Of a DNA stretch of 59,029 bases, positions 1 to 59,029 are shown in pieces. The notes under the pieces are model-generated. The model had not been told where the DNA came from. It worked only from the letters and a program-made list of their open reading frames with translations, and did not search any database. The translations under genes and the position numbers were made by a program. How positions within the stretch are numbered: the stretch's first letter is position 1; every line of letters starts with the position of its first letter. The DNA is from an uncultured beta proteobacterium (GTDB lineage: Bacteria > Pseudomonadota > Gammaproteobacteria > Burkholderiales > Burkholderiaceae): the NCBI GenBank assembly GCA_903889595.1, contig CAISYI010000203.1, positions 1 to 59,029 of the forward strand, written 5' to 3'.

Positions 1-1
1 A

Positions 2-1669
2 GCAGGTTTAGCCCTTGCCAGAAAATGGCGTCCTCGCGACTTTAGCACCTTGGTTGGTCAAGACCATGTGGTCAAAGCCTTGACGCATGCTTTAGATCAA
101 AATAGGCTCCATCACGCATGGTTATTTACCGGCACTCGAGGAGTAGGTAAAACTACTATTTCAAGGATTTTGGCTAAATCATTAAATTGTGTTGGTACAG
201 CAGATCACCCAGTGATTGCTCCGACCTCTAAACCTTGCGGAACTTGCTATGTTTGTCAAGAAATTGATGCCGGAAGATTTGTTGATTATGTAGAGATGGA
301 CGCTGCAAGTAATCGTGGAGTTGATGATATGGCAGCGTTATTGGAAAGATCGATTTACGGTCCAACGAGTGGGCGTTATAAAGTGTTCATGATTGACGAA
401 GTTCATATGCTGACTAATCATGCTTTTAATTCGATGTTAAAGACCTTAGAAGAGCCACCGCCTCATCTTAAGTTTATCTTGGCAACCACGGATCCGCAAA
501 AAATTCCGGTAACAGTTCTCTCCCGTTGTTTGCAATTTAATTTGAAGCAAATGCCATCCCCAATTATTGTTCAGCATTTACAAAGTATTTTAGAAAAAGA
601 AGAAATTAATGCTGAAGAAAAGGCTCTTCGAATCATTGCAAAATCTGCTAGAGGATCGATGCGAGATGCTTTGTCTTTAACTGATCAGGCTATTGCCTAT
701 ACTTCTGGAAGCATTACCGAAGAATTAGTTCGCAATATGCTCGGCTCTTTAGACGATGCCTATTTAATTAGAATATTAGACGCCTTAGCCGCTAATAATG
801 GCCAAGAGTTGGTTGACATCTCTAGAGAGATGGCAATCATGAGTATGTCATTTTCTGTAGCTTTACAAGATCTGGCGTCTCTCTTGCAAAAAGTTGCAAT
901 GGCACAATTAATTCCAAACTCCATACTTCAAGAGTGGCCAGAGGCAGAAGCTGTTCAAAAAATGGCAACCACTTTTACAAAAGAAGAGGTACAACTTCTT
1001 TATCAAATTGCTATAACTAGCCGAGCCGATTTGCAAATGGCACCAGAAGAAGAGGTCGGTTTTTTAATGGCTCTCTTGCGTATGTTAGCTTTTAAAGTGG
1101 ATGATGGATTAACTAATTCAGCGCCAACTCAGGGGGCAAGGATACCAACTCCAAAGCTTCAAGAGCCAAGTAAGCCAAGCAAAGTAGAACCCTTAAGCCC
1201 TGAGCCTCAAAAAAAAACTCTAGTTGAATCTACTATTGTTAAAGATCCTAGTCCCGCTACTAACAAGAGTATTGCGGACCCAACTGAATGGCAAAATTTA
1301 GTTAAAAAACTGCCACTAAAAGGCTTGGTGGGCCAGTTCGCATTGCAAACAGCCCTAAAGTCTTGGAATGAACAGCCGGACTCCATCAATTTGCACTTAA
1401 CTAGTGAGTTGCCTCAACTTGCAACGACATTTTCAATCGAAAAGTTAACTGAAGCGCTTGAACATCATTTCAAGCGACCAGTCAGAATGAAGGTAGATGT
1501 GGGGGTATCAGAGCATACCGTTGCAAAATTGGAAGCCAAAGTACAGGCTAGCGAGCAATTAGTTGTTGAAGCATCTTTGACGAAAGATCCTTATTTACAA
1601 GATTTACAAAATATTATTGGCGTAAAAGTAATTGAAGGTTCCATAAGGCCTTTAAAAGATAACAAGTAA
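2..1669 (+). CDS. dnaX: DNA polymerase III subunits tau/gamma (5' end outside window)
   Basis: Clamp-loader ATPase of the replicative DNA polymerase. The reading frame is open from base 2, and the residues before the first in-frame start-like codon (TTG at 50) read ALARKWRPRDF, the conserved DnaX N-terminus, so the true start lies just before the window. Visible are the Walker A GTRGVGKTT (about residues 44-52 counted from base 2), the four-cysteine zinc module (CGTCYVC plus an earlier Cys), Walker B MIDEVHML and the sensor SRC motif. About 555 residues are visible; the C-terminal third corresponds to the tau-specific part that binds the polymerase and helicase. A nine-A run at 1209-1217, with stops in both other frames just after it, could produce a short gamma form of a little over 400 residues. 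ybaB and recR follow, the usual dnaX-ybaB-recR order. Confidence 0.97.
   Translation, partial: AGLALARKWRPRDFSTLVGQDHVVKALTHALDQNRLHHAWLFTGTRGVGKTTISRILAKSLNCVGTADHPVIAPTSKPCGTCYVCQEIDAGRFVDYVEMDAASNRGVDDMAALLERSIYGPTSGRYKVFMIDEVHMLTNHAFNSMLKTLEEPPPHLKFILATTDPQKIPVTVLSRCLQFNLKQMPSPIIVQHLQSILEKEEINAEEKALRIIAKSARGSMRDALSLTDQAIAYTSGSITEELVRNMLGSLDDAYLIRILDALAANNGQELVDISREMAIMSMSFSVALQDLASLLQKVAMAQLIPNSILQEWPEAEAVQKMATTFTKEEVQLLYQIAITSRADLQMAPEEEVGFLMALLRMLAFKVDDGLTNSAPTQGARIPTPKLQEPSKPSKVEPLSPEPQKKTLVESTIVKDPSPATNKSIADPTEWQNLVKKLPLKGLVGQFALQTALKSWNEQPDSINLHLTSELPQLATTFSIEKLTEALEHHFKRPVRMKVDVGVSEHTVAKLEAKVQASEQLVVEASLTKDPYLQDLQNIIGVKVIEGSIRPLKDNK
1209..1217 (+). promoter_or_regulatory. A9 slippery run in dnaX (probable tau/gamma recoding site)
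   Basis: Nine consecutive A bases read in frame as CAA AAA AAA ACT, containing the heptamer A AAA AAA. A -1 ribosomal shift, or one extra A in the mRNA, reads AAC TCT AGT TGA and stops at 1225-1227. The remaining frame reads CTC TAG and stops at 1221-1223. The position, about codon 404 counted from base 2, matches the end of gamma in E. coli (431 residues). Thermus dnaX uses an A9 run with transcriptional slippage; E. coli uses A AAA AAG with ribosomal frameshifting. I saw no clear upstream Shine-Dalgarno stimulator, which favours transcriptional slippage. Function is inferred. Confidence 0.6.
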
Positions 1670-1701
1670 AATTTCAAAACAATTAATTGAGGGAAATAGT
1701 G

Positions 1702-2025
1702 ATGATGAAAGGTCAAATTGCGGGTTTAATGAAACAAGCTCAGCAAATGCAAGAAAAAATGAAAAAAGCTCAGGAAGAGTTGAGTGCTTTGGAAATTGTT
1801 GGACAAGCCGCAGGTGGATTAGTTAAGGTTACTTTGTCTGGTAAACATTTAGTGAAGCGCGTGGAAATTGATCCTAGTGCGATGGATGATCGCGAAATGT
1901 TAGAGGACTTATTAGTTACAGCTTTAACTGATGCGCATAAACATGTTGAGTTAGCAGCTGAATCTAGAATGTCAGGCGCTACTGCTGGGATGCCAATGCC
2001 CCCTGGTTTTAAACTACCATTTTGA
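1702..2025 (+). CDS. ybaB: YbaB/EbfC family nucleoid-associated protein
   Basis: Small DNA-binding protein that coats or bridges DNA and is nearly always encoded between dnaX and recR. The product begins MMKGQIAGLMKQAQQMQ, the usual family start, with an N-terminal helix rich in M, Q and K, and ends with the typical GMPMPPGFKLPF tail. The length of 107 residues is normal. I chose ATG 1702 because GAGGG sits at about 1690-1694; a longer frame from TTG 1687 adds five non-conserved residues. Its stop is followed directly by the recR start region, so the two are probably translationally coupled. Confidence 0.93.
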   Translation: MMKGQIAGLMKQAQQMQEKMKKAQEELSALEIVGQAAGGLVKVTLSGKHLVKRVEIDPSAMDDREMLEDLLVTALTDAHKHVELAAESRMSGATAGMPMPPGFKLPF

Positions 2026-2034
2026 TTGATTGGG

Positions 2035-2676
2035 ATGAATAAAAAATTTCAGGAAGAAGTTCAGCAAGATGCTCTAGGGAGGCTTATTTCGGCTCTCAAA
2101 GTTCTGCCTGGAATTGGCCCAAAATCTGCTCAGCGCATGGCCTACTACTTATTACAACATGATAGAGCTGGAGCGCAAATTTTAGGGGAATCACTGCAGT
2201 TTGCAGTTGATCATATTGGGCATTGTCGGATGTGTAACTCTTTCTCAGAACTTGAGTTATGTAAGACCTGTTCTGATGATCGACGAGATTCTAAAATCTT
2301 GTGCATTGTGGAAACCCCCTCAGACCAATTAATGGTAGAACAAACCCTTTCCTTTAAGGGTCTTTACTATGTTTTAATGGGGCGACTTTCTCCAATGGAA
2401 GGTCAGGGGCCTAAGGAACTTGGCTTTGATGTGCTAATGAATAGAATTTTTTTAACACCTTTTGATGGGCGCGATCCTGTATCAGAGGTAATTCTTGCTA
2501 CAAACTTTACCAGTGAAGGTGAGGCTACAGCCCACTACCTCGGTGAAGTTTTAAAAGCAAAAGGAATTGCAATTTCCCGTATTGCTAGAGGTATTCCGGT
2601 TGGGGGAGAGCTTGAATATGTTGATGCAGGCACTCTTGCTAGAGCAATGATGGATCGAAGACCTTTGGGAAGCTAG
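2035..2676 (+). CDS. recR: Recombination mediator protein RecR
   Basis: RecR works with RecO (and RecF) to load RecA onto SSB-coated single-stranded DNA. Visible are the N-terminal helix-hairpin-helix ([17 protein letters not shown]), a four-cysteine zinc finger at about residues 64-80 (HCRMC ... LCKTC), and a Toprim domain with CIVETPSD and [14 protein letters not shown]. The C-terminus has the family signature [19 protein letters not shown] 2035 gives 213 residues, slightly longer than the usual ~200; TTG 2026, touching the ybaB stop, is an alternative start. Last gene of the dnaX-ybaB-recR run. Confidence 0.95.
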
Positions 2677-2697
2677 ATTCCTGATTTTAGTTTTATC

Positions 2698-4116
2698 TTA
2701 AAAATTTACCCGACCTCTAAAACTGAAAATATTCACTGGACCTCTATCTTGATTAAATGCAGGATTGACAACATATTGATATCCGCCGCCAAGTGCAAGA
2801 TTTTTGTTGATGATCATGTTGTAGAAGATTTCTGAAATTCGCTCTGTACCATAATTCATCACGCTGCCGGGTGGTTGATTGGGTCCTAAGGGTCCATCAC
2901 CAATCAGGGGTCCTAAGCCACCATTTCCAAAGTAGTTTCTTGCATCACTCGTTAATCCATTCACAATTTGAACGATTCCGAGAGTATCTTGGTGCCGGTT
3001 CCAGTAATTTCCTTTGATTGAAAGACCAAGAACAAAAGATTGATTTACATCAGTAAAATCAAAAGTTTCTTTTGACCCATCGTTAAAACTTGCTTTCGCA
3101 AATAAGCCAAGGGTGGGGGTGATTTCTTGTTCAAAATTTATTGCCATTCCCATTCGGTTAGTGAAGCTCCTTACTAATGCGGTATCTGGACTACTGCCAT
3201 TTTGGTTGGCTAGTCTTACTGCGTCATTATAAGAACCCATATTGGCGTGGGACAAAAATCCGAGTACTTTAAATTTTCCTGGACGACCATCTATTTCATG
3301 ACGTTCCTCAAACTCCTGAATCAATTGATATTGCTTAAAACTTAAATCAATATTCGAGTAATTGGGAAAAGTAGACATTAGGAAGAAGCCAGAGCGTGAA
3401 GTCCACCAGTCCTGATTCCATTCAACCGCTAAACCATTCGTGAATCCCCAAGCATCAGCAGCATAGTCAAAAGCGCCATTTTCCACAGCTGTCCAATTTA
3501 AAAAATCAGTCCGTGGATCGTGAGCATACCTATTCGTGTCAAAAATATCAACAACAGAAAATTTACCTAGGGTTATAACCACATTGTTTTCTGTGGTCCT
3601 AGTTTGGATTTGATTAGGGCCATCCTCAATCTCAACGGGAGTACCACCCAGATCAATCGTTTGTCGAAGAAAAGCGCGGGGAAGTCGGAAATAGGGATCT
3701 TGAGAGCCCACTTTATATGCTTCTCCACTAGAAAATCCGCCTAACCCTAGGGTATTACTAAAACCAAAACCTTGATCAATTTCGGGGTTTAAGTAAAACT
3801 CTGCACCACTCCACAATTTTCGACCTATATAAAGGGTAAAGTCACTGGTTTGGGCGCTAATACTCGAAGGCTCTAAACTGTTTTGTCCCGTATATGGTGC
3901 TCTAAAAGCCGGATGCCACTGGTTCACGTAAGTGGCTTGACCATGAAAACTCCAATTGCTACCTTCTTCTAGGGGGCTTAAATCGCTATTCGTGATGACC
4001 TGTGTCATCGGTTTTAAATTATCTTTTGGAGTTTGAGCTATTGCAGTCGATAAATGTAATAGACAAATAATTAATCCTAAATTGACACAAAAATAACTTT
4101 TGAAAGGGTTTTTCAT
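2698..4116 (-). CDS. OprB-family carbohydrate-type porin, outer membrane
   Basis: Predicted outer-membrane beta-barrel of 472 residues. A signal peptide is visible (positively charged start, hydrophobic core, cut near AIAQ-TP). The mature part is rich in aromatic/glycine beta-strand patterns (FTLYIGRKLWSGAEFYLNPE, LTLGKFSVVDIFD-like stretch) and ends in F (FSFRGRVNF), the C-terminal aromatic expected for BAM-dependent assembly. The pattern fits the OprB (PF04966) group, but the substrate cannot be read from sequence. The start is ATG at 4116; a TTG just upstream also fits and no Shine-Dalgarno is evident. It is divergent from the PstS-like gene and convergent with recR. Confidence 0.8.
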   Translation of the reverse strand: MKNPFKSYFCVNLGLIICLLHLSTAIAQTPKDNLKPMTQVITNSDLSPLEEGSNWSFHGQATYVNQWHPAFRAPYTGQNSLEPSSISAQTSDFTLYIGRKLWSGAEFYLNPEIDQGFGFSNTLGLGGFSSGEAYKVGSQDPYFRLPRAFLRQTIDLGGTPVEIEDGPNQIQTRTTENNVVITLGKFSVVDIFDTNRYAHDPRTDFLNWTAVENGAFDYAADAWGFTNGLAVEWNQDWWTSRSGFFLMSTFPNYSNIDLSFKQYQLIQEFEERHEIDGRPGKFKVLGFLSHANMGSYNDAVRLANQNGSSPDTALVRSFTNRMGMAINFEQEITPTLGLFAKASFNDGSKETFDFTDVNQSFVLGLSIKGNYWNRHQDTLGIVQIVNGLTSDARNYFGNGGLGPLIGDGPLGPNQPPGSVMNYGTERISEIFYNMIINKNLALGGGYQYVVNPAFNQDRGPVNIFSFRGRVNF

Positions 4117-4163
4117 CAAGACGAATGGTTAACAAAATCAACGATTAAATAGGAATAAAAAAT

Positions 4164-4191
4164 AGTTACCCTCATTAACCGTAGGGAAACT
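4164..4191. promoter_or_regulatory. Interrupted dyad between divergent porin and pstS-like genes
   Basis: AGTTACCCT and AGGGAAACT form 9-base arms with one mismatch around a 10-base spacer, about midway between the two divergent start codons. It could be an operator controlling one or both genes. It does not look like a Pho box (tandem CTGTCAT repeats). A possible -10 TATATT for the plus-strand gene follows near 4211-4216. Function is inferred. Confidence 0.3.
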
Positions 4192-4259
4192 TTACTTTAA
4201 TAGAACTAAGATATATTAATATGGTAGCCATCAAATATTACGATTGTGTTTTTTAACTT

Positions 4260-5279
4260 ATGAAACGTTTACTTTTCCTTGCTTTACTCATGTTTAATAC
4301 TGTTGAAGCTTCAGCTGAGGTTTTAGGGATAGGAGCTACTTTTCCCTTACCTGTGATGAACGCTTGGTTAAATGAATATTCAATTAAAGGAAATCCCACG
4401 GTCGTTTATAAAGGCTTGGGCTCTGGAGAGGGTATTAAAAGGATTACCGCTAATACAATCGAATTTGCAATAACAGACATCCCTTTGACAGAATCTGAAT
4501 TAAATCAAGCTAATTTGTTGCAATTACCCCTTGTTGCTAGCGGTATTTTGCCAGTTATCAATGTCCCAAATTTAAATAAAGTAAGCATTAAAATTTCTGG
4601 ACTAGTTTTAGCCGATATTTTTTTGGGCAAAATTTCAAATTGGAATGACCCACGTATTGTAGAAATAAATCCAGAAATTCAACTTCCAAATCTTGCAATT
4701 AAGGTGATTCATCGGGAGGAAGCATCGGGTACAAGTTTTACCTTTACAAATTATTTATCTAAAGTGAGTCCAGTTTGGGAACAAACTCTAGGTATTGGTT
4801 CTCGAATCATTTGGCCGGTGGGGGTTGGTGTCAGAGGAAATGATGGCATAGCTCAGAAGGTTTCACAGACCCCCGGCGCGATTGGTTATGTTGAATACTC
4901 TAATGCGCAAAAATACGGTTTAGGTATAGTCACACTCAAAAATGCTGACGGTCAGTACGTGTATCCTTCTATAACCACTTTTGAGTCAGCTTTTAAGAAG
5001 GCGATTTGGAGTCGTCCTAACTTTTATCAAATGCTCACAAATCAATCTGGGGAAAATAGTTGGCCCATAATTGGAGTCTCCTATGTACTCTTGCAAAAAA
5101 ATCAAAATAAATCGCTTGATCTTGAAAATACAATTCGCTTTATTGAGTGGATTTATGGTCAAGGAAATGTAAAAGCTTGGGAGAATAGTTATTTATTGGT
5201 GAATCAAGAACCCGTGATTTCGAGGATTAGGTCAGAATTAAATTTGGTTAACCATAATCGCGCGGCTGGAAAAAAGTAA
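4260..5279 (+). CDS. PstS-like periplasmic phosphate-binding protein (orphan)
   Basis: Substrate-binding protein of the PstS family, 339 residues, with a signal peptide (MKRLLFLALLMFNTVEASA). Likely phosphate-contacting elements are present in order: GATFP near the N-terminus, LGSGEGI, the Asp in FAITDIPLTE, the hinge segment FLGKISNWNDPRI, and the Arg/Ser/Gly/Thr cluster HREEASGTSF. No pstC, pstA, pstB or phoU lies nearby, so it must work with a transporter encoded elsewhere or act in sensing or scavenging. It is divergent from a porin, which suggests joint uptake across the outer membrane, but that is inference. The next gene starts one base after its stop. Confidence 0.85.
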   Translation: MKRLLFLALLMFNTVEASAEVLGIGATFPLPVMNAWLNEYSIKGNPTVVYKGLGSGEGIKRITANTIEFAITDIPLTESELNQANLLQLPLVASGILPVINVPNLNKVSIKISGLVLADIFLGKISNWNDPRIVEINPEIQLPNLAIKVIHREEASGTSFTFTNYLSKVSPVWEQTLGIGSRIIWPVGVGVRGNDGIAQKVSQTPGAIGYVEYSNAQKYGLGIVTLKNADGQYVYPSITTFESAFKKAIWSRPNFYQMLTNQSGENSWPIIGVSYVLLQKNQNKSLDLENTIRFIEWIYGQGNVKAWENSYLLVNQEPVISRIRSELNLVNHNRAAGKK

Positions 5280-5280
5280 A

Positions 5281-5688
5281 ATGCATAAATTATTAAAAGT
5301 TCTAATGGTTAGTTTGTTTTCCTTAAGTTATGGTCACGCTATTGCTAGAGGAGCTCCGGTTTCAATGCAAACGTCGAAAGAGTTCAAAAACTTTATCATT
5401 CAAGGTGAGCGCCCAGAAATTGCGGCCTGTATGGCAGCTACAGCAATAACCATTAAAAAATCTAAGCAACTAAAGTCCTTGGATTGGTTAGAAGCCAGTT
5501 CTGAGGCCGCCTTAATGCAAGAAAAAGACATTGGGAATAATTTAGTGAGAAAAATTACCTTAAAAGCAAAAGGGATTATCAACACCTCCTCATTTTTGGA
5601 TACTCTTGTTGATATTCAAATTGAGTGTGAGCAAGTCAATCAAGGTGATCCTATGGTTAGGATTACTCTAAGTCAAAAAGATAATTAA
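5281..5688 (+). CDS. Small exported protein of unknown function
   Basis: 135 residues that I do not recognise. A signal peptide is likely (MHKLLKVLMVSLFSLSYGHAIA, cut before RGAP). The mature part has two cysteines (IAACMAATA and QIECEQV) that could form a disulfide in the periplasm, and a lysine-rich middle. It starts one base after the stop of the PstS-like gene and is almost certainly co-transcribed with it. The short mature beta-rich pattern recalls small periplasmic proteins of Burkholderiales, but I assign no function. Confidence 0.75.
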   Translation: MHKLLKVLMVSLFSLSYGHAIARGAPVSMQTSKEFKNFIIQGERPEIAACMAATAITIKKSKQLKSLDWLEASSEAALMQEKDIGNNLVRKITLKAKGIINTSSFLDTLVDIQIECEQVNQGDPMVRITLSQKDN

Positions 5689-5735
5689 TTTTTCTTACAA
5701 ATTTCCAACGAACTAAAAAAAATATCTTAATTTTT

Positions 5736-5764
5736 TTTATAAAAAGGCAACTTTAGTTGATAAT
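5736..5764 (+). promoter_or_regulatory. Candidate surE promoter giving a leaderless mRNA
   Basis: The -10 hexamer GATAAT at 5759-5764 ends six bases before the surE ATG at 5771, so the start of transcription would fall on the ATG. A TTTATA hexamer at 5736-5741 gives a weak -35 with a 17-base spacer. No Shine-Dalgarno lies before the ATG. Confidence 0.5.
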
Positions 5765-5770
5765 ATAACT

Positions 5771-6547
5771 ATGCACTTACTAGTTTCGAATGATGATGGA
5801 TATTTAGCTCCGGGGCTTCTTGCTCTTGTCAAGGCAATGCGCTCTCTTGGAAAAGTGACAGTCATTGCGCCTGAGCAGAATCATAGTGGCGCTTCCAATT
5901 CACTGACACTTTCGAGACCCTTAACGGTTCATCGTGTGGCAGGCGGTGATCGTGATGGATTTATATTTGTTAATGGCACACCAACTGATTGTGTTCATAT
6001 AGCCTTGACAGGATTTTTGCCAGAAAAGCCCGACTTCGTTATTTCTGGTATCAATCAGGGTGAAAATATGGGTGAAGACGTTTTATATTCAGGTACAGTT
6101 GCTGCGGCAATTGAAGGAGTAATGTTTGGCGTTCCTGGTATTGCGTTTTCTCAAATTGATCGTGGCTGGGCTAAAATTGAAGATGCTGCTAAAGTTGCTC
6201 ACGATATCGTGGCACATGCAATTCAGTCGGGTTTAAAAAACGAACATACTCAACATGCCCCTTTATTAAATGTGAATCTTCCTAATTTGTCCTATGAACA
6301 ATTTAAGGGGTGGAGAGTGACAAAATTAGGTAATCGCCATCCTTCCCAGCCAGTTATTGAGCAAAACAGCCCGCGGGGCGATAAGATTTATTGGATTGGT
6401 GCAGCTGGTGAAGCGAAAGATGCTTCAGATGGCACCGATTTTCATGCAATTAATCAAGGTTATGTTTCAATCACACCACTGCAGCTCAATTTGTCTGATG
6501 AAGAAAGACGTTTGAAGATGATGCAATCTACTTGGAATCAAGGCTAG
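5771..6547 (+). CDS. surE: 5'/3'-nucleotidase (survival protein) SurE
   Basis: Metal-dependent phosphatase that dephosphorylates nucleoside 5'- and 3'-monophosphates in the cytoplasm. The N-terminus [15 protein letters not shown] carries the metal-binding Asp pair; the catalytic loop [15 protein letters not shown] and the conserved VNGTPTDCV and [22 protein letters not shown] segments follow. 258 residues, the usual length. First gene of a surE-pcm-nlpD series typical of proteobacterial stationary-phase loci. The start codon has no ribosome-binding site but has a -10 element directly before it. Confidence 0.96.
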
Positions 6548-6552
6548 AGACT

Positions 6553-7212
6553 GTGGTGAAACAAGACGGGACTCATTTAGATGCTGCGAGGCGCTCAATG
6601 GCGCAAAGGCTTGCAATGTCTGGAATTACCCATCATGAAGTTTTACAAGCGATGGCAACTGTCCCTAGGCACGTCTTTGTTGAGCCAGCATTGGAAGGCC
6701 AAGCCTATGAAGACTCATCCTTGCCAATTGGTCGGGAACAAACCATATCAAAACCATCAGTTGTTGCAAAGATGATTCAAGCACTTATGCAAAAACAAAC
6801 GAAAATGGGACGTGTATTAGAGATTGGTACCGGTTGTGGATATCAAGCTGCCGTTCTTAGTTTGTTATCCGATGAAGTCTATTCCGTAGAGAGAATTCGT
6901 TCCCTCCATGAGAATGCCAGAGCGAATTTGCGACCTTTCAGGATTTCAAATTTAAGATTAATTTTTGATGATGGTAATAAAGGTATTCCTCAGGCGGCAC
7001 CTTTTGATAGCATTATCCTTGCCGCGGCTGGTTTGGGGATTCCAGATCCACTGCTTGAGCAATTGGCGATTGGCGGAAAATTGATAGCACCAGTTGCAAA
7101 GGGTGATAACCAACAACAATTACTTTTAGTCGAAAGACTAAGTTCCATGCGTTATCAAAGAACGACGATGGATGAAGTATTTTTTGTGCCGTTACAAACA
7201 GGAACAATCTAA
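6553..7212 (+). CDS. pcm: Protein-L-isoaspartate O-methyltransferase
   Basis: Uses S-adenosylmethionine to methylate isoaspartyl residues in damaged proteins and so starts their repair. Visible are the catalytic-region motif SLPIGREQTISKP, the SAM-binding motif VLEIGTGCGYQAAVLS and the acidic post-I region YSVERI. I chose GTG at 6553 because AAGG lies at 6540-6543; a frame from TTG 6532 would overlap surE by 16 bases. About 219 residues, within the family's range. Directly followed by nlpD (two bases after the stop). Confidence 0.94.
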   Translation: MVKQDGTHLDAARRSMAQRLAMSGITHHEVLQAMATVPRHVFVEPALEGQAYEDSSLPIGREQTISKPSVVAKMIQALMQKQTKMGRVLEIGTGCGYQAAVLSLLSDEVYSVERIRSLHENARANLRPFRISNLRLIFDDGNKGIPQAAPFDSIILAAAGLGIPDPLLEQLAIGGKLIAPVAKGDNQQQLLLVERLSSMRYQRTTMDEVFFVPLQTGTI

Positions 7213-7214
7213 GT

Positions 7215-7934
7215 ATGTATAGAAATAATCTTCTTTTACAACAACCTAGAAGTAAAACTTTTTTTTCTAATATTGTTTTTTCAAGAGCATTGTTGCTATT
7301 AGCAACGGGGCTAATACTTATTTACTTAATTGGCTGTTCTGCGAGTAAACCGGCTCCCATTTTAGATAGAACAACTAGTTCAAGTTCAAGCTCAAACCCA
7401 AGTAATGCTAATGCAACTTTAGTCAATCCAAACCCAAGTGTAAAAGTTACTCCCATTGCTGCACCTAAGCCGATGACTCAAAAGAATAATCCCCGGGAAG
7501 CTGTGAAACCTGAGTCGAAAAATGAGCCTAAACCTGATACTTCTAAGCCCGCAACGATAACGGACAGTGGTTTTAAATTATTAAAACCTACTAATTCACC
7601 AGTCATTACTCCATTTAATGAAGTTTCGAATAAAGGTGTAGAGTTTTCTGGAAAATTGGGTGATCCAATTTTGGCTGCTGCGGATGGTAAGGTTATTTAC
7701 TCAGGTAGCAATCTTCGCACCTACGGAAATTTAATTATTTTGAACCATAACAATAGTTTCGTTACAGTCTATGCAAATAATAAAACTTTACTCGTCAAAG
7801 AGGGCGATACAGTTAAGCGTGGTCAAAAAATTGCTGAAATGGGTAATTCTGAATCTGATAAGGTCAAGCTACATTTTGAGTTACGTAAAAATAGTAAACC
7901 CATAGACCCTAGTAGTTATTTTGTTGAAAATTAA
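7215..7934 (+). CDS. nlpD: NlpD-type lipoprotein with degenerate M23 (LytM) domain, no LysM
   Basis: 239 residues. After a charged N-terminus and hydrophobic segment comes a lipobox LIGC, so it is probably a lipoprotein. A long Ser/Asn/Pro/Lys-rich linker (about residues 45-115) occupies the place where NlpD usually has a LysM peptidoglycan-binding domain; I see no LysM motif. The C-terminal LytM fold is clear (GDPILAAADGKVIYSG, YGNLIILNHNN, LHFELRKNSKPIDP), but the metal-binding His/Asp set of active M23 peptidases is missing, as in E. coli NlpD, which activates the amidase AmiC instead of cutting peptidoglycan. rpoS, the usual next gene, is absent here. Confidence 0.87.
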   Translation: MYRNNLLLQQPRSKTFFSNIVFSRALLLLATGLILIYLIGCSASKPAPILDRTTSSSSSSNPSNANATLVNPNPSVKVTPIAAPKPMTQKNNPREAVKPESKNEPKPDTSKPATITDSGFKLLKPTNSPVITPFNEVSNKGVEFSGKLGDPILAAADGKVIYSGSNLRTYGNLIILNHNNSFVTVYANNKTLLVKEGDTVKRGQKIAEMGNSESDKVKLHFELRKNSKPIDPSSYFVEN

Positions 7935-7942
7935 CTTCAACG

Positions 7943-8767
7943 ATGAAAACGATCCTTGTTTTTGATATAGAAACAATTCCAGATGCTTCTGGTCTTCGTC
8001 GTCTTGGAAATTATGATGCGCATTTATCAGATCAACAAGTTGTTGAAGTTGCAAAGCAAGAAAGACTTGAGAAAGGGCAAAATGATTTCTTCCCTCTTTA
8101 TTTACAGAAAATAGTGGCGATTTCTTGCGTTATTCGTAGAACCATTAAAGATGGAATTCCTCAATTTAAGGTCGGTACGATTGGAAAAATTGATAGCACT
8201 GAGGGTGAAATTATTCAGGAGTTTTATCAACTAATTGACCGGTATACGCCTCAACTTGTGTCGTGGAATGGGTCTGGATTTGATTTACCCGTTTTAAATT
8301 ACAGAGCCTTAGTTAATCAAGTAACAGCTTCTAGGTTTTGGGAAATGGGCGAGAGTCAAGATTATGATTCTAAAGAGTTTAAATACAATAACTATATAGC
8401 TAGGTATCATCTCCGTCATTTAGATTTGATGGATCTTTTGGCTTTTTACCAATCAAAAGCGAATGCTCCACTAGATTCACTAGCAAAACTTTGTGGCTTT
8501 CCTGGCAAGATGGGGATGGACGGTTCGCAAGTTTGGCCAGCCTATTTAGATGGCAAACTCCCTGAGATACGCCGTTACTGTGAAACCGATGTGGCAAATA
8601 CCTATTTAATGTATTGTCGATTTCAACTCTTAAGAGGGGCTTTTTCGAAAGAAGAGTATCTTTTAGAGCTTGAATTTGTGAAGAAAAATTTACTTCAAGA
8701 GGCTAGCAACCCAGATGGTAGCCATTGGCAGGAATATTTATCTGGTTTCACGAATGCTCTATCTTGA
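7943..8767 (+). CDS. Predicted 3'-5' exonuclease, DNA polymerase B exonuclease-like
   Basis: 274 residues of the stand-alone PolB-type exonuclease family (PF10108-like). The three exonuclease motifs are in order: VFDIETIP (Exo I) at the N-terminus, SWNGSGFDLPVL (Exo II) near residue 110, and RRYCETDVANTY (Exo III, YxxxD) near residue 215. All predicted metal-binding acidic residues are present, so the enzyme should be active. Its natural substrate is not established. It sits where rpoS would be expected after nlpD in related bacteria and overlaps the start of rlmD. Confidence 0.88.
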   Translation: MKTILVFDIETIPDASGLRRLGNYDAHLSDQQVVEVAKQERLEKGQNDFFPLYLQKIVAISCVIRRTIKDGIPQFKVGTIGKIDSTEGEIIQEFYQLIDRYTPQLVSWNGSGFDLPVLNYRALVNQVTASRFWEMGESQDYDSKEFKYNNYIARYHLRHLDLMDLLAFYQSKANAPLDSLAKLCGFPGKMGMDGSQVWPAYLDGKLPEIRRYCETDVANTYLMYCRFQLLRGAFSKEEYLLELEFVKKNLLQEASNPDGSHWQEYLSGFTNALS

Positions 8768-10164
8768 GAAAAAAATCAATAAGTCCTCTTCAAGGTCAAA
8801 AAAAGACAGTTCAAATTCACGCGATTGACTTAGAAGCAAATGGGATTGGTAGATTACCCGAAGATGACCCCAACTCTCCAGGGAAAATTGTCTTTATTAA
8901 TGGCGCTATGATCGGGGAAAAAGTAAGCTATACCATTACCCAAGATAAAAGCCGGTTTCAGAAAGGTAAGATTAATTCAATCCAATCTGAATCTTTTTCA
9001 AGAATAAAACCCCGGTGTTCATGGTATGGCAATTGTGGTGGTTGCACTATGCAACACATTGATTCACGTACCCAAATTGCCATTAAACAAAGAGCGTTAG
9101 AAGATAACCTACGGCTTATTGGACGGGTAACTCCACAATTAATTATGCGTCCCATTGTCAGTTCAGATTGGGGCTATCGTCATCGTACGAGGTTAAGTGT
9201 TGTAAATCGCTCCATTAAAAAGGGTACAGTACTGGTTGGTTTTCATGAACCTCAAAACCGATATGTATCAGATATGACTTCATGTGAAATACTACCCAAT
9301 GAGTGGTCAAACTTACTGATATCGCTTCGTGAATTCGTCATGGCTTTATCGATCCGGGATCGTGTTCCACAAATAGAGTTATCACGAGGGGACGCTTCCT
9401 CTATCAGAAATTCAGTGATGGTAATTAGACATTTATTACCTTTTACAGTAAAAGACGAATCGCTTATTAAGCAGTTTGCTGATGAGCACAATTTATGGAT
9501 TTGGACTCAAGCCCAGGGTGTTGAAACGACTAAACCCTTTTATCCGTTAGAGGGCGAGTTGTTTTATACAATTCCAGAATTTGATTTGAAGTTACATTAC
9601 CATCCAACGGATTTTACCCAGGTTAATCACGCAATGAATCAAGTGATGGTTTCTAAGGCGATTAGACTATTGGAAATTGAACCACAGGAGAGGGTTTTAG
9701 ACCTGTTTTGTGGTATTGGTAACTTTACACTGGCCATCGCAAAAAAAGCAAATCAAGTGCTAGGTATTGAGGGTAGTCATGAACTCTTCGAAAGAGCTAA
9801 AAGTAATGCTTTACTTAATAGGGTCGATCACAATACCCAGTGGCTTCAAGCAAATTTATTTGACGTTACAACAGCAATCATTAAATCTTGGGGAATTGCT
9901 AGTAAATGGTTAATTGATCCACCAAGAGATGGGGCTTTTACCTTGGTTAATGCCTTAGCAGCTTTAGCTTCTTCTCAAGATGAAGGTGATCAATTATTCT
10001 TGCCCAAAAGAATTGTTTATGTCTCATGTAATCCCGCAACCCTAGCTCGTGATGCTGAGGTATTAGTTCATCAAGCAGGATATCAGTTGTTGCAGGCGGG
10101 GATTATGAACATGTTCCCGCATACTTCACATGTTGAATCAATCGCCGTCTTTGAGAGGGCGTAA
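8764..10164 (+). CDS. rlmD: 23S rRNA (uracil(1939)-C(5))-methyltransferase RlmD
   Basis: RumA/RlmD-family iron-sulfur methyltransferase that makes m5U1939 in 23S rRNA. An N-terminal TRAM domain (IDLEANGIGRL ... VFINGAMIGEKV) is followed by the Fe-S cysteines (CSWYGNCGGCTMQH plus a later TSCEI), the SAM motif LDLFCGIGNFTLA, and the catalytic segment YVSCNPATLARD. The start is unsure: TTG 8764, which overlaps the upstream stop as TTGA, gives 466 residues; TTG 8725 gives 479. E. coli RlmD has 433, so a short extra N-terminus exists either way. Followed by a strong hairpin terminator. Confidence 0.93.
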   Translation: MRKKSISPLQGQKKTVQIHAIDLEANGIGRLPEDDPNSPGKIVFINGAMIGEKVSYTITQDKSRFQKGKINSIQSESFSRIKPRCSWYGNCGGCTMQHIDSRTQIAIKQRALEDNLRLIGRVTPQLIMRPIVSSDWGYRHRTRLSVVNRSIKKGTVLVGFHEPQNRYVSDMTSCEILPNEWSNLLISLREFVMALSIRDRVPQIELSRGDASSIRNSVMVIRHLLPFTVKDESLIKQFADEHNLWIWTQAQGVETTKPFYPLEGELFYTIPEFDLKLHYHPTDFTQVNHAMNQVMVSKAIRLLEIEPQERVLDLFCGIGNFTLAIAKKANQVLGIEGSHELFERAKSNALLNRVDHNTQWLQANLFDVTTAIIKSWGIASKWLIDPPRDGAFTLVNALAALASSQDEGDQLFLPKRIVYVSCNPATLARDAEVLVHQAGYQLLQAGIMNMFPHTSHVESIAVFERA

Positions 10165-10165
10165 A

Positions 10166-10192
10166 AAAAGCTGCTTTTGAAAAGCAGCTTTT
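10166..10192. terminator. Bidirectional intrinsic terminator between rlmD and yccA
   Basis: AAAAGCTGCTTTT and AAAAGCAGCTTTT form a near-continuous palindrome around G 10179, flanked by A and T runs. It lies between convergent rlmD and yccA and can act in both directions. Confidence 0.85.
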
Positions 10193-10209
10193 AATTTAAG
10201 TTAGGTCTT

Positions 10210-10908
10210 TTAATCTCTATCGCCACCAACGATACCGAAAATTGCGAGTAAATTAGTGAAGATGTTGTACACATTCAAATAAATAGAAAGTGTAGCCATT
10301 ACGTAGTTGGTTTCTCCACCATTTACGATTCTTTGAACATCAACCAAAATAAACGCTGAAAAAATTCCGACTGCAAAAACCATAATGGTTAGCATTAGGG
10401 CTGGAATTTGCAAGAAAATATTGGCTACTGAAGCAAGAATCATCAACACTACACCAATAAATAACCATTTTCCAAGGCCTTCAAAATTGGATTTTGAAGT
10501 TGCTGCCCATGAAGCCATACCAAATAAGATAAGAGCGGTTGAACCAAACGCCATCATAATTAGCTCAGCACCATTTCTAAACTGAAGCGTGTGGGTAAGT
10601 AACCCAGTTAGCATTAAACCCATGAAGAAAGTAAAGCCGAGCATTAGTAATACGCCAGTTCCGGAGTTTTTATTTTTCTCAATACCCCAGAAGAAGGCAA
10701 ACGCGACGGCCATGAAAATGACCATACCCATTAGCGGGCTAGATTTGAAGAAAGAGAAACCTGTTGTAACGCCAATCCAAGCACCTAACATGGTTGGCAG
10801 CATGGAAACGGCTAATAAAGCAAAGGTGTTACGCAATACTCTGTTGCGAGTAATAGCATCTGTCAGCCCACTACGACCACTATAGCCAAAACTATTTAAT
10901 TCACTCAT
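10210..10908 (-). CDS. yccA: Bax inhibitor-1/YccA family inner-membrane protein
   Basis: 232 residues with seven hydrophobic membrane segments after a short cytoplasmic N-terminus, the usual BI-1/YccA layout. In E. coli YccA is a substrate and modulator of the FtsH protease, whose partners HflK and HflC are encoded about 10 kb away here. The C-terminal IFLVDVQRI-like segment (FILVDVQRIVNGGETNY) is the family signature. The start ATG is preceded by AAGGAG. Transcribed alone, divergent from ndk. The gene symbol reflects family membership; exact orthology is inferred. Confidence 0.9.
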   Translation of the reverse strand: MSELNSFGYSGRSGLTDAITRNRVLRNTFALLAVSMLPTMLGAWIGVTTGFSFFKSSPLMGMVIFMAVAFAFFWGIEKNKNSGTGVLLMLGFTFFMGLMLTGLLTHTLQFRNGAELIMMAFGSTALILFGMASWAATSKSNFEGLGKWLFIGVVLMILASVANIFLQIPALMLTIMVFAVGIFSAFILVDVQRIVNGGETNYVMATLSIYLNVYNIFTNLLAIFGIVGGDRD

Positions 10909-11099
10909 TTGATAACTCTCCTTAAAAAAGTATTTATGAACACTTAATAGCCAATTATAGGCATTTTTCGAAATTTCAATAGGTTGATTTAAAAAATAAC
11001 CCTTTATTGATGGTTTTATTCTACAAAAAGTTAATTACTTGTCAATGTGTTTAATTTAATTTATAAGGGTTTTAACCGATTATTAACCCATTTACTAGG

Positions 11100-11105
11100 T
11101 ATAAT
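11100..11105 (+). promoter_or_regulatory. Candidate ndk -10 element
   Basis: Perfect TATAAT about 33 bases upstream of the ndk ATG, giving a leader of roughly 26 bases that includes AGGAG near 11123. No clear -35 at the standard distance. The downstream genes rlmN, ispG and hisS are close enough to be read from it. Confidence 0.55.
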
Positions 11106-11137
11106 GTTATCTTTTATATTAATCAGGAGCTTTTCCC

Positions 11138-11563
11138 ATGGCAATCGAAAGAACACTTTCAATCATCAAACCAGATGCAGTTGCAAAAAATGTAATTGGA
11201 CAAATTTATAGTCGTTTCGAAAATGCAGGTTTGAAAGTTATTGCTGCAAAGATGGTTCATTTATCTGAAGTGGAAGCTGGTCAATTTTATGCTGTTCACA
11301 AAGAGCGTCCTTTTTTCAAAGATTTAGTCGGTTTCATGATTTCAGGTCCTGTAATGATTCAGGCACTAGAAGGTGAAAATGCTATTTTAAAAAACCGTGA
11401 ATTAATGGGTGCAACAGATCCTTCAAAGGCTGAAAAAGGTACTATTCGTGCTGATTTTGCTCAAAGTATTGATGCTAACGCTGTTCATGGTTCTGACGCT
11501 GCTGATACAGCTGCTGCAGAAATTGCCTTCTTTTTTCCAGGTATGCAGGTTTACGCACGTTAA
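11138..11563 (+). CDS. ndk: Nucleoside diphosphate kinase
   Basis: Transfers the terminal phosphate between nucleoside triphosphates and diphosphates through a phospho-histidine. 141 residues, standard length. Visible are [11 protein letters not shown] at the N-terminus and the active-site [12 protein letters not shown] with the catalytic His near residue 117. AGGAG lies about 10 bases before the start. First gene of a run ndk-rlmN-ispG-hisS-yfgM-bamB-der that is conserved in Burkholderiaceae. Confidence 0.98.
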
Positions 11564-11566
11564 TTG

Positions 11567-12715
11567 ATGACCAATAAACCCCGTACTAATCTTTTAAATC
11601 TTGACGGGGACAGGCTGGCAAGCTTTATAGCCGGCCTGGACGAAAAACCTTTCAGAGCGAAGCAACTTATGCGTTGGATACATCAACGCGGCGTTTCTGA
11701 CATTCATCAAATGAGTGATTTAGCGAAAACTTTTCGTGCTCAACTAGAGGATTTAGTCGAAATTAAATCCTTGCCTGTTATTTCAGATCAAACGGCCTCA
11801 GATGGAACCCGCAAATGGTTACTAGATGTTGGTGAGGGTAATGCAGTTGAAATGGTCTATATTCCTGAAGAAGATCGTGGAACTCTTTGCGTTTCTTCCC
11901 AAGCCGGTTGCGCAGTTAACTGTCGATTTTGCTCTACAGGTAAACAAGGCTTTTCAAGAAATTTGACTGTTTCTGAAATTATTGGTCAATTATGGTTTGC
12001 AGAGCATCACCTTAAGAATGACCCTAAGGCTATTAAAAGAGTCGATGCTTATGACAAAACCACCTTGGCTCATGAAGATGGTAGAGTCATTTCAAATGTT
12101 GTGATGATGGGCATGGGTGAGCCGCTATTGAATTATGAGCCTGTTTTAAGTGCAATGAAATTGATGCTAGACGATAACGCCTATGGTCTCTCAAGAAGAA
12201 GAGTGACATTATCAACCTCTGGCGTTGTGCCATTTATGGATCGTTTGTCTCAAGACTTACCTGTCGCACTAGCGGTTTCACTGCATGCAGCCAATGACGC
12301 ACTACGAAATGAATTGGTGCCAATTAATCGTAAATACCCTTTAGCTGTTTTGTTAGACTCTTGCAAACGTTACTTGGAGTTTGCACCTAGAGATTTTTTA
12401 ACCTTTGAATACTGTATGCTTGATGGTGTTAACGATTCTGATAAACACGCACATGAGTTAATTCAATTACTAAAATCGATAAAATGTAAGATAAATTTGA
12501 TTCCTTTTAATCCTTTTGCGGATTCTGGATTAAAGCAATCACCCAAGTCCAGAATTGATCAATTTGCAAAAATATTATTAGATGCAAAAATGGTCACAAC
12601 AGTTCGTAAGACCCGTGGCGATGATATCGCGGCAGCTTGCGGTCAGTTAGCAGGAGAAGTTCAAGATCGTACTAATTTGGCCCAGCGTGAAATTCGTTGG
12701 ATGGAAAAAAATTAA
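11567..12715 (+). CDS. rlmN: Dual-specificity 23S rRNA/tRNA adenine-C2 methyltransferase RlmN
   Basis: Radical-SAM enzyme that makes m2A2503 in 23S rRNA and m2A37 in some tRNAs. The radical-SAM triad CAVNCRFC, the glycine-rich [10 protein letters not shown] and the two catalytic cysteines (in [11 protein letters not shown] and near the C-terminus in ACGQLAGE) are visible. 382 residues from ATG 11567, which lies three bases after the ndk stop; a TTG directly before it is a less likely start. The gene overlaps or nearly touches ispG. Confidence 0.97.
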
Positions 12716-12726
12716 ACTTAATTGAT

Positions 12727-13983
12727 ATGAGTGATTCAAGTTTGCTGTTAACCAACTATATTAGAAAAAAAACCCAACAGGCGATTGTGTCTTGGGGGGA
12801 TCACATTGTTACGATTGGTGGTGATGGACCGATTCGAGTTCAATCGATGACCAATACTGATACGGTAGACGCTGTCGGCACAGCAATTCAAGTTAAAGAG
12901 CTTGCTCGCGCAGGTTCTGAGCTCGTGAGAATTACCGTGAATACACCGGAAGCCGCTGCTGCGGTACCTTATATCCGTGAACAGTTAGATAAGATGGATG
13001 TTAAGGTGCCTTTGATTGGCGATTTTCATTACAACGGACATACTTTATTAAAAGATTATCCAGACTGTGCCAAGGCCTTATCTAAGTACCGTATCAATCC
13101 AGGAAATGTTGGGCAAGGTGCCAAACGAGATATCCAGTTCTCACAAATGATCGAAGCAGCGATTAGGTATGAAAAGCCGATCCGAATTGGTGTTAATTGG
13201 GGTAGTCTTGATCAAGATTTATTAGCGCAGTTGATGGATGCGAATGCAGCTCTAGCTCAACCTAAAGATGCCCGAGAAATGATGGTAGAGGCTCTTATTC
13301 AGTCTGCTTTGCAATCCGCCCAAAAAGCTTTGGAAATTGGGATGCCAAGTAATCAAATTATTCTTTCTTGTAAGGTTAGTGCGGTACAGGATCTCATTAG
13401 TGTTTATCGAGAGCTCTCTACGCGTTGCGATAATGCTCTCCATCTGGGACTGACCGAAGCAGGGATTGGTAGTAAAGGAATTGTTGCATCAACGGCCGCT
13501 TTAAGTGTTCTTTTGCAAGAGGGAATTGGAGACACTATTCGTATTTCCTTAACTCCTGAACCTGGCGCATCTAGAGATAATGAAGTGATTGTTGCCCAAG
13601 AGATTTTACAAACGATGAATCTGCGGCACTTCACCCCGATGGTCATTGCATGTCCTGGTTGTGGCAGAACTACAAGTACCTATTTTCAGCATCTTGCCTC
13701 TGAAATACAGTCTTACCTCAGAAATCAAATGCCAATATGGAAAAAAGATTATCCAGGCGTTGAATCAATGAGTGTTGCTGTGATGGGCTGTATCGTAAAT
13801 GGCCCTGGTGAAAGTAAACATGCTGACATTGGCATCAGTTTACCCGGTACTGGAGAGACTCCATCGGCACCAGTTTTTATTGATGGACAAAAAGCAAAGA
13901 CTCTAAGAGGGGATAATATCCTCGGTGAGTTTGAACAAATTGTTCAACAATATGTTCACCAAAGATACTCATCAAAAAAATAA
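12727..13983 (+). CDS. ispG: 4-hydroxy-3-methylbut-2-enyl diphosphate synthase (flavodoxin)
   Basis: Penultimate iron-sulfur enzyme of the MEP isoprenoid pathway. It begins with the TIM-barrel segment VRIQSMTNT-like ([13 protein letters not shown]), and the C-terminal 4Fe-4S ligands are CPGCGRTT and GCIVNGPGE. About 418 residues from ATG 12727, longer than E. coli IspG (372) because of an insert in the middle, as in other Betaproteobacteria. A TTG at 12697 inside rlmN would add ten residues; ATG is preferred. Confidence 0.96.
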
Positions 13984-13998
13984 TTAGAAGTTAAAAGA

Positions 13999-15345
13999 AT
14001 GTCAGATTTAAAAGAAAATAATCCAGATTCCCTTAAGAAAAACCCCTCAAAACCTTCTAAATTAGTTGGTGTAAAAGGGATGAATGACCTTTTACCAGTC
14101 GATTCTTATATCTGGGAAAAGCTGGAAAGAAGTTTGATTACCCTTGCCAAAACTTATGGTTATCAAAATATACGTACACCTATCTTGGAAAATACCGGTG
14201 TCTTTTTGAGAGGTATTGGAGAAGTAACAGATATCGTTGAAAAAGAAATGTATTCTTTTGAAGATCGACTTAATGGCGAACAACTTACTTTAAGACCCGA
14301 AGGAACTGCAGCAGTAGTGAGAGCTTGTGTTGAGCATAATCTTTTGTATGATGGTCCGCGTAGACTTTATTACATTGGTCCTATGTTTCGCCATGAAAGG
14401 CCACAAAGAGGGCGATACCGTCAATTTCACCAATTTGGCATTGAGGCTCTAGGTTTTTCTGGTCCAGAGATTGACGCTGAAATCATCCTTATGAGTCAAC
14501 GTTTATGGGATGATTTGGGTGTGTCAGGTTTGCGACTTGAGATTAATTCTCTTGGTAATGAGTCCGAGAGGTTGGCGCATCGTAAAGCTTTAGTGGAATA
14601 TTTTGAAACTCACCAAGCCTTGCTTGATGAGGACTCTCTTCGAAGGCTGAAACTAAATCCCTTGAGAATTCTTGATACAAAAAACCCATCGATGCAAGAA
14701 ATTGTGGAGCAGGCGCCACGATTAATTGATTTCTTGGGCGAGGAGTCAATGACTCACTTTGATCAATTACAAGAAATATTAAAAGCAAATAATGTAATTT
14801 TTAAAATCAACCCTAGATTAGTAAGGGGTTTAGACTATTACAATCTAACTGTCTTCGAATGGATTACCGATCAATTAGGTGCTCAAGGAACAGTTGCTGG
14901 TGGTGGAAGATATGATCCATTAATTGAACGTATGGGTGGAAAACCAGCCCCAGCCTGTGGTTGGGCGATGGGTATAGAACGCATTGTTGAATTGATGAAG
15001 GAACAGGGTATCGTCGAAGACCGGTCAACTCAGTGCGATGTGTATGTCCTTCACTCTGGTGGAAAAACGGTTGTGCCAGCAATGGTTAGTGCCGAGGTAT
15101 TACGTTCTGCTGGAGTTGATGTAATGGTTCATGCTAGCCCAGATGGCAAAGTGAGTAGTTTTAAATCTCAAATGAAAAAAGCAGATGCGAGTGGTGCTCT
15201 CTTTGCGATGATCATTGGTGAAAATGAATTAGAAACAAACTCCTTTTTACTAAAGGATTTAAGAAAAAGTGGTGACCAGTTCAGTTATCAAATGGATGAT
15301 TTACTAGATAAAGTAATTGATGCCATTGTTTCTCAGAGTGATTAA
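13999..15345 (+). CDS. hisS: Histidine--tRNA ligase
   Basis: Class II aminoacyl-tRNA synthetase charging tRNA-His. Motif 2 is visible as [18 protein letters not shown], the His-binding signature as [15 protein letters not shown] and motif 3 as [14 protein letters not shown] with [10 protein letters not shown] basic, Asn/Lys/Ser-rich N-terminus of about 25 residues precedes the catalytic core. 448 residues. The C-terminal anticodon-binding domain is complete. Distinct from the catalytically inactive paralogue hisZ at 22670. Confidence 0.98.
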
Positions 15346-15377
15346 ATAATTAGGGATTTTCAAAGAAAGATATAGCT

Positions 15378-16085
15378 ATGCCTTTAGATTTAGAAGAACA
15401 AGAACAGTTAGAAAACTTAAAATCCTTCTGGGTTAACTATGGTCGTTGGTTAGCAATTGGTATTTTGATTGCAATAATTGGTTATGGTGCTTACTGGTTT
15501 TATAACAAAAATCAGACAAGCGTCGCACTGGATGCTTCTCAGCAATATGAGGAATTAGTTGCCGCAGCCACCAAATCGGATTTTCCATTAGTTCTTAAAA
15601 AAGCACAAAATTTAGAGCAGAATTTTTCAAACACGACTTATTCTGCAATGGCAGGTTTAGTTGCTGCGAATCTTGCTTACAGTATTGGGGACTTTGAACA
15701 AGCAAGCTCTCAGTTAAAGTGGGTTGAGGAAAAGGCTAAAAGTGAAAGTTTTCAGTCATTAGCAAGATTAAGATTGGTTGCACTTTTGATTGACCAAAAA
15801 GATGAATCGTCTATTGCAAAGGCAAATGAACTCTTAAAGAAAAAAATTGCTCCTGGCTATGAAGCTTTGCAGCATGAAAGGCAAGGAGACTTGTGGTTGG
15901 TTCAAAATAAAAACGAGGAAGCAAAAAAAGAATATCTGCAAGCTTGGGAGATACTTGATCTTCAAAAAGCAAAGCAATCAGGTCTCAAAGAATTAGATTC
16001 CATGACGAAGGAAATGGAAAAGAGAAATCCTGGTGAAAATCAGCGATTATTAAAAGTTAAAATTGATAGCTTGGGTGGGTTCTGA
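15378..16085 (+). CDS. yfgM: YfgM family inner-membrane TPR protein
   Basis: 235 residues: a short cytoplasmic N-terminus (LEEQEQLENLKSFW, the family hallmark), one membrane anchor at about residues 27-45, then a periplasmic helical repeat region. YfgM associates with the SecYEG translocon and the chaperone PpiD and helps outer-membrane protein biogenesis, which fits its position next to bamB. Its stop TGA overlaps the bamB ATG by one base (TGATG), so the two are translationally coupled. Confidence 0.9.
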   Translation: MPLDLEEQEQLENLKSFWVNYGRWLAIGILIAIIGYGAYWFYNKNQTSVALDASQQYEELVAAATKSDFPLVLKKAQNLEQNFSNTTYSAMAGLVAANLAYSIGDFEQASSQLKWVEEKAKSESFQSLARLRLVALLIDQKDESSIAKANELLKKKIAPGYEALQHERQGDLWLVQNKNEEAKKEYLQAWEILDLQKAKQSGLKELDSMTKEMEKRNPGENQRLLKVKIDSLGGF

Positions 16086-17227
16086 TGAGATTTTTAAAGA
16101 CAACGGTTTTTTTATTCAGCCTGACATTAGTTGTTACTAGTTTAGTATCATGTTCAGGAAGTAAGAGAAGATTAGCGGCGGAATTAACTCCCATTGCAAA
16201 TCCAATTAACCTTCAAAAAGTCTGGTCAGTTTCAATTGGCAAATCGATGCCTTATAGCTTTAAGCCGGTACTTGTTAATAATGCTATTTACACTGCTTCT
16301 GCAGAAGGTGAAATCTATAAATTCAACAGTCAAACCGGTCAAACTTTATGGCAAGCAAAAATTAAAGAGACGATTTCGGCTGGACCTGGTACTGATGGAA
16401 AAATCGTAATTGTGCCGTCTATTAAAGGTAATGTTTATGCATTCGATGCTGAAAATGGAAAACCCTTATGGGATACCACTGTAGCAACTGAAGTTTTGAC
16501 TGAGCCTTTGGTCGTTGCTGGTCTTGTTGTAATTAGAACTATTGATAATCGATTTATTGGACTAGACGCAGCCTCTGGTAAAAGGAAATGGGTTAATCAA
16601 CGTGGACAATCAACCCTCAGCTTGAGAACAAGTTATAGCATGGGTTCAATTAATAATGAGGTTATTTTCGCGGGATTCTCAGGTGGTAAATACGGTTTAC
16701 TGGCTCTTACAAATGGTAATTTGATTTGGGAAAGTTTATTAGCCCCTCCAAAAGGTGCCTCTGAAATTGAGCGATTAAGTGATGTAACTGCTAAACCAAC
16801 CTTATTAGGCTCTAGAATGTGTGCCGTATCCTATCAAGGAAAAATTGGTTGTGGTGAAATTAAAAATGCTTCGATGTCATGGACAAAGGATTTTTCAAGC
16901 TTTAGTGGAACCACTCAGAGCCCTGACGCAGTTTATGCCATTAATGAAAAATCTTACCTAATCGCATTTAATGCTTCTAATGGTCAGGAAATTTGGAGGA
17001 ATGAAAAGCTGGTGTGGCGTGATTTAGGTGAGCCATTAGCGGTCGGAAAAGTGATTCTTGCAGGTGACTCTGAAGGGTATTTACACCTGTTTGGACAAGA
17101 TAATGGTAATATTTTAGGAAGAGTTAGAGTGGATAGTAGCCCAATCGAAGCTCCTCCAATCCCAAGTAATGGAATGATAGTTGTTCAGTCCAAAGGTGGG
17201 ACTTTAGCAGCTTATAGGATTCAATGA
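16085..17227 (+). CDS. bamB: Outer membrane assembly lipoprotein BamB
   Basis: Lipoprotein part of the BAM complex that inserts beta-barrel proteins into the outer membrane. A signal sequence ends in a lipobox VSC (Cys near residue 23). The rest is an eight-bladed PQQ-type beta-propeller with repeated blades such as [22 protein letters not shown] and [17 protein letters not shown] motifs. 380 residues, normal length. It overlaps der by four bases (ATGA), as in many Betaproteobacteria. Confidence 0.95.
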
Positions 17228-18558
17228 AACCAGTTATAGCAATTGTAGGTCGTCCCAACGTTGGAAAATCAACCTTATTTAATCGTTTAACAAGGTCTAG
17301 AGATGCTTTAGTTGCTGACTTTTCAGGACTAACTAGAGACCGCCATTATGGTAATGGACGTCTTGGTGAAAGAGAGTTTATTTGTATTGACACAGGCGGA
17401 TTTGAGCCAATTGCCAAAACTGGGATTTTGGCAGAAATGGCTAAACAAACCAAACAAGCCGTCGTTGAAGCTGATATTGTTGTATTTCTAGTTGACGGTC
17501 GTCTAGGTTTGGCACCCCAAGATCGGGTTATTTCAGATTTTTTGAGAAAAACAGGCAGGCCAATTATTTTGGCTGTAAATAAAGCAGAGGGTATTTCTGG
17601 TAACGTAGTTGCCTCTGATTTTTTTGAGCTAGGCCTCGGTGAACCAATTCCTATTTCATCCGCTCACGGTGATGGTGTTAGAGCAATGTTGGATGAAGCC
17701 TTAGATACCTTAAAAATACCCGAACCGGATGATGATGTACAAGAAAAAGATCGGTCTACTCGTATCGCAGTAGTTGGTCGTCCCAATGTAGGTAAATCTA
17801 CCCTAATTAACACTCTGCTTGGCGAAGAAAGAGTGATTGCTTTTGATATGCCTGGTACAACCCGAGATGCTATCGAAATTCCTTTCGTCAGAGGTAATAA
17901 ACCCTATACCTTAATCGATACCGCTGGATTAAGAAAAAGAGGAAAAATTTTCGAAGCAATTGAAAAGTTCTCCGTTGTCAAAACTTTACAAGCCATTGCC
18001 GATTGTAATGTTGTGGTCTTGATGTTAGATGCCCAACAGGATATTTCGGAACAAGATGCCCATATTGCCGGTTTTATTGTTGAAGCTGGAAGAGCCTTGG
18101 TGGTAGCAGTTAATAAATGGGATGGCTTAGATGCTCACCAAAAAGAAACTTGTCGAACTGACATTGCCAGAAAGTTAAGGTTTTTAGATTTTGCCAAAGT
18201 CCACACCATCTCTGCAATTAAAGGTTTTGGCTTAAAGGAATTATTTAAAGATATAGACTTAGCATTTAGTGCTGCAATGGTGAAAATGCCAACTCCTCAA
18301 TTGACTAGAATCATGATTGAAGCAGTGGAGTTTCAACAACCTAAAAGGGTGGGCCGCTTTAGACCTAAACTCAGATATGCTCACCAGGGTGGATCAAATC
18401 CACCAATTGTCATTATTCATGGCAATGGTTTAGACGGTGTTACCGATAGTTACAAGCGTTATTTAGAGGGTCGTTATAGGGAAGAGTTTAAGTTAATAGG
18501 TACCCCCCTAAGGATTGAATTCCGCTCTAGTAAAAACCCATTCCTTGAGTCTAATTGA
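17224..18558 (+). CDS. der: Ribosome biogenesis GTPase Der (EngA)
   Basis: Essential double GTPase for 50S subunit assembly. Two G domains are visible, each starting with GRPNVGKST (residues about 8 and 184), with DTGGF/DTAGL switch II motifs and NKAE/NKWD specificity motifs. The C-terminal KH-like domain ends with [11 protein letters not shown]. 444 residues, typical. It overlaps bamB by four bases and is the last gene before the hfq promoter region. Confidence 0.98.
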
Positions 18559-18697
18559 CAAATAGGTTATCATTAAAAAAGGGAAATCATCCTGTTAAAT
18601 TGTGACAATGACACGAAAATTTCTCTTTGTAAAATTTGCACTATCTTTTAAAGTAATAAAAAAACACTCTAACAATAAAAAAATATAAAAAGGCGAT

Positions 18698-18940
18698 ATG
18701 AATACTAATAAAGGCCAACTCCTCCAAGATCCATTTCTTAATGCTCTCCGTAAAGAACACATTCCAGTATCTATTTATTTAGTGAACGGTATCAAACTGC
18801 AAGGTAACATTGACTCGTTTGATCAGTATGTCATTTTGCTAAGAAATACAGTTACTCAAATGGTTTATAAACATGCCATTTCCACAATTGTTCCTGCAAA
18901 GTCAGTAACTTTCCGTCCCGACGAGGAAGTTTCAAGTTAG
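18698..18940 (+). CDS. hfq: RNA chaperone Hfq
   Basis: Hexameric Sm-like RNA chaperone for small RNA and mRNA pairing. 80 residues. Sm1 ([20 protein letters not shown]) and Sm2 ([12 protein letters not shown]) are intact, and the proximal-face [13 protein letters not shown] start is canonical. The C-terminal tail is very short, as in other Betaproteobacteria. AAAGG precedes the start. The 139-base gap after der holds an AT-rich promoter region (a weak TTGTAA / TAAAGT pair near 18628-18655). hflX follows in a different frame, with an unusual start. Confidence 0.97.
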
Positions 18941-19016
18941 TACTCTAAAACAATCTGATCAAGTCAGGGCAGTTATTGTTGGTGTAGATTCAGGACAAGA
19001 AAACTTTCCCGAAAGT

Positions 19017-20180
19017 ATGTCTGAGTTAAAGCTTTTAACTCAGACAGCCGGTTCAAATCCAGTTGAAATTGTGGTTACCAAAAGGCAAAAGCCAGATCCT
19101 GCACTTTTCATTGGCTCTGGTAAAGCACTAGAAATTAAAAGTCTCATGGAGCTAAATGATCTTGAGATTGCGATTTTTAATGATCCACTTTCTCCAGCAC
19201 AACAAAGAAACCTCGAGAGAACCTTAGGGTGTCATGTCATTGACAGGACTGGGTTAATTTTAGATATTTTTGCTCAAAGAGCAAAGAGTCATATCGGAAA
19301 AGTACAGGTTGAGTTAGCAAATGTTAAGTATCGGATGTCACGACTGGTTAGGGCTTGGAGTCATCTAGAACGTCAAAAAGGTGGTATTGGTTTGAGGGGC
19401 GGTCCCGGTGAGACTCAAATGGAGTTAGACCGTAGGATGTTGGAAAATCGCTTCAAAAGACTTTCAGTTGAACTTGGTAAGTTGCAAAAACAACAAGCGA
19501 ATCAAAGACGATCTAGAATGAAAAGAGATGTTTTTTCAATTTCTTTAGTTGGTTACACAAATGCTGGGAAATCAACCGTCTTCAATGCACTAACAAAGGC
19601 AGGCACTTATGCAGCCGATCAGCTCTTTGCGACATTGGATACAACTACTAGAAGAATTTATTTACCAGAGTATGGAAACGCCGTTATCTCTGATACAGTT
19701 GGTTTCATTCGAGAATTACCACATCAGTTAGTAGAAGCTTTTAGAGCAACCTTGGATGAAACAGTCCATGCTGATTTGTTACTTCACGTGGTGGATTCTG
19801 CAAGCCCAGTTCGAGAAGAACAAATCCTTGAAGTTAACAAGGTTTTAGAAGAAATTGGGGCAAACAATATCCCTACAATCTTAATAATGAATAAGATAGA
19901 CCAATTGCCGGAATACGTTGGTAGAGAGCCAGAAGTTCGATATCACAAAGATGGAAGTGTTTCTAAAATTTACTTATCAGCTCAAAATGGAAATGGCATA
20001 GAATTACTACGGAATGTATTGAGTCAGTTTTCTTCAGACACTGATAAAATCAAACAGAATGAAAATTTAATGGAAAATGCAACTAACGCCCCTAAAACTC
20101 TAGAAAACAGGCCTGCTGAAGCGGATTATTTTAATGACCTGAGTGATATTGGTAAGGGTTTAATACCGAGAGATATATAA
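19017..20180 (+). CDS. hflX: GTPase HflX (start uncertain, probably upstream at ATT 18975)
   Basis: Ribosome-associated GTPase that splits stalled or heat-damaged ribosomes. The G domain (SLVGYTNAGKSTVFNAL, DTVGFIRELPHQLVEAF, NKID) and the N-terminal HflX domain (FIGSGKALEI, LSPAQQRNLER, GLILDIFAQRAKS, GGIGLRGGPGETQ) are intact. The first standard start is ATG 19017, but the frame upstream is open and reads RAVIVGVDSGQENFPES, matching the N-terminus of other HflX proteins. No ATG, GTG or TTG exists in frame between the stop at 18906 and 19017. An ATT at 18975, five bases after AGGG, is the best candidate start. hflK follows directly after the stop. Confidence 0.93.
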   Translation: MSELKLLTQTAGSNPVEIVVTKRQKPDPALFIGSGKALEIKSLMELNDLEIAIFNDPLSPAQQRNLERTLGCHVIDRTGLILDIFAQRAKSHIGKVQVELANVKYRMSRLVRAWSHLERQKGGIGLRGGPGETQMELDRRMLENRFKRLSVELGKLQKQQANQRRSRMKRDVFSISLVGYTNAGKSTVFNALTKAGTYAADQLFATLDTTTRRIYLPEYGNAVISDTVGFIRELPHQLVEAFRATLDETVHADLLLHVVDSASPVREEQILEVNKVLEEIGANNIPTILIMNKIDQLPEYVGREPEVRYHKDGSVSKIYLSAQNGNGIELLRNVLSQFSSDTDKIKQNENLMENATNAPKTLENRPAEADYFNDLSDIGKGLIPRDI

Positions 20181-21776
20181 ATGGCGCAGTTTTTTAACGA
20201 AAATTCAAGTAAATCTTTAACAGTAAGCAAATCTTTGATGAATAAAATTCTAGTAATGCGTAATCGTTTTTTGTGGGCTCTTTTTAGACTAGTTCAAGTC
20301 AAGCCACAAACTCCATTATTAAACCAGGAAAACGACTCCAATAATGAAGCCGGGAAGTCAGGTGATCAACCATCTTCTCCAAAGGTAACAAAGCCTAGCA
20401 CTGATCAAAAATCAAATCCACGGCCTGAAGATGGGCCGCCTGATTTAGATGAATTGTGGAATGACTTTAACCGAAAACTAGGTAGCTTATTTGGAAATAA
20501 AAATCAAAAACCTACCGATAATTTCAACACCTCTGATAGTAATCAAGACTACTCTCGTCCTGAGCCAATTAATCAAAATAATTCGAATAATAATCCTAAA
20601 GATATTGGTAATAAAGCCCAGGATTGGATTAAGCGCAACATGAATAATTCGAATAATAATGGAAAAAAACCAAACTTTATTTTCCCTAAAATTGGGGCAG
20701 GAATTGTTTTGTTAGGTATTTTCGTTGTGTGGTTGTTTAGTGGGATTTTTATCGTTCAAGAAGGACAAGCTGGCCTAGTTTTACAGTTTGGTAAATATAA
20801 AGATACAACTCGCCCGGGTATTAACTGGCGGATGCCTTTTCCGATTCAATCTCATGAGATTGTCAACGTATCAAACGTAAGGTCCGTAGAAATAGGTAGA
20901 TCTTTTGTCATTCAAGCGACGAATTTAAAAGACTCATCAATGTTGACTGAGGATGAAAATATTATTGACGTGAAATTTGCTGTTCAATATCGATTGAAAG
21001 ATCCGACAGATTATTTATTTTTAAATAGGGATCCTGATGCAGCGGTTGTTCAGGCAGCAGAAACATCTATTCGTGAAATTGTTGGTAAAAGTAAAATGGA
21101 TGATGTTTTATATGTTGGTAGAGAACGCATCGGTATCGATTTAGCTAGTTCAATTCAGGCTATTTTGGATAGCTATAAGACTGGTATTTTTATTACAAGT
21201 GTCAACGTCCAAAACGTTCAACCGCCAGAGCAGGTGCAAGCTTCATTTGATGATGCTGTGAAAGCTGGTCAAGATCAAGAGCGTCAAAAAAATGAAGGTC
21301 AAGCCTACGCCAACGATATTGTGCCTCGCGCAAAGGGTGCTGCAGGTAGATTAATTGAAGAGGCTGAAGGTTACAAGGCAAAGGTAGTAGCAACCGCTGA
21401 GGGTGATGCATCAAGGTTTAAACAAATTTATGCCGAGTACTCTAAATCCCCACAAATTACCCGTGATCGGATGTACATTGATGTAATGCAACAGATTTAT
21501 CAAAGTGTAACTAAAGTAATCGTTGATACGCATTCAAGCAATCAACTGTTATATTTACCACTCGATAAGTTGATACAGCAAGCTTCTCCTAGAGATGCAA
21601 ATACGCCAGCAGGACCTGGCGCATTGAATCCAAACTCAGCTGTTCAACCCCCAAGTGGATCAATTACGGTCCCTTTAAACTCTACAAACAATGCTCCATC
21701 AGGTGTTGTACCATCTGCGCCTGGAAATTCAAATTCAGACAAACGCGATCTTTTTCGCAGTCGTGAGAGAAATTGA
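20181..21776 (+). CDS. hflK: FtsH protease modulator HflK
   Basis: Membrane SPFH protein that with HflC forms a large cage around the FtsH protease. 531 residues. The usual family N-terminus (DGPPDLDELWNDFNRKL) begins only at about residue 86; the stretch before it is an extra polar tail with a short hydrophobic part (FLWALFRLV). Then come an Asn-rich linker, a membrane segment (GAGIVLLGIFVVWLFSGIFIV, split here by reading), the SPFH domain and a long helix ending in a Pro/Asn/Ser-rich tail. ATG 20181 abuts the hflX stop; internal ATGs at 20238 and 20256 would shorten the extra tail. Confidence 0.94.
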   Translation: MAQFFNENSSKSLTVSKSLMNKILVMRNRFLWALFRLVQVKPQTPLLNQENDSNNEAGKSGDQPSSPKVTKPSTDQKSNPRPEDGPPDLDELWNDFNRKLGSLFGNKNQKPTDNFNTSDSNQDYSRPEPINQNNSNNNPKDIGNKAQDWIKRNMNNSNNNGKKPNFIFPKIGAGIVLLGIFVVWLFSGIFIVQEGQAGLVLQFGKYKDTTRPGINWRMPFPIQSHEIVNVSNVRSVEIGRSFVIQATNLKDSSMLTEDENIIDVKFAVQYRLKDPTDYLFLNRDPDAAVVQAAETSIREIVGKSKMDDVLYVGRERIGIDLASSIQAILDSYKTGIFITSVNVQNVQPPEQVQASFDDAVKAGQDQERQKNEGQAYANDIVPRAKGAAGRLIEEAEGYKAKVVATAEGDASRFKQIYAEYSKSPQITRDRMYIDVMQQIYQSVTKVIVDTHSSNQLLYLPLDKLIQQASPRDANTPAGPGALNPNSAVQPPSGSITVPLNSTNNAPSGVVPSAPGNSNSDKRDLFRSRERN

Positions 21777-21785
21777 GATAAAAAA

Positions 21786-22655
21786 ATGAACCAAAAACTA
21801 TTTCCGATTGCAGCTCTATTATTGGGCGTACTTTATTTAATCAACTCTATGTTGTTTGTCGTAGACCAACGCAAATATGCAGTTGTTTTTTCCTTTGGTG
21901 AAATCAAACGCGTTATTGAAGAGCCTGGATTAAGTTTAAAACTCCCATCACCTCTCCAAAACGTATTATTTTTTGATCGCCGAATCATGACGATTGATAA
22001 CCCTGAAGCAGAACGTTTTATCACATCTGAAAAGAAAAATCTTTTAGTAGACTCTTATGTGAAATGGCGAATTGTTGACCCTAGAAAATTTTTCATTAGT
22101 TTTAAAGGTGATGAAAGATTAGCTCAAGATAGACTATCTCAACTTGTCAAATCTGCGCTGAATGAAGAGTTTACAAAACGAACTGTTCGTGAGTTGATTT
22201 CTGAGCAACGTGAACAAGTGATGCAAGGAATTAAGAAAAAAGTAATCGAAGATACGCGTGAAATCGGGATTGAGATTGTAGATGTTCGTTTAAAAAGAGT
22301 CGATTTGTTAGCTGAAATTAGTGACTCAGTTTATCGTCGCATGGAGGCTGAGCGTAAGAGGGTTGCTAACGAATTACGCTCTACGGGAGCAGCGGAGTCT
22401 GAAAAAATTAGAGCTGACGCTGAACGTCAAAGAGATGTTATTCTTGCCCAGGCCTACCGTGAAGCGCAAAAAATCAAAGGTGAAGGCGATGCTAAAGCAA
22501 ATGCAATTTATAATGAAGCATTCAGCCGTGACCCTCAGTTTGCCCAATTTTATCGTTCTTTAGAGGCTTATAGAAACACCTTTACAGATAAAAAGGACGT
22601 AATGGTTCTCGAACCTAATAATGAATTTTTAAAATTCATGAAAAAAAGTAAATAA
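21786..22655 (+). CDS. hflC: FtsH protease modulator HflC
   Basis: Partner of HflK. 289 residues with one N-terminal membrane anchor (about residues 5-25), the SPFH/band-7 domain (VDQRKYAVVFSFGEIKRV near the start) and a helical C-terminal part rich in E, R and A (ADAERQRDVILAQAYREAQ). Separated from hflK by nine bases. Standard order hfq-hflX-hflK-hflC-hisZ-purA for Betaproteobacteria. Confidence 0.96.
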   Translation: MNQKLFPIAALLLGVLYLINSMLFVVDQRKYAVVFSFGEIKRVIEEPGLSLKLPSPLQNVLFFDRRIMTIDNPEAERFITSEKKNLLVDSYVKWRIVDPRKFFISFKGDERLAQDRLSQLVKSALNEEFTKRTVRELISEQREQVMQGIKKKVIEDTREIGIEIVDVRLKRVDLLAEISDSVYRRMEAERKRVANELRSTGAAESEKIRADAERQRDVILAQAYREAQKIKGEGDAKANAIYNEAFSRDPQFAQFYRSLEAYRNTFTDKKDVMVLEPNNEFLKFMKKSK

Positions 22656-22661
22656 TATAAT
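22656..22661 (+). promoter_or_regulatory. TATAAT immediately before hisZ
   Basis: A perfect -10 hexamer ending eight bases before the hisZ ATG (22670) in the 14-base gap after hflC. There is no Shine-Dalgarno before hisZ. It could start a near-leaderless transcript, but a matching -35 is weak and the gap is also normal for an operon, so this is tentative. Confidence 0.35.
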
Positions 22662-22669
22662 TAAATAGA

Positions 22670-23836
22670 ATGACTAATCGTTGGTTATTGCCAGAAAATA
22701 TTTCTGATGTTTTGCCCTCTGAGGCTTTCAAAGTAGAGTACCTTAGAGGTACTTTGCTCGGTGTTTTTAAATCTTATGGATATCAGTTAACTATCCCACC
22801 CATGTTGGAGTATTTAGAGTCATTATTAACTGCTGGTGGTAGTGATATGAACTTACAAATTTTCAAATTAATTGATCAGTTATCCGGAAGAACTTTAGGC
22901 CTTAGAACGGATATGACTACTCAAATTGCTAGAATTGATGCTCATATTCTCAATCAAACTGGGGTTAGTCGTCTTTGCTATGCGGGTACTACATTACAAA
23001 CAAAGGTTGTGCCAGGCATTTTTTCAAGAGAACAATTACAAATTGGCGTTGAGATTTATGGACACCCTGGGATTGAGGCCGATATTGAAATTCTATCGTT
23101 GATGTTAGACGCTTTGAATTGTGCAAATGTTGGTACGATCACTCTTGATTTAAGTCATGCCGGAATCTTGAAGGCGATTTTGGAAGATGTTGCGATGTCA
23201 ACCGAAGATGTCCAATCCCTACATGGTGCATTACAAGCTAAAAACAAAAAATTACTCACAACACTTTGTGCAAATTGGAGCGAGGAAAAGTTTAAAACGC
23301 TTCATTCTTTATTGGAACTTAGTGGCGAGGCATTTAAAGTGATTGCTCAAGCCCGTGAGGTATTACCAAATACTTCAATCTTTAATGATGCAATTAATGC
23401 TTTAGAACAATTTTGTCAGATCATTCATCTGATTCGTCCCGAAACCCAATTGAATATTGATTTGGCTGATTTAGATGGATTCCAATACCATACTGGTTTG
23501 ATGTGCGCAGCTTATGTGGATAATTATCCTGTCGCAATTGCTAGAGGTGGACGCTACGACCAAGTGGGCAGTGCTTTTGGCAGGGACCGAGCTGCAACAG
23601 GTTTTTCTTTAGATTTGTTTGCCTTGAGCAATGTTTCTAAACTTGATTTTGCTTTGAGGGCAATTAGTGCCCCTTGGGATAACCGTCAAGACTTAAGAGA
23701 CGCAATTAGTGAATTAAGAAAGTCAGGAGAAGTCGTTATTCAAAACTTTTCTGAGGAGCCCCATTCAGAGTCGATTTATGAATTTGATCGAAAGCTGATC
23801 CTGGAAGGAAGTCATTGGAAAGTTGTTTCTGTTTAA
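22670..23836 (+). CDS. hisZ: ATP phosphoribosyltransferase regulatory subunit HisZ
   Basis: Inactive paralogue of histidyl-tRNA synthetase that binds and activates the short form of HisG for the first step of histidine synthesis. The class II core is recognisable (LPENISDVLPSEA, LRTDMTTQIARI, LCYAGTTLQ) but the HisRS catalytic signature is changed, and the C-terminal anticodon-binding domain is missing. 388 residues, normal for HisZ. Its presence predicts a short HisG elsewhere in the genome. It lies between hflC and purA, the usual betaproteobacterial place. Confidence 0.95.
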   Translation: MTNRWLLPENISDVLPSEAFKVEYLRGTLLGVFKSYGYQLTIPPMLEYLESLLTAGGSDMNLQIFKLIDQLSGRTLGLRTDMTTQIARIDAHILNQTGVSRLCYAGTTLQTKVVPGIFSREQLQIGVEIYGHPGIEADIEILSLMLDALNCANVGTITLDLSHAGILKAILEDVAMSTEDVQSLHGALQAKNKKLLTTLCANWSEEKFKTLHSLLELSGEAFKVIAQAREVLPNTSIFNDAINALEQFCQIIHLIRPETQLNIDLADLDGFQYHTGLMCAAYVDNYPVAIARGGRYDQVGSAFGRDRAATGFSLDLFALSNVSKLDFALRAISAPWDNRQDLRDAISELRKSGEVVIQNFSEEPHSESIYEFDRKLILEGSHWKVVSV

Positions 23837-23863
23837 TCCGCTGCACAACACAGTAAAATGTAA

Positions 23864-25249
<1,386 letters not shown>

Positions 25250-25271
25250 TGCTCGGAAATAACAATTAAAC

Positions 25272-25316
25272 AACTATTTCCTAAAATTGGATAACCATCT
25301 AATTTTAGGAAAAGTT
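25272..25316. repeat. Strong inverted repeat after purA (hairpin)
   Basis: TTTCCTAAAATT (25277-25288) and AATTTTAGGAAA (25301-25312) form a perfect 12-base stem with a 12-base loop; AACT and AGTT extend it to 16 pairs around one bulged A (25276). It lies 22 bases after the purA stop. The T tract after it is short, so it is not a classic terminator, though it may still end transcription or protect the mRNA 3' end. It may also mark the edge of the accessory pocket. Confidence 0.75.
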
Positions 25317-25370
25317 ATTCAGTCCCCAGACCAAATTGACGCGTAGATCTGATACAAGCTCATTTGGGAA

Positions 25371-26072
25371 TCAGGATTTATCTTCCCAGATCTTGTCTTG
25401 CATCAAATTGACATACTCTTCACTCATTGAATAAAGTGCTTTTAAATTCATTTGAGGAATAAGTTTTTTGACTTTTATACAATTTTTAGTCAAAGCCAGA
25501 ATGTCTGCATTCATAAGTCCCTTTTCTAAATGAATCGGCGTATTTTCTGAAGTTACAAATTTAACTAAAAATAAGGGATCTCCACGCTTAATATGAATAG
25601 GGTTCTCGTCATATATTTCAAAGGCATATTCAATGGGGCGAACCCATTTAGAGATATCAAATGTACCTGCAACCATTCCAACCTTGGATGGTTGAAGAAG
25701 TAGTGGCATTTGAATGATTTGAAGGGGGCTTTTACTATCTGTTAAAAAGAGATAACGTGGAAAGAAATGGACGATGATAGGGTCTGTTTCTGACAGTCTA
25801 AAACTGATATTTTCATTGTAAAACTCTTGGCTAGTTTTGGCCGTTTTTAATTTTTTTGATTCATTATCAAACTTAAATGAGATGTCATAGGGACTTTTAA
25901 TCACATAAGTATTTTTTAGCTGCTCAGAAAATGCTGGGCATTTCATTAGCAAAGAATCTTTTCTTTGTTTAAGGTAATAGGCAAAAGCAGGTTCCGGAGC
26001 AAAATAGGTAATGTTCATAGGCTCTTGGCTTTGATCATTCAAATTTACTGGAATCCATTGAATTCTAGGCAT
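25371..26072 (-). CDS. Uncharacterised 233-residue protein, possibly virus-related
   Basis: 233 residues with no signal peptide or membrane segment. Recognisable blocks are YYLKQRKDSLLMKCPAF, LKNTYVIKSPYDISFKF, a mid-region beta-rich core, and RGDPLFLVKFVTSENTP near the C-terminus. From memory these blocks resemble a family of unknown function seen in marine phage and virus genomes, but I cannot verify this. The start ATG has no Shine-Dalgarno; a TATATT lies 10 bases upstream on the minus strand. It is transcribed in the same direction as the PIN gene 114 bases upstream and convergent with purA. Confidence 0.75.
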   Translation of the reverse strand: MPRIQWIPVNLNDQSQEPMNITYFAPEPAFAYYLKQRKDSLLMKCPAFSEQLKNTYVIKSPYDISFKFDNESKKLKTAKTSQEFYNENISFRLSETDPIIVHFFPRYLFLTDSKSPLQIIQMPLLLQPSKVGMVAGTFDISKWVRPIEYAFEIYDENPIHIKRGDPLFLVKFVTSENTPIHLEKGLMNADILALTKNCIKVKKLIPQMNLKALYSMSEEYVNLMQDKIWEDKS

Positions 26073-26186
26073 AAAAAATTCTAATATAAGTTGGTAGGTA
26101 CTGCATCATAAACTAGCGGCATTTGTAAATAGTATATATCTATAGCGTATGAAGTTGTGAATATCTTAGGCCATCAGAATGAGCCT

Positions 26187-26624
26187 TTACCATGGGGGAG
26201 TTGACGAAAGTTTTGTTTTCTTATTTGAAGTTACTTCGACATTAACTAGTTTTAATTTTTTTGCTAGCTTTAATACCTCAAGATCTCGACTAATTAACCA
26301 ACAGGGGGCTTTTATTACAGCTAAATCAATGAAGATTTGGTCGTCTGGATCCTTACATTTATAGGGTGAAGGTGGTATTTTACAGGCCTCAAATTGAAAA
26401 TATGTCAGTGCTTTTTCAATCAATTTTTGATAAGTTTCTTCATTTCTGAAAAAAGCGGGCCGACGCATCACATCAAGAAACTCCTCCCAGATCAAGTTAC
26501 AAGACCACGCTTCTAAAAGACCATTTTCAATTGCTTTTTTAAGGTCTTCAACATGGGGATCTTCGAAATAAATAATGTCGAGTAATATGTTGGTGTCAAC
26601 TATGATGCGTGTTTTTTCCGACAA
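26187..26624 (-). CDS. PIN-domain ribonuclease, putative toxin without visible antitoxin
   Basis: 145 residues of the PIN family found in toxin-antitoxin systems (COG1569-type). The acidic active-site residues are in place: IIVDTNILLDII near the N-terminus, the Glu in WEEFLDVMRRP, DPDDQIFIDLA and SRDLEVLKLAKKL. I chose TTG 26624 because GGAGA (26635-26639 on the minus strand) lies 10 bases before it; the longer frame upstream runs antisense into rnr and has no PIN-like content. No antitoxin-like gene is adjacent on either side. The start is 75 bases from the divergent rnr. Confidence 0.8.
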   Translation of the reverse strand: MSEKTRIIVDTNILLDIIYFEDPHVEDLKKAIENGLLEAWSCNLIWEEFLDVMRRPAFFRNEETYQKLIEKALTYFQFEACKIPPSPYKCKDPDDQIFIDLAVIKAPCWLISRDLEVLKLAKKLKLVNVEVTSNKKTKLSSTPPW

Positions 26625-26699
26625 TTTTAAATGTTCTCCGAAATGAGTTAAATTAGTTGTTATTATCGTAACTAGTATAGAAATTTGAAATAGGAACTC

Positions 26700-29057
26700 A
26701 TGATAAAACAATCCAATCCTTTGAAAGAAAAAAAAGACGAACGAACTGGAATAGTCCAAGGTCATAGAGATGGTTTTGGATTCGTTATTCCAGATGACGG
26801 ACAGTTGGATATTTTTCTTTCTGAAAGAGAAATGGCACGTGTCATGCATGGCGATCGAGTCATCGTCAGAATTGCAGGCACTGACCGTAAGGGAAGGCCT
26901 GAGGGACAAATTTCAGAAGTGGTACTTAGAGCAAATCGATTCGTAATTGGACGACTCTTAAATGAAAATGGCGTCCTAGTTGTGGCGCCAGAGGATAAAA
27001 GAATATCTCATGATATTTTAATACCCCCCAAAGGTTATATGAATGCCAAGATGGGGCAGGTCGTAAGCGTAGAAATCATTGATTACCCTGATAGTTACCG
27101 CCAAGCTGTCGGCCGAGTAGTTGAGATATTAGGTGACATAGATGATCCAGGAATGGAAATCGAAATTGCTGTTAGAAAGTACGGCGTTCCCCACGAGTTT
27201 TCACCAGCAACAGTCAAAGAAGCCTCAGCACTCCCAGACGAAGTTCAAGAATCAGATTTAGAAGGTCGGGTAGATTTAAGAGATATTCCATTAGTAACTA
27301 TTGATGGTGAAGATGCACGAGACTTTGATGACGCAGTTTATTGTGAGCCAACCAACTATAAAGGGTCGAAATGCTTTCGATTAATTGTTGCGATTGCAGA
27401 CGTTTCGCACTACGTTAAGCCAGGACACCCTTTAGATTCTGACGCAATAAGACGTGGCACATCCGTCTACTTCCCTAGAAGAGTCATTCCGATGCTGCCT
27501 GAAAAAATCTCTAATGGATTGTGTTCTTTAAAGCCGTCCGTTGATCGCCTCTGTATGGTGAGTGATGCAATTATTGATCATAAAGGGCAAATTTTAGCTT
27601 ATCAATTTTACCCAGCGATCATGCATTCAGTGCAACGCTTTACATACAATACTGTCTGGGAAATTTTAAGTAATACGAGTGGGCCTGAAGCAACGAAGTA
27701 TGCAAATTTAAAGCCCCATTTACAGAATTTATATAAACTGTTCCATGTGTTAAAAGGCTCTCGTGAGAAAAGAGGAGCAATCGATTTTGATACAACCGAG
27801 ACGCAGATTATCAGTAATGAGTTTGGGAAGATTGAACGAATTGAACCGAGAACACGTAATGACGCTCACCGTTTAATTGAAGAATGTATGTTAGTAGCGA
27901 ACGTATGTGCAGCAAATTTCATTGGCGCTAAAAATCATTCGAGTTTATTTCGGGTCCATGGAGAACCAACAATTGAAAAGGTTAACGCTTTAAGGGACGT
28001 ATTGAGATCTTCAGGGTTAACTTTAGAGGGAAGCACTAAACCGCATCCGATGGATTATGCAAAATTAATTCAATCGATTAAACCAAGACCAGATGCCTCC
28101 ATGTTGCAAACAGTGATACTTCGATCTATGCAACAAGCTGTTTATCAACCAGAGAACTTGGGCCATTTTGGATTGGCCTATCCAGCTTATACACACTTTA
28201 CAAGCCCGATTCGTCGTTATCCAGATTTACTTGTCCATAGAACAATTAAAGCAATTTTGGCAAAGAAAAACTATAAGCCATCTATTCCAGAAGACGTTCC
28301 TCTTAATTTGGCAATGCCAAGAAAGGGACCAGGAAGGGTCAATGTTGCGCAAGTAAAACAACAAATTGCTATCGATATTTCGAATGAAGTAGGAACTAAG
28401 CCGCGTAGAAAAACAGCTAGTGATGGTGTTGACATGGCTGCGTGGGCACAATTAGGGGTTCACTGTTCAGCTAACGAAAGAAGAGCGGATGAAGCTTCTA
28501 GAGATGTTGAGTCGTGGTTGAAATGCTACTTTATGCGTGATCGCTTAGGTCAAGAGTTTGCCGGAACAATAACTGGAGCTACGACCTTTGGACTATTTGT
28601 CCAGCTAGAAACCTTATTTGTTGAAGGCTTAATACATATTTCTGAACTAGGTGGCGACTATTTTCAGTATGACGAAGCTCGGCAAGAGTTGCGCGGCGAG
28701 AGAACTGGTATTCGCTATCGAATCGGTGACAGAGTGCATATCTTAGTTAGTAGGGTAGATTTAGATGCTAGAAAAATTGAATTTAGTCTAGTTAAAAATA
28801 GTCAAGATAGAGGGCGCTATTCACCAATCCTTACGATGGATGATACGGGTAGACCGCAAAAAAAAGCAGCGTCTAAACACACGAGACCACCAGAAAAGGC
28901 ACCACAGCCTTTAAGATCGAAAGCATCAAAAAAATCGGCTGCTGCCAAAGGTGGTAACAAATCTAAATCGAAGAGCAATTCGAAAAGTCCCTTAGTCACC
29001 TTGGACAAACCTGAGAGCTTATCAACTTCCTCACGTAAAACCCGGAGTCGACGTTAA
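26700..29057 (+). CDS. rnr: Ribonuclease R
   Basis: 3'-5' exoribonuclease that degrades structured RNA. 785 residues. N-terminal cold-shock domains ([26 protein letters not shown]), the RNB catalytic domain with metal-binding Asp cluster [12 protein letters not shown], a C-terminal S1 domain ([16 protein letters not shown]) and a Lys/Ser-rich basic tail are present. The start is ATG 26700, preceded by AGGAA. It overlaps rlmB by one base (TAATG), as in most Proteobacteria. Confidence 0.97.
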
Positions 29058-29800
29058 TGAGTCAGCAAATTTTAGTAGGATTTCATGCGGTAATTTCAAG
29101 AATTCGCCAGGCTCCGGATAGTCTTAAAACTGTTTACTATGATCTTTCTAGAAGAGATCGTAGGATGAAAGATTTTATCGAGGTAGCCAATGAGTTGCTA
29201 GGAAGAAAACTTCATCAAGCTGATACTGAGCGTCTACGGCAACTAGCAGGACACGATCGGCACCAAGGTGTTGTAGCTTTTGCAGAGCCCACATCAATGG
29301 CTAGAACGATACCAGAATTGATGGATTCACTCGGCAACAAAAAGCCATTACTTTTGATTTTAGATGGCGTTACAGACCCGCATAATCTAGGCGCCTGCTT
29401 AAGGGTTGCTGATGGTGCTGGAGCGGATGCCATTATTGTGCCAAAGGACCGCTCTGCCCAATTAAATGCTACGGTGAGTAAAGTTGCGAGTGGGGCTGCG
29501 GAAACAATGCCGTTTATTGCTGTGACTAATTTAGCAAGAACGATGCGAGAATTACAAGAGCTTGGTGTTTGGATTATCGGCACATCAGAGGATGCACCCA
29601 AAACGATTTATGAACATGATCTGACGGGTCCTATTGCACTTGTGATGGGTGCCGAGGGTGAAGGCATGCGAAGACTAACAAAGGAAACCTGTGACGAACT
29701 AGTGAACATACCCATGTCAGGCGGTGTTGAAAGTTTAAATGTCTCTGTTGCTAGCGGGGTTTGTTTGTACGAGGCTTTACGACAGAGATTGCCCAAATAA
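29057..29800 (+). CDS. rlmB: 23S rRNA (guanosine(2251)-2'-O)-methyltransferase RlmB
   Basis: SpoU/TrmH-family knot methyltransferase for Gm2251 in 23S rRNA. An N-terminal L30e-like substrate-binding domain ([13 protein letters not shown]) is followed by the three SpoU motifs: [31 protein letters not shown] and [15 protein letters not shown]. 247 residues, normal. The start codon overlaps the rnr stop by one base. The gene ends in a weak, AU-rich convergent hairpin. Confidence 0.95.
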
Positions 29801-29822
29801 AAATGATAGTGGTGTTATTTTT
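29799..29822. terminator. Weak AU-rich hairpin between convergent rlmB and tal
   Basis: AAAAATGATA and TGTTATTTTT can form ten pairs (two of them G-U) around a GTGG loop, overlapping both stop codons. It is symmetric with a T-rich end in each direction, so it may be a shared terminator, but its low GC makes it weak. Confidence 0.4.
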
Positions 29823-30771
29823 CTTGCCAAGAACTTAACAACTCTTTTAGTTTCTTTGTGTCAGCAATAAAATTTCGAATTCCTTCGGTTAATTTTTCTG
29901 AGGCCATAGGATCATCATTCATCTCATTTCGAAATGAAACTTCATCGCATTTGAGAGAGTCAAAAGACATTCCTTTAGCTTTTAAAAAACTTAATTGCGT
30001 TTTTAACTCACCTTGAGTTTGTTGGAGTTGCTCGAGTAATTCGGGGCTAATGGTTAATAGATCACAACCTGCTAGTGCTTGAATTTGTTCAATATTTCTG
30101 AAACTTGCACCCATGATTTCAGTTCGAATATCAAAAAATTTAAAGTAATTATAGATTTTAGATGTCGACAAGACCCCGGGATCATTTAGGCCTGACATGG
30201 TAGGCTCATCCCAATTGTCAGCTAAATTTTTCTTGTGCCAGTCAGTAATGCGGCCTATGAAAGGAGAAATTAACTTCACCTTGGCTTCAGCACAGGTAGC
30301 AGCTTGCATCAGATTAAAGACTAAGGTTAGATTACAGTGAATACCCTCACTCTCAAGTATCCTTGCTGACTGTATCCCCTCCCAAGTCGCTGCAATTTTA
30401 ATTAAGATTCGATCTTTATCAATTCCTACATCTTTATAAAGGTCAATGATTTGACGAGCTTTGGCAACGGAAGACTCAAGATCATAGGAGAGTTCGGCAT
30501 CAATTTCAGTAGAAACTCGCCCCGGAATAATATTTAATATCTCAACACCAAAAGCAACTAATAAGTGGTCAATCAGTTGATTGGTATCAGCATTTGGGTG
30601 TTTTTGGATGATGGAATCAATTAGATAGCGATACGCAGGGAGTTGAGCTGCCTTCAAAATCAAGCTAGGATTGGTAGTGGCGTCTTTTGGCGTGAAGTTT
30701 TTCATCCGCTCAAAATCGCCCGTATCGGCAACCACAAAGGTCACTTTCTTTAATTGATCTAGTAAATTCAT
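29815..30771 (-). CDS. tal: Transaldolase
   Basis: Pentose-phosphate enzyme moving a dihydroxyacetone unit between sugar phosphates. 318 residues, E. coli TalB-type length. Visible are VVADTGDFERM, the DATTNPSLIL signature, the Schiff-base Lys in ILIKIAATWEG and the NLTLVFNLMQA segment. It is divergent from rpiA, another pentose-phosphate gene, with only 73 bases between them, so control may be shared. The start has no Shine-Dalgarno but has a TAAAAT exactly seven bases upstream. Confidence 0.97.
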   Translation of the reverse strand: MNLLDQLKKVTFVVADTGDFERMKNFTPKDATTNPSLILKAAQLPAYRYLIDSIIQKHPNADTNQLIDHLLVAFGVEILNIIPGRVSTEIDAELSYDLESSVAKARQIIDLYKDVGIDKDRILIKIAATWEGIQSARILESEGIHCNLTLVFNLMQAATCAEAKVKLISPFIGRITDWHKKNLADNWDEPTMSGLNDPGVLSTSKIYNYFKFFDIRTEIMGASFRNIEQIQALAGCDLLTISPELLEQLQQTQGELKTQLSFLKAKGMSFDSLKCDEVSFRNEMNDDPMASEKLTEGIRNFIADTKKLKELLSSWQEK

Positions 30772-30777
30772 AAACTT

Positions 30778-30783
30778 ATTTTA
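30778..30783 (-). promoter_or_regulatory. -10 element placing the tal transcript start on its ATG
   Basis: TAAAAT on the minus strand with six bases between it and the tal ATG (30771), so the transcription start would coincide with the start codon. No ribosome-binding site is present. The -35 is not obvious. Confidence 0.45.
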
Positions 30784-30844
30784 CCCAATATTAATGAATT
30801 CCTATCCGAGAAAGTTAAAATAGTTACTATAAAAAAAGGTAATA

Positions 30845-31558
30845 ATGATGACTCAAGATGAATTAAAGCAATTAGTAGCCAAGGCTGCAGTTCAAGAAAT
30901 CTTAAATTTACTACCTCCTCAATCGTTGATTGGTATGGGGACAGGATCTACGGTTAACTTTTTGATTGATGAACTCCAAGCTCATGCTAGCTATTTTCAA
31001 GGAGTTGTTTCTAGTTCTGACAAAACTACTCAGCGTTTGCAAGACAGAGGTTTTAAGGTATTTGATGCTAATCAAGTTCAATCCTTACCTTTGTATATTG
31101 ATGGAGCCGATGAAATTGATCCTCATGGAAACATGATTAAAGGGGGCGGGGGAGCTTTAACTAGGGAAAAAATTGTCGCTTCTTTGGCTGATCACTTTAT
31201 TTGTATTTGTGATGCTTCAAAACTTGTAAGTGTTCTTGGTCTATTTCCTTTGCCGGTGGAAGTGATTCCAATGGCTAGTGCACAAATTCAGAGATTTTTG
31301 GAATCTATCGGTGGCAAGGTTGAATTACGTAAAGTGAAGTCGGACCTCAAGCAAAATTTTGTTACTGATAATCAGGCTTGGATTTTAGATGTTACAGGAC
31401 TCGTAATTGATCAACCCTTAGAGCTAGAAACCGAATTAAATCAAATACCTGGAGTGATTTGTAGTGGAATTTTTGCAATGCAGTCTGCAGATACTCTTCT
31501 AGTACCAATAGATGAAAAAGTGCAAACTGTCCATTTCGGTAAAGATAAAAACAACTAA
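30845..31558 (+). CDS. rpiA: Ribose-5-phosphate isomerase A
   Basis: Interconverts ribose 5-phosphate and ribulose 5-phosphate. Active-site segments GMGTGSTVNFLI, SSDKTT, DGADEIDPHG and KGGGGALTREKI are present. 237 residues, slightly longer than E. coli RpiA (219). Two adjacent ATGs (30845 and 30848) follow an AAAGG at 30836-30839; either can be the start. Its stop codon lies in the loop of a 14-base-pair terminator hairpin. Confidence 0.97.
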   Translation: MMTQDELKQLVAKAAVQEILNLLPPQSLIGMGTGSTVNFLIDELQAHASYFQGVVSSSDKTTQRLQDRGFKVFDANQVQSLPLYIDGADEIDPHGNMIKGGGGALTREKIVASLADHFICICDASKLVSVLGLFPLPVEVIPMASAQIQRFLESIGGKVELRKVKSDLKQNFVTDNQAWILDVTGLVIDQPLELETELNQIPGVICSGIFAMQSADTLLVPIDEKVQTVHFGKDKNN

Positions 31559-31573
31559 GAGTTGTTTTTATCT
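31543..31573. terminator. Bidirectional terminator between rpiA and yggX
   Basis: AGATAAAAACAACT (31543-31556) and AGTTGTTTTTATCT (31560-31573) form a perfect 14-base stem with loop AAG. The last codons and the stop of rpiA lie in its left arm and loop, and it ends one base before the yggX stop, so it serves both convergent genes. Confidence 0.75.
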
Positions 31574-31574
31574 C

Positions 31575-31850
31575 TTAGGTGTTTGATGGTGGGACGTATC
31601 CTGTCGCAAGATCTGCGCCATCGCCAAAGAAATACTGTTCTGTTTGTTTGAGTAAATATTGACGCGCTCTTGCATCGGCCATATTCAAACGATTTTCGTT
31701 AATTAGCATTGTTTGGTGATTCAACCAATCTGCCCAAGCTTCTTTAGAAACAGTATTCCAAATCTTTTTCCCCAAGTCTCCGGGAACAGGTGCGAATTGT
31801 AAACCTTCTGCTTCTTTGCCTAACTTGATACACTTGACCATTCTTGTCAT
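31575..31850 (-). CDS. yggX: YggX family iron(II)-trafficking/oxidative damage protection protein
   Basis: 91-residue protein of the YggX family, which protects iron-sulfur clusters and may carry Fe(II). The family pattern is intact: [17 protein letters not shown] with the conserved Cys, [17 protein letters not shown] and [12 protein letters not shown]. It lies between argA and rpiA, convergent with rpiA. argA (30 bases upstream, same strand) and yggX are probably co-transcribed. Confidence 0.95.
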
Positions 31851-31880
31851 ATTAACCTCGGTAATGTTTTAAAGAGTTTT

Positions 31881-33260
31881 TTAAAGCGTTTTGATTAAAA
31901 CCATGGATCGACGATCCCAGTTGTAATGCGATTTTCTTTCCTTCGGGAGTTCGTCAACGGAACTCTTGATAAATCCACGTTTTAAAAACCAATGTTCTGT
32001 TCTTGTTGTGAGGACAAAGAGTCGTTTGATGCCAATTTCCCTAGCCCGTGCTTCAATCCTTTTCAATAATCTTTCGCCGTCGCCTGTCCCTTGTGTGTCC
32101 GGGTCAACAGCTAAACACGCTAATTCACCTAAACCACCTGAAAATTGAAATAGGGCAGCACAACCAAAGATAACATGGTCATGTTCAATTACGGAAAAGG
32201 AGGAAATATCCCTTTCGATCACATCACGTCCACGCGGCGCGAGAACACCTTCATCTTCTAATGGAGAAATAATTTGGAGAATTCCGCCAACATCATCTAT
32301 GGTAGCTTCTCTGAGGTTTTCGATATCTGATGCAACAACCATTGTGCCAATGCCATCGTGCGTAAAGAGTTCCTCAAGCACTGCACCATCTCGATTATGT
32401 GGTAACAAGTGAACACGGTTAACACCCAACTTAATTGCCTTAACTGCCGTGTGTAATAAAGATCTCAGTTCTCCAGGCTCCATTCCGTCTGGTCCGAGCA
32501 TCGGCGTGAGTTGGGGTAATGATATTTCAGCAATATGTTCTCCAAATTCATCTTTTAGCCCATGGACGTTTGATAAGAAAATCAGTTTATCTGCTTTTAA
32601 TGCTGTTGCAGCCGAGCAAGCAACATCCTCGTAGGCAAGATTAAAAGCTTGTCCAGTCGGAGAAAAACCGAGGGGGGATAAGAGGACAATCTTGTTATGA
32701 TCTAAAGACATCATGATCGATTCATGGTCAACTTTACGAACTAATCCTGTATGAACAAAATCTACTCCATTCACAATTCCAACTGGTCGTGCTGTAATGA
32801 AGTTGCCAGAAATTACAGAAATTCTTGATCCTGCCATTGGGGTGTTAGGAAGTCCTTGACTAAAGCAAGCCTCAATATCAAGTCTTAATTCACCAACGGC
32901 TTCTTTTACGCACTCCATGGTTGCCAAATCGGTGATCCGATAGCCTAACATTTGCCCTGTACCGTACCTGGCTTCAATGGAATGAAGTGCTAACTGTTCC
33001 TGAATTTGAGGTCTAGAGCCATGAACTAGTACAATACGCATACCCATCGCATGCAGCATGGCAATGTCTTCTACCAAGTTTTCTAATTCACTATCTGTCG
33101 CTAACTCACCCGCGAAGGCAATTACGAAAGTCTTACCATGAAATGAGTGAATGTAAGGTGCAACAGTCCTTAACCAACTCACGAAAGGAAAGGTGTCTAA
33201 TTCTGCTGGAGTAGTGTTCATCGAGTCAGAATTTGAATTTTGGGAGGAATTATTCAACAT
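31881..33260 (-). CDS. argA: Amino-acid N-acetyltransferase (N-acetylglutamate synthase)
   Basis: First step of arginine synthesis by the acetylated route. 459 residues: an N-terminal amino-acid-kinase domain (FVIAFAGELA, VHGSRPQIQEQL, GNFITARPVG) holding the usual arginine-feedback region, and a C-terminal GNAT acetyltransferase domain with the acetyl-CoA motif QGTGDGERLL. I list the ATG at 33260; a second ATG 13 codons inside (MNTTPAEL) is a possible start. A perfect TATAAT lies 8 bases upstream on the minus strand. Confidence 0.95.
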   Translation of the reverse strand: MLNNSSQNSNSDSMNTTPAELDTFPFVSWLRTVAPYIHSFHGKTFVIAFAGELATDSELENLVEDIAMLHAMGMRIVLVHGSRPQIQEQLALHSIEARYGTGQMLGYRITDLATMECVKEAVGELRLDIEACFSQGLPNTPMAGSRISVISGNFITARPVGIVNGVDFVHTGLVRKVDHESIMMSLDHNKIVLLSPLGFSPTGQAFNLAYEDVACSAATALKADKLIFLSNVHGLKDEFGEHIAEISLPQLTPMLGPDGMEPGELRSLLHTAVKAIKLGVNRVHLLPHNRDGAVLEELFTHDGIGTMVVASDIENLREATIDDVGGILQIISPLEDEGVLAPRGRDVIERDISSFSVIEHDHVIFGCAALFQFSGGLGELACLAVDPDTQGTGDGERLLKRIEARAREIGIKRLFVLTTRTEHWFLKRGFIKSSVDELPKERKSHYNWDRRSMVLIKTL

Positions 33261-33268
33261 AAGCGAAA

Positions 33269-33274
33269 ATTATA
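33269..33274 (-). promoter_or_regulatory. argA -10 element, near-leaderless
   Basis: Perfect TATAAT on the minus strand; the predicted transcription start is about two bases before the argA ATG at 33260. No Shine-Dalgarno. The upstream DNA is shared with the divergent hrpA start (TTG 33315), only 54 bases away. Confidence 0.5.
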
Positions 33275-33314
33275 GGACGCTTATCATTCTAATTGCTAAA
33301 AAAAGTATTTAAAG

Positions 33315-36300
33315 TTGGAAAAATCTCACATAAACATCGAATTTCCCGAACTTTTGCCAGTCAGTGGCCAAAGAGCTATCATTGCGCAGGCAATTAAAGA
33401 CCACCCGGTAGTGATTGTTTGTGGAGAGACTGGCTCGGGTAAAACAACTCAATTACCAAAAATTTGTTTGTCTATCGGTCGTGGACGAATGAATCAGACT
33501 AATCGTCTAATTGGACATACCCAACCTAGACGAATTGCTGCAACTGCCACAGCGAAAAGAATTGCCCAAGAATTAGGAACACCATTGGGCCAAGATGTTG
33601 GTTTCCAAGTTAGATTTAGCGACAAATCTAGCGCTACAGCTTCCATTAAGCTGATGACCGATGGTATTTTGTTGGCGCAAACTCAAAATGACCCTCTATT
33701 GTTGGCTTATGACACGATCATCATTGATGAAGCACATGAAAGAAGTTTAAATATCGACTTTCTTTTGGGTTATTTAAAACAAATATTACCAAAGCGACCT
33801 GATTTAAAGGTCATCATTACTTCGGCCACAATCGATGCAACAGCCTTTGCTAAGCATTTTTCATCGATTGATGTAAACGTACCCATTATTGAAGTCAGCG
33901 GTAGACTCTATCCCGTTGAAGTTCGCTATCGCCCCATTGACGTGACGTTGTCGAAAGAGGGGCGTGAAACCAAAGATAGTAAAGAACAAGCGGAAGCTAT
34001 TAAAGATGCGATTCTCGAATTATGGCAATCAGGGGTTTCAGGCGCAGGCGATATCTTAGTCTTTTTTCCTGGAGAGCGCGAAATCCGGGAATGTGAACAG
34101 GTTTTAAGAAAAGATTTGAGTTTGATGCAAAAGTATCAACCTGAAATACTGAGTTTATTTGCAAGGCAATCTATCTCTGAGCAGGAAAAGGTCTTTGGAC
34201 AAGGTGGTGGTCGTAGAATTATTTTATCTACGAATGTGGCTGAAACGTCTCTAACTGTTCCTGGGATTCGCTTTGTTATTGATACTGGGTTAGCAAGAGT
34301 AAAACGCTATTCTTACCGAAATAAAGTTGAACAATTACAAATTGAGCCCATCTCCCAGGCTGCTGCTAAACAAAGGGCCGGCCGATGTGGACGGGTATCC
34401 GATGGAATTTGTATTCGGCTATATAGTGAAGAAGATTTTTTAGCTAGACCTGGACAAACTGATCCAGAAATATTAAGAAGCTCTTTGGCCGCAGTTATTC
34501 TGAGAATGGCCGCTTTAAAGTTATCTAGAATTCAAGATTTTCCTTTTTTACAACCACCTCTTGGTAGAGCAATTAGCGACGGTGTTCAATTGTTAGAAGA
34601 GTTAGGTGCAGTTGAATCAAGTGAAAATTCCTTTGGCAAAATAATTGAACTCACACCGATTGGTATAGAGCTTGCAAAACTCCCACTGGATCCAAAAGTC
34701 AGTCGAATGTTAATCGCTGCTAGAGAGAATCAGGCACTTAAGGAAGTGTTGATTATTGCCTCCGCATTAGCTATTCAAGATCCTCGCGACCGTCCTTTAG
34801 AACAAGCGCAAGTGGCTGATCGGGCACATCAAATTTTTGCTGATACACAGTCTGAATTTTTATCCTATATAAAAATGATGGATTGGTATCAACAGGCCCA
34901 GAGTCAAAAGCTAAGTCATCGGGCTTTAGACTCCTTGTGTAAAAAGCAATTTATATCCCCTAGACGTATGCGTGAATGGTTAGATGTTTATCGTCAACTG
35001 CAAAGTCTTTTGAATGATCTAGGGTGGCGAGAAAATAAAATTGAAGCAACCTACGAGCAAATTCATGTCTCATTGCTTACGGGATTACTTGGTAATATCG
35101 CCAAAAAATCTGAGCTTGAAAAAATTTATGATGGTACTAGAGGGATTAAGTTAAATATTTGGCCCGGATCTAATCTTTCTAAAAAAGTTGGTAACTGGTT
35201 GGTGGCCTCAGAACTGATTGAAACAAATCGTTTATATGCCAGAACCATTGCCAAAATTGATCCAAGATGGGTCGAGAAAATTTGTCAACATCGCCTCATC
35301 AAAAGTTGGAGTGACCCATTTTGGGATCAACGCACTGGTGAAATGATGGCCCATGAACAGGGTGCGCTGTATGGTTTAGTTCTTTATAACGGTCGAAAAG
35401 TACGATTTTCTTTAATGCAACCTGAAGAAGCGAGGCTTCTTTTCATTCAAAGAGCAATGGTAGAAGGTGAGTTGTTTGGTTCTACAGAAATTGCTCAAAT
35501 TCAAAAACAGTTTGGTAGCGTATTTAAGTTTTTTTGGTTAAATCATCAACTAATTCGACAGGTTGAAGCGATTGAACACCGTTCAAGACGTCAAGATGTA
35601 TTGGTAGATGATTTAATTATTTTCGAGTTTTATGAAAAAATACTGCCTCAATCAGTTTTCAGTAGAAGTACTTTACAAGCTTGGTTAGATAAAGATTCAA
35701 AAAATTGTGAAATGCTGTTATTAAGTAAAGCAGACTTAATGCGTCACAGCGCAGTTTCAATCACGAATGATCGTTACCCTAAAACATTGAGCATGATGGG
35801 GTCAAACTTAAGCTTAACCTATCATTTTGAACCAGGAAGTCCTAAAGACGGCGTGACATTGATTGTCCCAATTGCCTTTCTTAATCAAATTGATCAGCGC
35901 AAATGTGATTGGTTGGTGCCGGGTTTGTGTGTTGAAAAAGTGAATTTATATTTAAAAACATTACCCCAAAAATTAAGGCGTTATTGTGTTCCATTGCCAG
36001 AATATGCGAAGCAATTTATTGATCGATCCTTAGATAGCGAGCAGTTTGGTAAAGGGGACTTACTCGATGGATTAATTGCCGATATTCGAGAAAATACGAA
36101 GGTGGTTATGCAACGTGCTGATTTTAGACCCGAAAATTTACCACCTCATTGTTTCATGAATTATCGTTTGATTGATCAACATGGTCGCCAACTAGAGTTA
36201 GAAAGAAACTTAAGCCTATTGCAGGGTAAGTATGTGCATGAGGTTCGAGAAATCTTTTCAAAAGCTGCAGCAGAGGCGGTGCAGCAAGTCATTAGCCCTA

Positions 36301-37241
36301 AGACCTTACAGAATGACAAGAGTTCTACCGTAACTATACAAAATCCAAAAAATGAAGGTAAAGAGAGCTCTCAGGAGTCTTCACCTAAAATCACGCAGTG
36401 GAGTTTTGGTGAATTGCCGGAGATTTTAGAAATTCAAAAGAATCGTCAAGTACTTTTAGGTTACCCTGCTCTGGAGGATCACCTAACTTACTGTGAACTC
36501 AATGTATTCGATGATCCTGTAAAAGCAAGGGCTGTGCATTTAAAAGGGTTAAGAAGACTTTTTTCATTAGCCCAAAAGGATTCTATTAAAGCACTACAAA
36601 AACAGTTACCAGGGGCGCGTGAATTAGGTTTACTTTTTTTACAAATTGGGACGCCTGAGCATTTAATGGAGCAAATTATTGATTTAGCGCTAAACCGAGC
36701 TTGTCTAAATGAACCTTTACCAAAAAATCAGGAAGATTTCTTGGTTCGCTTGCAAGCCGGTAAAACCAAGTTGTCATTAATTGCCCAAGAAATTGCGCGT
36801 CACGTCAGTGTTGCTTTACAGAATTATCACGAAGTACAGAAGAAACTATCCCAAGTTAAATTAATTTCACCAACTGCGCACACTGATATTTCTCAACAAT
36901 TAGGGGAATTAATATATCCAGACTTTGTTATGGCAACACCATACGAGCAGTTAATTCATTTACCTAGATATCTAAAGGGAATCCTGGTCAGGGTTGAAAA
37001 GCTTCGAGGTGCATTGCCAAGAGATCAAGAAAATCAACACAATTTTGCCCAATTAAAAAGACAATGGCAACGCGTCCAACAGAGTCAAGGGACTGCTGGA
37101 AACCAGCAAGCTCAAAAAACGCAAGAGATTCGTTGGCAGTTTGAGGAGTTGCGAGTTGCCCTCTTTGCACAAGAGTTAAAGACCCCAGTACCCATGTCAA
37201 TTAAAAGGATGGAAAAAATCATCCTCACTTTTCAAGGTTAA
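33315..37241 (+). CDS. hrpA: ATP-dependent RNA helicase HrpA
   Basis: Large DEAH-box RNA helicase of 1308 residues, acting on mRNA and stalled translation complexes. Motifs in order: Walker A CGETGSGKTTQ (residue about 35), TQPRRIAA, DEAHERSLNID, SATID, NVAETSLTVPGI and QRAGRCGR, followed by the long HrpA-specific C-terminal region. TTG 33315 is the only standard start after the in-frame stop at 33297. The length is close to E. coli HrpA (1300). It is followed by a YVTN gene whose -10-like element overlaps its stop. Confidence 0.95.
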   Translation: MEKSHINIEFPELLPVSGQRAIIAQAIKDHPVVIVCGETGSGKTTQLPKICLSIGRGRMNQTNRLIGHTQPRRIAATATAKRIAQELGTPLGQDVGFQVRFSDKSSATASIKLMTDGILLAQTQNDPLLLAYDTIIIDEAHERSLNIDFLLGYLKQILPKRPDLKVIITSATIDATAFAKHFSSIDVNVPIIEVSGRLYPVEVRYRPIDVTLSKEGRETKDSKEQAEAIKDAILELWQSGVSGAGDILVFFPGEREIRECEQVLRKDLSLMQKYQPEILSLFARQSISEQEKVFGQGGGRRIILSTNVAETSLTVPGIRFVIDTGLARVKRYSYRNKVEQLQIEPISQAAAKQRAGRCGRVSDGICIRLYSEEDFLARPGQTDPEILRSSLAAVILRMAALKLSRIQDFPFLQPPLGRAISDGVQLLEELGAVESSENSFGKIIELTPIGIELAKLPLDPKVSRMLIAARENQALKEVLIIASALAIQDPRDRPLEQAQVADRAHQIFADTQSEFLSYIKMMDWYQQAQSQKLSHRALDSLCKKQFISPRRMREWLDVYRQLQSLLNDLGWRENKIEATYEQIHVSLLTGLLGNIAKKSELEKIYDGTRGIKLNIWPGSNLSKKVGNWLVASELIETNRLYARTIAKIDPRWVEKICQHRLIKSWSDPFWDQRTGEMMAHEQGALYGLVLYNGRKVRFSLMQPEEARLLFIQRAMVEGELFGSTEIAQIQKQFGSVFKFFWLNHQLIRQVEAIEHRSRRQDVLVDDLIIFEFYEKILPQSVFSRSTLQAWLDKDSKNCEMLLLSKADLMRHSAVSITNDRYPKTLSMMGSNLSLTYHFEPGSPKDGVTLIVPIAFLNQIDQRKCDWLVPGLCVEKVNLYLKTLPQKLRRYCVPLPEYAKQFIDRSLDSEQFGKGDLLDGLIADIRENTKVVMQRADFRPENLPPHCFMNYRLIDQHGRQLELERNLSLLQGKYVHEVREIFSKAAAEAVQQVISPKTLQNDKSSTVTIQNPKNEGKESSQESSPKITQWSFGELPEILEIQKNRQVLLGYPALEDHLTYCELNVFDDPVKARAVHLKGLRRLFSLAQKDSIKALQKQLPGARELGLLFLQIGTPEHLMEQIIDLALNRACLNEPLPKNQEDFLVRLQAGKTKLSLIAQEIARHVSVALQNYHEVQKKLSQVKLISPTAHTDISQQLGELIYPDFVMATPYEQLIHLPRYLKGILVRVEKLRGALPRDQENQHNFAQLKRQWQRVQQSQGTAGNQQAQKTQEIRWQFEELRVALFAQELKTPVPMSIKRMEKIILTFQG

Positions 37242-37244
37242 AAT
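37239..37244 (+). promoter_or_regulatory. -10 element overlapping hrpA stop, leaderless YVTN gene
   Basis: TAAAAT with exactly six bases before the ATG at 37251, so the transcription start would fall on the ATG. No Shine-Dalgarno is present. The -35 is poor. Confidence 0.4.
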
Positions 37245-37250
37245 AGTGGA

Positions 37251-38291
37251 ATGAATACTGAATTCAATAAATTTATCAAATCGTTCGTTTTTCTATCAAG
37301 CCTACTCATGGTAAGCGGCTCATTTGCGCAATCAATTGCCTCATTGAGTCCTTCAAACAATAACGATTCAGTTGCATCAAGTCCTAAAATTGCTATTGTT
37401 CTCAATTCCGGATCCGCATCAATTAGTCGAATTGATATGTTAAAAAGAGAAGTTATTGATGATTACCCAGTGGGTAAAGAACCCCACCATTTGATGATGT
37501 CGCCGGATCAAAAAAATTTAATTGTTGCCAACGCTTCCAGCGATAACTTGGTGTTGATTAATCCTGTTACAGGAGAAAAAAAACGAACAATTCCAAATAT
37601 ATATGATCCTTATCAATTAGGCTTCTCACCTGACAACAAATGGTTCGTTGTAGCGGGTAATCGATTGGACCGCGTAGATATTTATTCGGTAGTCAATGGG
37701 GAAATTCAACAGCCCCCCAAAATCTTAAAAACACCCAAGACGCCAAGCCATATTAATTTTACACGAGACAGTAAAATCGCCTTTGTAACGCTGCAAGACT
37801 CAAATGAAATTGTTGCTATCCAACTTGACCAGCAAAAGATTTTGTGGAAGATGCATGTCGGCAAACTTCCAGCAGGAGTCTGGTTAACCCCTGAGGATAA
37901 GTATTTATTAATTGGCCTTACCGGTGAAGATAAAGTTCAGGTAATTGACTGGCGAGATCAAAAAATTGTGAAATCAATTACGACTGGTAAAGGGGCGCAT
38001 AACTTTAGACCCCTTGGAGATGGTCGTCACCTATTTGTCTCGAATCGCATTGATTCAACAATTAGCAAGCTAGATATGCTGACACTAGAAAAAGTTGCAG
38101 ATATCAAAGGTTTGCCAGCAGGACCTGATTGTATGGATATAACCCCTGATCAAAAAGAAATGTGGGTTAGTTTTCGTTTTTCTAAAAAAGTTGGTGTAAT
38201 CAATTTAACGTCGAACCAATTAGAAACAACAATTAAAGTCGGAAAAAGTCCTCATGGTATTTTCTTTACCCCGAACGCAAGTTGGAACTAA
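37251..38291 (+). CDS. Exported YVTN-type beta-propeller protein
   Basis: 346 residues with a cleavable signal peptide (ends SGSFAQ). The mature part is a seven-bladed propeller of YVTN/cytochrome-d1-like repeats: KEPHHLMMSPDQKNLIVAN, DPYQLGFSPDNKWFVVAG, TPSHINFTRDSK, LPAGVWLTPEDKYLLIG and similar. I see no haem motif. Function is unknown; such proteins are often periplasmic binding or accessory proteins. First of five genes that overlap or touch (37251-41677). Confidence 0.85.
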   Translation: MNTEFNKFIKSFVFLSSLLMVSGSFAQSIASLSPSNNNDSVASSPKIAIVLNSGSASISRIDMLKREVIDDYPVGKEPHHLMMSPDQKNLIVANASSDNLVLINPVTGEKKRTIPNIYDPYQLGFSPDNKWFVVAGNRLDRVDIYSVVNGEIQQPPKILKTPKTPSHINFTRDSKIAFVTLQDSNEIVAIQLDQQKILWKMHVGKLPAGVWLTPEDKYLLIGLTGEDKVQVIDWRDQKIVKSITTGKGAHNFRPLGDGRHLFVSNRIDSTISKLDMLTLEKVADIKGLPAGPDCMDITPDQKEMWVSFRFSKKVGVINLTSNQLETTIKVGKSPHGIFFTPNASWN

Positions 38292-38293
38292 CG

Positions 38294-39085
38294 GTGTCTA
38301 AGAGGGGATATATCAAAGCTTGTGTAAAGTGGTTTGTAAGATCATTGCTTAGCTTTTCGTTGATAATTGCCTCCTTATCATCGCAGGCCTTTGCAGCAAA
38401 TGAATGTAATAAGAGTATTTATTTGACATTCGATACAGGGAATATGTCGGTGGCACAACAAGTGGCGGATATTTTACGAAAACAGCAAGTGAAGGCAACT
38501 TTTTTCTTAGCAAATGAGAAAACTTTTCGAAATGATTACGCACTAGATGATTCTTGGCAGTCATTTTGGAATACTTTGGTCGAAGATGGTCATGCTTTTG
38601 GCAGTCACACCTTGAACCATACCTATTGGCAAAAAGATCATGGCTCAGACAGTGTTGTAGTAAAAGCCCAATTCGGTCCGGATGCTGGCCGTAATATTTC
38701 AATGAAAAATGCGCAATTTTGTCAACAAATTAAAGATGTAGATCAACGATTTCGAGTCCTAACTGGTAAGCCCGTAAGTAAGATTTGGAGAGCTCCAGGT
38801 GGTAAAACATCTCCTCGTCTCGTACATTTTGGGGAAGTTTGCGGTTTTAAGCATATTGGCTGGTCAAAAGCGGGTTTTTTAGGTGACGAGCTTTCTTCTG
38901 CAGATTTTCCGAATTCTTTTTTACTGAATCGTGCTCTAAAGACTTTAGAAAACGATGATATAACAATGGCGCATTTAGGTATTTGGTCGAGAAAAGATCC
39001 ATGGGCCCCAGCAGTCTTAGAACCCCTGATAATTGGTTTAAAAAATAAGGGTTTTTGTTTTAAAAAAATTGGTGAGGCTTTGTGA
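38294..39085 (+). CDS. Exported polysaccharide deacetylase family protein
   Basis: About 263 residues with a signal peptide (core LLSFSLIIASLSSQAFA). NodB-homology domain: motif 1 reads TFDTGN, where the usual metal-binding TFDDGP has Thr in the second Asp position; motif 2 GSHTLNH has both His; motif 3 is RAPGGK. The Thr form occurs in a Burkholderiales subfamily as I recall it, so this may be normal there. GTG 38294 is chosen because GGAA lies seven bases upstream; TTG 38282 would overlap the previous gene. It probably acts on a cell-envelope glycan. Confidence 0.85.
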   Translation: MSKRGYIKACVKWFVRSLLSFSLIIASLSSQAFAANECNKSIYLTFDTGNMSVAQQVADILRKQQVKATFFLANEKTFRNDYALDDSWQSFWNTLVEDGHAFGSHTLNHTYWQKDHGSDSVVVKAQFGPDAGRNISMKNAQFCQQIKDVDQRFRVLTGKPVSKIWRAPGGKTSPRLVHFGEVCGFKHIGWSKAGFLGDELSSADFPNSFLLNRALKTLENDDITMAHLGIWSRKDPWAPAVLEPLIIGLKNKGFCFKKIGEAL

Positions 39086-40053
39086 TGAATCTTTATGATG
39101 ATTTACATGAATGGTTAATGCAAAACCTCATCCTGCCAGTATTTTTTCAGTTTAATTGGATGAGTTATGTGGAAGATAGCAGTCTTGCATTGGATTGGTT
39201 CCTGATTGGTATTTTTCAAATCCTCATCATTGCCCTTATTCTTAGGCCAGCAGAGGCCAAGGAAGAGCTTCTTTCTGATATGGGATATTCGGGTAAATCA
39301 GCAATATGGTCAGATATTTTTTACTGTTTCGTACATCGATTAGGTTTATTTCAACTATTATTCTTTTTCAGCCTGAATCCACTGTTTATCAATATCGGAT
39401 CCTTGTTACATGATGTACGCTTTGCACGACTGAACCTAGAAAATATTCTTCCTAATTTCAATTCAACACCACTGCTAAGTTTTATAGTTTATTTAATTAT
39501 TCTTGATTTTGTGGATTACTTATACCATCGCATTTCACACCAATTCAGTTGGTGGTGGCAGTTACATGCCTTACACCACAGTCAGCGACATATGACTGCA
39601 TGGTCTGATAATCGTAACCATCTGATTGATGATGTACTGAAAGCTATTGTATTTTCAACCGTCGCCTTAGTAATTGGTATAGAACCGAGTCAATTCATTT
39701 TACTTGTAACATTTAGCCATTTAATACAAAGTTGGCAGCATGGCTATTATTCAAATCAATTTCAGTTCTTAAAATATTTCATTGTTACCCCGAGTTTTCA
39801 CCGTTATCATCACGCCATTCGATTGGGTTATGAGTTGCCAGGTAAACCTGGTGTGCTAGGTGGTTGCAACTTTGGGGTTTTGTTTCCTTGGTGGGACCTT
39901 TTGTTTAAGACTGCTATTTTCGATACTTCATATCATCCTACTGGAGTGGACGCTATTGTTCCGTCCAATAACCCATTTATTCAACAGGCTCAATTTTTCA
40001 GAAATAGTATGAATGCATTAAAGAGGGCATTTTTCCGACTGGATGCAAAATGA
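39085..40053 (+). CDS. Fatty acid hydroxylase/sterol desaturase family membrane protein
   Basis: 322 residues, with about four to five membrane segments. The histidine boxes of the di-iron active site are clear: HRISH, HALHHS and HRYHH near the C-terminus, with extra His in the loops. The likely role is oxygen-dependent hydroxylation or desaturation of a membrane lipid; the substrate is unknown. The start overlaps the previous stop (TGATG) and TGAGG lies nine bases before, so it is translationally coupled to the deacetylase. Confidence 0.88.
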   Translation: MNLYDDLHEWLMQNLILPVFFQFNWMSYVEDSSLALDWFLIGIFQILIIALILRPAEAKEELLSDMGYSGKSAIWSDIFYCFVHRLGLFQLLFFFSLNPLFINIGSLLHDVRFARLNLENILPNFNSTPLLSFIVYLIILDFVDYLYHRISHQFSWWWQLHALHHSQRHMTAWSDNRNHLIDDVLKAIVFSTVALVIGIEPSQFILLVTFSHLIQSWQHGYYSNQFQFLKYFIVTPSFHRYHHAIRLGYELPGKPGVLGGCNFGVLFPWWDLLFKTAIFDTSYHPTGVDAIVPSNNPFIQQAQFFRNSMNALKRAFFRLDAK

Positions 40054-40862
40054 ATGATATCCTTCGTGCTTTCTTATTTGCCTGCCGTGACATTTTAAAA
40101 CCGAAAGTTTTGTGGTTAACTTTTCGCCCATTTTTGTTAACAGCTATCCTTTGGTCAATAATTCTTTGGTTTACATGGAATCCATTGTTGGACTGGACTA
40201 AGTTAATCATTACGCAATCTTGGTTATCTGGTTGGATAAGCAAAGTTTTGTCTAATATAGGTTGGGAGGGGGTGAGAGCGATAATTAGTCCCTATTTGAC
40301 GGTAATTATTTTGATGCCATTTATCATAATTACTTTAATCGTCATCATTTCCTATACTTCAATGACTGCAGTACTTACTCTATTGGAACAACAAAAATAT
40401 TATCAGGGGTTGCGTAGGGGCAATGGTGGATCTTTTTTTGGAAGTCTTTGGAATACCATTGGTTTGAGTTTTTTGGCTTTATTACTGCTGACTCTTTCTT
40501 TTCCATTGTGGTGGATTCCACCCTTGTTTTCAATCATTCCCCCCTGTATTTTCGGTTGGTTAACGGCGAGATTAATGAGTTACGATTTATTATCAATACA
40601 TGCTGAAAAGTCAGAAAGAATTAAAATTTGTCAGGAAAAGCGTTATAGCTTATTACTAATTGGAGTTATATCCGGTTTGCTTGGTGCTTTTCCTACTTTT
40701 TTCTGGTTATCTTCTATATTTGTTTTAATCTTATTCCCATTTGTTTCTTTGTTTATGATGTGGGTGTATTCTTTAATTTTTATATTTGTATCATTGTGGT
40801 TTGGTCATTATTTATTGTTCGCTTTAAGAGTTGATCGACAGTTAAGAGGAGAAAGTCTTTGA
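40050..40862 (+). CDS. EI24-domain (CysZ-like) multi-pass membrane protein
   Basis: 270 residues with about five or six hydrophobic segments and the EI24 domain layout (RAFLFACRDILKPKVLW start, GWLTARLMSYDLLSIHA, RGESL end). The EI24 family includes CysZ, a sulfate transporter, but many betaproteobacterial members have no known function. It overlaps both neighbours by four bases (ATGA and TTGA), so it is tightly linked in the operon. Confidence 0.85.
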   Translation: MNDILRAFLFACRDILKPKVLWLTFRPFLLTAILWSIILWFTWNPLLDWTKLIITQSWLSGWISKVLSNIGWEGVRAIISPYLTVIILMPFIIITLIVIISYTSMTAVLTLLEQQKYYQGLRRGNGGSFFGSLWNTIGLSFLALLLLTLSFPLWWIPPLFSIIPPCIFGWLTARLMSYDLLSIHAEKSERIKICQEKRYSLLLIGVISGLLGAFPTFFWLSSIFVLILFPFVSLFMMWVYSLIFIFVSLWFGHYLLFALRVDRQLRGESL

Positions 40863-41677
40863 GTAATGAGTTAAAAAAAATTGGATTAATCGTCGTTGGT
40901 GATGAGATTCTGTCAGGCCGAAGAACTGATAAACATCTTCCTAAGTTAGTTGAGCATCTTTCGGCTAGAGGATTGCAATTATCTTGGGCTGAATACATTG
41001 GAGATGATCCAAAGCGGATTATTGAAACACTCCAACGTACTTTTGCAAGTACAGATATCGTCTTTAGCACCGGTGGAATTGGAGCGACCCCAGATGATCA
41101 TACAAGAGCCTGCGTGGCGAAAGCTTTGGGTTTAGAACTTGCTTTGCATCCTGAGGCTAAGGATTTAATTGGACAAAGAATCATTGATATGGCTGAGGGA
41201 GACCCAGTGAAATCTGATTTATCCTCTCCAGGTAACCAACATCGTTTCAAGATGGGTGAGTTCCCTGTAGGCAGTAATATTATTCCTAATATTTATAATA
41301 AAATTCCTGGCTTTTATATCCGTGAGCATTATTTTATGCCCGGCTTTCCAGTGATGGCAGACCCGATGATGACTTGGGTTTTAGACACTTTTTATAGCCA
41401 TTTATTTCATCAAAATGACTATGTTGAAAAGAGTTTTATCGTACAGGGTGCGATCGAAGCTACTATTACTCCAGTAATGGAGCAAATTGAGGCAGCTTAT
41501 CCAGGTATCAAAGTGTTTAGTTTGCCATCACTTGGTGACCCCTCAAGGGGTGGTATTTATGCTTCACGGCATATCGAATTAGGCGTTAAAGGTAGTAGTG
41601 ATGCAGTTGAAAAAGCTTTAATTGAAATGCGTAATGGAGTTGAGGCATTAAATTCGATTACACATGACATTGAGTAG
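40859..41677 (+). CDS. CinA N-terminal-like molybdopterin-binding domain protein
   Basis: 272 residues of the competence/damage-inducible CinA N-terminal (MoaB/Mog-like) family: IGLIVVGDEILSGRRTDKH at the start, STGGIGATPDDHTR in the binding loop. The C-terminal nicotinamide-deamidase domain of full CinA is missing, as in many Betaproteobacteria. The function is unclear. The start is TTG 40859, supported by AGGAG eight bases upstream and by the TTGA overlap with the previous stop. A palindrome and the glnA control region follow. Confidence 0.88.
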   Translation: MSNELKKIGLIVVGDEILSGRRTDKHLPKLVEHLSARGLQLSWAEYIGDDPKRIIETLQRTFASTDIVFSTGGIGATPDDHTRACVAKALGLELALHPEAKDLIGQRIIDMAEGDPVKSDLSSPGNQHRFKMGEFPVGSNIIPNIYNKIPGFYIREHYFMPGFPVMADPMMTWVLDTFYSHLFHQNDYVEKSFIVQGAIEATITPVMEQIEAAYPGIKVFSLPSLGDPSRGGIYASRHIELGVKGSSDAVEKALIEMRNGVEALNSITHDIE

Positions 41678-41698
41678 TAAAGCAGGTACGATTTTGGG

Positions 41699-41716
41699 GC
41701 ATATTTTTAAATATGC
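41699..41716. repeat. Palindrome at the upstream edge of the glnA control region
   Basis: GCATATTT, TT, AAATATGC: perfect eight-base arms with a two-base centre. The last three bases are shared with the NtrC-type dyad that follows. It could be an operator or an AT-rich hairpin ending the upstream operon; there is no proper T tract. Confidence 0.45.
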
Positions 41717-41730
41717 ACGATAATAGTGCT
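41714..41730. promoter_or_regulatory. NtrC-type binding site upstream of glnA
   Basis: TGCAC, seven bases, GTGCT, which fits the NtrC dyad TGCACC-N5-GGTGCA and resembles the E. coli glnA enhancer TGCACCAACATGGTGCTT. It lies 83 bases before the glnA ATG. Only one clear site is present. Confidence 0.6.
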
Positions 41731-41756
41731 TGAGAAGTTAAGAGCAAAGCCTTAAT

Positions 41757-41785
41757 TTGTTTTAATAGATTAAGAATTATTTAAC
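41757..41785 (+). promoter_or_regulatory. Candidate sigma-70 promoter of glnA
   Basis: TTGTTT (41757-41762), 17 bases, TTTAAC (41780-41785). Transcription would start near 41792, leaving a 20-base leader with AGGAG at about 41802. The NtrC dyad would be centred near -70. No sigma-54 -24/-12 pair (GG-N10-GC) fits in the region. Confidence 0.35.
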
Positions 41786-41812
41786 CTAGTTGTAATGTTT
41801 TAGGAGAATTAA

Positions 41813-43228
41813 ATGAGTAAAGCAGTAGCAGATGTTTTAAAGCTAGTTAAAGACAAAGAAATCACATTTGTTGATTTTCGTTTTACTGATACTAAAGGTA
41901 AAGAGCAGCACGTATCTGTGCCGGTTTCTGTGTTTGATGAAGATAAATTTGAGAGCGGTCATGCATTTGATGGTTCATCAATCGCAGGTTGGAAAGGGAT
42001 CGAAGCATCTGATATGTTGCTGATGCCAGATCCAAGTACTGCTTACATCGATCCGTTTTATGAAGAGCCAACTCTCGTTTTAACTTGTGATGTAGTTGAG
42101 CCTTCCGATGGTAAAGGTTACGATCGTGACCCACGTTCAATCGCTAAACGTTGCGAAGCTTACTTAAAAAGTACCGGTTTAGGTGACACTGCATACTTTG
42201 GTCCAGAACCTGAGTTCTTTATTTTTGATGGTGTTCAGTGGAACACTGACATGCAAGGATCTTTTGTAAAGATACATTCTGAAGAAGCTCAATGGTCATC
42301 AGGTGCAGAAATAGAAGGTGGAAATACTGGTCATCGTCCAGGTAAAAAAGGCGGTTACTTTCCAGTAGCTCCTGTAGATACCTTCCAAGATATGCGTTCT
42401 GAAATGTGTTTGATTTTAGAATCTGTTGGCATTCCTGTTGAAGTTCATCACCACGAAGTTGCTGGTCAAGGTCAAAACGAATTAGGTACTAAATTTAGTA
42501 CTTTAGTGCAACGTGCTGACTGGACAATCCTACAAAAATATATTGTTCATAACGTTGCTCATCAGTACGGTAAAACAGCTACATTCATGCCAAAACCAGT
42601 AGTAGGTGATAACGGTTCAGGTATGCACGTTCATCAGTCAGTTTGGAAAGATGGTATTAATCTTTTTGCTGGTAATGGTTATGCTGGTTTGTCAGAGTTT
42701 GCTTTGTATTACATCGGCGGCATCATTAAACATGCTCGCGCATTGAATGCAATCACGAACCCTGGAACAAACTCTTATAAGCGTTTAGTGCCAGGTTTTG
42801 AAGCTCCAGTTAAACTTGCTTACTCTGCTCGTAACCGTTCTGCTTCAATTCGTATCCCTTATGTTTCAAATCCTAAGGGTCGTCGTATTGAGACACGTTT
42901 TCCAGATCCACTCGCAAACCCATACTTGGCTTTCTCAGCATTGTTAATGGCTGGTCTTGATGGTGTTCAAAACAAGATTCATCCAGGTGAAGCAGCTGAT
43001 AAAAACTTGTATGACTTGCCTCCTGAAGAAGATGCATTAATTCCAACGGTTTGTAGCAGTTTAGATCAAGCCTTAGAGCATCTTGACAAGGATCGTGAGT
43101 TTTTAACTCGCGGCGGTGTGTTCACGGATTCAATGATTGATGCATATATTGCCCTCAAAATGGAAGAAGTTACACGTTTCCGTATGACTACTCATCCAAT
43201 TGAGTTTGAAATGTATTACTCACTCTAA
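41813..43228 (+). CDS. glnA: Glutamine synthetase type I
   Basis: Makes glutamine from glutamate, ammonia and ATP. 471 residues, a normal GSI-beta subunit. Visible are FDGSSIAGW, the Glu/His metal ligands, [12 protein letters not shown], the Glu flap [10 protein letters not shown], and the adenylylation Tyr in [10 protein letters not shown] near residue 400. AGGAG precedes ATG 41813. ntrB and ntrC follow on the same strand, with a terminator-like hairpin between glnA and the body of ntrB. Confidence 0.98.
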
Positions 43229-43246
43229 TTTAAGAAAAAAGCGCCC

Positions 43247-44389
43247 ATGCGCATGATACCGACTAGGGCAGCTTCGGCTGCCCTTTTTAATCCTCAAGAG
43301 GCACTAGATCAGATGCCAAACTCGGTTCTTATCATTGATAAGAGTACCTTGGAAGTGCTTTATGCAAATACGGCAGCTGAAGTCTTTTTCAAGTTATCGA
43401 GAAAGTCATTTGTTGGATGTGAATTGAGAGATTTGTTTGGCAATGATGGGCCGTTTTATGAATCGCTTGAGTTGTTTCAGAGAACTGGTATTACGCAACG
43501 TGTGGATGTTTTATTAGACATTGGTTCTCTTCGTTTAGATCAAAAGGAATGTTTAGCATATCTTATCCTTTCGAATTTAGAAGGGGCTGATTTATTTCTA
43601 ATGGAATGGTTTGAGATTGATCAACGGAACAAAAGTGCACGAGAAGAACGATTAATGATGCAAGCCAGGGCGAATAAAGATTTAATGAGGAATTTAGCTC
43701 ACGAAATTAAAAACCCATTAGGTGGTATCAAGGGTGCTGCTCAGTTGTTAGATTATGAATTACCGGATCCTTCATTAAAAGAATATACCAAGGTCATGAT
43801 TAAAGAGGTTGACCGCTTACAACTCTTAGTTGAAAGGCTGTTAGCGCCTCAGAAAAAACAAAAACAAGTCAGCGAAGTCAATATTCATGAAGTGTTAGAA
43901 AGAGTTCGAAGTGTTGTACTTGCAGAGTTTCCAAAAGGATTGCAAATTACTCGTTTCTATGACGTTAGTATGCCGGACTTCATTGGTGACAAAGAATTAT
44001 TGATTCAAGCTGTTTTGAATATTGTTCATAATGCCGCTCAAATACTTGAAGATCGAATAAAAGATGGGGACGCATTAATTGAGCTTCAAACGAGTATTTC
44101 AAGAAATATTACGATTGCAAAAAAACGTTTTAAGCTTGCGCTAAATATTTTAATTATCGATAACGGTCCTGGAATACCGCCAGAAATTATTGATCATGTT
44201 TTTCTACCTTTAGTATCTGGTAGGGCTTCTGGAAGCGGTTTAGGGCTTACTCTTGCCCAGTCATTTGTCCAGATGCACGGAGGATTTATTAGCGTTGAAA
44301 GTGTTCCAGGTAAGACCGAATTTCATATACAAATTCCGTATACCTCAGCAGATTTTATAACAAGTATTGATTCAAGGAGTTCACAATGA
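43247..44389 (+). CDS. ntrB: Nitrogen regulation sensor kinase NtrB (GlnL)
   Basis: Histidine kinase that controls NtrC according to nitrogen status through PII. 380 residues from ATG 43247: an N-terminal PAS domain starting near residue 20 (ALDQMPNSVLIIDKSTLEVLYAN, split here by reading), the H-box LAHEIKNPLGGIKGAAQLL with the phosphorylated His, then N, D/G (NGPGIPPEIIDHVF) and G2 (GSGLGLTLAQ) boxes. The PAS start reaches upstream of the next ATG (43313), so the early start is needed, and that places a perfect terminator inside codons 7-14. It overlaps ntrC by four bases. Confidence 0.92.
   Translation: MRMIPTRAASAALFNPQEALDQMPNSVLIIDKSTLEVLYANTAAEVFFKLSRKSFVGCELRDLFGNDGPFYESLELFQRTGITQRVDVLLDIGSLRLDQKECLAYLILSNLEGADLFLMEWFEIDQRNKSAREERLMMQARANKDLMRNLAHEIKNPLGGIKGAAQLLDYELPDPSLKEYTKVMIKEVDRLQLLVERLLAPQKKQKQVSEVNIHEVLERVRSVVLAEFPKGLQITRFYDVSMPDFIGDKELLIQAVLNIVHNAAQILEDRIKDGDALIELQTSISRNITIAKKRFKLALNILIIDNGPGIPPEIIDHVFLPLVSGRASGSGLGLTLAQSFVQMHGGFISVESVPGKTEFHIQIPYTSADFITSIDSRSSQ
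43266..43288 (+). terminator. Intrinsic terminator/attenuator inside the 5' end of ntrB
   Basis: GGGCAGC, TTCG loop, GCTGCCC, then TTTTT: a textbook rho-independent terminator with an extra-stable UUCG tetraloop, 38 bases after the glnA stop. It is translated as part of ntrB if the gene starts at ATG 43247. It probably reduces read-through from glnA into ntrBC. Confidence 0.85.
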
Positions 44390-45873
44390 GAGCCGTCTGG
44401 ATTGTAGATGATGATCAATCTATTCGTTGGGTTTTAGAAAAGTCTTTAGCAAGAGAAGGCATTCCCTTTAAAAGTTTTTCTAACCCTGATGACGTTTTAG
44501 ATCTTCTAGAAAAAGAAAAGCCCCAGGTAATCATTTCGGATATTCGTATGCCTAAAGGCAGCGGTATCACTTTGCTACAACAGATAAAACAGGACTTCCC
44601 TAAGATCCCCGTCATTATTATGACTGCCTTCTCAGATATGGAATCAGCTGTTTCCGCATTTCAAGGTGGTGCATTTGAATACATCACAAAGCCCTTTGAT
44701 ATTGCTGATGTGATTACACTTATTACCAGGGCGGTAAATGAAAGTATTAGTTTAGAAGTTGTAAAAACACAATTTGCTCCAAATATGGTGGCAAGTGGTT
44801 CAATGCCGCCAGAACTGATTGGGCAAGCACCATCGATGCAAGAGATTTTTAGAGCAGTTGGAAGACTTGCTCAATCTAATGCCAGTATTTTGATTACTGG
44901 TGAATCAGGGACTGGTAAAGAATTAGTTGCGAGAGCATTACATCGTCACGGTGATCGTTCTTCTGCACCTTTTATTGAATTTAATTTAGCGAAAATTTCG
45001 AAAGATTTAATTGAAGCAGAGTTATTTGGATATGAACGGGGCGCTTTTGCCAATGCACCAACGATGAAGCGTGGTTGTTTTGAACAAGCAGATGGCGGCA
45101 CTCTCTTTTTGGATGAAGTAGGGGATTTACCGCTTGAATTGCAAGGCACATTACTTCGACTGATTGAAGATGGAAGATTTTATCGAATTGGAGGTCAGCA
45201 AGAGCTCAAGTGTAACGTTCGATTTATTGCGTCTAGTTTTAAAAATTTAGAGGCCTTAGTAGCCAGTGGACAATTTAGAGAAGACTTATTTTATCGTTTA
45301 AACGTGATTCGCCTTCGTTTGCCAGCTTTACGCGATCGAAAAGAGGATATTCCAATTCTGACGCAACATTTCTTAATGATGAGTGCTAGAGAATTAAGTG
45401 TTAAACCGAAGATTTTAAATCCCTTAACGCTAGATATTCTTTCCATGATGCAACTCCCTGGAAACGTTCGTGAGCTTCAAAATATTTGTCATCGTTTAAC
45501 AGTAATGGTTTCTGCCCAAGAAATTATGCCGAAAGACTTGCCTAAGGATTTCCATCAATCTAACCCAACAAGTATCTCTGGTAATAATTTAGACTTTGTC
45601 AATCCTGAAAAAATTATTCCTGTAGCATCTATTACTTCGCCAGTGACACATCCGAATAGCACCTCTTGGGAAAGTGGTTTGAAGTTAATAGCAAAAAAAA
45701 TGTTAGAGGCAAATAATGAGGGTGTTTACCAAGAGTTATTGAATAAATTTGAAAAATCCTTGATTGAAACTGCTCTTGAAGTTACGCGAGGCAGAAAAGT
45801 GGAGGCTGCGGAGCGTTTAGGGATTGGTCGCAATACCATTACTCGAAAGGTTCAAGAGTTAAATATTGAATAG
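44386..45873 (+). CDS. ntrC: Nitrogen regulator NtrC with altered sigma-54 loop
   Basis: Response regulator and AAA+ activator, 495 residues. Receiver domain with phospho-acceptor in VIISDIRMP and Lys in YITKPFD; AAA+ domain with Walker A GESGTGKE, Walker B GGTLFLDEVGD and arginine finger FREDLFYRLNV; Fis-type DNA-binding C-terminus (VEAAERLGIGRNTITRKVQEL). The loop that contacts sigma-54, GAFTGA in typical activators, reads GAFANA here (45040-45057, residues 219-224), and the sensor I stretch is also unusual (IASSFKNLE). It may therefore not work with sigma-54; R. capsulatus NtrC is a known sigma-70 precedent lacking GAFTGA. Confidence 0.95.
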   Translation: MRAVWIVDDDQSIRWVLEKSLAREGIPFKSFSNPDDVLDLLEKEKPQVIISDIRMPKGSGITLLQQIKQDFPKIPVIIMTAFSDMESAVSAFQGGAFEYITKPFDIADVITLITRAVNESISLEVVKTQFAPNMVASGSMPPELIGQAPSMQEIFRAVGRLAQSNASILITGESGTGKELVARALHRHGDRSSAPFIEFNLAKISKDLIEAELFGYERGAFANAPTMKRGCFEQADGGTLFLDEVGDLPLELQGTLLRLIEDGRFYRIGGQQELKCNVRFIASSFKNLEALVASGQFREDLFYRLNVIRLRLPALRDRKEDIPILTQHFLMMSARELSVKPKILNPLTLDILSMMQLPGNVRELQNICHRLTVMVSAQEIMPKDLPKDFHQSNPTSISGNNLDFVNPEKIIPVASITSPVTHPNSTSWESGLKLIAKKMLEANNEGVYQELLNKFEKSLIETALEVTRGRKVEAAERLGIGRNTITRKVQELNIE

Positions 45874-45937
45874 AGTTAATATTTGGGCCTCAAATACATC
45901 TTTGTTTTTATGCCTAAATGATTCTCAATTTAATATC

Positions 45938-45970
45938 AAAAAATTACCGCCTCTTGTGCGGTAATTTTTT
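45938..45970. terminator. Bidirectional terminator between ntrC and xthA
   Basis: AAAAAATTACCGC and GCGGTAATTTTTT form a perfect 13-base stem with a seven-base loop (CTCTTGT), with an A run on one side and a T run on the other. It separates convergent ntrC and xthA. Confidence 0.9.
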
Positions 45971-45990
45971 ATGTAGGAATTCTAATCAGA

Positions 45991-46833
45991 CTACTGGTTA
46001 ATCGTAATAATCACTGGAGCATGATCCGATGGTTGTTCCCATGTTCTCGGCATTTTATCAATGGTGCATAAAGCCACTTTCTCTTTTAAGGCCTGGCTAA
46101 TCAATATATGATCAATTCGCATTCCTGCATTACGACGAAATCCCATCATTCGATAGTCCCACCAACTAAAAGATTTCGGAGCTTGTTCAAACATTCGGTA
46201 ACTGTCGATTAGTCCCATCGCTTCCATATTAAAAAAGTATTTTCGCTCTTCATCAGATACTAAGTTTTGACCAACCCAAGCAGCTGGATCGTGCACATCT
46301 TGATCTTTCGGAGCAATGTTATAGTCTCCAACTAACAATAGTCTCTCGTAAGCTTTTAATTGACTCTCTAAATAAGTCTGCAATGCTTCTAGCCAACTTA
46401 ATTTATAAATAAATTTTTCTGATCCAACAGCTTGACCATTCGGGAAATAACCGCAAATAAATCGTAATGGTTGGGTATTTTTTAAATGAATAGTGGTGGC
46501 AATTAATCTCTGTTGCTCATCCACGAATCCGGGGATGTTTTTTTGAAAATCTAAGAACGCAGTCTCAAGATTCTGTGTGACAAGAGATAGTGCCTCTTTA
46601 CGAACGAGAACAGCAACTCCATTATAAGTTTTCTGACCAGCGACAAGACTGTAATAGCCGGCTTTCTCTAACTCATCAAATGGGAACTTGTCCTCGGTCA
46701 ACTTCAGTTCTTGCAGTCCGATAATATCAATGGGTTCATTTTTTGCCGCTTGTTGGGAAAGCCAATTTAAAAGATGAGGTAGCCTCACCTTGATTGAATT
46801 TACGTTCCAAGTAGCGATTCGATATTGATTCAA
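45991..46833 (-). CDS. xthA: Exodeoxyribonuclease III
   Basis: AP endonuclease and 3'-5' exonuclease for base-excision repair. 280 residues. Family motifs: TWNVNSIKVRL, GLQELKLTEDKF, GDYNIAP, DHILIS and SDHAPVI, with the catalytic Asp, Glu and His. The start overlaps the prlC stop by four bases (ATGA). It is the last gene of the minus-strand unit folD-prlC-xthA. Confidence 0.95.
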   Translation of the reverse strand: MNQYRIATWNVNSIKVRLPHLLNWLSQQAAKNEPIDIIGLQELKLTEDKFPFDELEKAGYYSLVAGQKTYNGVAVLVRKEALSLVTQNLETAFLDFQKNIPGFVDEQQRLIATTIHLKNTQPLRFICGYFPNGQAVGSEKFIYKLSWLEALQTYLESQLKAYERLLLVGDYNIAPKDQDVHDPAAWVGQNLVSDEERKYFFNMEAMGLIDSYRMFEQAPKSFSWWDYRMMGFRRNAGMRIDHILISQALKEKVALCTIDKMPRTWEQPSDHAPVIITINQ

Positions 46834-48941
46834 CGTGGTAAGCCCTCATCTAAAGAAATCAAGCCACCATGTCGCAACAAGGCGTCTATCGAGGGTGCTC
46901 TGCCACGAAAAGCCGCAAAGGACTCGGTTGCAGAACGACTACCACCTACTTCTAAAATTTCATGGCGGTAACGAATACCAACTTCAGCATTCAACACAGA
47001 GCCAAAAGTTGATTCTTGTTCTTCAAACGCTGCAAATGCGTCCGCAGATAAAACTTCAGCCCATTTGTAACTATAGTAGCCTGCTGCATATCCGCCAGAA
47101 AAAATATGGCTAAAAGTATTAGGCCATCTTGATAAATCTGATTGGGGTATGACATGTATTCGAGAATTGATATCTTTTGACAAAGCTAAGATATCAGATG
47201 CTTTTTGCTGGCCTGGGTCAAAGGTGGCGTGCAACTCCCAGTCAAATAGTGCGAATACCATTTGCCTGAGTGTGAATAAACCATTCTGAAAGTTTTTTGC
47301 GGCGTACATTTTTGCAAATAAATCTTTAGGTAACTTTTCACCAGTTTGCACATGCTTAGAAAGTTTTGAGATGACCTCGTAATCCCAACAAAAGTTCTCC
47401 ATAAACTGACTAGGCAACTCAACTGCATCCCACTCAACACCATTAATGCCAGATACGCCAAGCGTATCAACTTGTGTCAGCATATGATGAAGTCCATGTC
47501 CAAATTCATGGAATAGAGTAATGACATCATCATGTGAAATTGTCGCTGGTTTAATTTCACCTTCAGCGGATTTCAAAGGAGCTGGAAAATTACATACTAA
47601 GTAGGCAATCGGGGTTTGAATTGCACCATTGACCAGAAGTTTGCGACCTCTAGCATCATCCATCCATGCACCACCACGCTTACCAGTTCTAGCATAAGCA
47701 TCTAAATAAAAATAGGCAACAGTTTCATCTTGCTCATTACGTACTTGAAAGGATTTAACATCTTCATGCCATTTCGGTAACTCAAATGGTTCTATCTTAA
47801 TTTGTAAAACCGTTTCGATCACATTAAAAAGGCCAGTTAGAACTTGATCAATTGGGAAATATTGTTTCACTTCATTTTCAGAGAATAAATATTTTTCTTC
47901 TTTCAAGGCCTCTGAAACAAAGGTGATATCCCAAGGCTCTAAGACCTCAATGTTTAATTTTGATTTAGCAAACTCTGATAATTCATCGAGGTCTGAGAGT
48001 GCTTTAGAATGGGCTCGTGCAGCAAACTCATTGAGGAACTTTCTAACCTGATCAACATCTTGAGCCATTTTAGGAACCAGACTCAATGCAGCGTAGTTCG
48101 GGTAGCCAAGAAGTTTTGCTTCTTCTTGGCGTAACTCCAATATTTTTAACATCAATTGAGTGTTATCCCATTCAGCCTTACCTTGGCCATACTCAGCACC
48201 TAATTCTGATGCTCTGGTGACATAGGCTTGATAAAGTGTTTGACGAAGAGGGCGGTATGTAGCGAGCTGTTGAACTGGAAAATAAGAAGGGAATTTAAGG
48301 CTAAAAGCCCACCCATCTAAACCTTTCTCAGCAGCAAGTTCCTTGGCTGCGGCTAATATATCCTTAGGTAAGCCAGAAAGCTCTTTCTCATTAGTGACTA
48401 AATGAATAAATTGATCGGTTGCATCTAAGACATGATCAGAAAAATCCTTACAAGCGTTCGCTTGATCTTCAGAATTTTTGGCAAATAAAGGTTTTAAATC
48501 ATCCGCTAACTCTGCACCACCTAACTGGAAATCACGTATGGTGTTACTGATACTTTTTTGTTGCGCCTTACTGAGTGTCTGCCATTCAGAGGAGAGTTTG
48601 AGTGTTTTAACTTTTTCAAAGATATTTAAATTTTGCGAGAAGTAACTACTAAATGCCGTTACCTCAGGAATCATTGCAGCATGCGCAGTACGTAATTCCG
48701 GAGAGTCAATGACGCTTGTTAAATGGTTTACAACACCCCATGCTCTTCCTAGAGATTCGTTAACTTCTTCCAAAGGTTCTATCAAATTTGCCCAGCTAGG
48801 AGTGCCTTGAAGATTTTCTACTTCCTTTAGAACATCGTAGGCCTTAGTCAGTAACGCATTAATCGCAGGCTGAATATGCTCAGGGAGGATTTGATTATAG
48901 GCAGGTACATCCCGCCCCATTGATAGTAACGGGTTTTGCAT
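46830..48941 (-). CDS. prlC: Oligopeptidase A (M3 family metallopeptidase)
   Basis: Cytosolic zinc oligopeptidase of 703 residues that degrades peptides and cleaved signal peptides. The zinc motif is HEFGHGLHHML near residue 475, with the third ligand Glu in GINGVEWDAVELPSQ. The start ATG 48941 lies five bases after the folD stop, with no clear Shine-Dalgarno, so it probably depends on folD translation. E. coli PrlC has 680 residues. Confidence 0.95.
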   Translation of the reverse strand: MQNPLLSMGRDVPAYNQILPEHIQPAINALLTKAYDVLKEVENLQGTPSWANLIEPLEEVNESLGRAWGVVNHLTSVIDSPELRTAHAAMIPEVTAFSSYFSQNLNIFEKVKTLKLSSEWQTLSKAQQKSISNTIRDFQLGGAELADDLKPLFAKNSEDQANACKDFSDHVLDATDQFIHLVTNEKELSGLPKDILAAAKELAAEKGLDGWAFSLKFPSYFPVQQLATYRPLRQTLYQAYVTRASELGAEYGQGKAEWDNTQLMLKILELRQEEAKLLGYPNYAALSLVPKMAQDVDQVRKFLNEFAARAHSKALSDLDELSEFAKSKLNIEVLEPWDITFVSEALKEEKYLFSENEVKQYFPIDQVLTGLFNVIETVLQIKIEPFELPKWHEDVKSFQVRNEQDETVAYFYLDAYARTGKRGGAWMDDARGRKLLVNGAIQTPIAYLVCNFPAPLKSAEGEIKPATISHDDVITLFHEFGHGLHHMLTQVDTLGVSGINGVEWDAVELPSQFMENFCWDYEVISKLSKHVQTGEKLPKDLFAKMYAAKNFQNGLFTLRQMVFALFDWELHATFDPGQQKASDILALSKDINSRIHVIPQSDLSRWPNTFSHIFSGGYAAGYYSYKWAEVLSADAFAAFEEQESTFGSVLNAEVGIRYRHEILEVGGSRSATESFAAFRGRAPSIDALLRHGGLISLDEGLPR

Positions 48942-48946
48942 AAGGA

Positions 48947-49804
48947 TTATTTCTTTTGGTGGAAATGTTGTGCTGCTTCAAGAGTATTTTGTAATAGCAT
49001 TGTAATAGTCATTGGACCGACTCCACCAGGTACAGGGGTAATCCAGTCAGCAACATATTTCACTTCATCATAATCTACGTCGCCACACAGCTTACCATCC
49101 GGCAGCCGATTGATACCAACGTCAATGACGACTGCTCCAGGCTTTACCATTTGTGCATGAATCATTTTAGGTTTACCGGTTGCCACAACAAGAATATCTG
49201 CTTCTCTAGTGTGAGCTGATAAATCTTTCGTTTTGCTATTACAGATGGTTACCGTAGCACCTGCTTGAAGAAGTAGCATTGCCATGGGTTTACCAACGAT
49301 ATTAGATGCTCCAACAATAACTGCTCTTGCCCCGCGAATCGGATAACCAATACTTTCCAACATTTTCATACAGCCATAAGGTGTACAAGGAATGAATAGA
49401 GGTTTACCAGTCATTAAGGCACCTGCATTGGCCACATGAAAACCATCAACATCTTTTTCAGGGTCAATGGATTCTAGAACTGCATGAGAGTCAATCTGAG
49501 AGGGGAGTGGTAATTGCACAAGAATGCCATGAATCTCTGAATTATCGTTAAGCCCACGAATCACAGAGAGTAACTCTTCTTGACTAGAGTTCTCATTCAA
49601 GGAAATTAATTCTGAATGAATATTAGCGTCGTGACACGCTTTGATTTTATTTCTAACGTAAATTTGACTAGCAGGATTTGCTCCCACAAGCACTACTGCT
49701 AATCCAGGTTTTGTTCCTTTAGCAGATAAGATTGCTGAGTTTGTAGCAATTTGGGTACGAAGTTGTTTTGATAATGCAGTTCCATCTAAAATTTTTGCAG
49801 GCAT
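48947..49804 (-). CDS. folD: Bifunctional methylenetetrahydrofolate dehydrogenase/cyclohydrolase
   Basis: One-carbon metabolism enzyme interconverting 5,10-methylene- and 10-formyl-tetrahydrofolate. 285 residues. Catalytic Lys in YVRNKIKAC, plus [25 protein letters not shown] and [10 protein letters not shown]. First of the minus-strand genes folD-prlC-xthA, just downstream of the response regulator with 10 bases between them, so the whole block may be one transcript. Confidence 0.97.
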
Positions 49805-49814
49805 ACTTTATTTT

Positions 49815-50447
49815 TTATGAGGTTTTTTCAGATAGGGCCAATCGAAGTAAGTCAGCGACTGTATTTACATTTAATTTTTCCATGATATTTGCTCGATGGG
49901 CTTCAACTGTTTTAATAGAAATTGTTAAGTCATCTGCAATTTGCTTATTTAGTCTTCCCGCCACAATTCTCTCCAACACCTGCCTTTCTCGGCTGGTGAG
50001 TTTACTCAATAAATTTTGGTTATTCTTTTGTAAGTTTGCATTTTTATAAGATGATCGAGCTTGAACCAACATTTTCTCAACTAAAGTATGCAACTCGTTC
50101 TCATTGAATGGTTTTTCAATGAAATCAATTGCACCTTTTTTCATAGTTGAAACTGCCATTGTCACATCGCCATGGCCAGTAATAAAGGCTATTGGCATTG
50201 GAATTGACTCTGCCAATAAATGTTCTTGTAACTCTAGGCCTGACATTCCAGGCATCCTAACGTCAAGAATTGCGCAAGAGGTGACCTCTCTATCATTGCC
50301 AACAACTGTATGTAAAAAGCGCTCAGCACTGCCAAAGCATTTAACAAAGTAACCATTGCTTTCAAGTAACCAGCTAAGGGAGTCGCGAACGGCTTCATCA
50401 TCATCTACTACATAAATGATTTCACGAGATTTTTCAATTGTTGGCAT
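49815..50447 (-). CDS. FixJ/NarL-type response regulator
   Basis: 210 residues: receiver domain with phospho-acceptor in CAILDVRMPGMSG and the conserved Lys in FIEKPFNENEL, followed by a LuxR-type helix-turn-helix (LTSRERQVLERIVAGR, KQIADDLTISIKTVEAHRA). Likely the partner of the sensor kinase that lies just upstream on the same strand (122 bases apart). The regulated genes are not known; both are close to the divergent aceE operon. Confidence 0.93.
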   Translation of the reverse strand: MPTIEKSREIIYVVDDDEAVRDSLSWLLESNGYFVKCFGSAERFLHTVVGNDREVTSCAILDVRMPGMSGLELQEHLLAESIPMPIAFITGHGDVTMAVSTMKKGAIDFIEKPFNENELHTLVEKMLVQARSSYKNANLQKNNQNLLSKLTSRERQVLERIVAGRLNKQIADDLTISIKTVEAHRANIMEKLNVNTVADLLRLALSEKTS

Positions 50448-50568
50448 ATTTGTATGGTGTAAAGTAAATTTAACCCTAGTTTAAAACGATTTTCAAAATT
50501 TGGGAGAAAAAATACCTAACTAAATGATTGACTTTACATAAATCTGCAATTTTTGGTAACCCATACCA

Positions 50569-53112
50569 CTAATTGTTATTTCCAATTGGTAACAGAACGA
50601 CAAACGTACAACCTTTATCATTCGGTAAATAGGTTTCAGTATTTATTTCCTCAATTGCTTTGTCAGAATTGTTCACCACATAAAGACGACCTTGATGAGA
50701 TTCGATAACTGATCGACAAATGTTTAAGCCCATGCCCATACCCTCTGCTTTAGTACTGTAGAAGGGTTCAAAAATTTGAGGAATGGCGGCAGGATGAATC
50801 CCTAGACCACTATCGATGATTCTAATTCTTAACATTTCATTACCTGATGTTACATCGATATCAACTATTAAATGTAATGGGATCACAAGTGATCTGAGAT
50901 GGAGTGGAGTTGAACTGCGCATGGAGTCAATACCATTTTTTAGTAAGTTAACGATGACCTGTTCTATCAAGACTGGGTCAAGATAACATTCAGGTAAATT
51001 ACTAGGAACGAGTGACCTAATTTCTAAACTGTATCTTTTCGCATCAATTTCTGCCAGTTCGACTGATTGTTGAACGATTTCTTCAACTCTACAAATAATC
51101 CTTTGCGGAGCACTTCTTTTTACAAAGTTTCTAATACGTTGAATAATTGTTCCAGCTCGAAGTGCCTGAGCCGATGCTTTTTCAAGTGCCGGTAATATTT
51201 CAGATTTAAAGTTTGGATCCGAATAGTTTTTTACTCGGGTAATGACGCCCATGCAGTAATTATTAATTGCCGCAAGCGGTTGATTTAATTCATGAGCGAT
51301 TGACGAGGCCATTTCTCCCATTGTTGTTAAACGGCTCGAAAACTGTAGTTTTTCTTCTTGATTTCTTAAGTTCTCTTCAGTCAATTTTCTTGATGTGATA
51401 TCCGTGGTGATCAAAAGTTGAGCTAAACCACCATCTGTCCATGGAATATATCTCCTGCGGACTTCATACCAGTTTTCATTTCGCGTAGGTAATTGAACCT
51501 CTTCTGAGTCACTAGTAATAGGAGCTAGCATGCTAGATGGTAAACCCGCAAAGTCATCAACACTATCGTCCTCGGTTATTTCATCAGAAACAACTCCCGA
51601 TTCATTACCAATTAACTGTAAGTGCGCCACAGAAGAATTTCCAAACATTTCACGATATAAACCATTGGAGAAAAGTAATTCCCCATTTTTAGGGTTAATG
51701 ACTGAGATCGCTGCATCAAGACCTTCAAGTACTGTAATAAATCGTTGCTGGGAAATCGCCAACTCTTCACGAATTCTTTGAGGTTCAGAAATATCGATTA
51801 ATGAATTAATCCATCCAGTTTGGCGATTTCTTGCATCAATCATCGGAGATACAAAGTTTCTTACGGCGATTTTTTTTCCACTTTTAGATGTAATCGTCGC
51901 CTCTATACCTACAATCGATCCTGTTTTGGTTTTAAAGGCGGTATTAAGTTTAAGCATATTATTCGTGACCTCCTCTTCACTTGACCAAAAAGGAAAGGGG
52001 GGATATTTCCCAGACAATTCATCAGAACTCCAACCGACCATTTTGCAAAAAGCAGGGTTAACGTAGTTGATTCTTCCATCCATATCATGCACTCTTAAAC
52101 CTACAGGATTCGATTCCTCAATAGCCCGCCGAAAATTGGTTTCCTGAATAAGATTCTTTTGAATATCTTGGCGTGATTTCATTTGGCGCCAGATAGACCA
52201 AAAGCTCCAAATAACGTAAGCACTTAAACCTATCACAAGCCAATACAACATTTGATAGTTGATATTACTGGGAGAGGGGTAACTTTCGGCCTGTAACGAA
52301 ATATTCTCAGGAAACTTTATTAAGCGAATCTGATGGGTGGCATGAATCTTATTAAGATTTTTTTCTGATAAGCTAATTATGGGTCGCCCACTTTCATTAA
52401 TGATTGAAAAACGATGACGACTCAAAATGTCTTTGGGAATGATTTTTGAAAGCAGGGCAGGCATTGAATATAAGACTGCAATGTGATGATTTGTCGTACT
52501 AAAAATTGTGGCGGGCTGAACGTACCAAAATACCAAAGAACGGTTTCGATTAATTGATTGATTGGAGCCGATAGGCTCTATATTAAAAAGGTTTCCATAT
52601 TGACCATTACCTGACTTCAATGCGTCTTGAAGTGTTTCTTGATAATTTTTTTGAATATTATTTTTCAGTTCCGAAGCATTGGTCCAATCCTCTGCGCCAT
52701 TTATTGGGTATTTCAGAGTGCTGACATTGTCAGTTGAGATGGCTCTAATTTGTAAAATTTCGGTATGCCGAGACAATAAATCGCCCGTTCGTTGGTAAAA
52801 CTCAATCGTAGAATTTGAAATGTTTTCTGTAAAAACTTTACTGAGGATTAAAAACTCTTCTTCATTCTCATCAAAGTTCACTTGGATTCTTTGCTCTGAA
52901 TAATCAATATCGCGAAATAAAGTGATTTCTGCTTGTTTTGTTTCTTGATTATTGAGTGTCCACAAAATAATGAACATTGCAACCATGAAAAGCATGCTTG
53001 CAATAATTGGAGTGTAAAGATAATCTACTGACTGATTCGAGAAAATTTGCGTCGACTCTGTTCGCTTGAACAACGATTTGAATCGAAGTATTTTTTTCTT
53101 ATTAAATATCAT
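50569..53112 (-). CDS. Membrane PAS-domain sensor histidine kinase
   Basis: 847 residues. Two membrane segments flank a periplasmic or extracytoplasmic sensor region of about 230 residues (first near residues 33-52, second near 286-306). Two cytoplasmic PAS domains follow (INYVNPAFCKMVGWSS; a second around AAISVINPKNGELLFSNG), then the H-box SSIAHELNQPLAAINNYC and HATPase boxes (NLLKNGID, GLGIHPAA, GMGLNICRS). No haem-binding His of the FixL type is evident. Paired with the FixJ-type regulator downstream and divergent from aceE, so a role in central metabolism or redox control is possible. Confidence 0.93.
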   Translation of the reverse strand: MIFNKKKILRFKSLFKRTESTQIFSNQSVDYLYTPIIASMLFMVAMFIILWTLNNQETKQAEITLFRDIDYSEQRIQVNFDENEEEFLILSKVFTENISNSTIEFYQRTGDLLSRHTEILQIRAISTDNVSTLKYPINGAEDWTNASELKNNIQKNYQETLQDALKSGNGQYGNLFNIEPIGSNQSINRNRSLVFWYVQPATIFSTTNHHIAVLYSMPALLSKIIPKDILSRHRFSIINESGRPIISLSEKNLNKIHATHQIRLIKFPENISLQAESYPSPSNINYQMLYWLVIGLSAYVIWSFWSIWRQMKSRQDIQKNLIQETNFRRAIEESNPVGLRVHDMDGRINYVNPAFCKMVGWSSDELSGKYPPFPFWSSEEEVTNNMLKLNTAFKTKTGSIVGIEATITSKSGKKIAVRNFVSPMIDARNRQTGWINSLIDISEPQRIREELAISQQRFITVLEGLDAAISVINPKNGELLFSNGLYREMFGNSSVAHLQLIGNESGVVSDEITEDDSVDDFAGLPSSMLAPITSDSEEVQLPTRNENWYEVRRRYIPWTDGGLAQLLITTDITSRKLTEENLRNQEEKLQFSSRLTTMGEMASSIAHELNQPLAAINNYCMGVITRVKNYSDPNFKSEILPALEKASAQALRAGTIIQRIRNFVKRSAPQRIICRVEEIVQQSVELAEIDAKRYSLEIRSLVPSNLPECYLDPVLIEQVIVNLLKNGIDSMRSSTPLHLRSLVIPLHLIVDIDVTSGNEMLRIRIIDSGLGIHPAAIPQIFEPFYSTKAEGMGMGLNICRSVIESHQGRLYVVNNSDKAIEEINTETYLPNDKGCTFVVLLPIGNNN

Positions 53113-53279
53113 GTCTTACATTTTGCTTGAATAGTGATTGTCGGAAAAGTTTTTTCTGATAAATCTTTGGAAAATGGTTAAATTTCACAATGTAAAATAT
53201 TAATTCGGAATATGAAATAGTCCTTGTAATTTCATTTGACCAATCTTAGACTTAAGCATAACTTAATATGGAGATAAAA
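53113..53279. promoter_or_regulatory. Divergent control region of the sensor kinase and aceE
   Basis: 167 AT-rich bases between the kinase start and aceE. A TTGACC near 53236 followed 17 bases later by TAACTT is a possible aceE promoter, though the -10 is weak. ATGAAAT and ATTTCAT (about 53213-53235) form seven-base arms that could be an operator. No known PdhR-type box was recognised. Confidence 0.3.
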
Positions 53280-55979
53280 ATGGCAACTGTTCCAGAGCAG
53301 ATAAGCGTAAATAATAATCAATCGGTTGACATAGATCCATTAGAAACAAAAGAATGGTTAGAGGCTCTACAAGGGGTTATTCAGGCAGTAGGAACAGATA
53401 GAGCTGCTTATCTGATTGATCAACAAATATCTTATGCTAGAACTAACGGCGTAGATCAGCCTTTTCATGCTGAAACTCCATATATCAATACGATCCCTGT
53501 TGCGAGACAGGCTCGGATCCCGGGCGATCAAGAAGTTGAACATACAATTCGTTCCTATACACGTTGGAACGCGATGGCTATGGTATTACGTGCAAATAAG
53601 TCCACCAACGTAGGTGGACACATTTCTTCATTTCAGTCAGCAGCAACTCTTTATGATGTTGGTTACAACCATTTTTGGCATGCACCTTCCGAGGAGCATG
53701 GCGGTGATTTGATATTCGTTCAGGGTCACTCTGCACCTGGTGTTTACGCAAGAGCATTTATGTTGGGCCGTTTAACAGAGGAACAACTTGATAATTTCCG
53801 TCAGGAAGTTGGCGGTAAAGGCATTTCTAGTTATCCACACCCTTGGTTAATGCCAGACTTTTGGCAGTTCCCAACTGTATCGATGGGACTAGGCCCTATT
53901 ATGGCTATTTATCAAGCAAGATTTATGAAGTATATGGATGATCGCGGACTCGCTAAAACAACGGGTCGTAAAGTATGGGCTTTTTTAGGTGATGGTGAAA
54001 CGGATGAACCGGAATCATTAGGCGCGATTGGCATGGCTGGTCGTGAACATTTAGATAATTTAATTTTTGTGATTAATTGTAATTTACAAAGACTTGATGG
54101 TCCTGTGCGCGGCAACAGTAGCATTATTCAGGAGTTAGAGAGAGAGTTTAGAGGATCAGGTTGGAACGTCATCAAAGTGATTTGGGGCACGCATTGGGAT
54201 GCACTTTTTGCAAGAGATAAAAAAGGCATCCTGATGAAAAGGCTGGGTGAAATTGTTGATGGAGAATACCAAACACTCAAATCCAAAGATGGAGCTTATG
54301 TTAGAGCAAAAGTATTCAATACCCCTGAACTAGCTGAGTTAGTTGCGGATTGGTCAGACGAAGATATCTGGAACTTAAACCGTGGCGGTCATGATCCACA
54401 TAAGGTCTATGCGGCTTTTCACTCTGCAGCAAATCACCAAGGTCAACCTACTTTAATTTTAGCGAAAACGATTAAAGGCTACGGCATGGGCAGTTCTGGA
54501 GAAGCGATGAACATTGCTCATCAACAGAAAAAAATGGGTATGGATGATGTGAAAGCTTTCCGCGATCGTTTTAAGTTGCCTGTCAAGGACGAAGATTTAG
54601 AAAACGTCCCTTATCTTAAGTTTGCCGAGGGTAGTCCTGAATTAGAGTATATGCGTTCGCGTCGAATGGAGTTGGGTGGATATTTACCACAACGTCGTTC
54701 AAAGGCTGCCTCGATGAATGTACCTAAATTAGAAACCTTTGCGGCACTTTGTGAAGCAACCGTAGAGGGTAGAGAGATATCTACTACGATGGCTTTTGTT
54801 CGTATGCTTAACATGATTATCAAAGATAAAGAGATTGGCCAGCGTGTAGTTCCAATCGTTCCTGATGAGTCAAGAACATTTGGTATGGAAGGGATGTTTC
54901 GTCAATTAGGTATTTGGAGTCATATTGGACAGTTATATGAGCCTCAAGACCGTGATCAATTGATGTTTTATAAAGAAGATAAAACGGGTCAAATTTTGCA
55001 AGAGGGTATTAATGAAGCAGGCGCTATGTGTGATTGGATTGCCGCCGCAACATCTTATTCTACTCACGGTGTCCCAATGTTACCTTTTTATATTTTCTAC
55101 TCAATGTTTGGGTTTCAGAGAATTGGTGATTTAGCTTGGGCAGCTGCAGATATGCGCTCTCGTGGATTCTTACTGGGTGCTACTGCAGGGAGAACTACCC
55201 TCAATGGTGAAGGTTTGCAACATGAGGATGGTCATAGTCATTTATGGAGTGCAACAATTCCTAACTGTGTAAGTTATGACCCAAGTTTTAGCTTTGAACT
55301 CGCTGTTGTCATTCAAGAAGGTATGCGCAGAATGCTAACGGAACAGGAGGATGTTTACTATTACATTACTCTGATGAATGAGAATTACGCTCATCCTGCA
55401 ATGCCTAAAGGTGCTGAAAAAGATATTCTGAAAGGGATGTATTACTTATCTAGTACCGGTACTCCAAAAGCAAAACTGAAAGTGCAATTATTGGGTAGTG
55501 GCACAATTTTCAGAGAGGTTATATTTGCTTCAGAAATGTTATTGGAAGAATGGGGTGTTGCTGCTGATATTTGGGGATGTCCGAGCTTTACAGAGTTAGG
55601 TAGAGATATTCAGAGAGTTGCTAGAACGAACTTATTAAACCCAACGCAGCCAAGTGTCTTGTCTCATGTTGAATCATGTTTGAAGGATCACGCCGGTCCA
55701 GTCGTTGCCGCTACTGACTATATTCGTGCATTTGCAGAGCAAATTCGACCAGCGATTCAGCAAGCGGGCAAGCGTTATACAGTGCTTGGTACTGATGGGT
55801 TTGGTAGATCAGATACACGTGAGAACCTGAGACATTTCTTTGAAGTAGATCGTCGTTGGATTACGGTTGCTGCCCTAAAAGCCCTTGTAGATGATGGCAA
55901 ATTAGAAGCTAAAGTGGTTGCGCAAGCAATTGCAAAATATGAGTTAGATCCTAGTAAACCTAATCCAATGTCCGTTTAA
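53280..55979 (+). CDS. aceE: Pyruvate dehydrogenase E1 component (homodimeric)
   Basis: Thiamine-diphosphate enzyme that decarboxylates pyruvate and transfers the acetyl group to lipoyl on AceF. 899 residues, E. coli-type. The ThDP site GDGETDEPESLGAI leads to INCNLQRLDGPVRGN; HAPSEEHGGDLIFVQGH and the C-terminal TDGFGRSDTRENLRHFFEVD are typical. ATG 53280 is chosen because GGAG lies six bases before it; ATG 53268 is the alternative. First gene of aceE-aceF-lpdA. Confidence 0.98.
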   Translation: MATVPEQISVNNNQSVDIDPLETKEWLEALQGVIQAVGTDRAAYLIDQQISYARTNGVDQPFHAETPYINTIPVARQARIPGDQEVEHTIRSYTRWNAMAMVLRANKSTNVGGHISSFQSAATLYDVGYNHFWHAPSEEHGGDLIFVQGHSAPGVYARAFMLGRLTEEQLDNFRQEVGGKGISSYPHPWLMPDFWQFPTVSMGLGPIMAIYQARFMKYMDDRGLAKTTGRKVWAFLGDGETDEPESLGAIGMAGREHLDNLIFVINCNLQRLDGPVRGNSSIIQELEREFRGSGWNVIKVIWGTHWDALFARDKKGILMKRLGEIVDGEYQTLKSKDGAYVRAKVFNTPELAELVADWSDEDIWNLNRGGHDPHKVYAAFHSAANHQGQPTLILAKTIKGYGMGSSGEAMNIAHQQKKMGMDDVKAFRDRFKLPVKDEDLENVPYLKFAEGSPELEYMRSRRMELGGYLPQRRSKAASMNVPKLETFAALCEATVEGREISTTMAFVRMLNMIIKDKEIGQRVVPIVPDESRTFGMEGMFRQLGIWSHIGQLYEPQDRDQLMFYKEDKTGQILQEGINEAGAMCDWIAAATSYSTHGVPMLPFYIFYSMFGFQRIGDLAWAAADMRSRGFLLGATAGRTTLNGEGLQHEDGHSHLWSATIPNCVSYDPSFSFELAVVIQEGMRRMLTEQEDVYYYITLMNENYAHPAMPKGAEKDILKGMYYLSSTGTPKAKLKVQLLGSGTIFREVIFASEMLLEEWGVAADIWGCPSFTELGRDIQRVARTNLLNPTQPSVLSHVESCLKDHAGPVVAATDYIRAFAEQIRPAIQQAGKRYTVLGTDGFGRSDTRENLRHFFEVDRRWITVAALKALVDDGKLEAKVVAQAIAKYELDPSKPNPMSV

Positions 55980-55991
55980 GGAGTGATAGTC

Positions 55992-57635
55992 ATGACGAAT
56001 TTAATTGAAATTAAAGTACCCGACATTGGTGACTACAAGGATATTCCTGTTATCGAAATTCATGTCAAAGCGGGTGATACTATCAAAGCAGAGCAATCAA
56101 TTGTCACTTTGGAATCTGATAAAGCAACGATGGATGTGCCTAGTTCTGGTGCTGGAGTTGTTAAAGAGCTTCGTGTCAAACTGGGCGACAATGTTTCTGA
56201 AGGGTCTGTTGTTTTAGTATTGGAAGAGGTCGCCAGTTCCACTGGAGTTGAATCTACTCCCAAAGCTAGTAATCAAACATCAACACCAGTAGCTCCAGTC
56301 CCTGAACTTGCTACTTCCTCGCAAATCATTGAAGTTTCCGTGCCCGATATTGGTGACTATAAAGAAATTCCAGTTATTGAGATTCATGTGCAGGTAGGTG
56401 ATTTTATTAAAGCTGAGCAATCTTTGATTACCTTGGAATCTGATAAAGCCACGATGGATGTACCAAGCTCAGCCTCTGGTATTGTCAAAGAAGTGAGGGT
56501 GAATTTAGGTGATTTAGTATCTCAAGGGAGTTTAGTTGTTCTTTTAGAAGCTTCTGGTTCATCAAATGCTAGTGTTGCTAAGACTAATTCGCCAGCTCAA
56601 AATACAGTTGTGCCATCACCACAAGTTGCAATACCGACTCCGGTTCCACAAGTTGCAGCAAGTGGTTTGGTGCAATCGAATACAACGACCGTTACTTCAA
56701 TGCCTGAGGTAAGTACGGCAGTTAGTCATGCCAGTCCAACCGTGCGAAAGTATGCAAGGGAGTTGGGTGCTGATATTCGACAAATTAACGGAACGGGACC
56801 AAAGGGAAGAATTACCCAAGATGATGTTAGAAATTTCATTAAACAAATTTTGACTGCACCAAAAACTACATCATCTGCTACTACAGTAAGTAGTGGTGGC
56901 GGCCTAAATTTACTGCCATGGCCAAAGGTAGACTTTAAGAAATTTGGTGAAATTGAGACTAAACCCTTATCTCGAATCCAAAAGATTTCAGCGGCAAATC
57001 TTTCACGAAATTGGGCGATGATACCTGCGGTTACCTACCACGAAGATGCTGATATTACTCTTCTGGAGAGCTTTCGTGTAGAGACTAATAAACTTAATGA
57101 AAAATCCGGCTTGAAAGTAACACTTTTAGCCTTTTTAATGAAAGCTTGCGTGCAGGCGCTCAAAAAATATCCAGAGTTTAATAGCTCACTGGATGGTGAC
57201 GAGTTGATCCTTAAGAAATACTTTCATTTAGGTTTTGCTGCAGATACACCGAATGGCCTTGTTGTTCCAGTAATTAAGGACGTTGATAAAAAAGGTGTTA
57301 TGCAAATTGCACAGGAAACGAGTGAACTTGCGAAATTAGCACGAGATGGCAAGTTAAAGCCAGATCAAATGCAAGGTGCTTGTTTTACTATTTCTTCTGT
57401 AGGTGGTATCGGTGGAACTTATTTTGCACCGATTATTAATGCTCCAGAGGTTGCTATTTTAGGAGTGAGTAAAGCAGCAATGAAACCTGTCTGGGATGGT
57501 AAACAATTTAATCCGAAACTAATTTGCCCTCTATCATTAACCGCAGATCACCGGGTCATAGATGGAGCTCTCGCGACCCGCTTTAACGTTTATATTGCTG
57601 AGCTATTAAGTGACTTCCGTCGCGTTACTTTGTAA
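55992..57635 (+). CDS. aceF: Pyruvate dehydrogenase E2, dihydrolipoyl acetyltransferase
   Basis: About 547 residues. Two lipoyl domains, each with the lipoylation Lys in ESDKATMDVPSS, joined by Ala/Pro/Val/Thr-rich linkers; an E1/E3-binding domain (SPTVRKYARELGADI); and the acyltransferase domain with the catalytic TADHRVIDGA near the end. AAGGAG at 55978-55983 supports ATG 55992 rather than the upstream GTG. The two lipoyl domains are very similar, so one probably arose by duplication. Confidence 0.97.
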   Translation: MTNLIEIKVPDIGDYKDIPVIEIHVKAGDTIKAEQSIVTLESDKATMDVPSSGAGVVKELRVKLGDNVSEGSVVLVLEEVASSTGVESTPKASNQTSTPVAPVPELATSSQIIEVSVPDIGDYKEIPVIEIHVQVGDFIKAEQSLITLESDKATMDVPSSASGIVKEVRVNLGDLVSQGSLVVLLEASGSSNASVAKTNSPAQNTVVPSPQVAIPTPVPQVAASGLVQSNTTTVTSMPEVSTAVSHASPTVRKYARELGADIRQINGTGPKGRITQDDVRNFIKQILTAPKTTSSATTVSSGGGLNLLPWPKVDFKKFGEIETKPLSRIQKISAANLSRNWAMIPAVTYHEDADITLLESFRVETNKLNEKSGLKVTLLAFLMKACVQALKKYPEFNSSLDGDELILKKYFHLGFAADTPNGLVVPVIKDVDKKGVMQIAQETSELAKLARDGKLKPDQMQGACFTISSVGGIGGTYFAPIINAPEVAILGVSKAAMKPVWDGKQFNPKLICPLSLTADHRVIDGALATRFNVYIAELLSDFRRVTL

Positions 57636-57644
57636 GGATTAATG

Positions 57645-59029
57645 ATGAAATCTTTAGCCATTAAAGTACCTGATATCGGAGATTTTTCTGAGATACCAGT
57701 GATTGAAATATTAGTAAAAGTTGGGGACGTGATTAAAAAAGAACAGCCTTTAATTGTTCTTGAATCTGACAAAGCCACAATGGAAGTACCTAGCGATGTT
57801 GATGGAACCGTGTTATCTATCGAAGTGAAGATGGGTGATTTAATTAGTATGGGCTCGATTGTTGCTCAAGTCGAACCATTGCTAACTACAACCTCAGCAA
57901 CTGCTAGCGCTGCGGCAACTCCTAAGCAAGCAGAACCTATTAAACCGATTTCATCAACTCCTCAAGTTGCTGTTTCTGAACCTCAAGCTGGAGCTTACCA
58001 AGGTAGTGTCCAACATGAATGTCAATTATTAGTGTTGGGTTCAGGTCCAGGTGGTTATAGTGCCGCTTTCAGAGGCGCTGACCTCGGAATGAAAACGATA
58101 TTGGTAGAGCGTTACTCCACTCTAGGAGGTGTTTGTCTAAATGTCGGTTGCATACCTTCTAAAGCGCTCTTACATACAGCAGCGGTTATGGAGGAGGTAA
58201 AGTCCATGTCCAAGCACGGTATCAGTTACGGTCAACCACAAATTGATTTAGACGCATTGAGGTCTCATAAAGACGGCGTAATTGGTCAGTTGACTTCTGG
58301 CCTTGCAGGAATGGCTAAGGCTCGTAAGGTTCAAACGATCCGCGGCGTTGGTGTTTTCTTGGATACCCATCATCTAGAGGTAACTCTCACAGAAGAGACT
58401 GGCTGGGACATGACCTCCAAGAAAGAGGTTATCAAGTTTGAAAAAGCGATTATTGCTGCCGGTAGCCAGTCCGTGGTGCTCCCATTCTTACCAGTTGATC
58501 CCCGTATTGTAGATAGTACCGGAGCCCTAAAACTCTCAGCTATCCCTAAACGGATGTTAGTTATTGGTGGGGGAATTATCGGTTTAGAAATGGCAACTGT
58601 CTATAGTTCTTTGGGTTCACAAATTGATATTGTGGAGTTATCAAATACTCTGATGGCTGGGGCTGACAGAGATTTAGTGAAAGTTTGGGAAAAAATGAAC
58701 TTGCCACGATTTAACAAGGTCATGTTAAAAACGAGCGCTGCTTCAGCAACTGCCAAAGAAGATGGGATCTGGGTCGAGTTTAAAGGGGACAAGGCACCTA
58801 CCGAGGCACAGTGTTATGACTTAGTCTTAGTTGCTGTAGGTAGAACCCCAAATGGTAAGAAAATTGCAGCAAATCAAGCTGGAGTGATGGTGGATGAGCG
58901 TGGCTTTATTCCAGTAGATCAGCAAATGAGAACCAATGTTCAACATATTTTTGCGATTGGTGATCTGGTAGGTCAGCCGATGTTGGCCCATAAAGCAGTG
59001 CATGAGGGTCATGTTGCAGCAGAAGTAGC
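57645..59029 (+). CDS. lpdA: Dihydrolipoyl dehydrogenase with N-terminal lipoyl domain (3' end outside window)
   Basis: E3 of pyruvate dehydrogenase: re-oxidises dihydrolipoyl groups and makes NADH. It begins with its own lipoyl domain (lipoylation Lys in ESDKATMEVPSD), a linker, then the FAD-binding GSGPGGYSAAFRGADLG, the redox-active disulfide GGVCLNVGCIPSK, the NAD-binding VIGGGIIGLE and the second FAD motif IFAIGDLV. The reading frame runs off the window after residue 461; the C-terminal dimerisation domain is missing. AAGGA at 57634-57638 gives ATG 57645 good spacing; ATG 57642 is the alternative. Confidence 0.97.
   Translation, partial: MKSLAIKVPDIGDFSEIPVIEILVKVGDVIKKEQPLIVLESDKATMEVPSDVDGTVLSIEVKMGDLISMGSIVAQVEPLLTTTSATASAAATPKQAEPIKPISSTPQVAVSEPQAGAYQGSVQHECQLLVLGSGPGGYSAAFRGADLGMKTILVERYSTLGGVCLNVGCIPSKALLHTAAVMEEVKSMSKHGISYGQPQIDLDALRSHKDGVIGQLTSGLAGMAKARKVQTIRGVGVFLDTHHLEVTLTEETGWDMTSKKEVIKFEKAIIAAGSQSVVLPFLPVDPRIVDSTGALKLSAIPKRMLVIGGGIIGLEMATVYSSLGSQIDIVELSNTLMAGADRDLVKVWEKMNLPRFNKVMLKTSAASATAKEDGIWVEFKGDKAPTEAQCYDLVLVAVGRTPNGKKIAANQAGVMVDERGFIPVDQQMRTNVQHIFAIGDLVGQPMLAHKAVHEGHVAAEV

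Follow-up and report, generated by a model that had tools for sequence, protein, structure and literature searches.

An NtrC protein of Polynucleobacter with GAFANA in place of the GAFTGA loop and its probable uncoupling from sigma-54

The window, a stretch of 59,029 nucleotides, contains a glnA-ntrB-ntrC cluster on the + strand (41813-45873), which is the gene context expected for an NtrC orthologue. The cluster begins with the glutamine synthetase gene glnA (41813..43228, PF00120/PF03951), followed by ntrB (glnL), coding for a sensor kinase that scores above the cut-off of the NR(II) model NF008293 (43247..44389), and by ntrC (glnG; 44386..45873). The 495-residue NtrC-family response regulator encoded by the latter reaches 597.9 bits with the NCBIfam ntrC equivalog model TIGR01818 (cut-off 558.6) and is thus assigned as an NtrC (NR(I)) orthologue; with the narrower model NF008176, it stays under the cut-off (563 vs 620). 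Response_reg, Sigma54_activat and HTH_8 domains are recognised by Pfam. At 45040..45057 (GGCGCTTTTGCCAATGCA), the reading frame encodes GAFANA (residues 219-224) in place of the GAFTGA of the L1 loop, as the initial annotation had noted, and the Thr or Ser expected of a bEBP at position 4 of this loop is absent. The same annotation had described the ATPase core as otherwise intact and sensor I as unusual, and both descriptions hold: Walker A (GESGTGKE, 44899..44922), Walker B (LFLDEVG, 45103..45123) and the arginine-finger region (FREDLFYRLN, 45274..45303) are intact, and sensor I reads ASSFKNLE (45229..45252) instead of the AATHQNLE found in all 24 NtrCs of the genus that keep the loop Thr, the Thr-less proteins having chiefly AST- or ASS-type sequences. 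The phospho-acceptor Asp of the receiver (residue 52, 44539..44541) is present, as is a Fis-type helix-turn-helix (HTH_8, 45742..45858). The protein therefore combines an altered L1 loop with an intact receiver and HTH, as would be expected of a sigma-70-acting NtrC without GAFTGA.

The window belongs to Polynucleobacter, namely to the P. rarus/P. kasalickyi clade, in which the same loop is found. The NtrCs of P. rarus and of a related MAG (94% identical each) and that of P. kasalickyi (91%) likewise have GAFANA, and dN/dS in the AAA+ domain of four GAFANA proteins is 0.007-0.026 (four of six pairs with estimable dS), which argues against a sequencing error or chance. The alignment of relatives that the initial annotation had called for thus bears out the loop itself, but not its standing as a one-off. 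NtrC was obtained from 175 of the 186 genomes of the genus; the eleven left out comprise three complete genomes with a broken ntrC or none found (G094, G182 and G185) and eight genomes that are 56-84% complete. With the exception of G180 (446 residues), whose ntrC contains an internal stop, these proteins have at least 460 residues in a single open frame (174/175). The loop Thr is kept in 24 of the 175 (GAFTGA in 23, GSFTGA in one) and is absent from the other 151, mostly in the form of GAFPGA (114), with GAFANA (9), GAFQGA (5), AQFGNT (5) and rarer forms making up the rest. Two irregular loci were seen along the way: the complete genome G182 has a stretch of ~345 bases inverted inside the AAA+ part of ntrC (L400, G182:C1:625500-632500, at about 3801-4142), with nothing beyond a 10-base inverted match found near its ends, and the draft G295 has two full-length ntrC matches on contigs C66 and C53, which reflect a duplication or mixed strains.

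The loop type is associated with the presence of rpoN. All 24 genomes with a Thr-loop NtrC have rpoN, and among the 151 Thr-less genomes, 112 have no rpoN match and 39 have one. Over the genus, PF04552 detects rpoN in 68 of 186 genomes, five of them among the eleven outside the NtrC set, and in 54 of the 144 with a completeness of 90% or more and a contamination of 5% or less; the second rpoN domain, PF04963, agrees with PF04552 in all 22 genomes tested (nine positive, 13 negative). One of the 39 matches is a broken remnant with four stops (G271:C55:31090-31413), the sole rpoN match of G271. G196 has an intact rpoN together with a degraded second copy (G196:C1:1765947-1766228). It could be argued that the GAFANA protein still drives the sigma-54 polymerase and that rpoN was missed, as the genome of the window is an 86% complete draft in 291 contigs, and since a change of the second Gly to Asn, the position 5 change of GAFANA, is reported to have made NorR constitutive (PMC2941729). 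However, a search of the full genome, which had been suggested as a check, found no rpoN in this draft by either domain, and both domains are likewise absent from G188 (P. rarus; 99% complete, 2 contigs), G169 (P. kasalickyi; 99%) and G297, such that the sigma-54 gene expected alongside a bEBP was found in none of the four. Furthermore, the conserved Thr is reported to be critical for sigma-54 contact in PspF (PMC2941729), and the -24/-12 sites described below have no close counterpart at glnA of the clade or at glnK-amtB of G188 and G169. A missed rpoN is made unlikely by the two domains and the near-complete relatives, and we regard continued sigma-54 activation by the GAFANA protein as extremely improbable. 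As the second-Gly to Asn change alone left NorR active in the account given there (PMC2941729), the case for lost sigma-54 activation rests on the loop Thr and not on this change.

What sigma-54 might still do in these genomes is suggested by a second activator. FlrC-like proteins (matches with E <= 1e-110) are present in 38 of the 186 genomes, all 38 of them rpoN-positive; among the partial matches, five lack the query up to about residue 160 and two stop at about 420. FlrC-like matches were found in 33 of the 39 genomes that combine a Thr-less NtrC with an rpoN match (four of the 33 being partial, from residue 165-170), the six without one being G199, G292, G271, G308, G306 and G315. The FlrC-like loop was read in 16 genomes and contains Thr in every case (GSFTGA in 13, GAFTGA in G249, G160 and G222), including the 12 that belong to the 33 Thr-less genomes. 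At the two loci read, L392 and L381, the FlrC-like gene adjoins genes for a FliE-like protein and an FlrB-like kinase, named by reading. Sigma-54 thus seems to have been kept for flagella in most rpoN-match genomes whose NtrC lost the loop, and it would have outlived its use by NtrC. Only four of the 24 Thr-loop genomes have an FlrC-like match, and in this group NtrC itself and, in some genomes, other activators are candidate sigma-54 partners.

We scanned 170 glnA loci, in which some species are counted twice as they derive from two collections, for -24/-12 sites with at most two mismatches. Sites were found at 22 of 22 outgroup loci, at 10 of 20 Thr-loop Polynucleobacter loci, all ten of the TGGCATGCTT type at -87 to -97, and at one of 128 Thr-less loci (L267, at -284). 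A second clade of Thr-loop loci, with G264 and G200 among its members, and the two GSFTGA loci have no such site, and upstream of glnA in the window, as in L035-L037, the scan gives nothing under four mismatches. Many GAFPGA loci have a weak GGGCAT-N5-ATGCC stretch at about -80 of glnA with three to four mismatches to the -24/-12 consensus, which is perhaps a decayed remnant of such a site, or something else; at times (for example in L080, L090 and L280) it forms a near-perfect inverted repeat. At glnK-amtB, sites with no or one mismatch lie 64-67 nt upstream in all five examinable Thr-loop genomes (G127, G210, G249, G200 and G264; the G202 locus is cut), and none of 11 Thr-less genomes has a site with at most one mismatch there. 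Three of these 11 regions contain a two-mismatch match far upstream (-219, -600 and -615), and G188 and G169 have none with at most two mismatches; in the window's own genome, the start of the glnK-amtB operon lies beyond the contig end. The -24/-12 promoters expected at the targets of a bEBP are therefore missing at glnA of the window and L035-L037 and at glnK-amtB of G188 and G169. Close relatives with GAFTGA and rpoN that share the promoter targets of this protein had been named at the outset as the observation that would speak against a switch. Members with GAFTGA and rpoN do exist, but their glnK-amtB regions, and in one clade also glnA, carry -24/-12 sites with no counterpart in G188 and G169.

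A different arrangement is found upstream of glnA. In the window, an NtrC-type dyad (TGCACGATAATAGTGCT, 41714..41730, + strand) with two mismatches to TGCACY-N5-RGTGCA is followed by a putative extended -10 element, TG-T-TTTAAT (41758..41766, + strand), the hexamer of which (41761-41766) starts 30 nt after the dyad. Allowing any dyad with at most two mismatches per locus and requiring at least four of six matches to TATAAT, a hexamer is present 30 nt past the dyad in 30 of 35 non-redundant Polynucleobacter upstream regions, compared with a median of 4/35 over offsets of 5-49 and 13/35 for the next best offset; this figure is descriptive, since homologous loci were counted and the offset had been noticed by eye beforehand. 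Among the five exceptions, L049, L050 and L224 have TAAAAT at offset 31. The combination occurs in one of the 15 outgroup loci that have a dyad (17 loci in all). The putative promoter of amt2, a second ammonium-transporter gene, is independent of glnA and agrees with this geometry: nine of 12 loci have a dyad with at most one mismatch, and all nine have a hexamer with at least five of six matches, at offset 30 in seven and at offset 29 in the other two, the window's own genome and G188, both of which read TATAAT. The amt2 regions of G255, G127 and G210 have no dyad with at most one mismatch. Over both genes the spacing is fixed to 29-31 nt, and the dyad would cover about -59 to -43 of the putative promoter with its centre near -51. 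At a spacing of 16-18, the best -35 match averages 2.1 of six positions in 30 loci, as compared to 2.5 at random places. A TG at the extended -10 position of glnA is found in six of six non-redundant loci of the window's clade and in one of 24 elsewhere. The dyad and the hexamer at offset 30 are also present in genomes that keep GAFTGA, and the geometry is therefore not a consequence of loop loss. Dyads with at most two mismatches are also found at glnK-amtB in all 11 Thr-less genomes, with no clear -10 at +30 in these regions. Dyads near smpB and an ATP-grasp-like gene (named by reading) were considered as further cases of the geometry and set aside, as no hexamer is seen at +30 by eye. The exact NtrC consensus was likewise discarded as a regulon map after a search of ten genomes, which gave few matches, several of them inside coding regions, and none in the window's genome or G188. 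A small inverted repeat, CTTAAT...ATTAAG, surrounds the putative glnA -10 of the window (41751-41775), with CCTTATT...AATAAGG in L043 and L045, and is possibly an operator or an RNA hairpin.

Taken alone, the geometry of dyad and hexamer is compatible with either sign of regulation. In E. coli, glnAp1 is repressed by NtrC, and NtrC of Polynucleobacter might similarly act mainly against sigma-70 promoters, as a repressor or an anti-activator, with glnA and amt being under other control during nitrogen limitation. The Caulobacter NtrC is reported to be both an activator and a repressor (PMC10274813). However, the dyad lies clear of the putative core promoter, and the glnA and amt2 promoters lack a -35, as expected for promoters that depend on an activator. 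We therefore consider a mainly repressing NtrC unlikely, though worth keeping in view, and favour activation.

Next to the loop, the AAA+ domain is changed in further ways. The receiver DDD, phospho-Asp, Thr and Lys as well as the Walker A Lys are invariant in all 175 NtrCs of the genus. The Walker B Asp is present in all 24 Thr-loop proteins and replaced by Gly in 63 and by Asn in one of the 151 Thr-less proteins; 13 of the 63 Gly variants come from rpoN-positive genomes. Compared with 11 outgroup NtrCs, the Thr-loop proteins have identities of 0.659 in the receiver, 0.772 in the AAA+ domain and 0.622 in the DNA-binding domain, the corresponding values for the window's clade (n=15) being 0.605, 0.622 and 0.612, and the remaining Thr-less proteins have an AAA+ identity of 0.70-0.71. 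By this measure, the divergence of the window's clade is focused on the AAA+ domain and is least in the DNA-binding domain. One might regard this as simple decay of the AAA+ domain in a protein on its way out, with loop changes that have no regulatory meaning, and the broken or absent ntrC of the complete genomes G094, G182 and G185, the 63 lost Walker B Asp residues and the stop inside the G180 gene are in line with this. However, dN/dS within Thr-less clades does not exceed 0.051 at unsaturated dS, apart from 0.072 in the short DNA-binding domain, so that all domains of pairs with estimable dS stay at or below 0.072, which indicates that the altered NtrC is under selection. The invariant receiver and the single open frame in 174 of 175 genes likewise speak against decay. 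We reject a decaying pseudogene from the dN/dS values and the receiver conservation, and we consider decay without regulatory meaning very unlikely.

A tree of 86 representative NtrCs, made with a quick method after removal of the loop and Walker B Asp columns, separates the window's clade as one side of a branch with a support of 100. Proteins with a loop Thr make up two clades, and the loop Thr changes twice on this tree, the Walker B residue once and rpoN 15 times, a count that incomplete genomes may inflate. Two independent losses of the loop Thr are nevertheless not certain: the tree needs two changes, but a single Thr-less clade is not rejected by the AU test (p 0.425), and we therefore speak of one or two losses. 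Outside the genus, 25 loci of other genera have GAFTGA in 24 cases and GSFTGA in L095. In a second genus of the family, g21, six genomes without an rpoN match (L404, L406, L408, L410, L411 and L412) have GAFSGA, GAFVGA, GSFSAA or GAFAGA, apparently a further loss. In genus g22, G022, G042 and G057 (L405, L407 and L409) have an NtrC-like protein with GAFTGA and no rpoN match, the reverse of the situation in Polynucleobacter, which counts against a strict loop-first order.

The initial annotation had pointed to Rhodobacter capsulatus as the established precedent. The comparison is apt in kind, but this is not the sole case, as NtrC of Caulobacter has been published (PMC10274813) and ~110 homologues with minor deviations from GAFTGA, among which Thr/Ser to Pro is preferred, were described by Francke in 2011 (PMC3162934). 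NtrC of R. capsulatus lacks GAFTGA, is controlled by phosphorylation and is reported to activate via sigma-70, with ATP binding but not hydrolysis being essential (as cited in PMC10274813). In R. capsulatus and other Rhodobacterales the L1 loop is deleted, whereas in Polynucleobacter it has its full length and differs by substitutions, the dyad is fixed near -51 of the putative -10, and rpoN matches are missing from many species. NtrC of Caulobacter also lacks GAFTGA and regulates glnA, and it is reported both to activate and to repress at sigma-70 promoters (PMC10274813, PMC12421884). It has an eight-residue deletion in L1 rather than a substitution, and its Walker A and B residues are reported to be needed, unlike the Walker B Asp lost from 63 Polynucleobacter proteins. 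In a 2025 study, DNA-binding mutants of this GAFTGA-less Caulobacter NtrC are reported to raise sigma-54 flagellar genes (PMC12421884), which counts against our explanation. TyrR, DhaR and HupR are described as sigma-70 dependent (PMC3162934), and these and others such as VpsR have a Sigma54_activat domain with an altered loop, like the Polynucleobacter NtrC; yet they are other regulators for other signals, whereas in Polynucleobacter it is the standard nitrogen regulator that has changed within a single genus, with relatives at several stages. Loop function is covered in PMC2941729 and PMC7175178. The P. asymbioticus genome paper contains neither the term rpoN nor two-component (PMC3308952), and the literature searched on Polynucleobacter with rpoN, NtrC and sigma-54 or flagella does not describe the loop change, though the supplements of PMC3162934 may list such proteins. 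Within this literature, a stepwise, genus-wide route by substitution with a fixed promoter geometry looks new.

Activation of the sigma-54 polymerase proceeds by ATP-driven remodelling, and activation of the sigma-70 polymerase by contact or recruitment. The initial annotation had proposed a switch from the former to the latter, and its two halves fare differently: NtrC of the window's clade is very probably no longer coupled to sigma-54, given the absence of an rpoN match and the lack of a close -24/-12 site at glnA, and activation of the sigma-70 polymerase is something we infer from promoter architecture. From the sequences compared here, we consider it likely that the Polynucleobacter NtrC is a functional, phosphorylation-controlled nitrogen regulator that works without sigma-54, most likely at sigma-70 promoters and probably as an activator. 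Once phosphorylated, NtrC would occupy the dyad around -51 and would either bring in RNA polymerase or stabilise it at a promoter that has a -10, which is how we infer the hexamer to be used, and no recognisable -35; in the window's clade the glnA -10 would be extended, and the targets would be glnA-ntrB-ntrC and amt2.

With regard to the order of events, we propose that both kinds of target promoter were present in the ancestor of the genus, that the L1 loop Thr was then lost once or twice with sigma-54 still present for flagella, and that the -24/-12 sites would have vanished next, followed by repeated loss of rpoN. Polynucleobacter might hold living steps of a bEBP leaving sigma-54: first a dual-mode NtrC, with sigma-54 at glnK-amtB and, by way of the dyad near -51, sigma-70 at glnA and amt2; second, the loss of the loop Thr with sigma-54 kept for flagella; and third, the loss of the Walker B Asp, confined to a single lineage, with rpoN lost many times. 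On this view, today's NtrC would be an AAA+ protein turned into an ordinary contact activator, and one part of the genus would do without ATP hydrolysis. For this fuller course of events, we see the chances as evenly balanced.

Taken together, the switches of the R. capsulatus and Caulobacter NtrC proteins are end points with loop deletions, whereas Polynucleobacter holds both ends and the intermediates. The domain-only annotation "sigma-54-dependent regulator" is probably wrong for most Polynucleobacter NtrCs. As this is an abundant freshwater genus that includes named isolates, a change of partner without loss of the regulon becomes testable.
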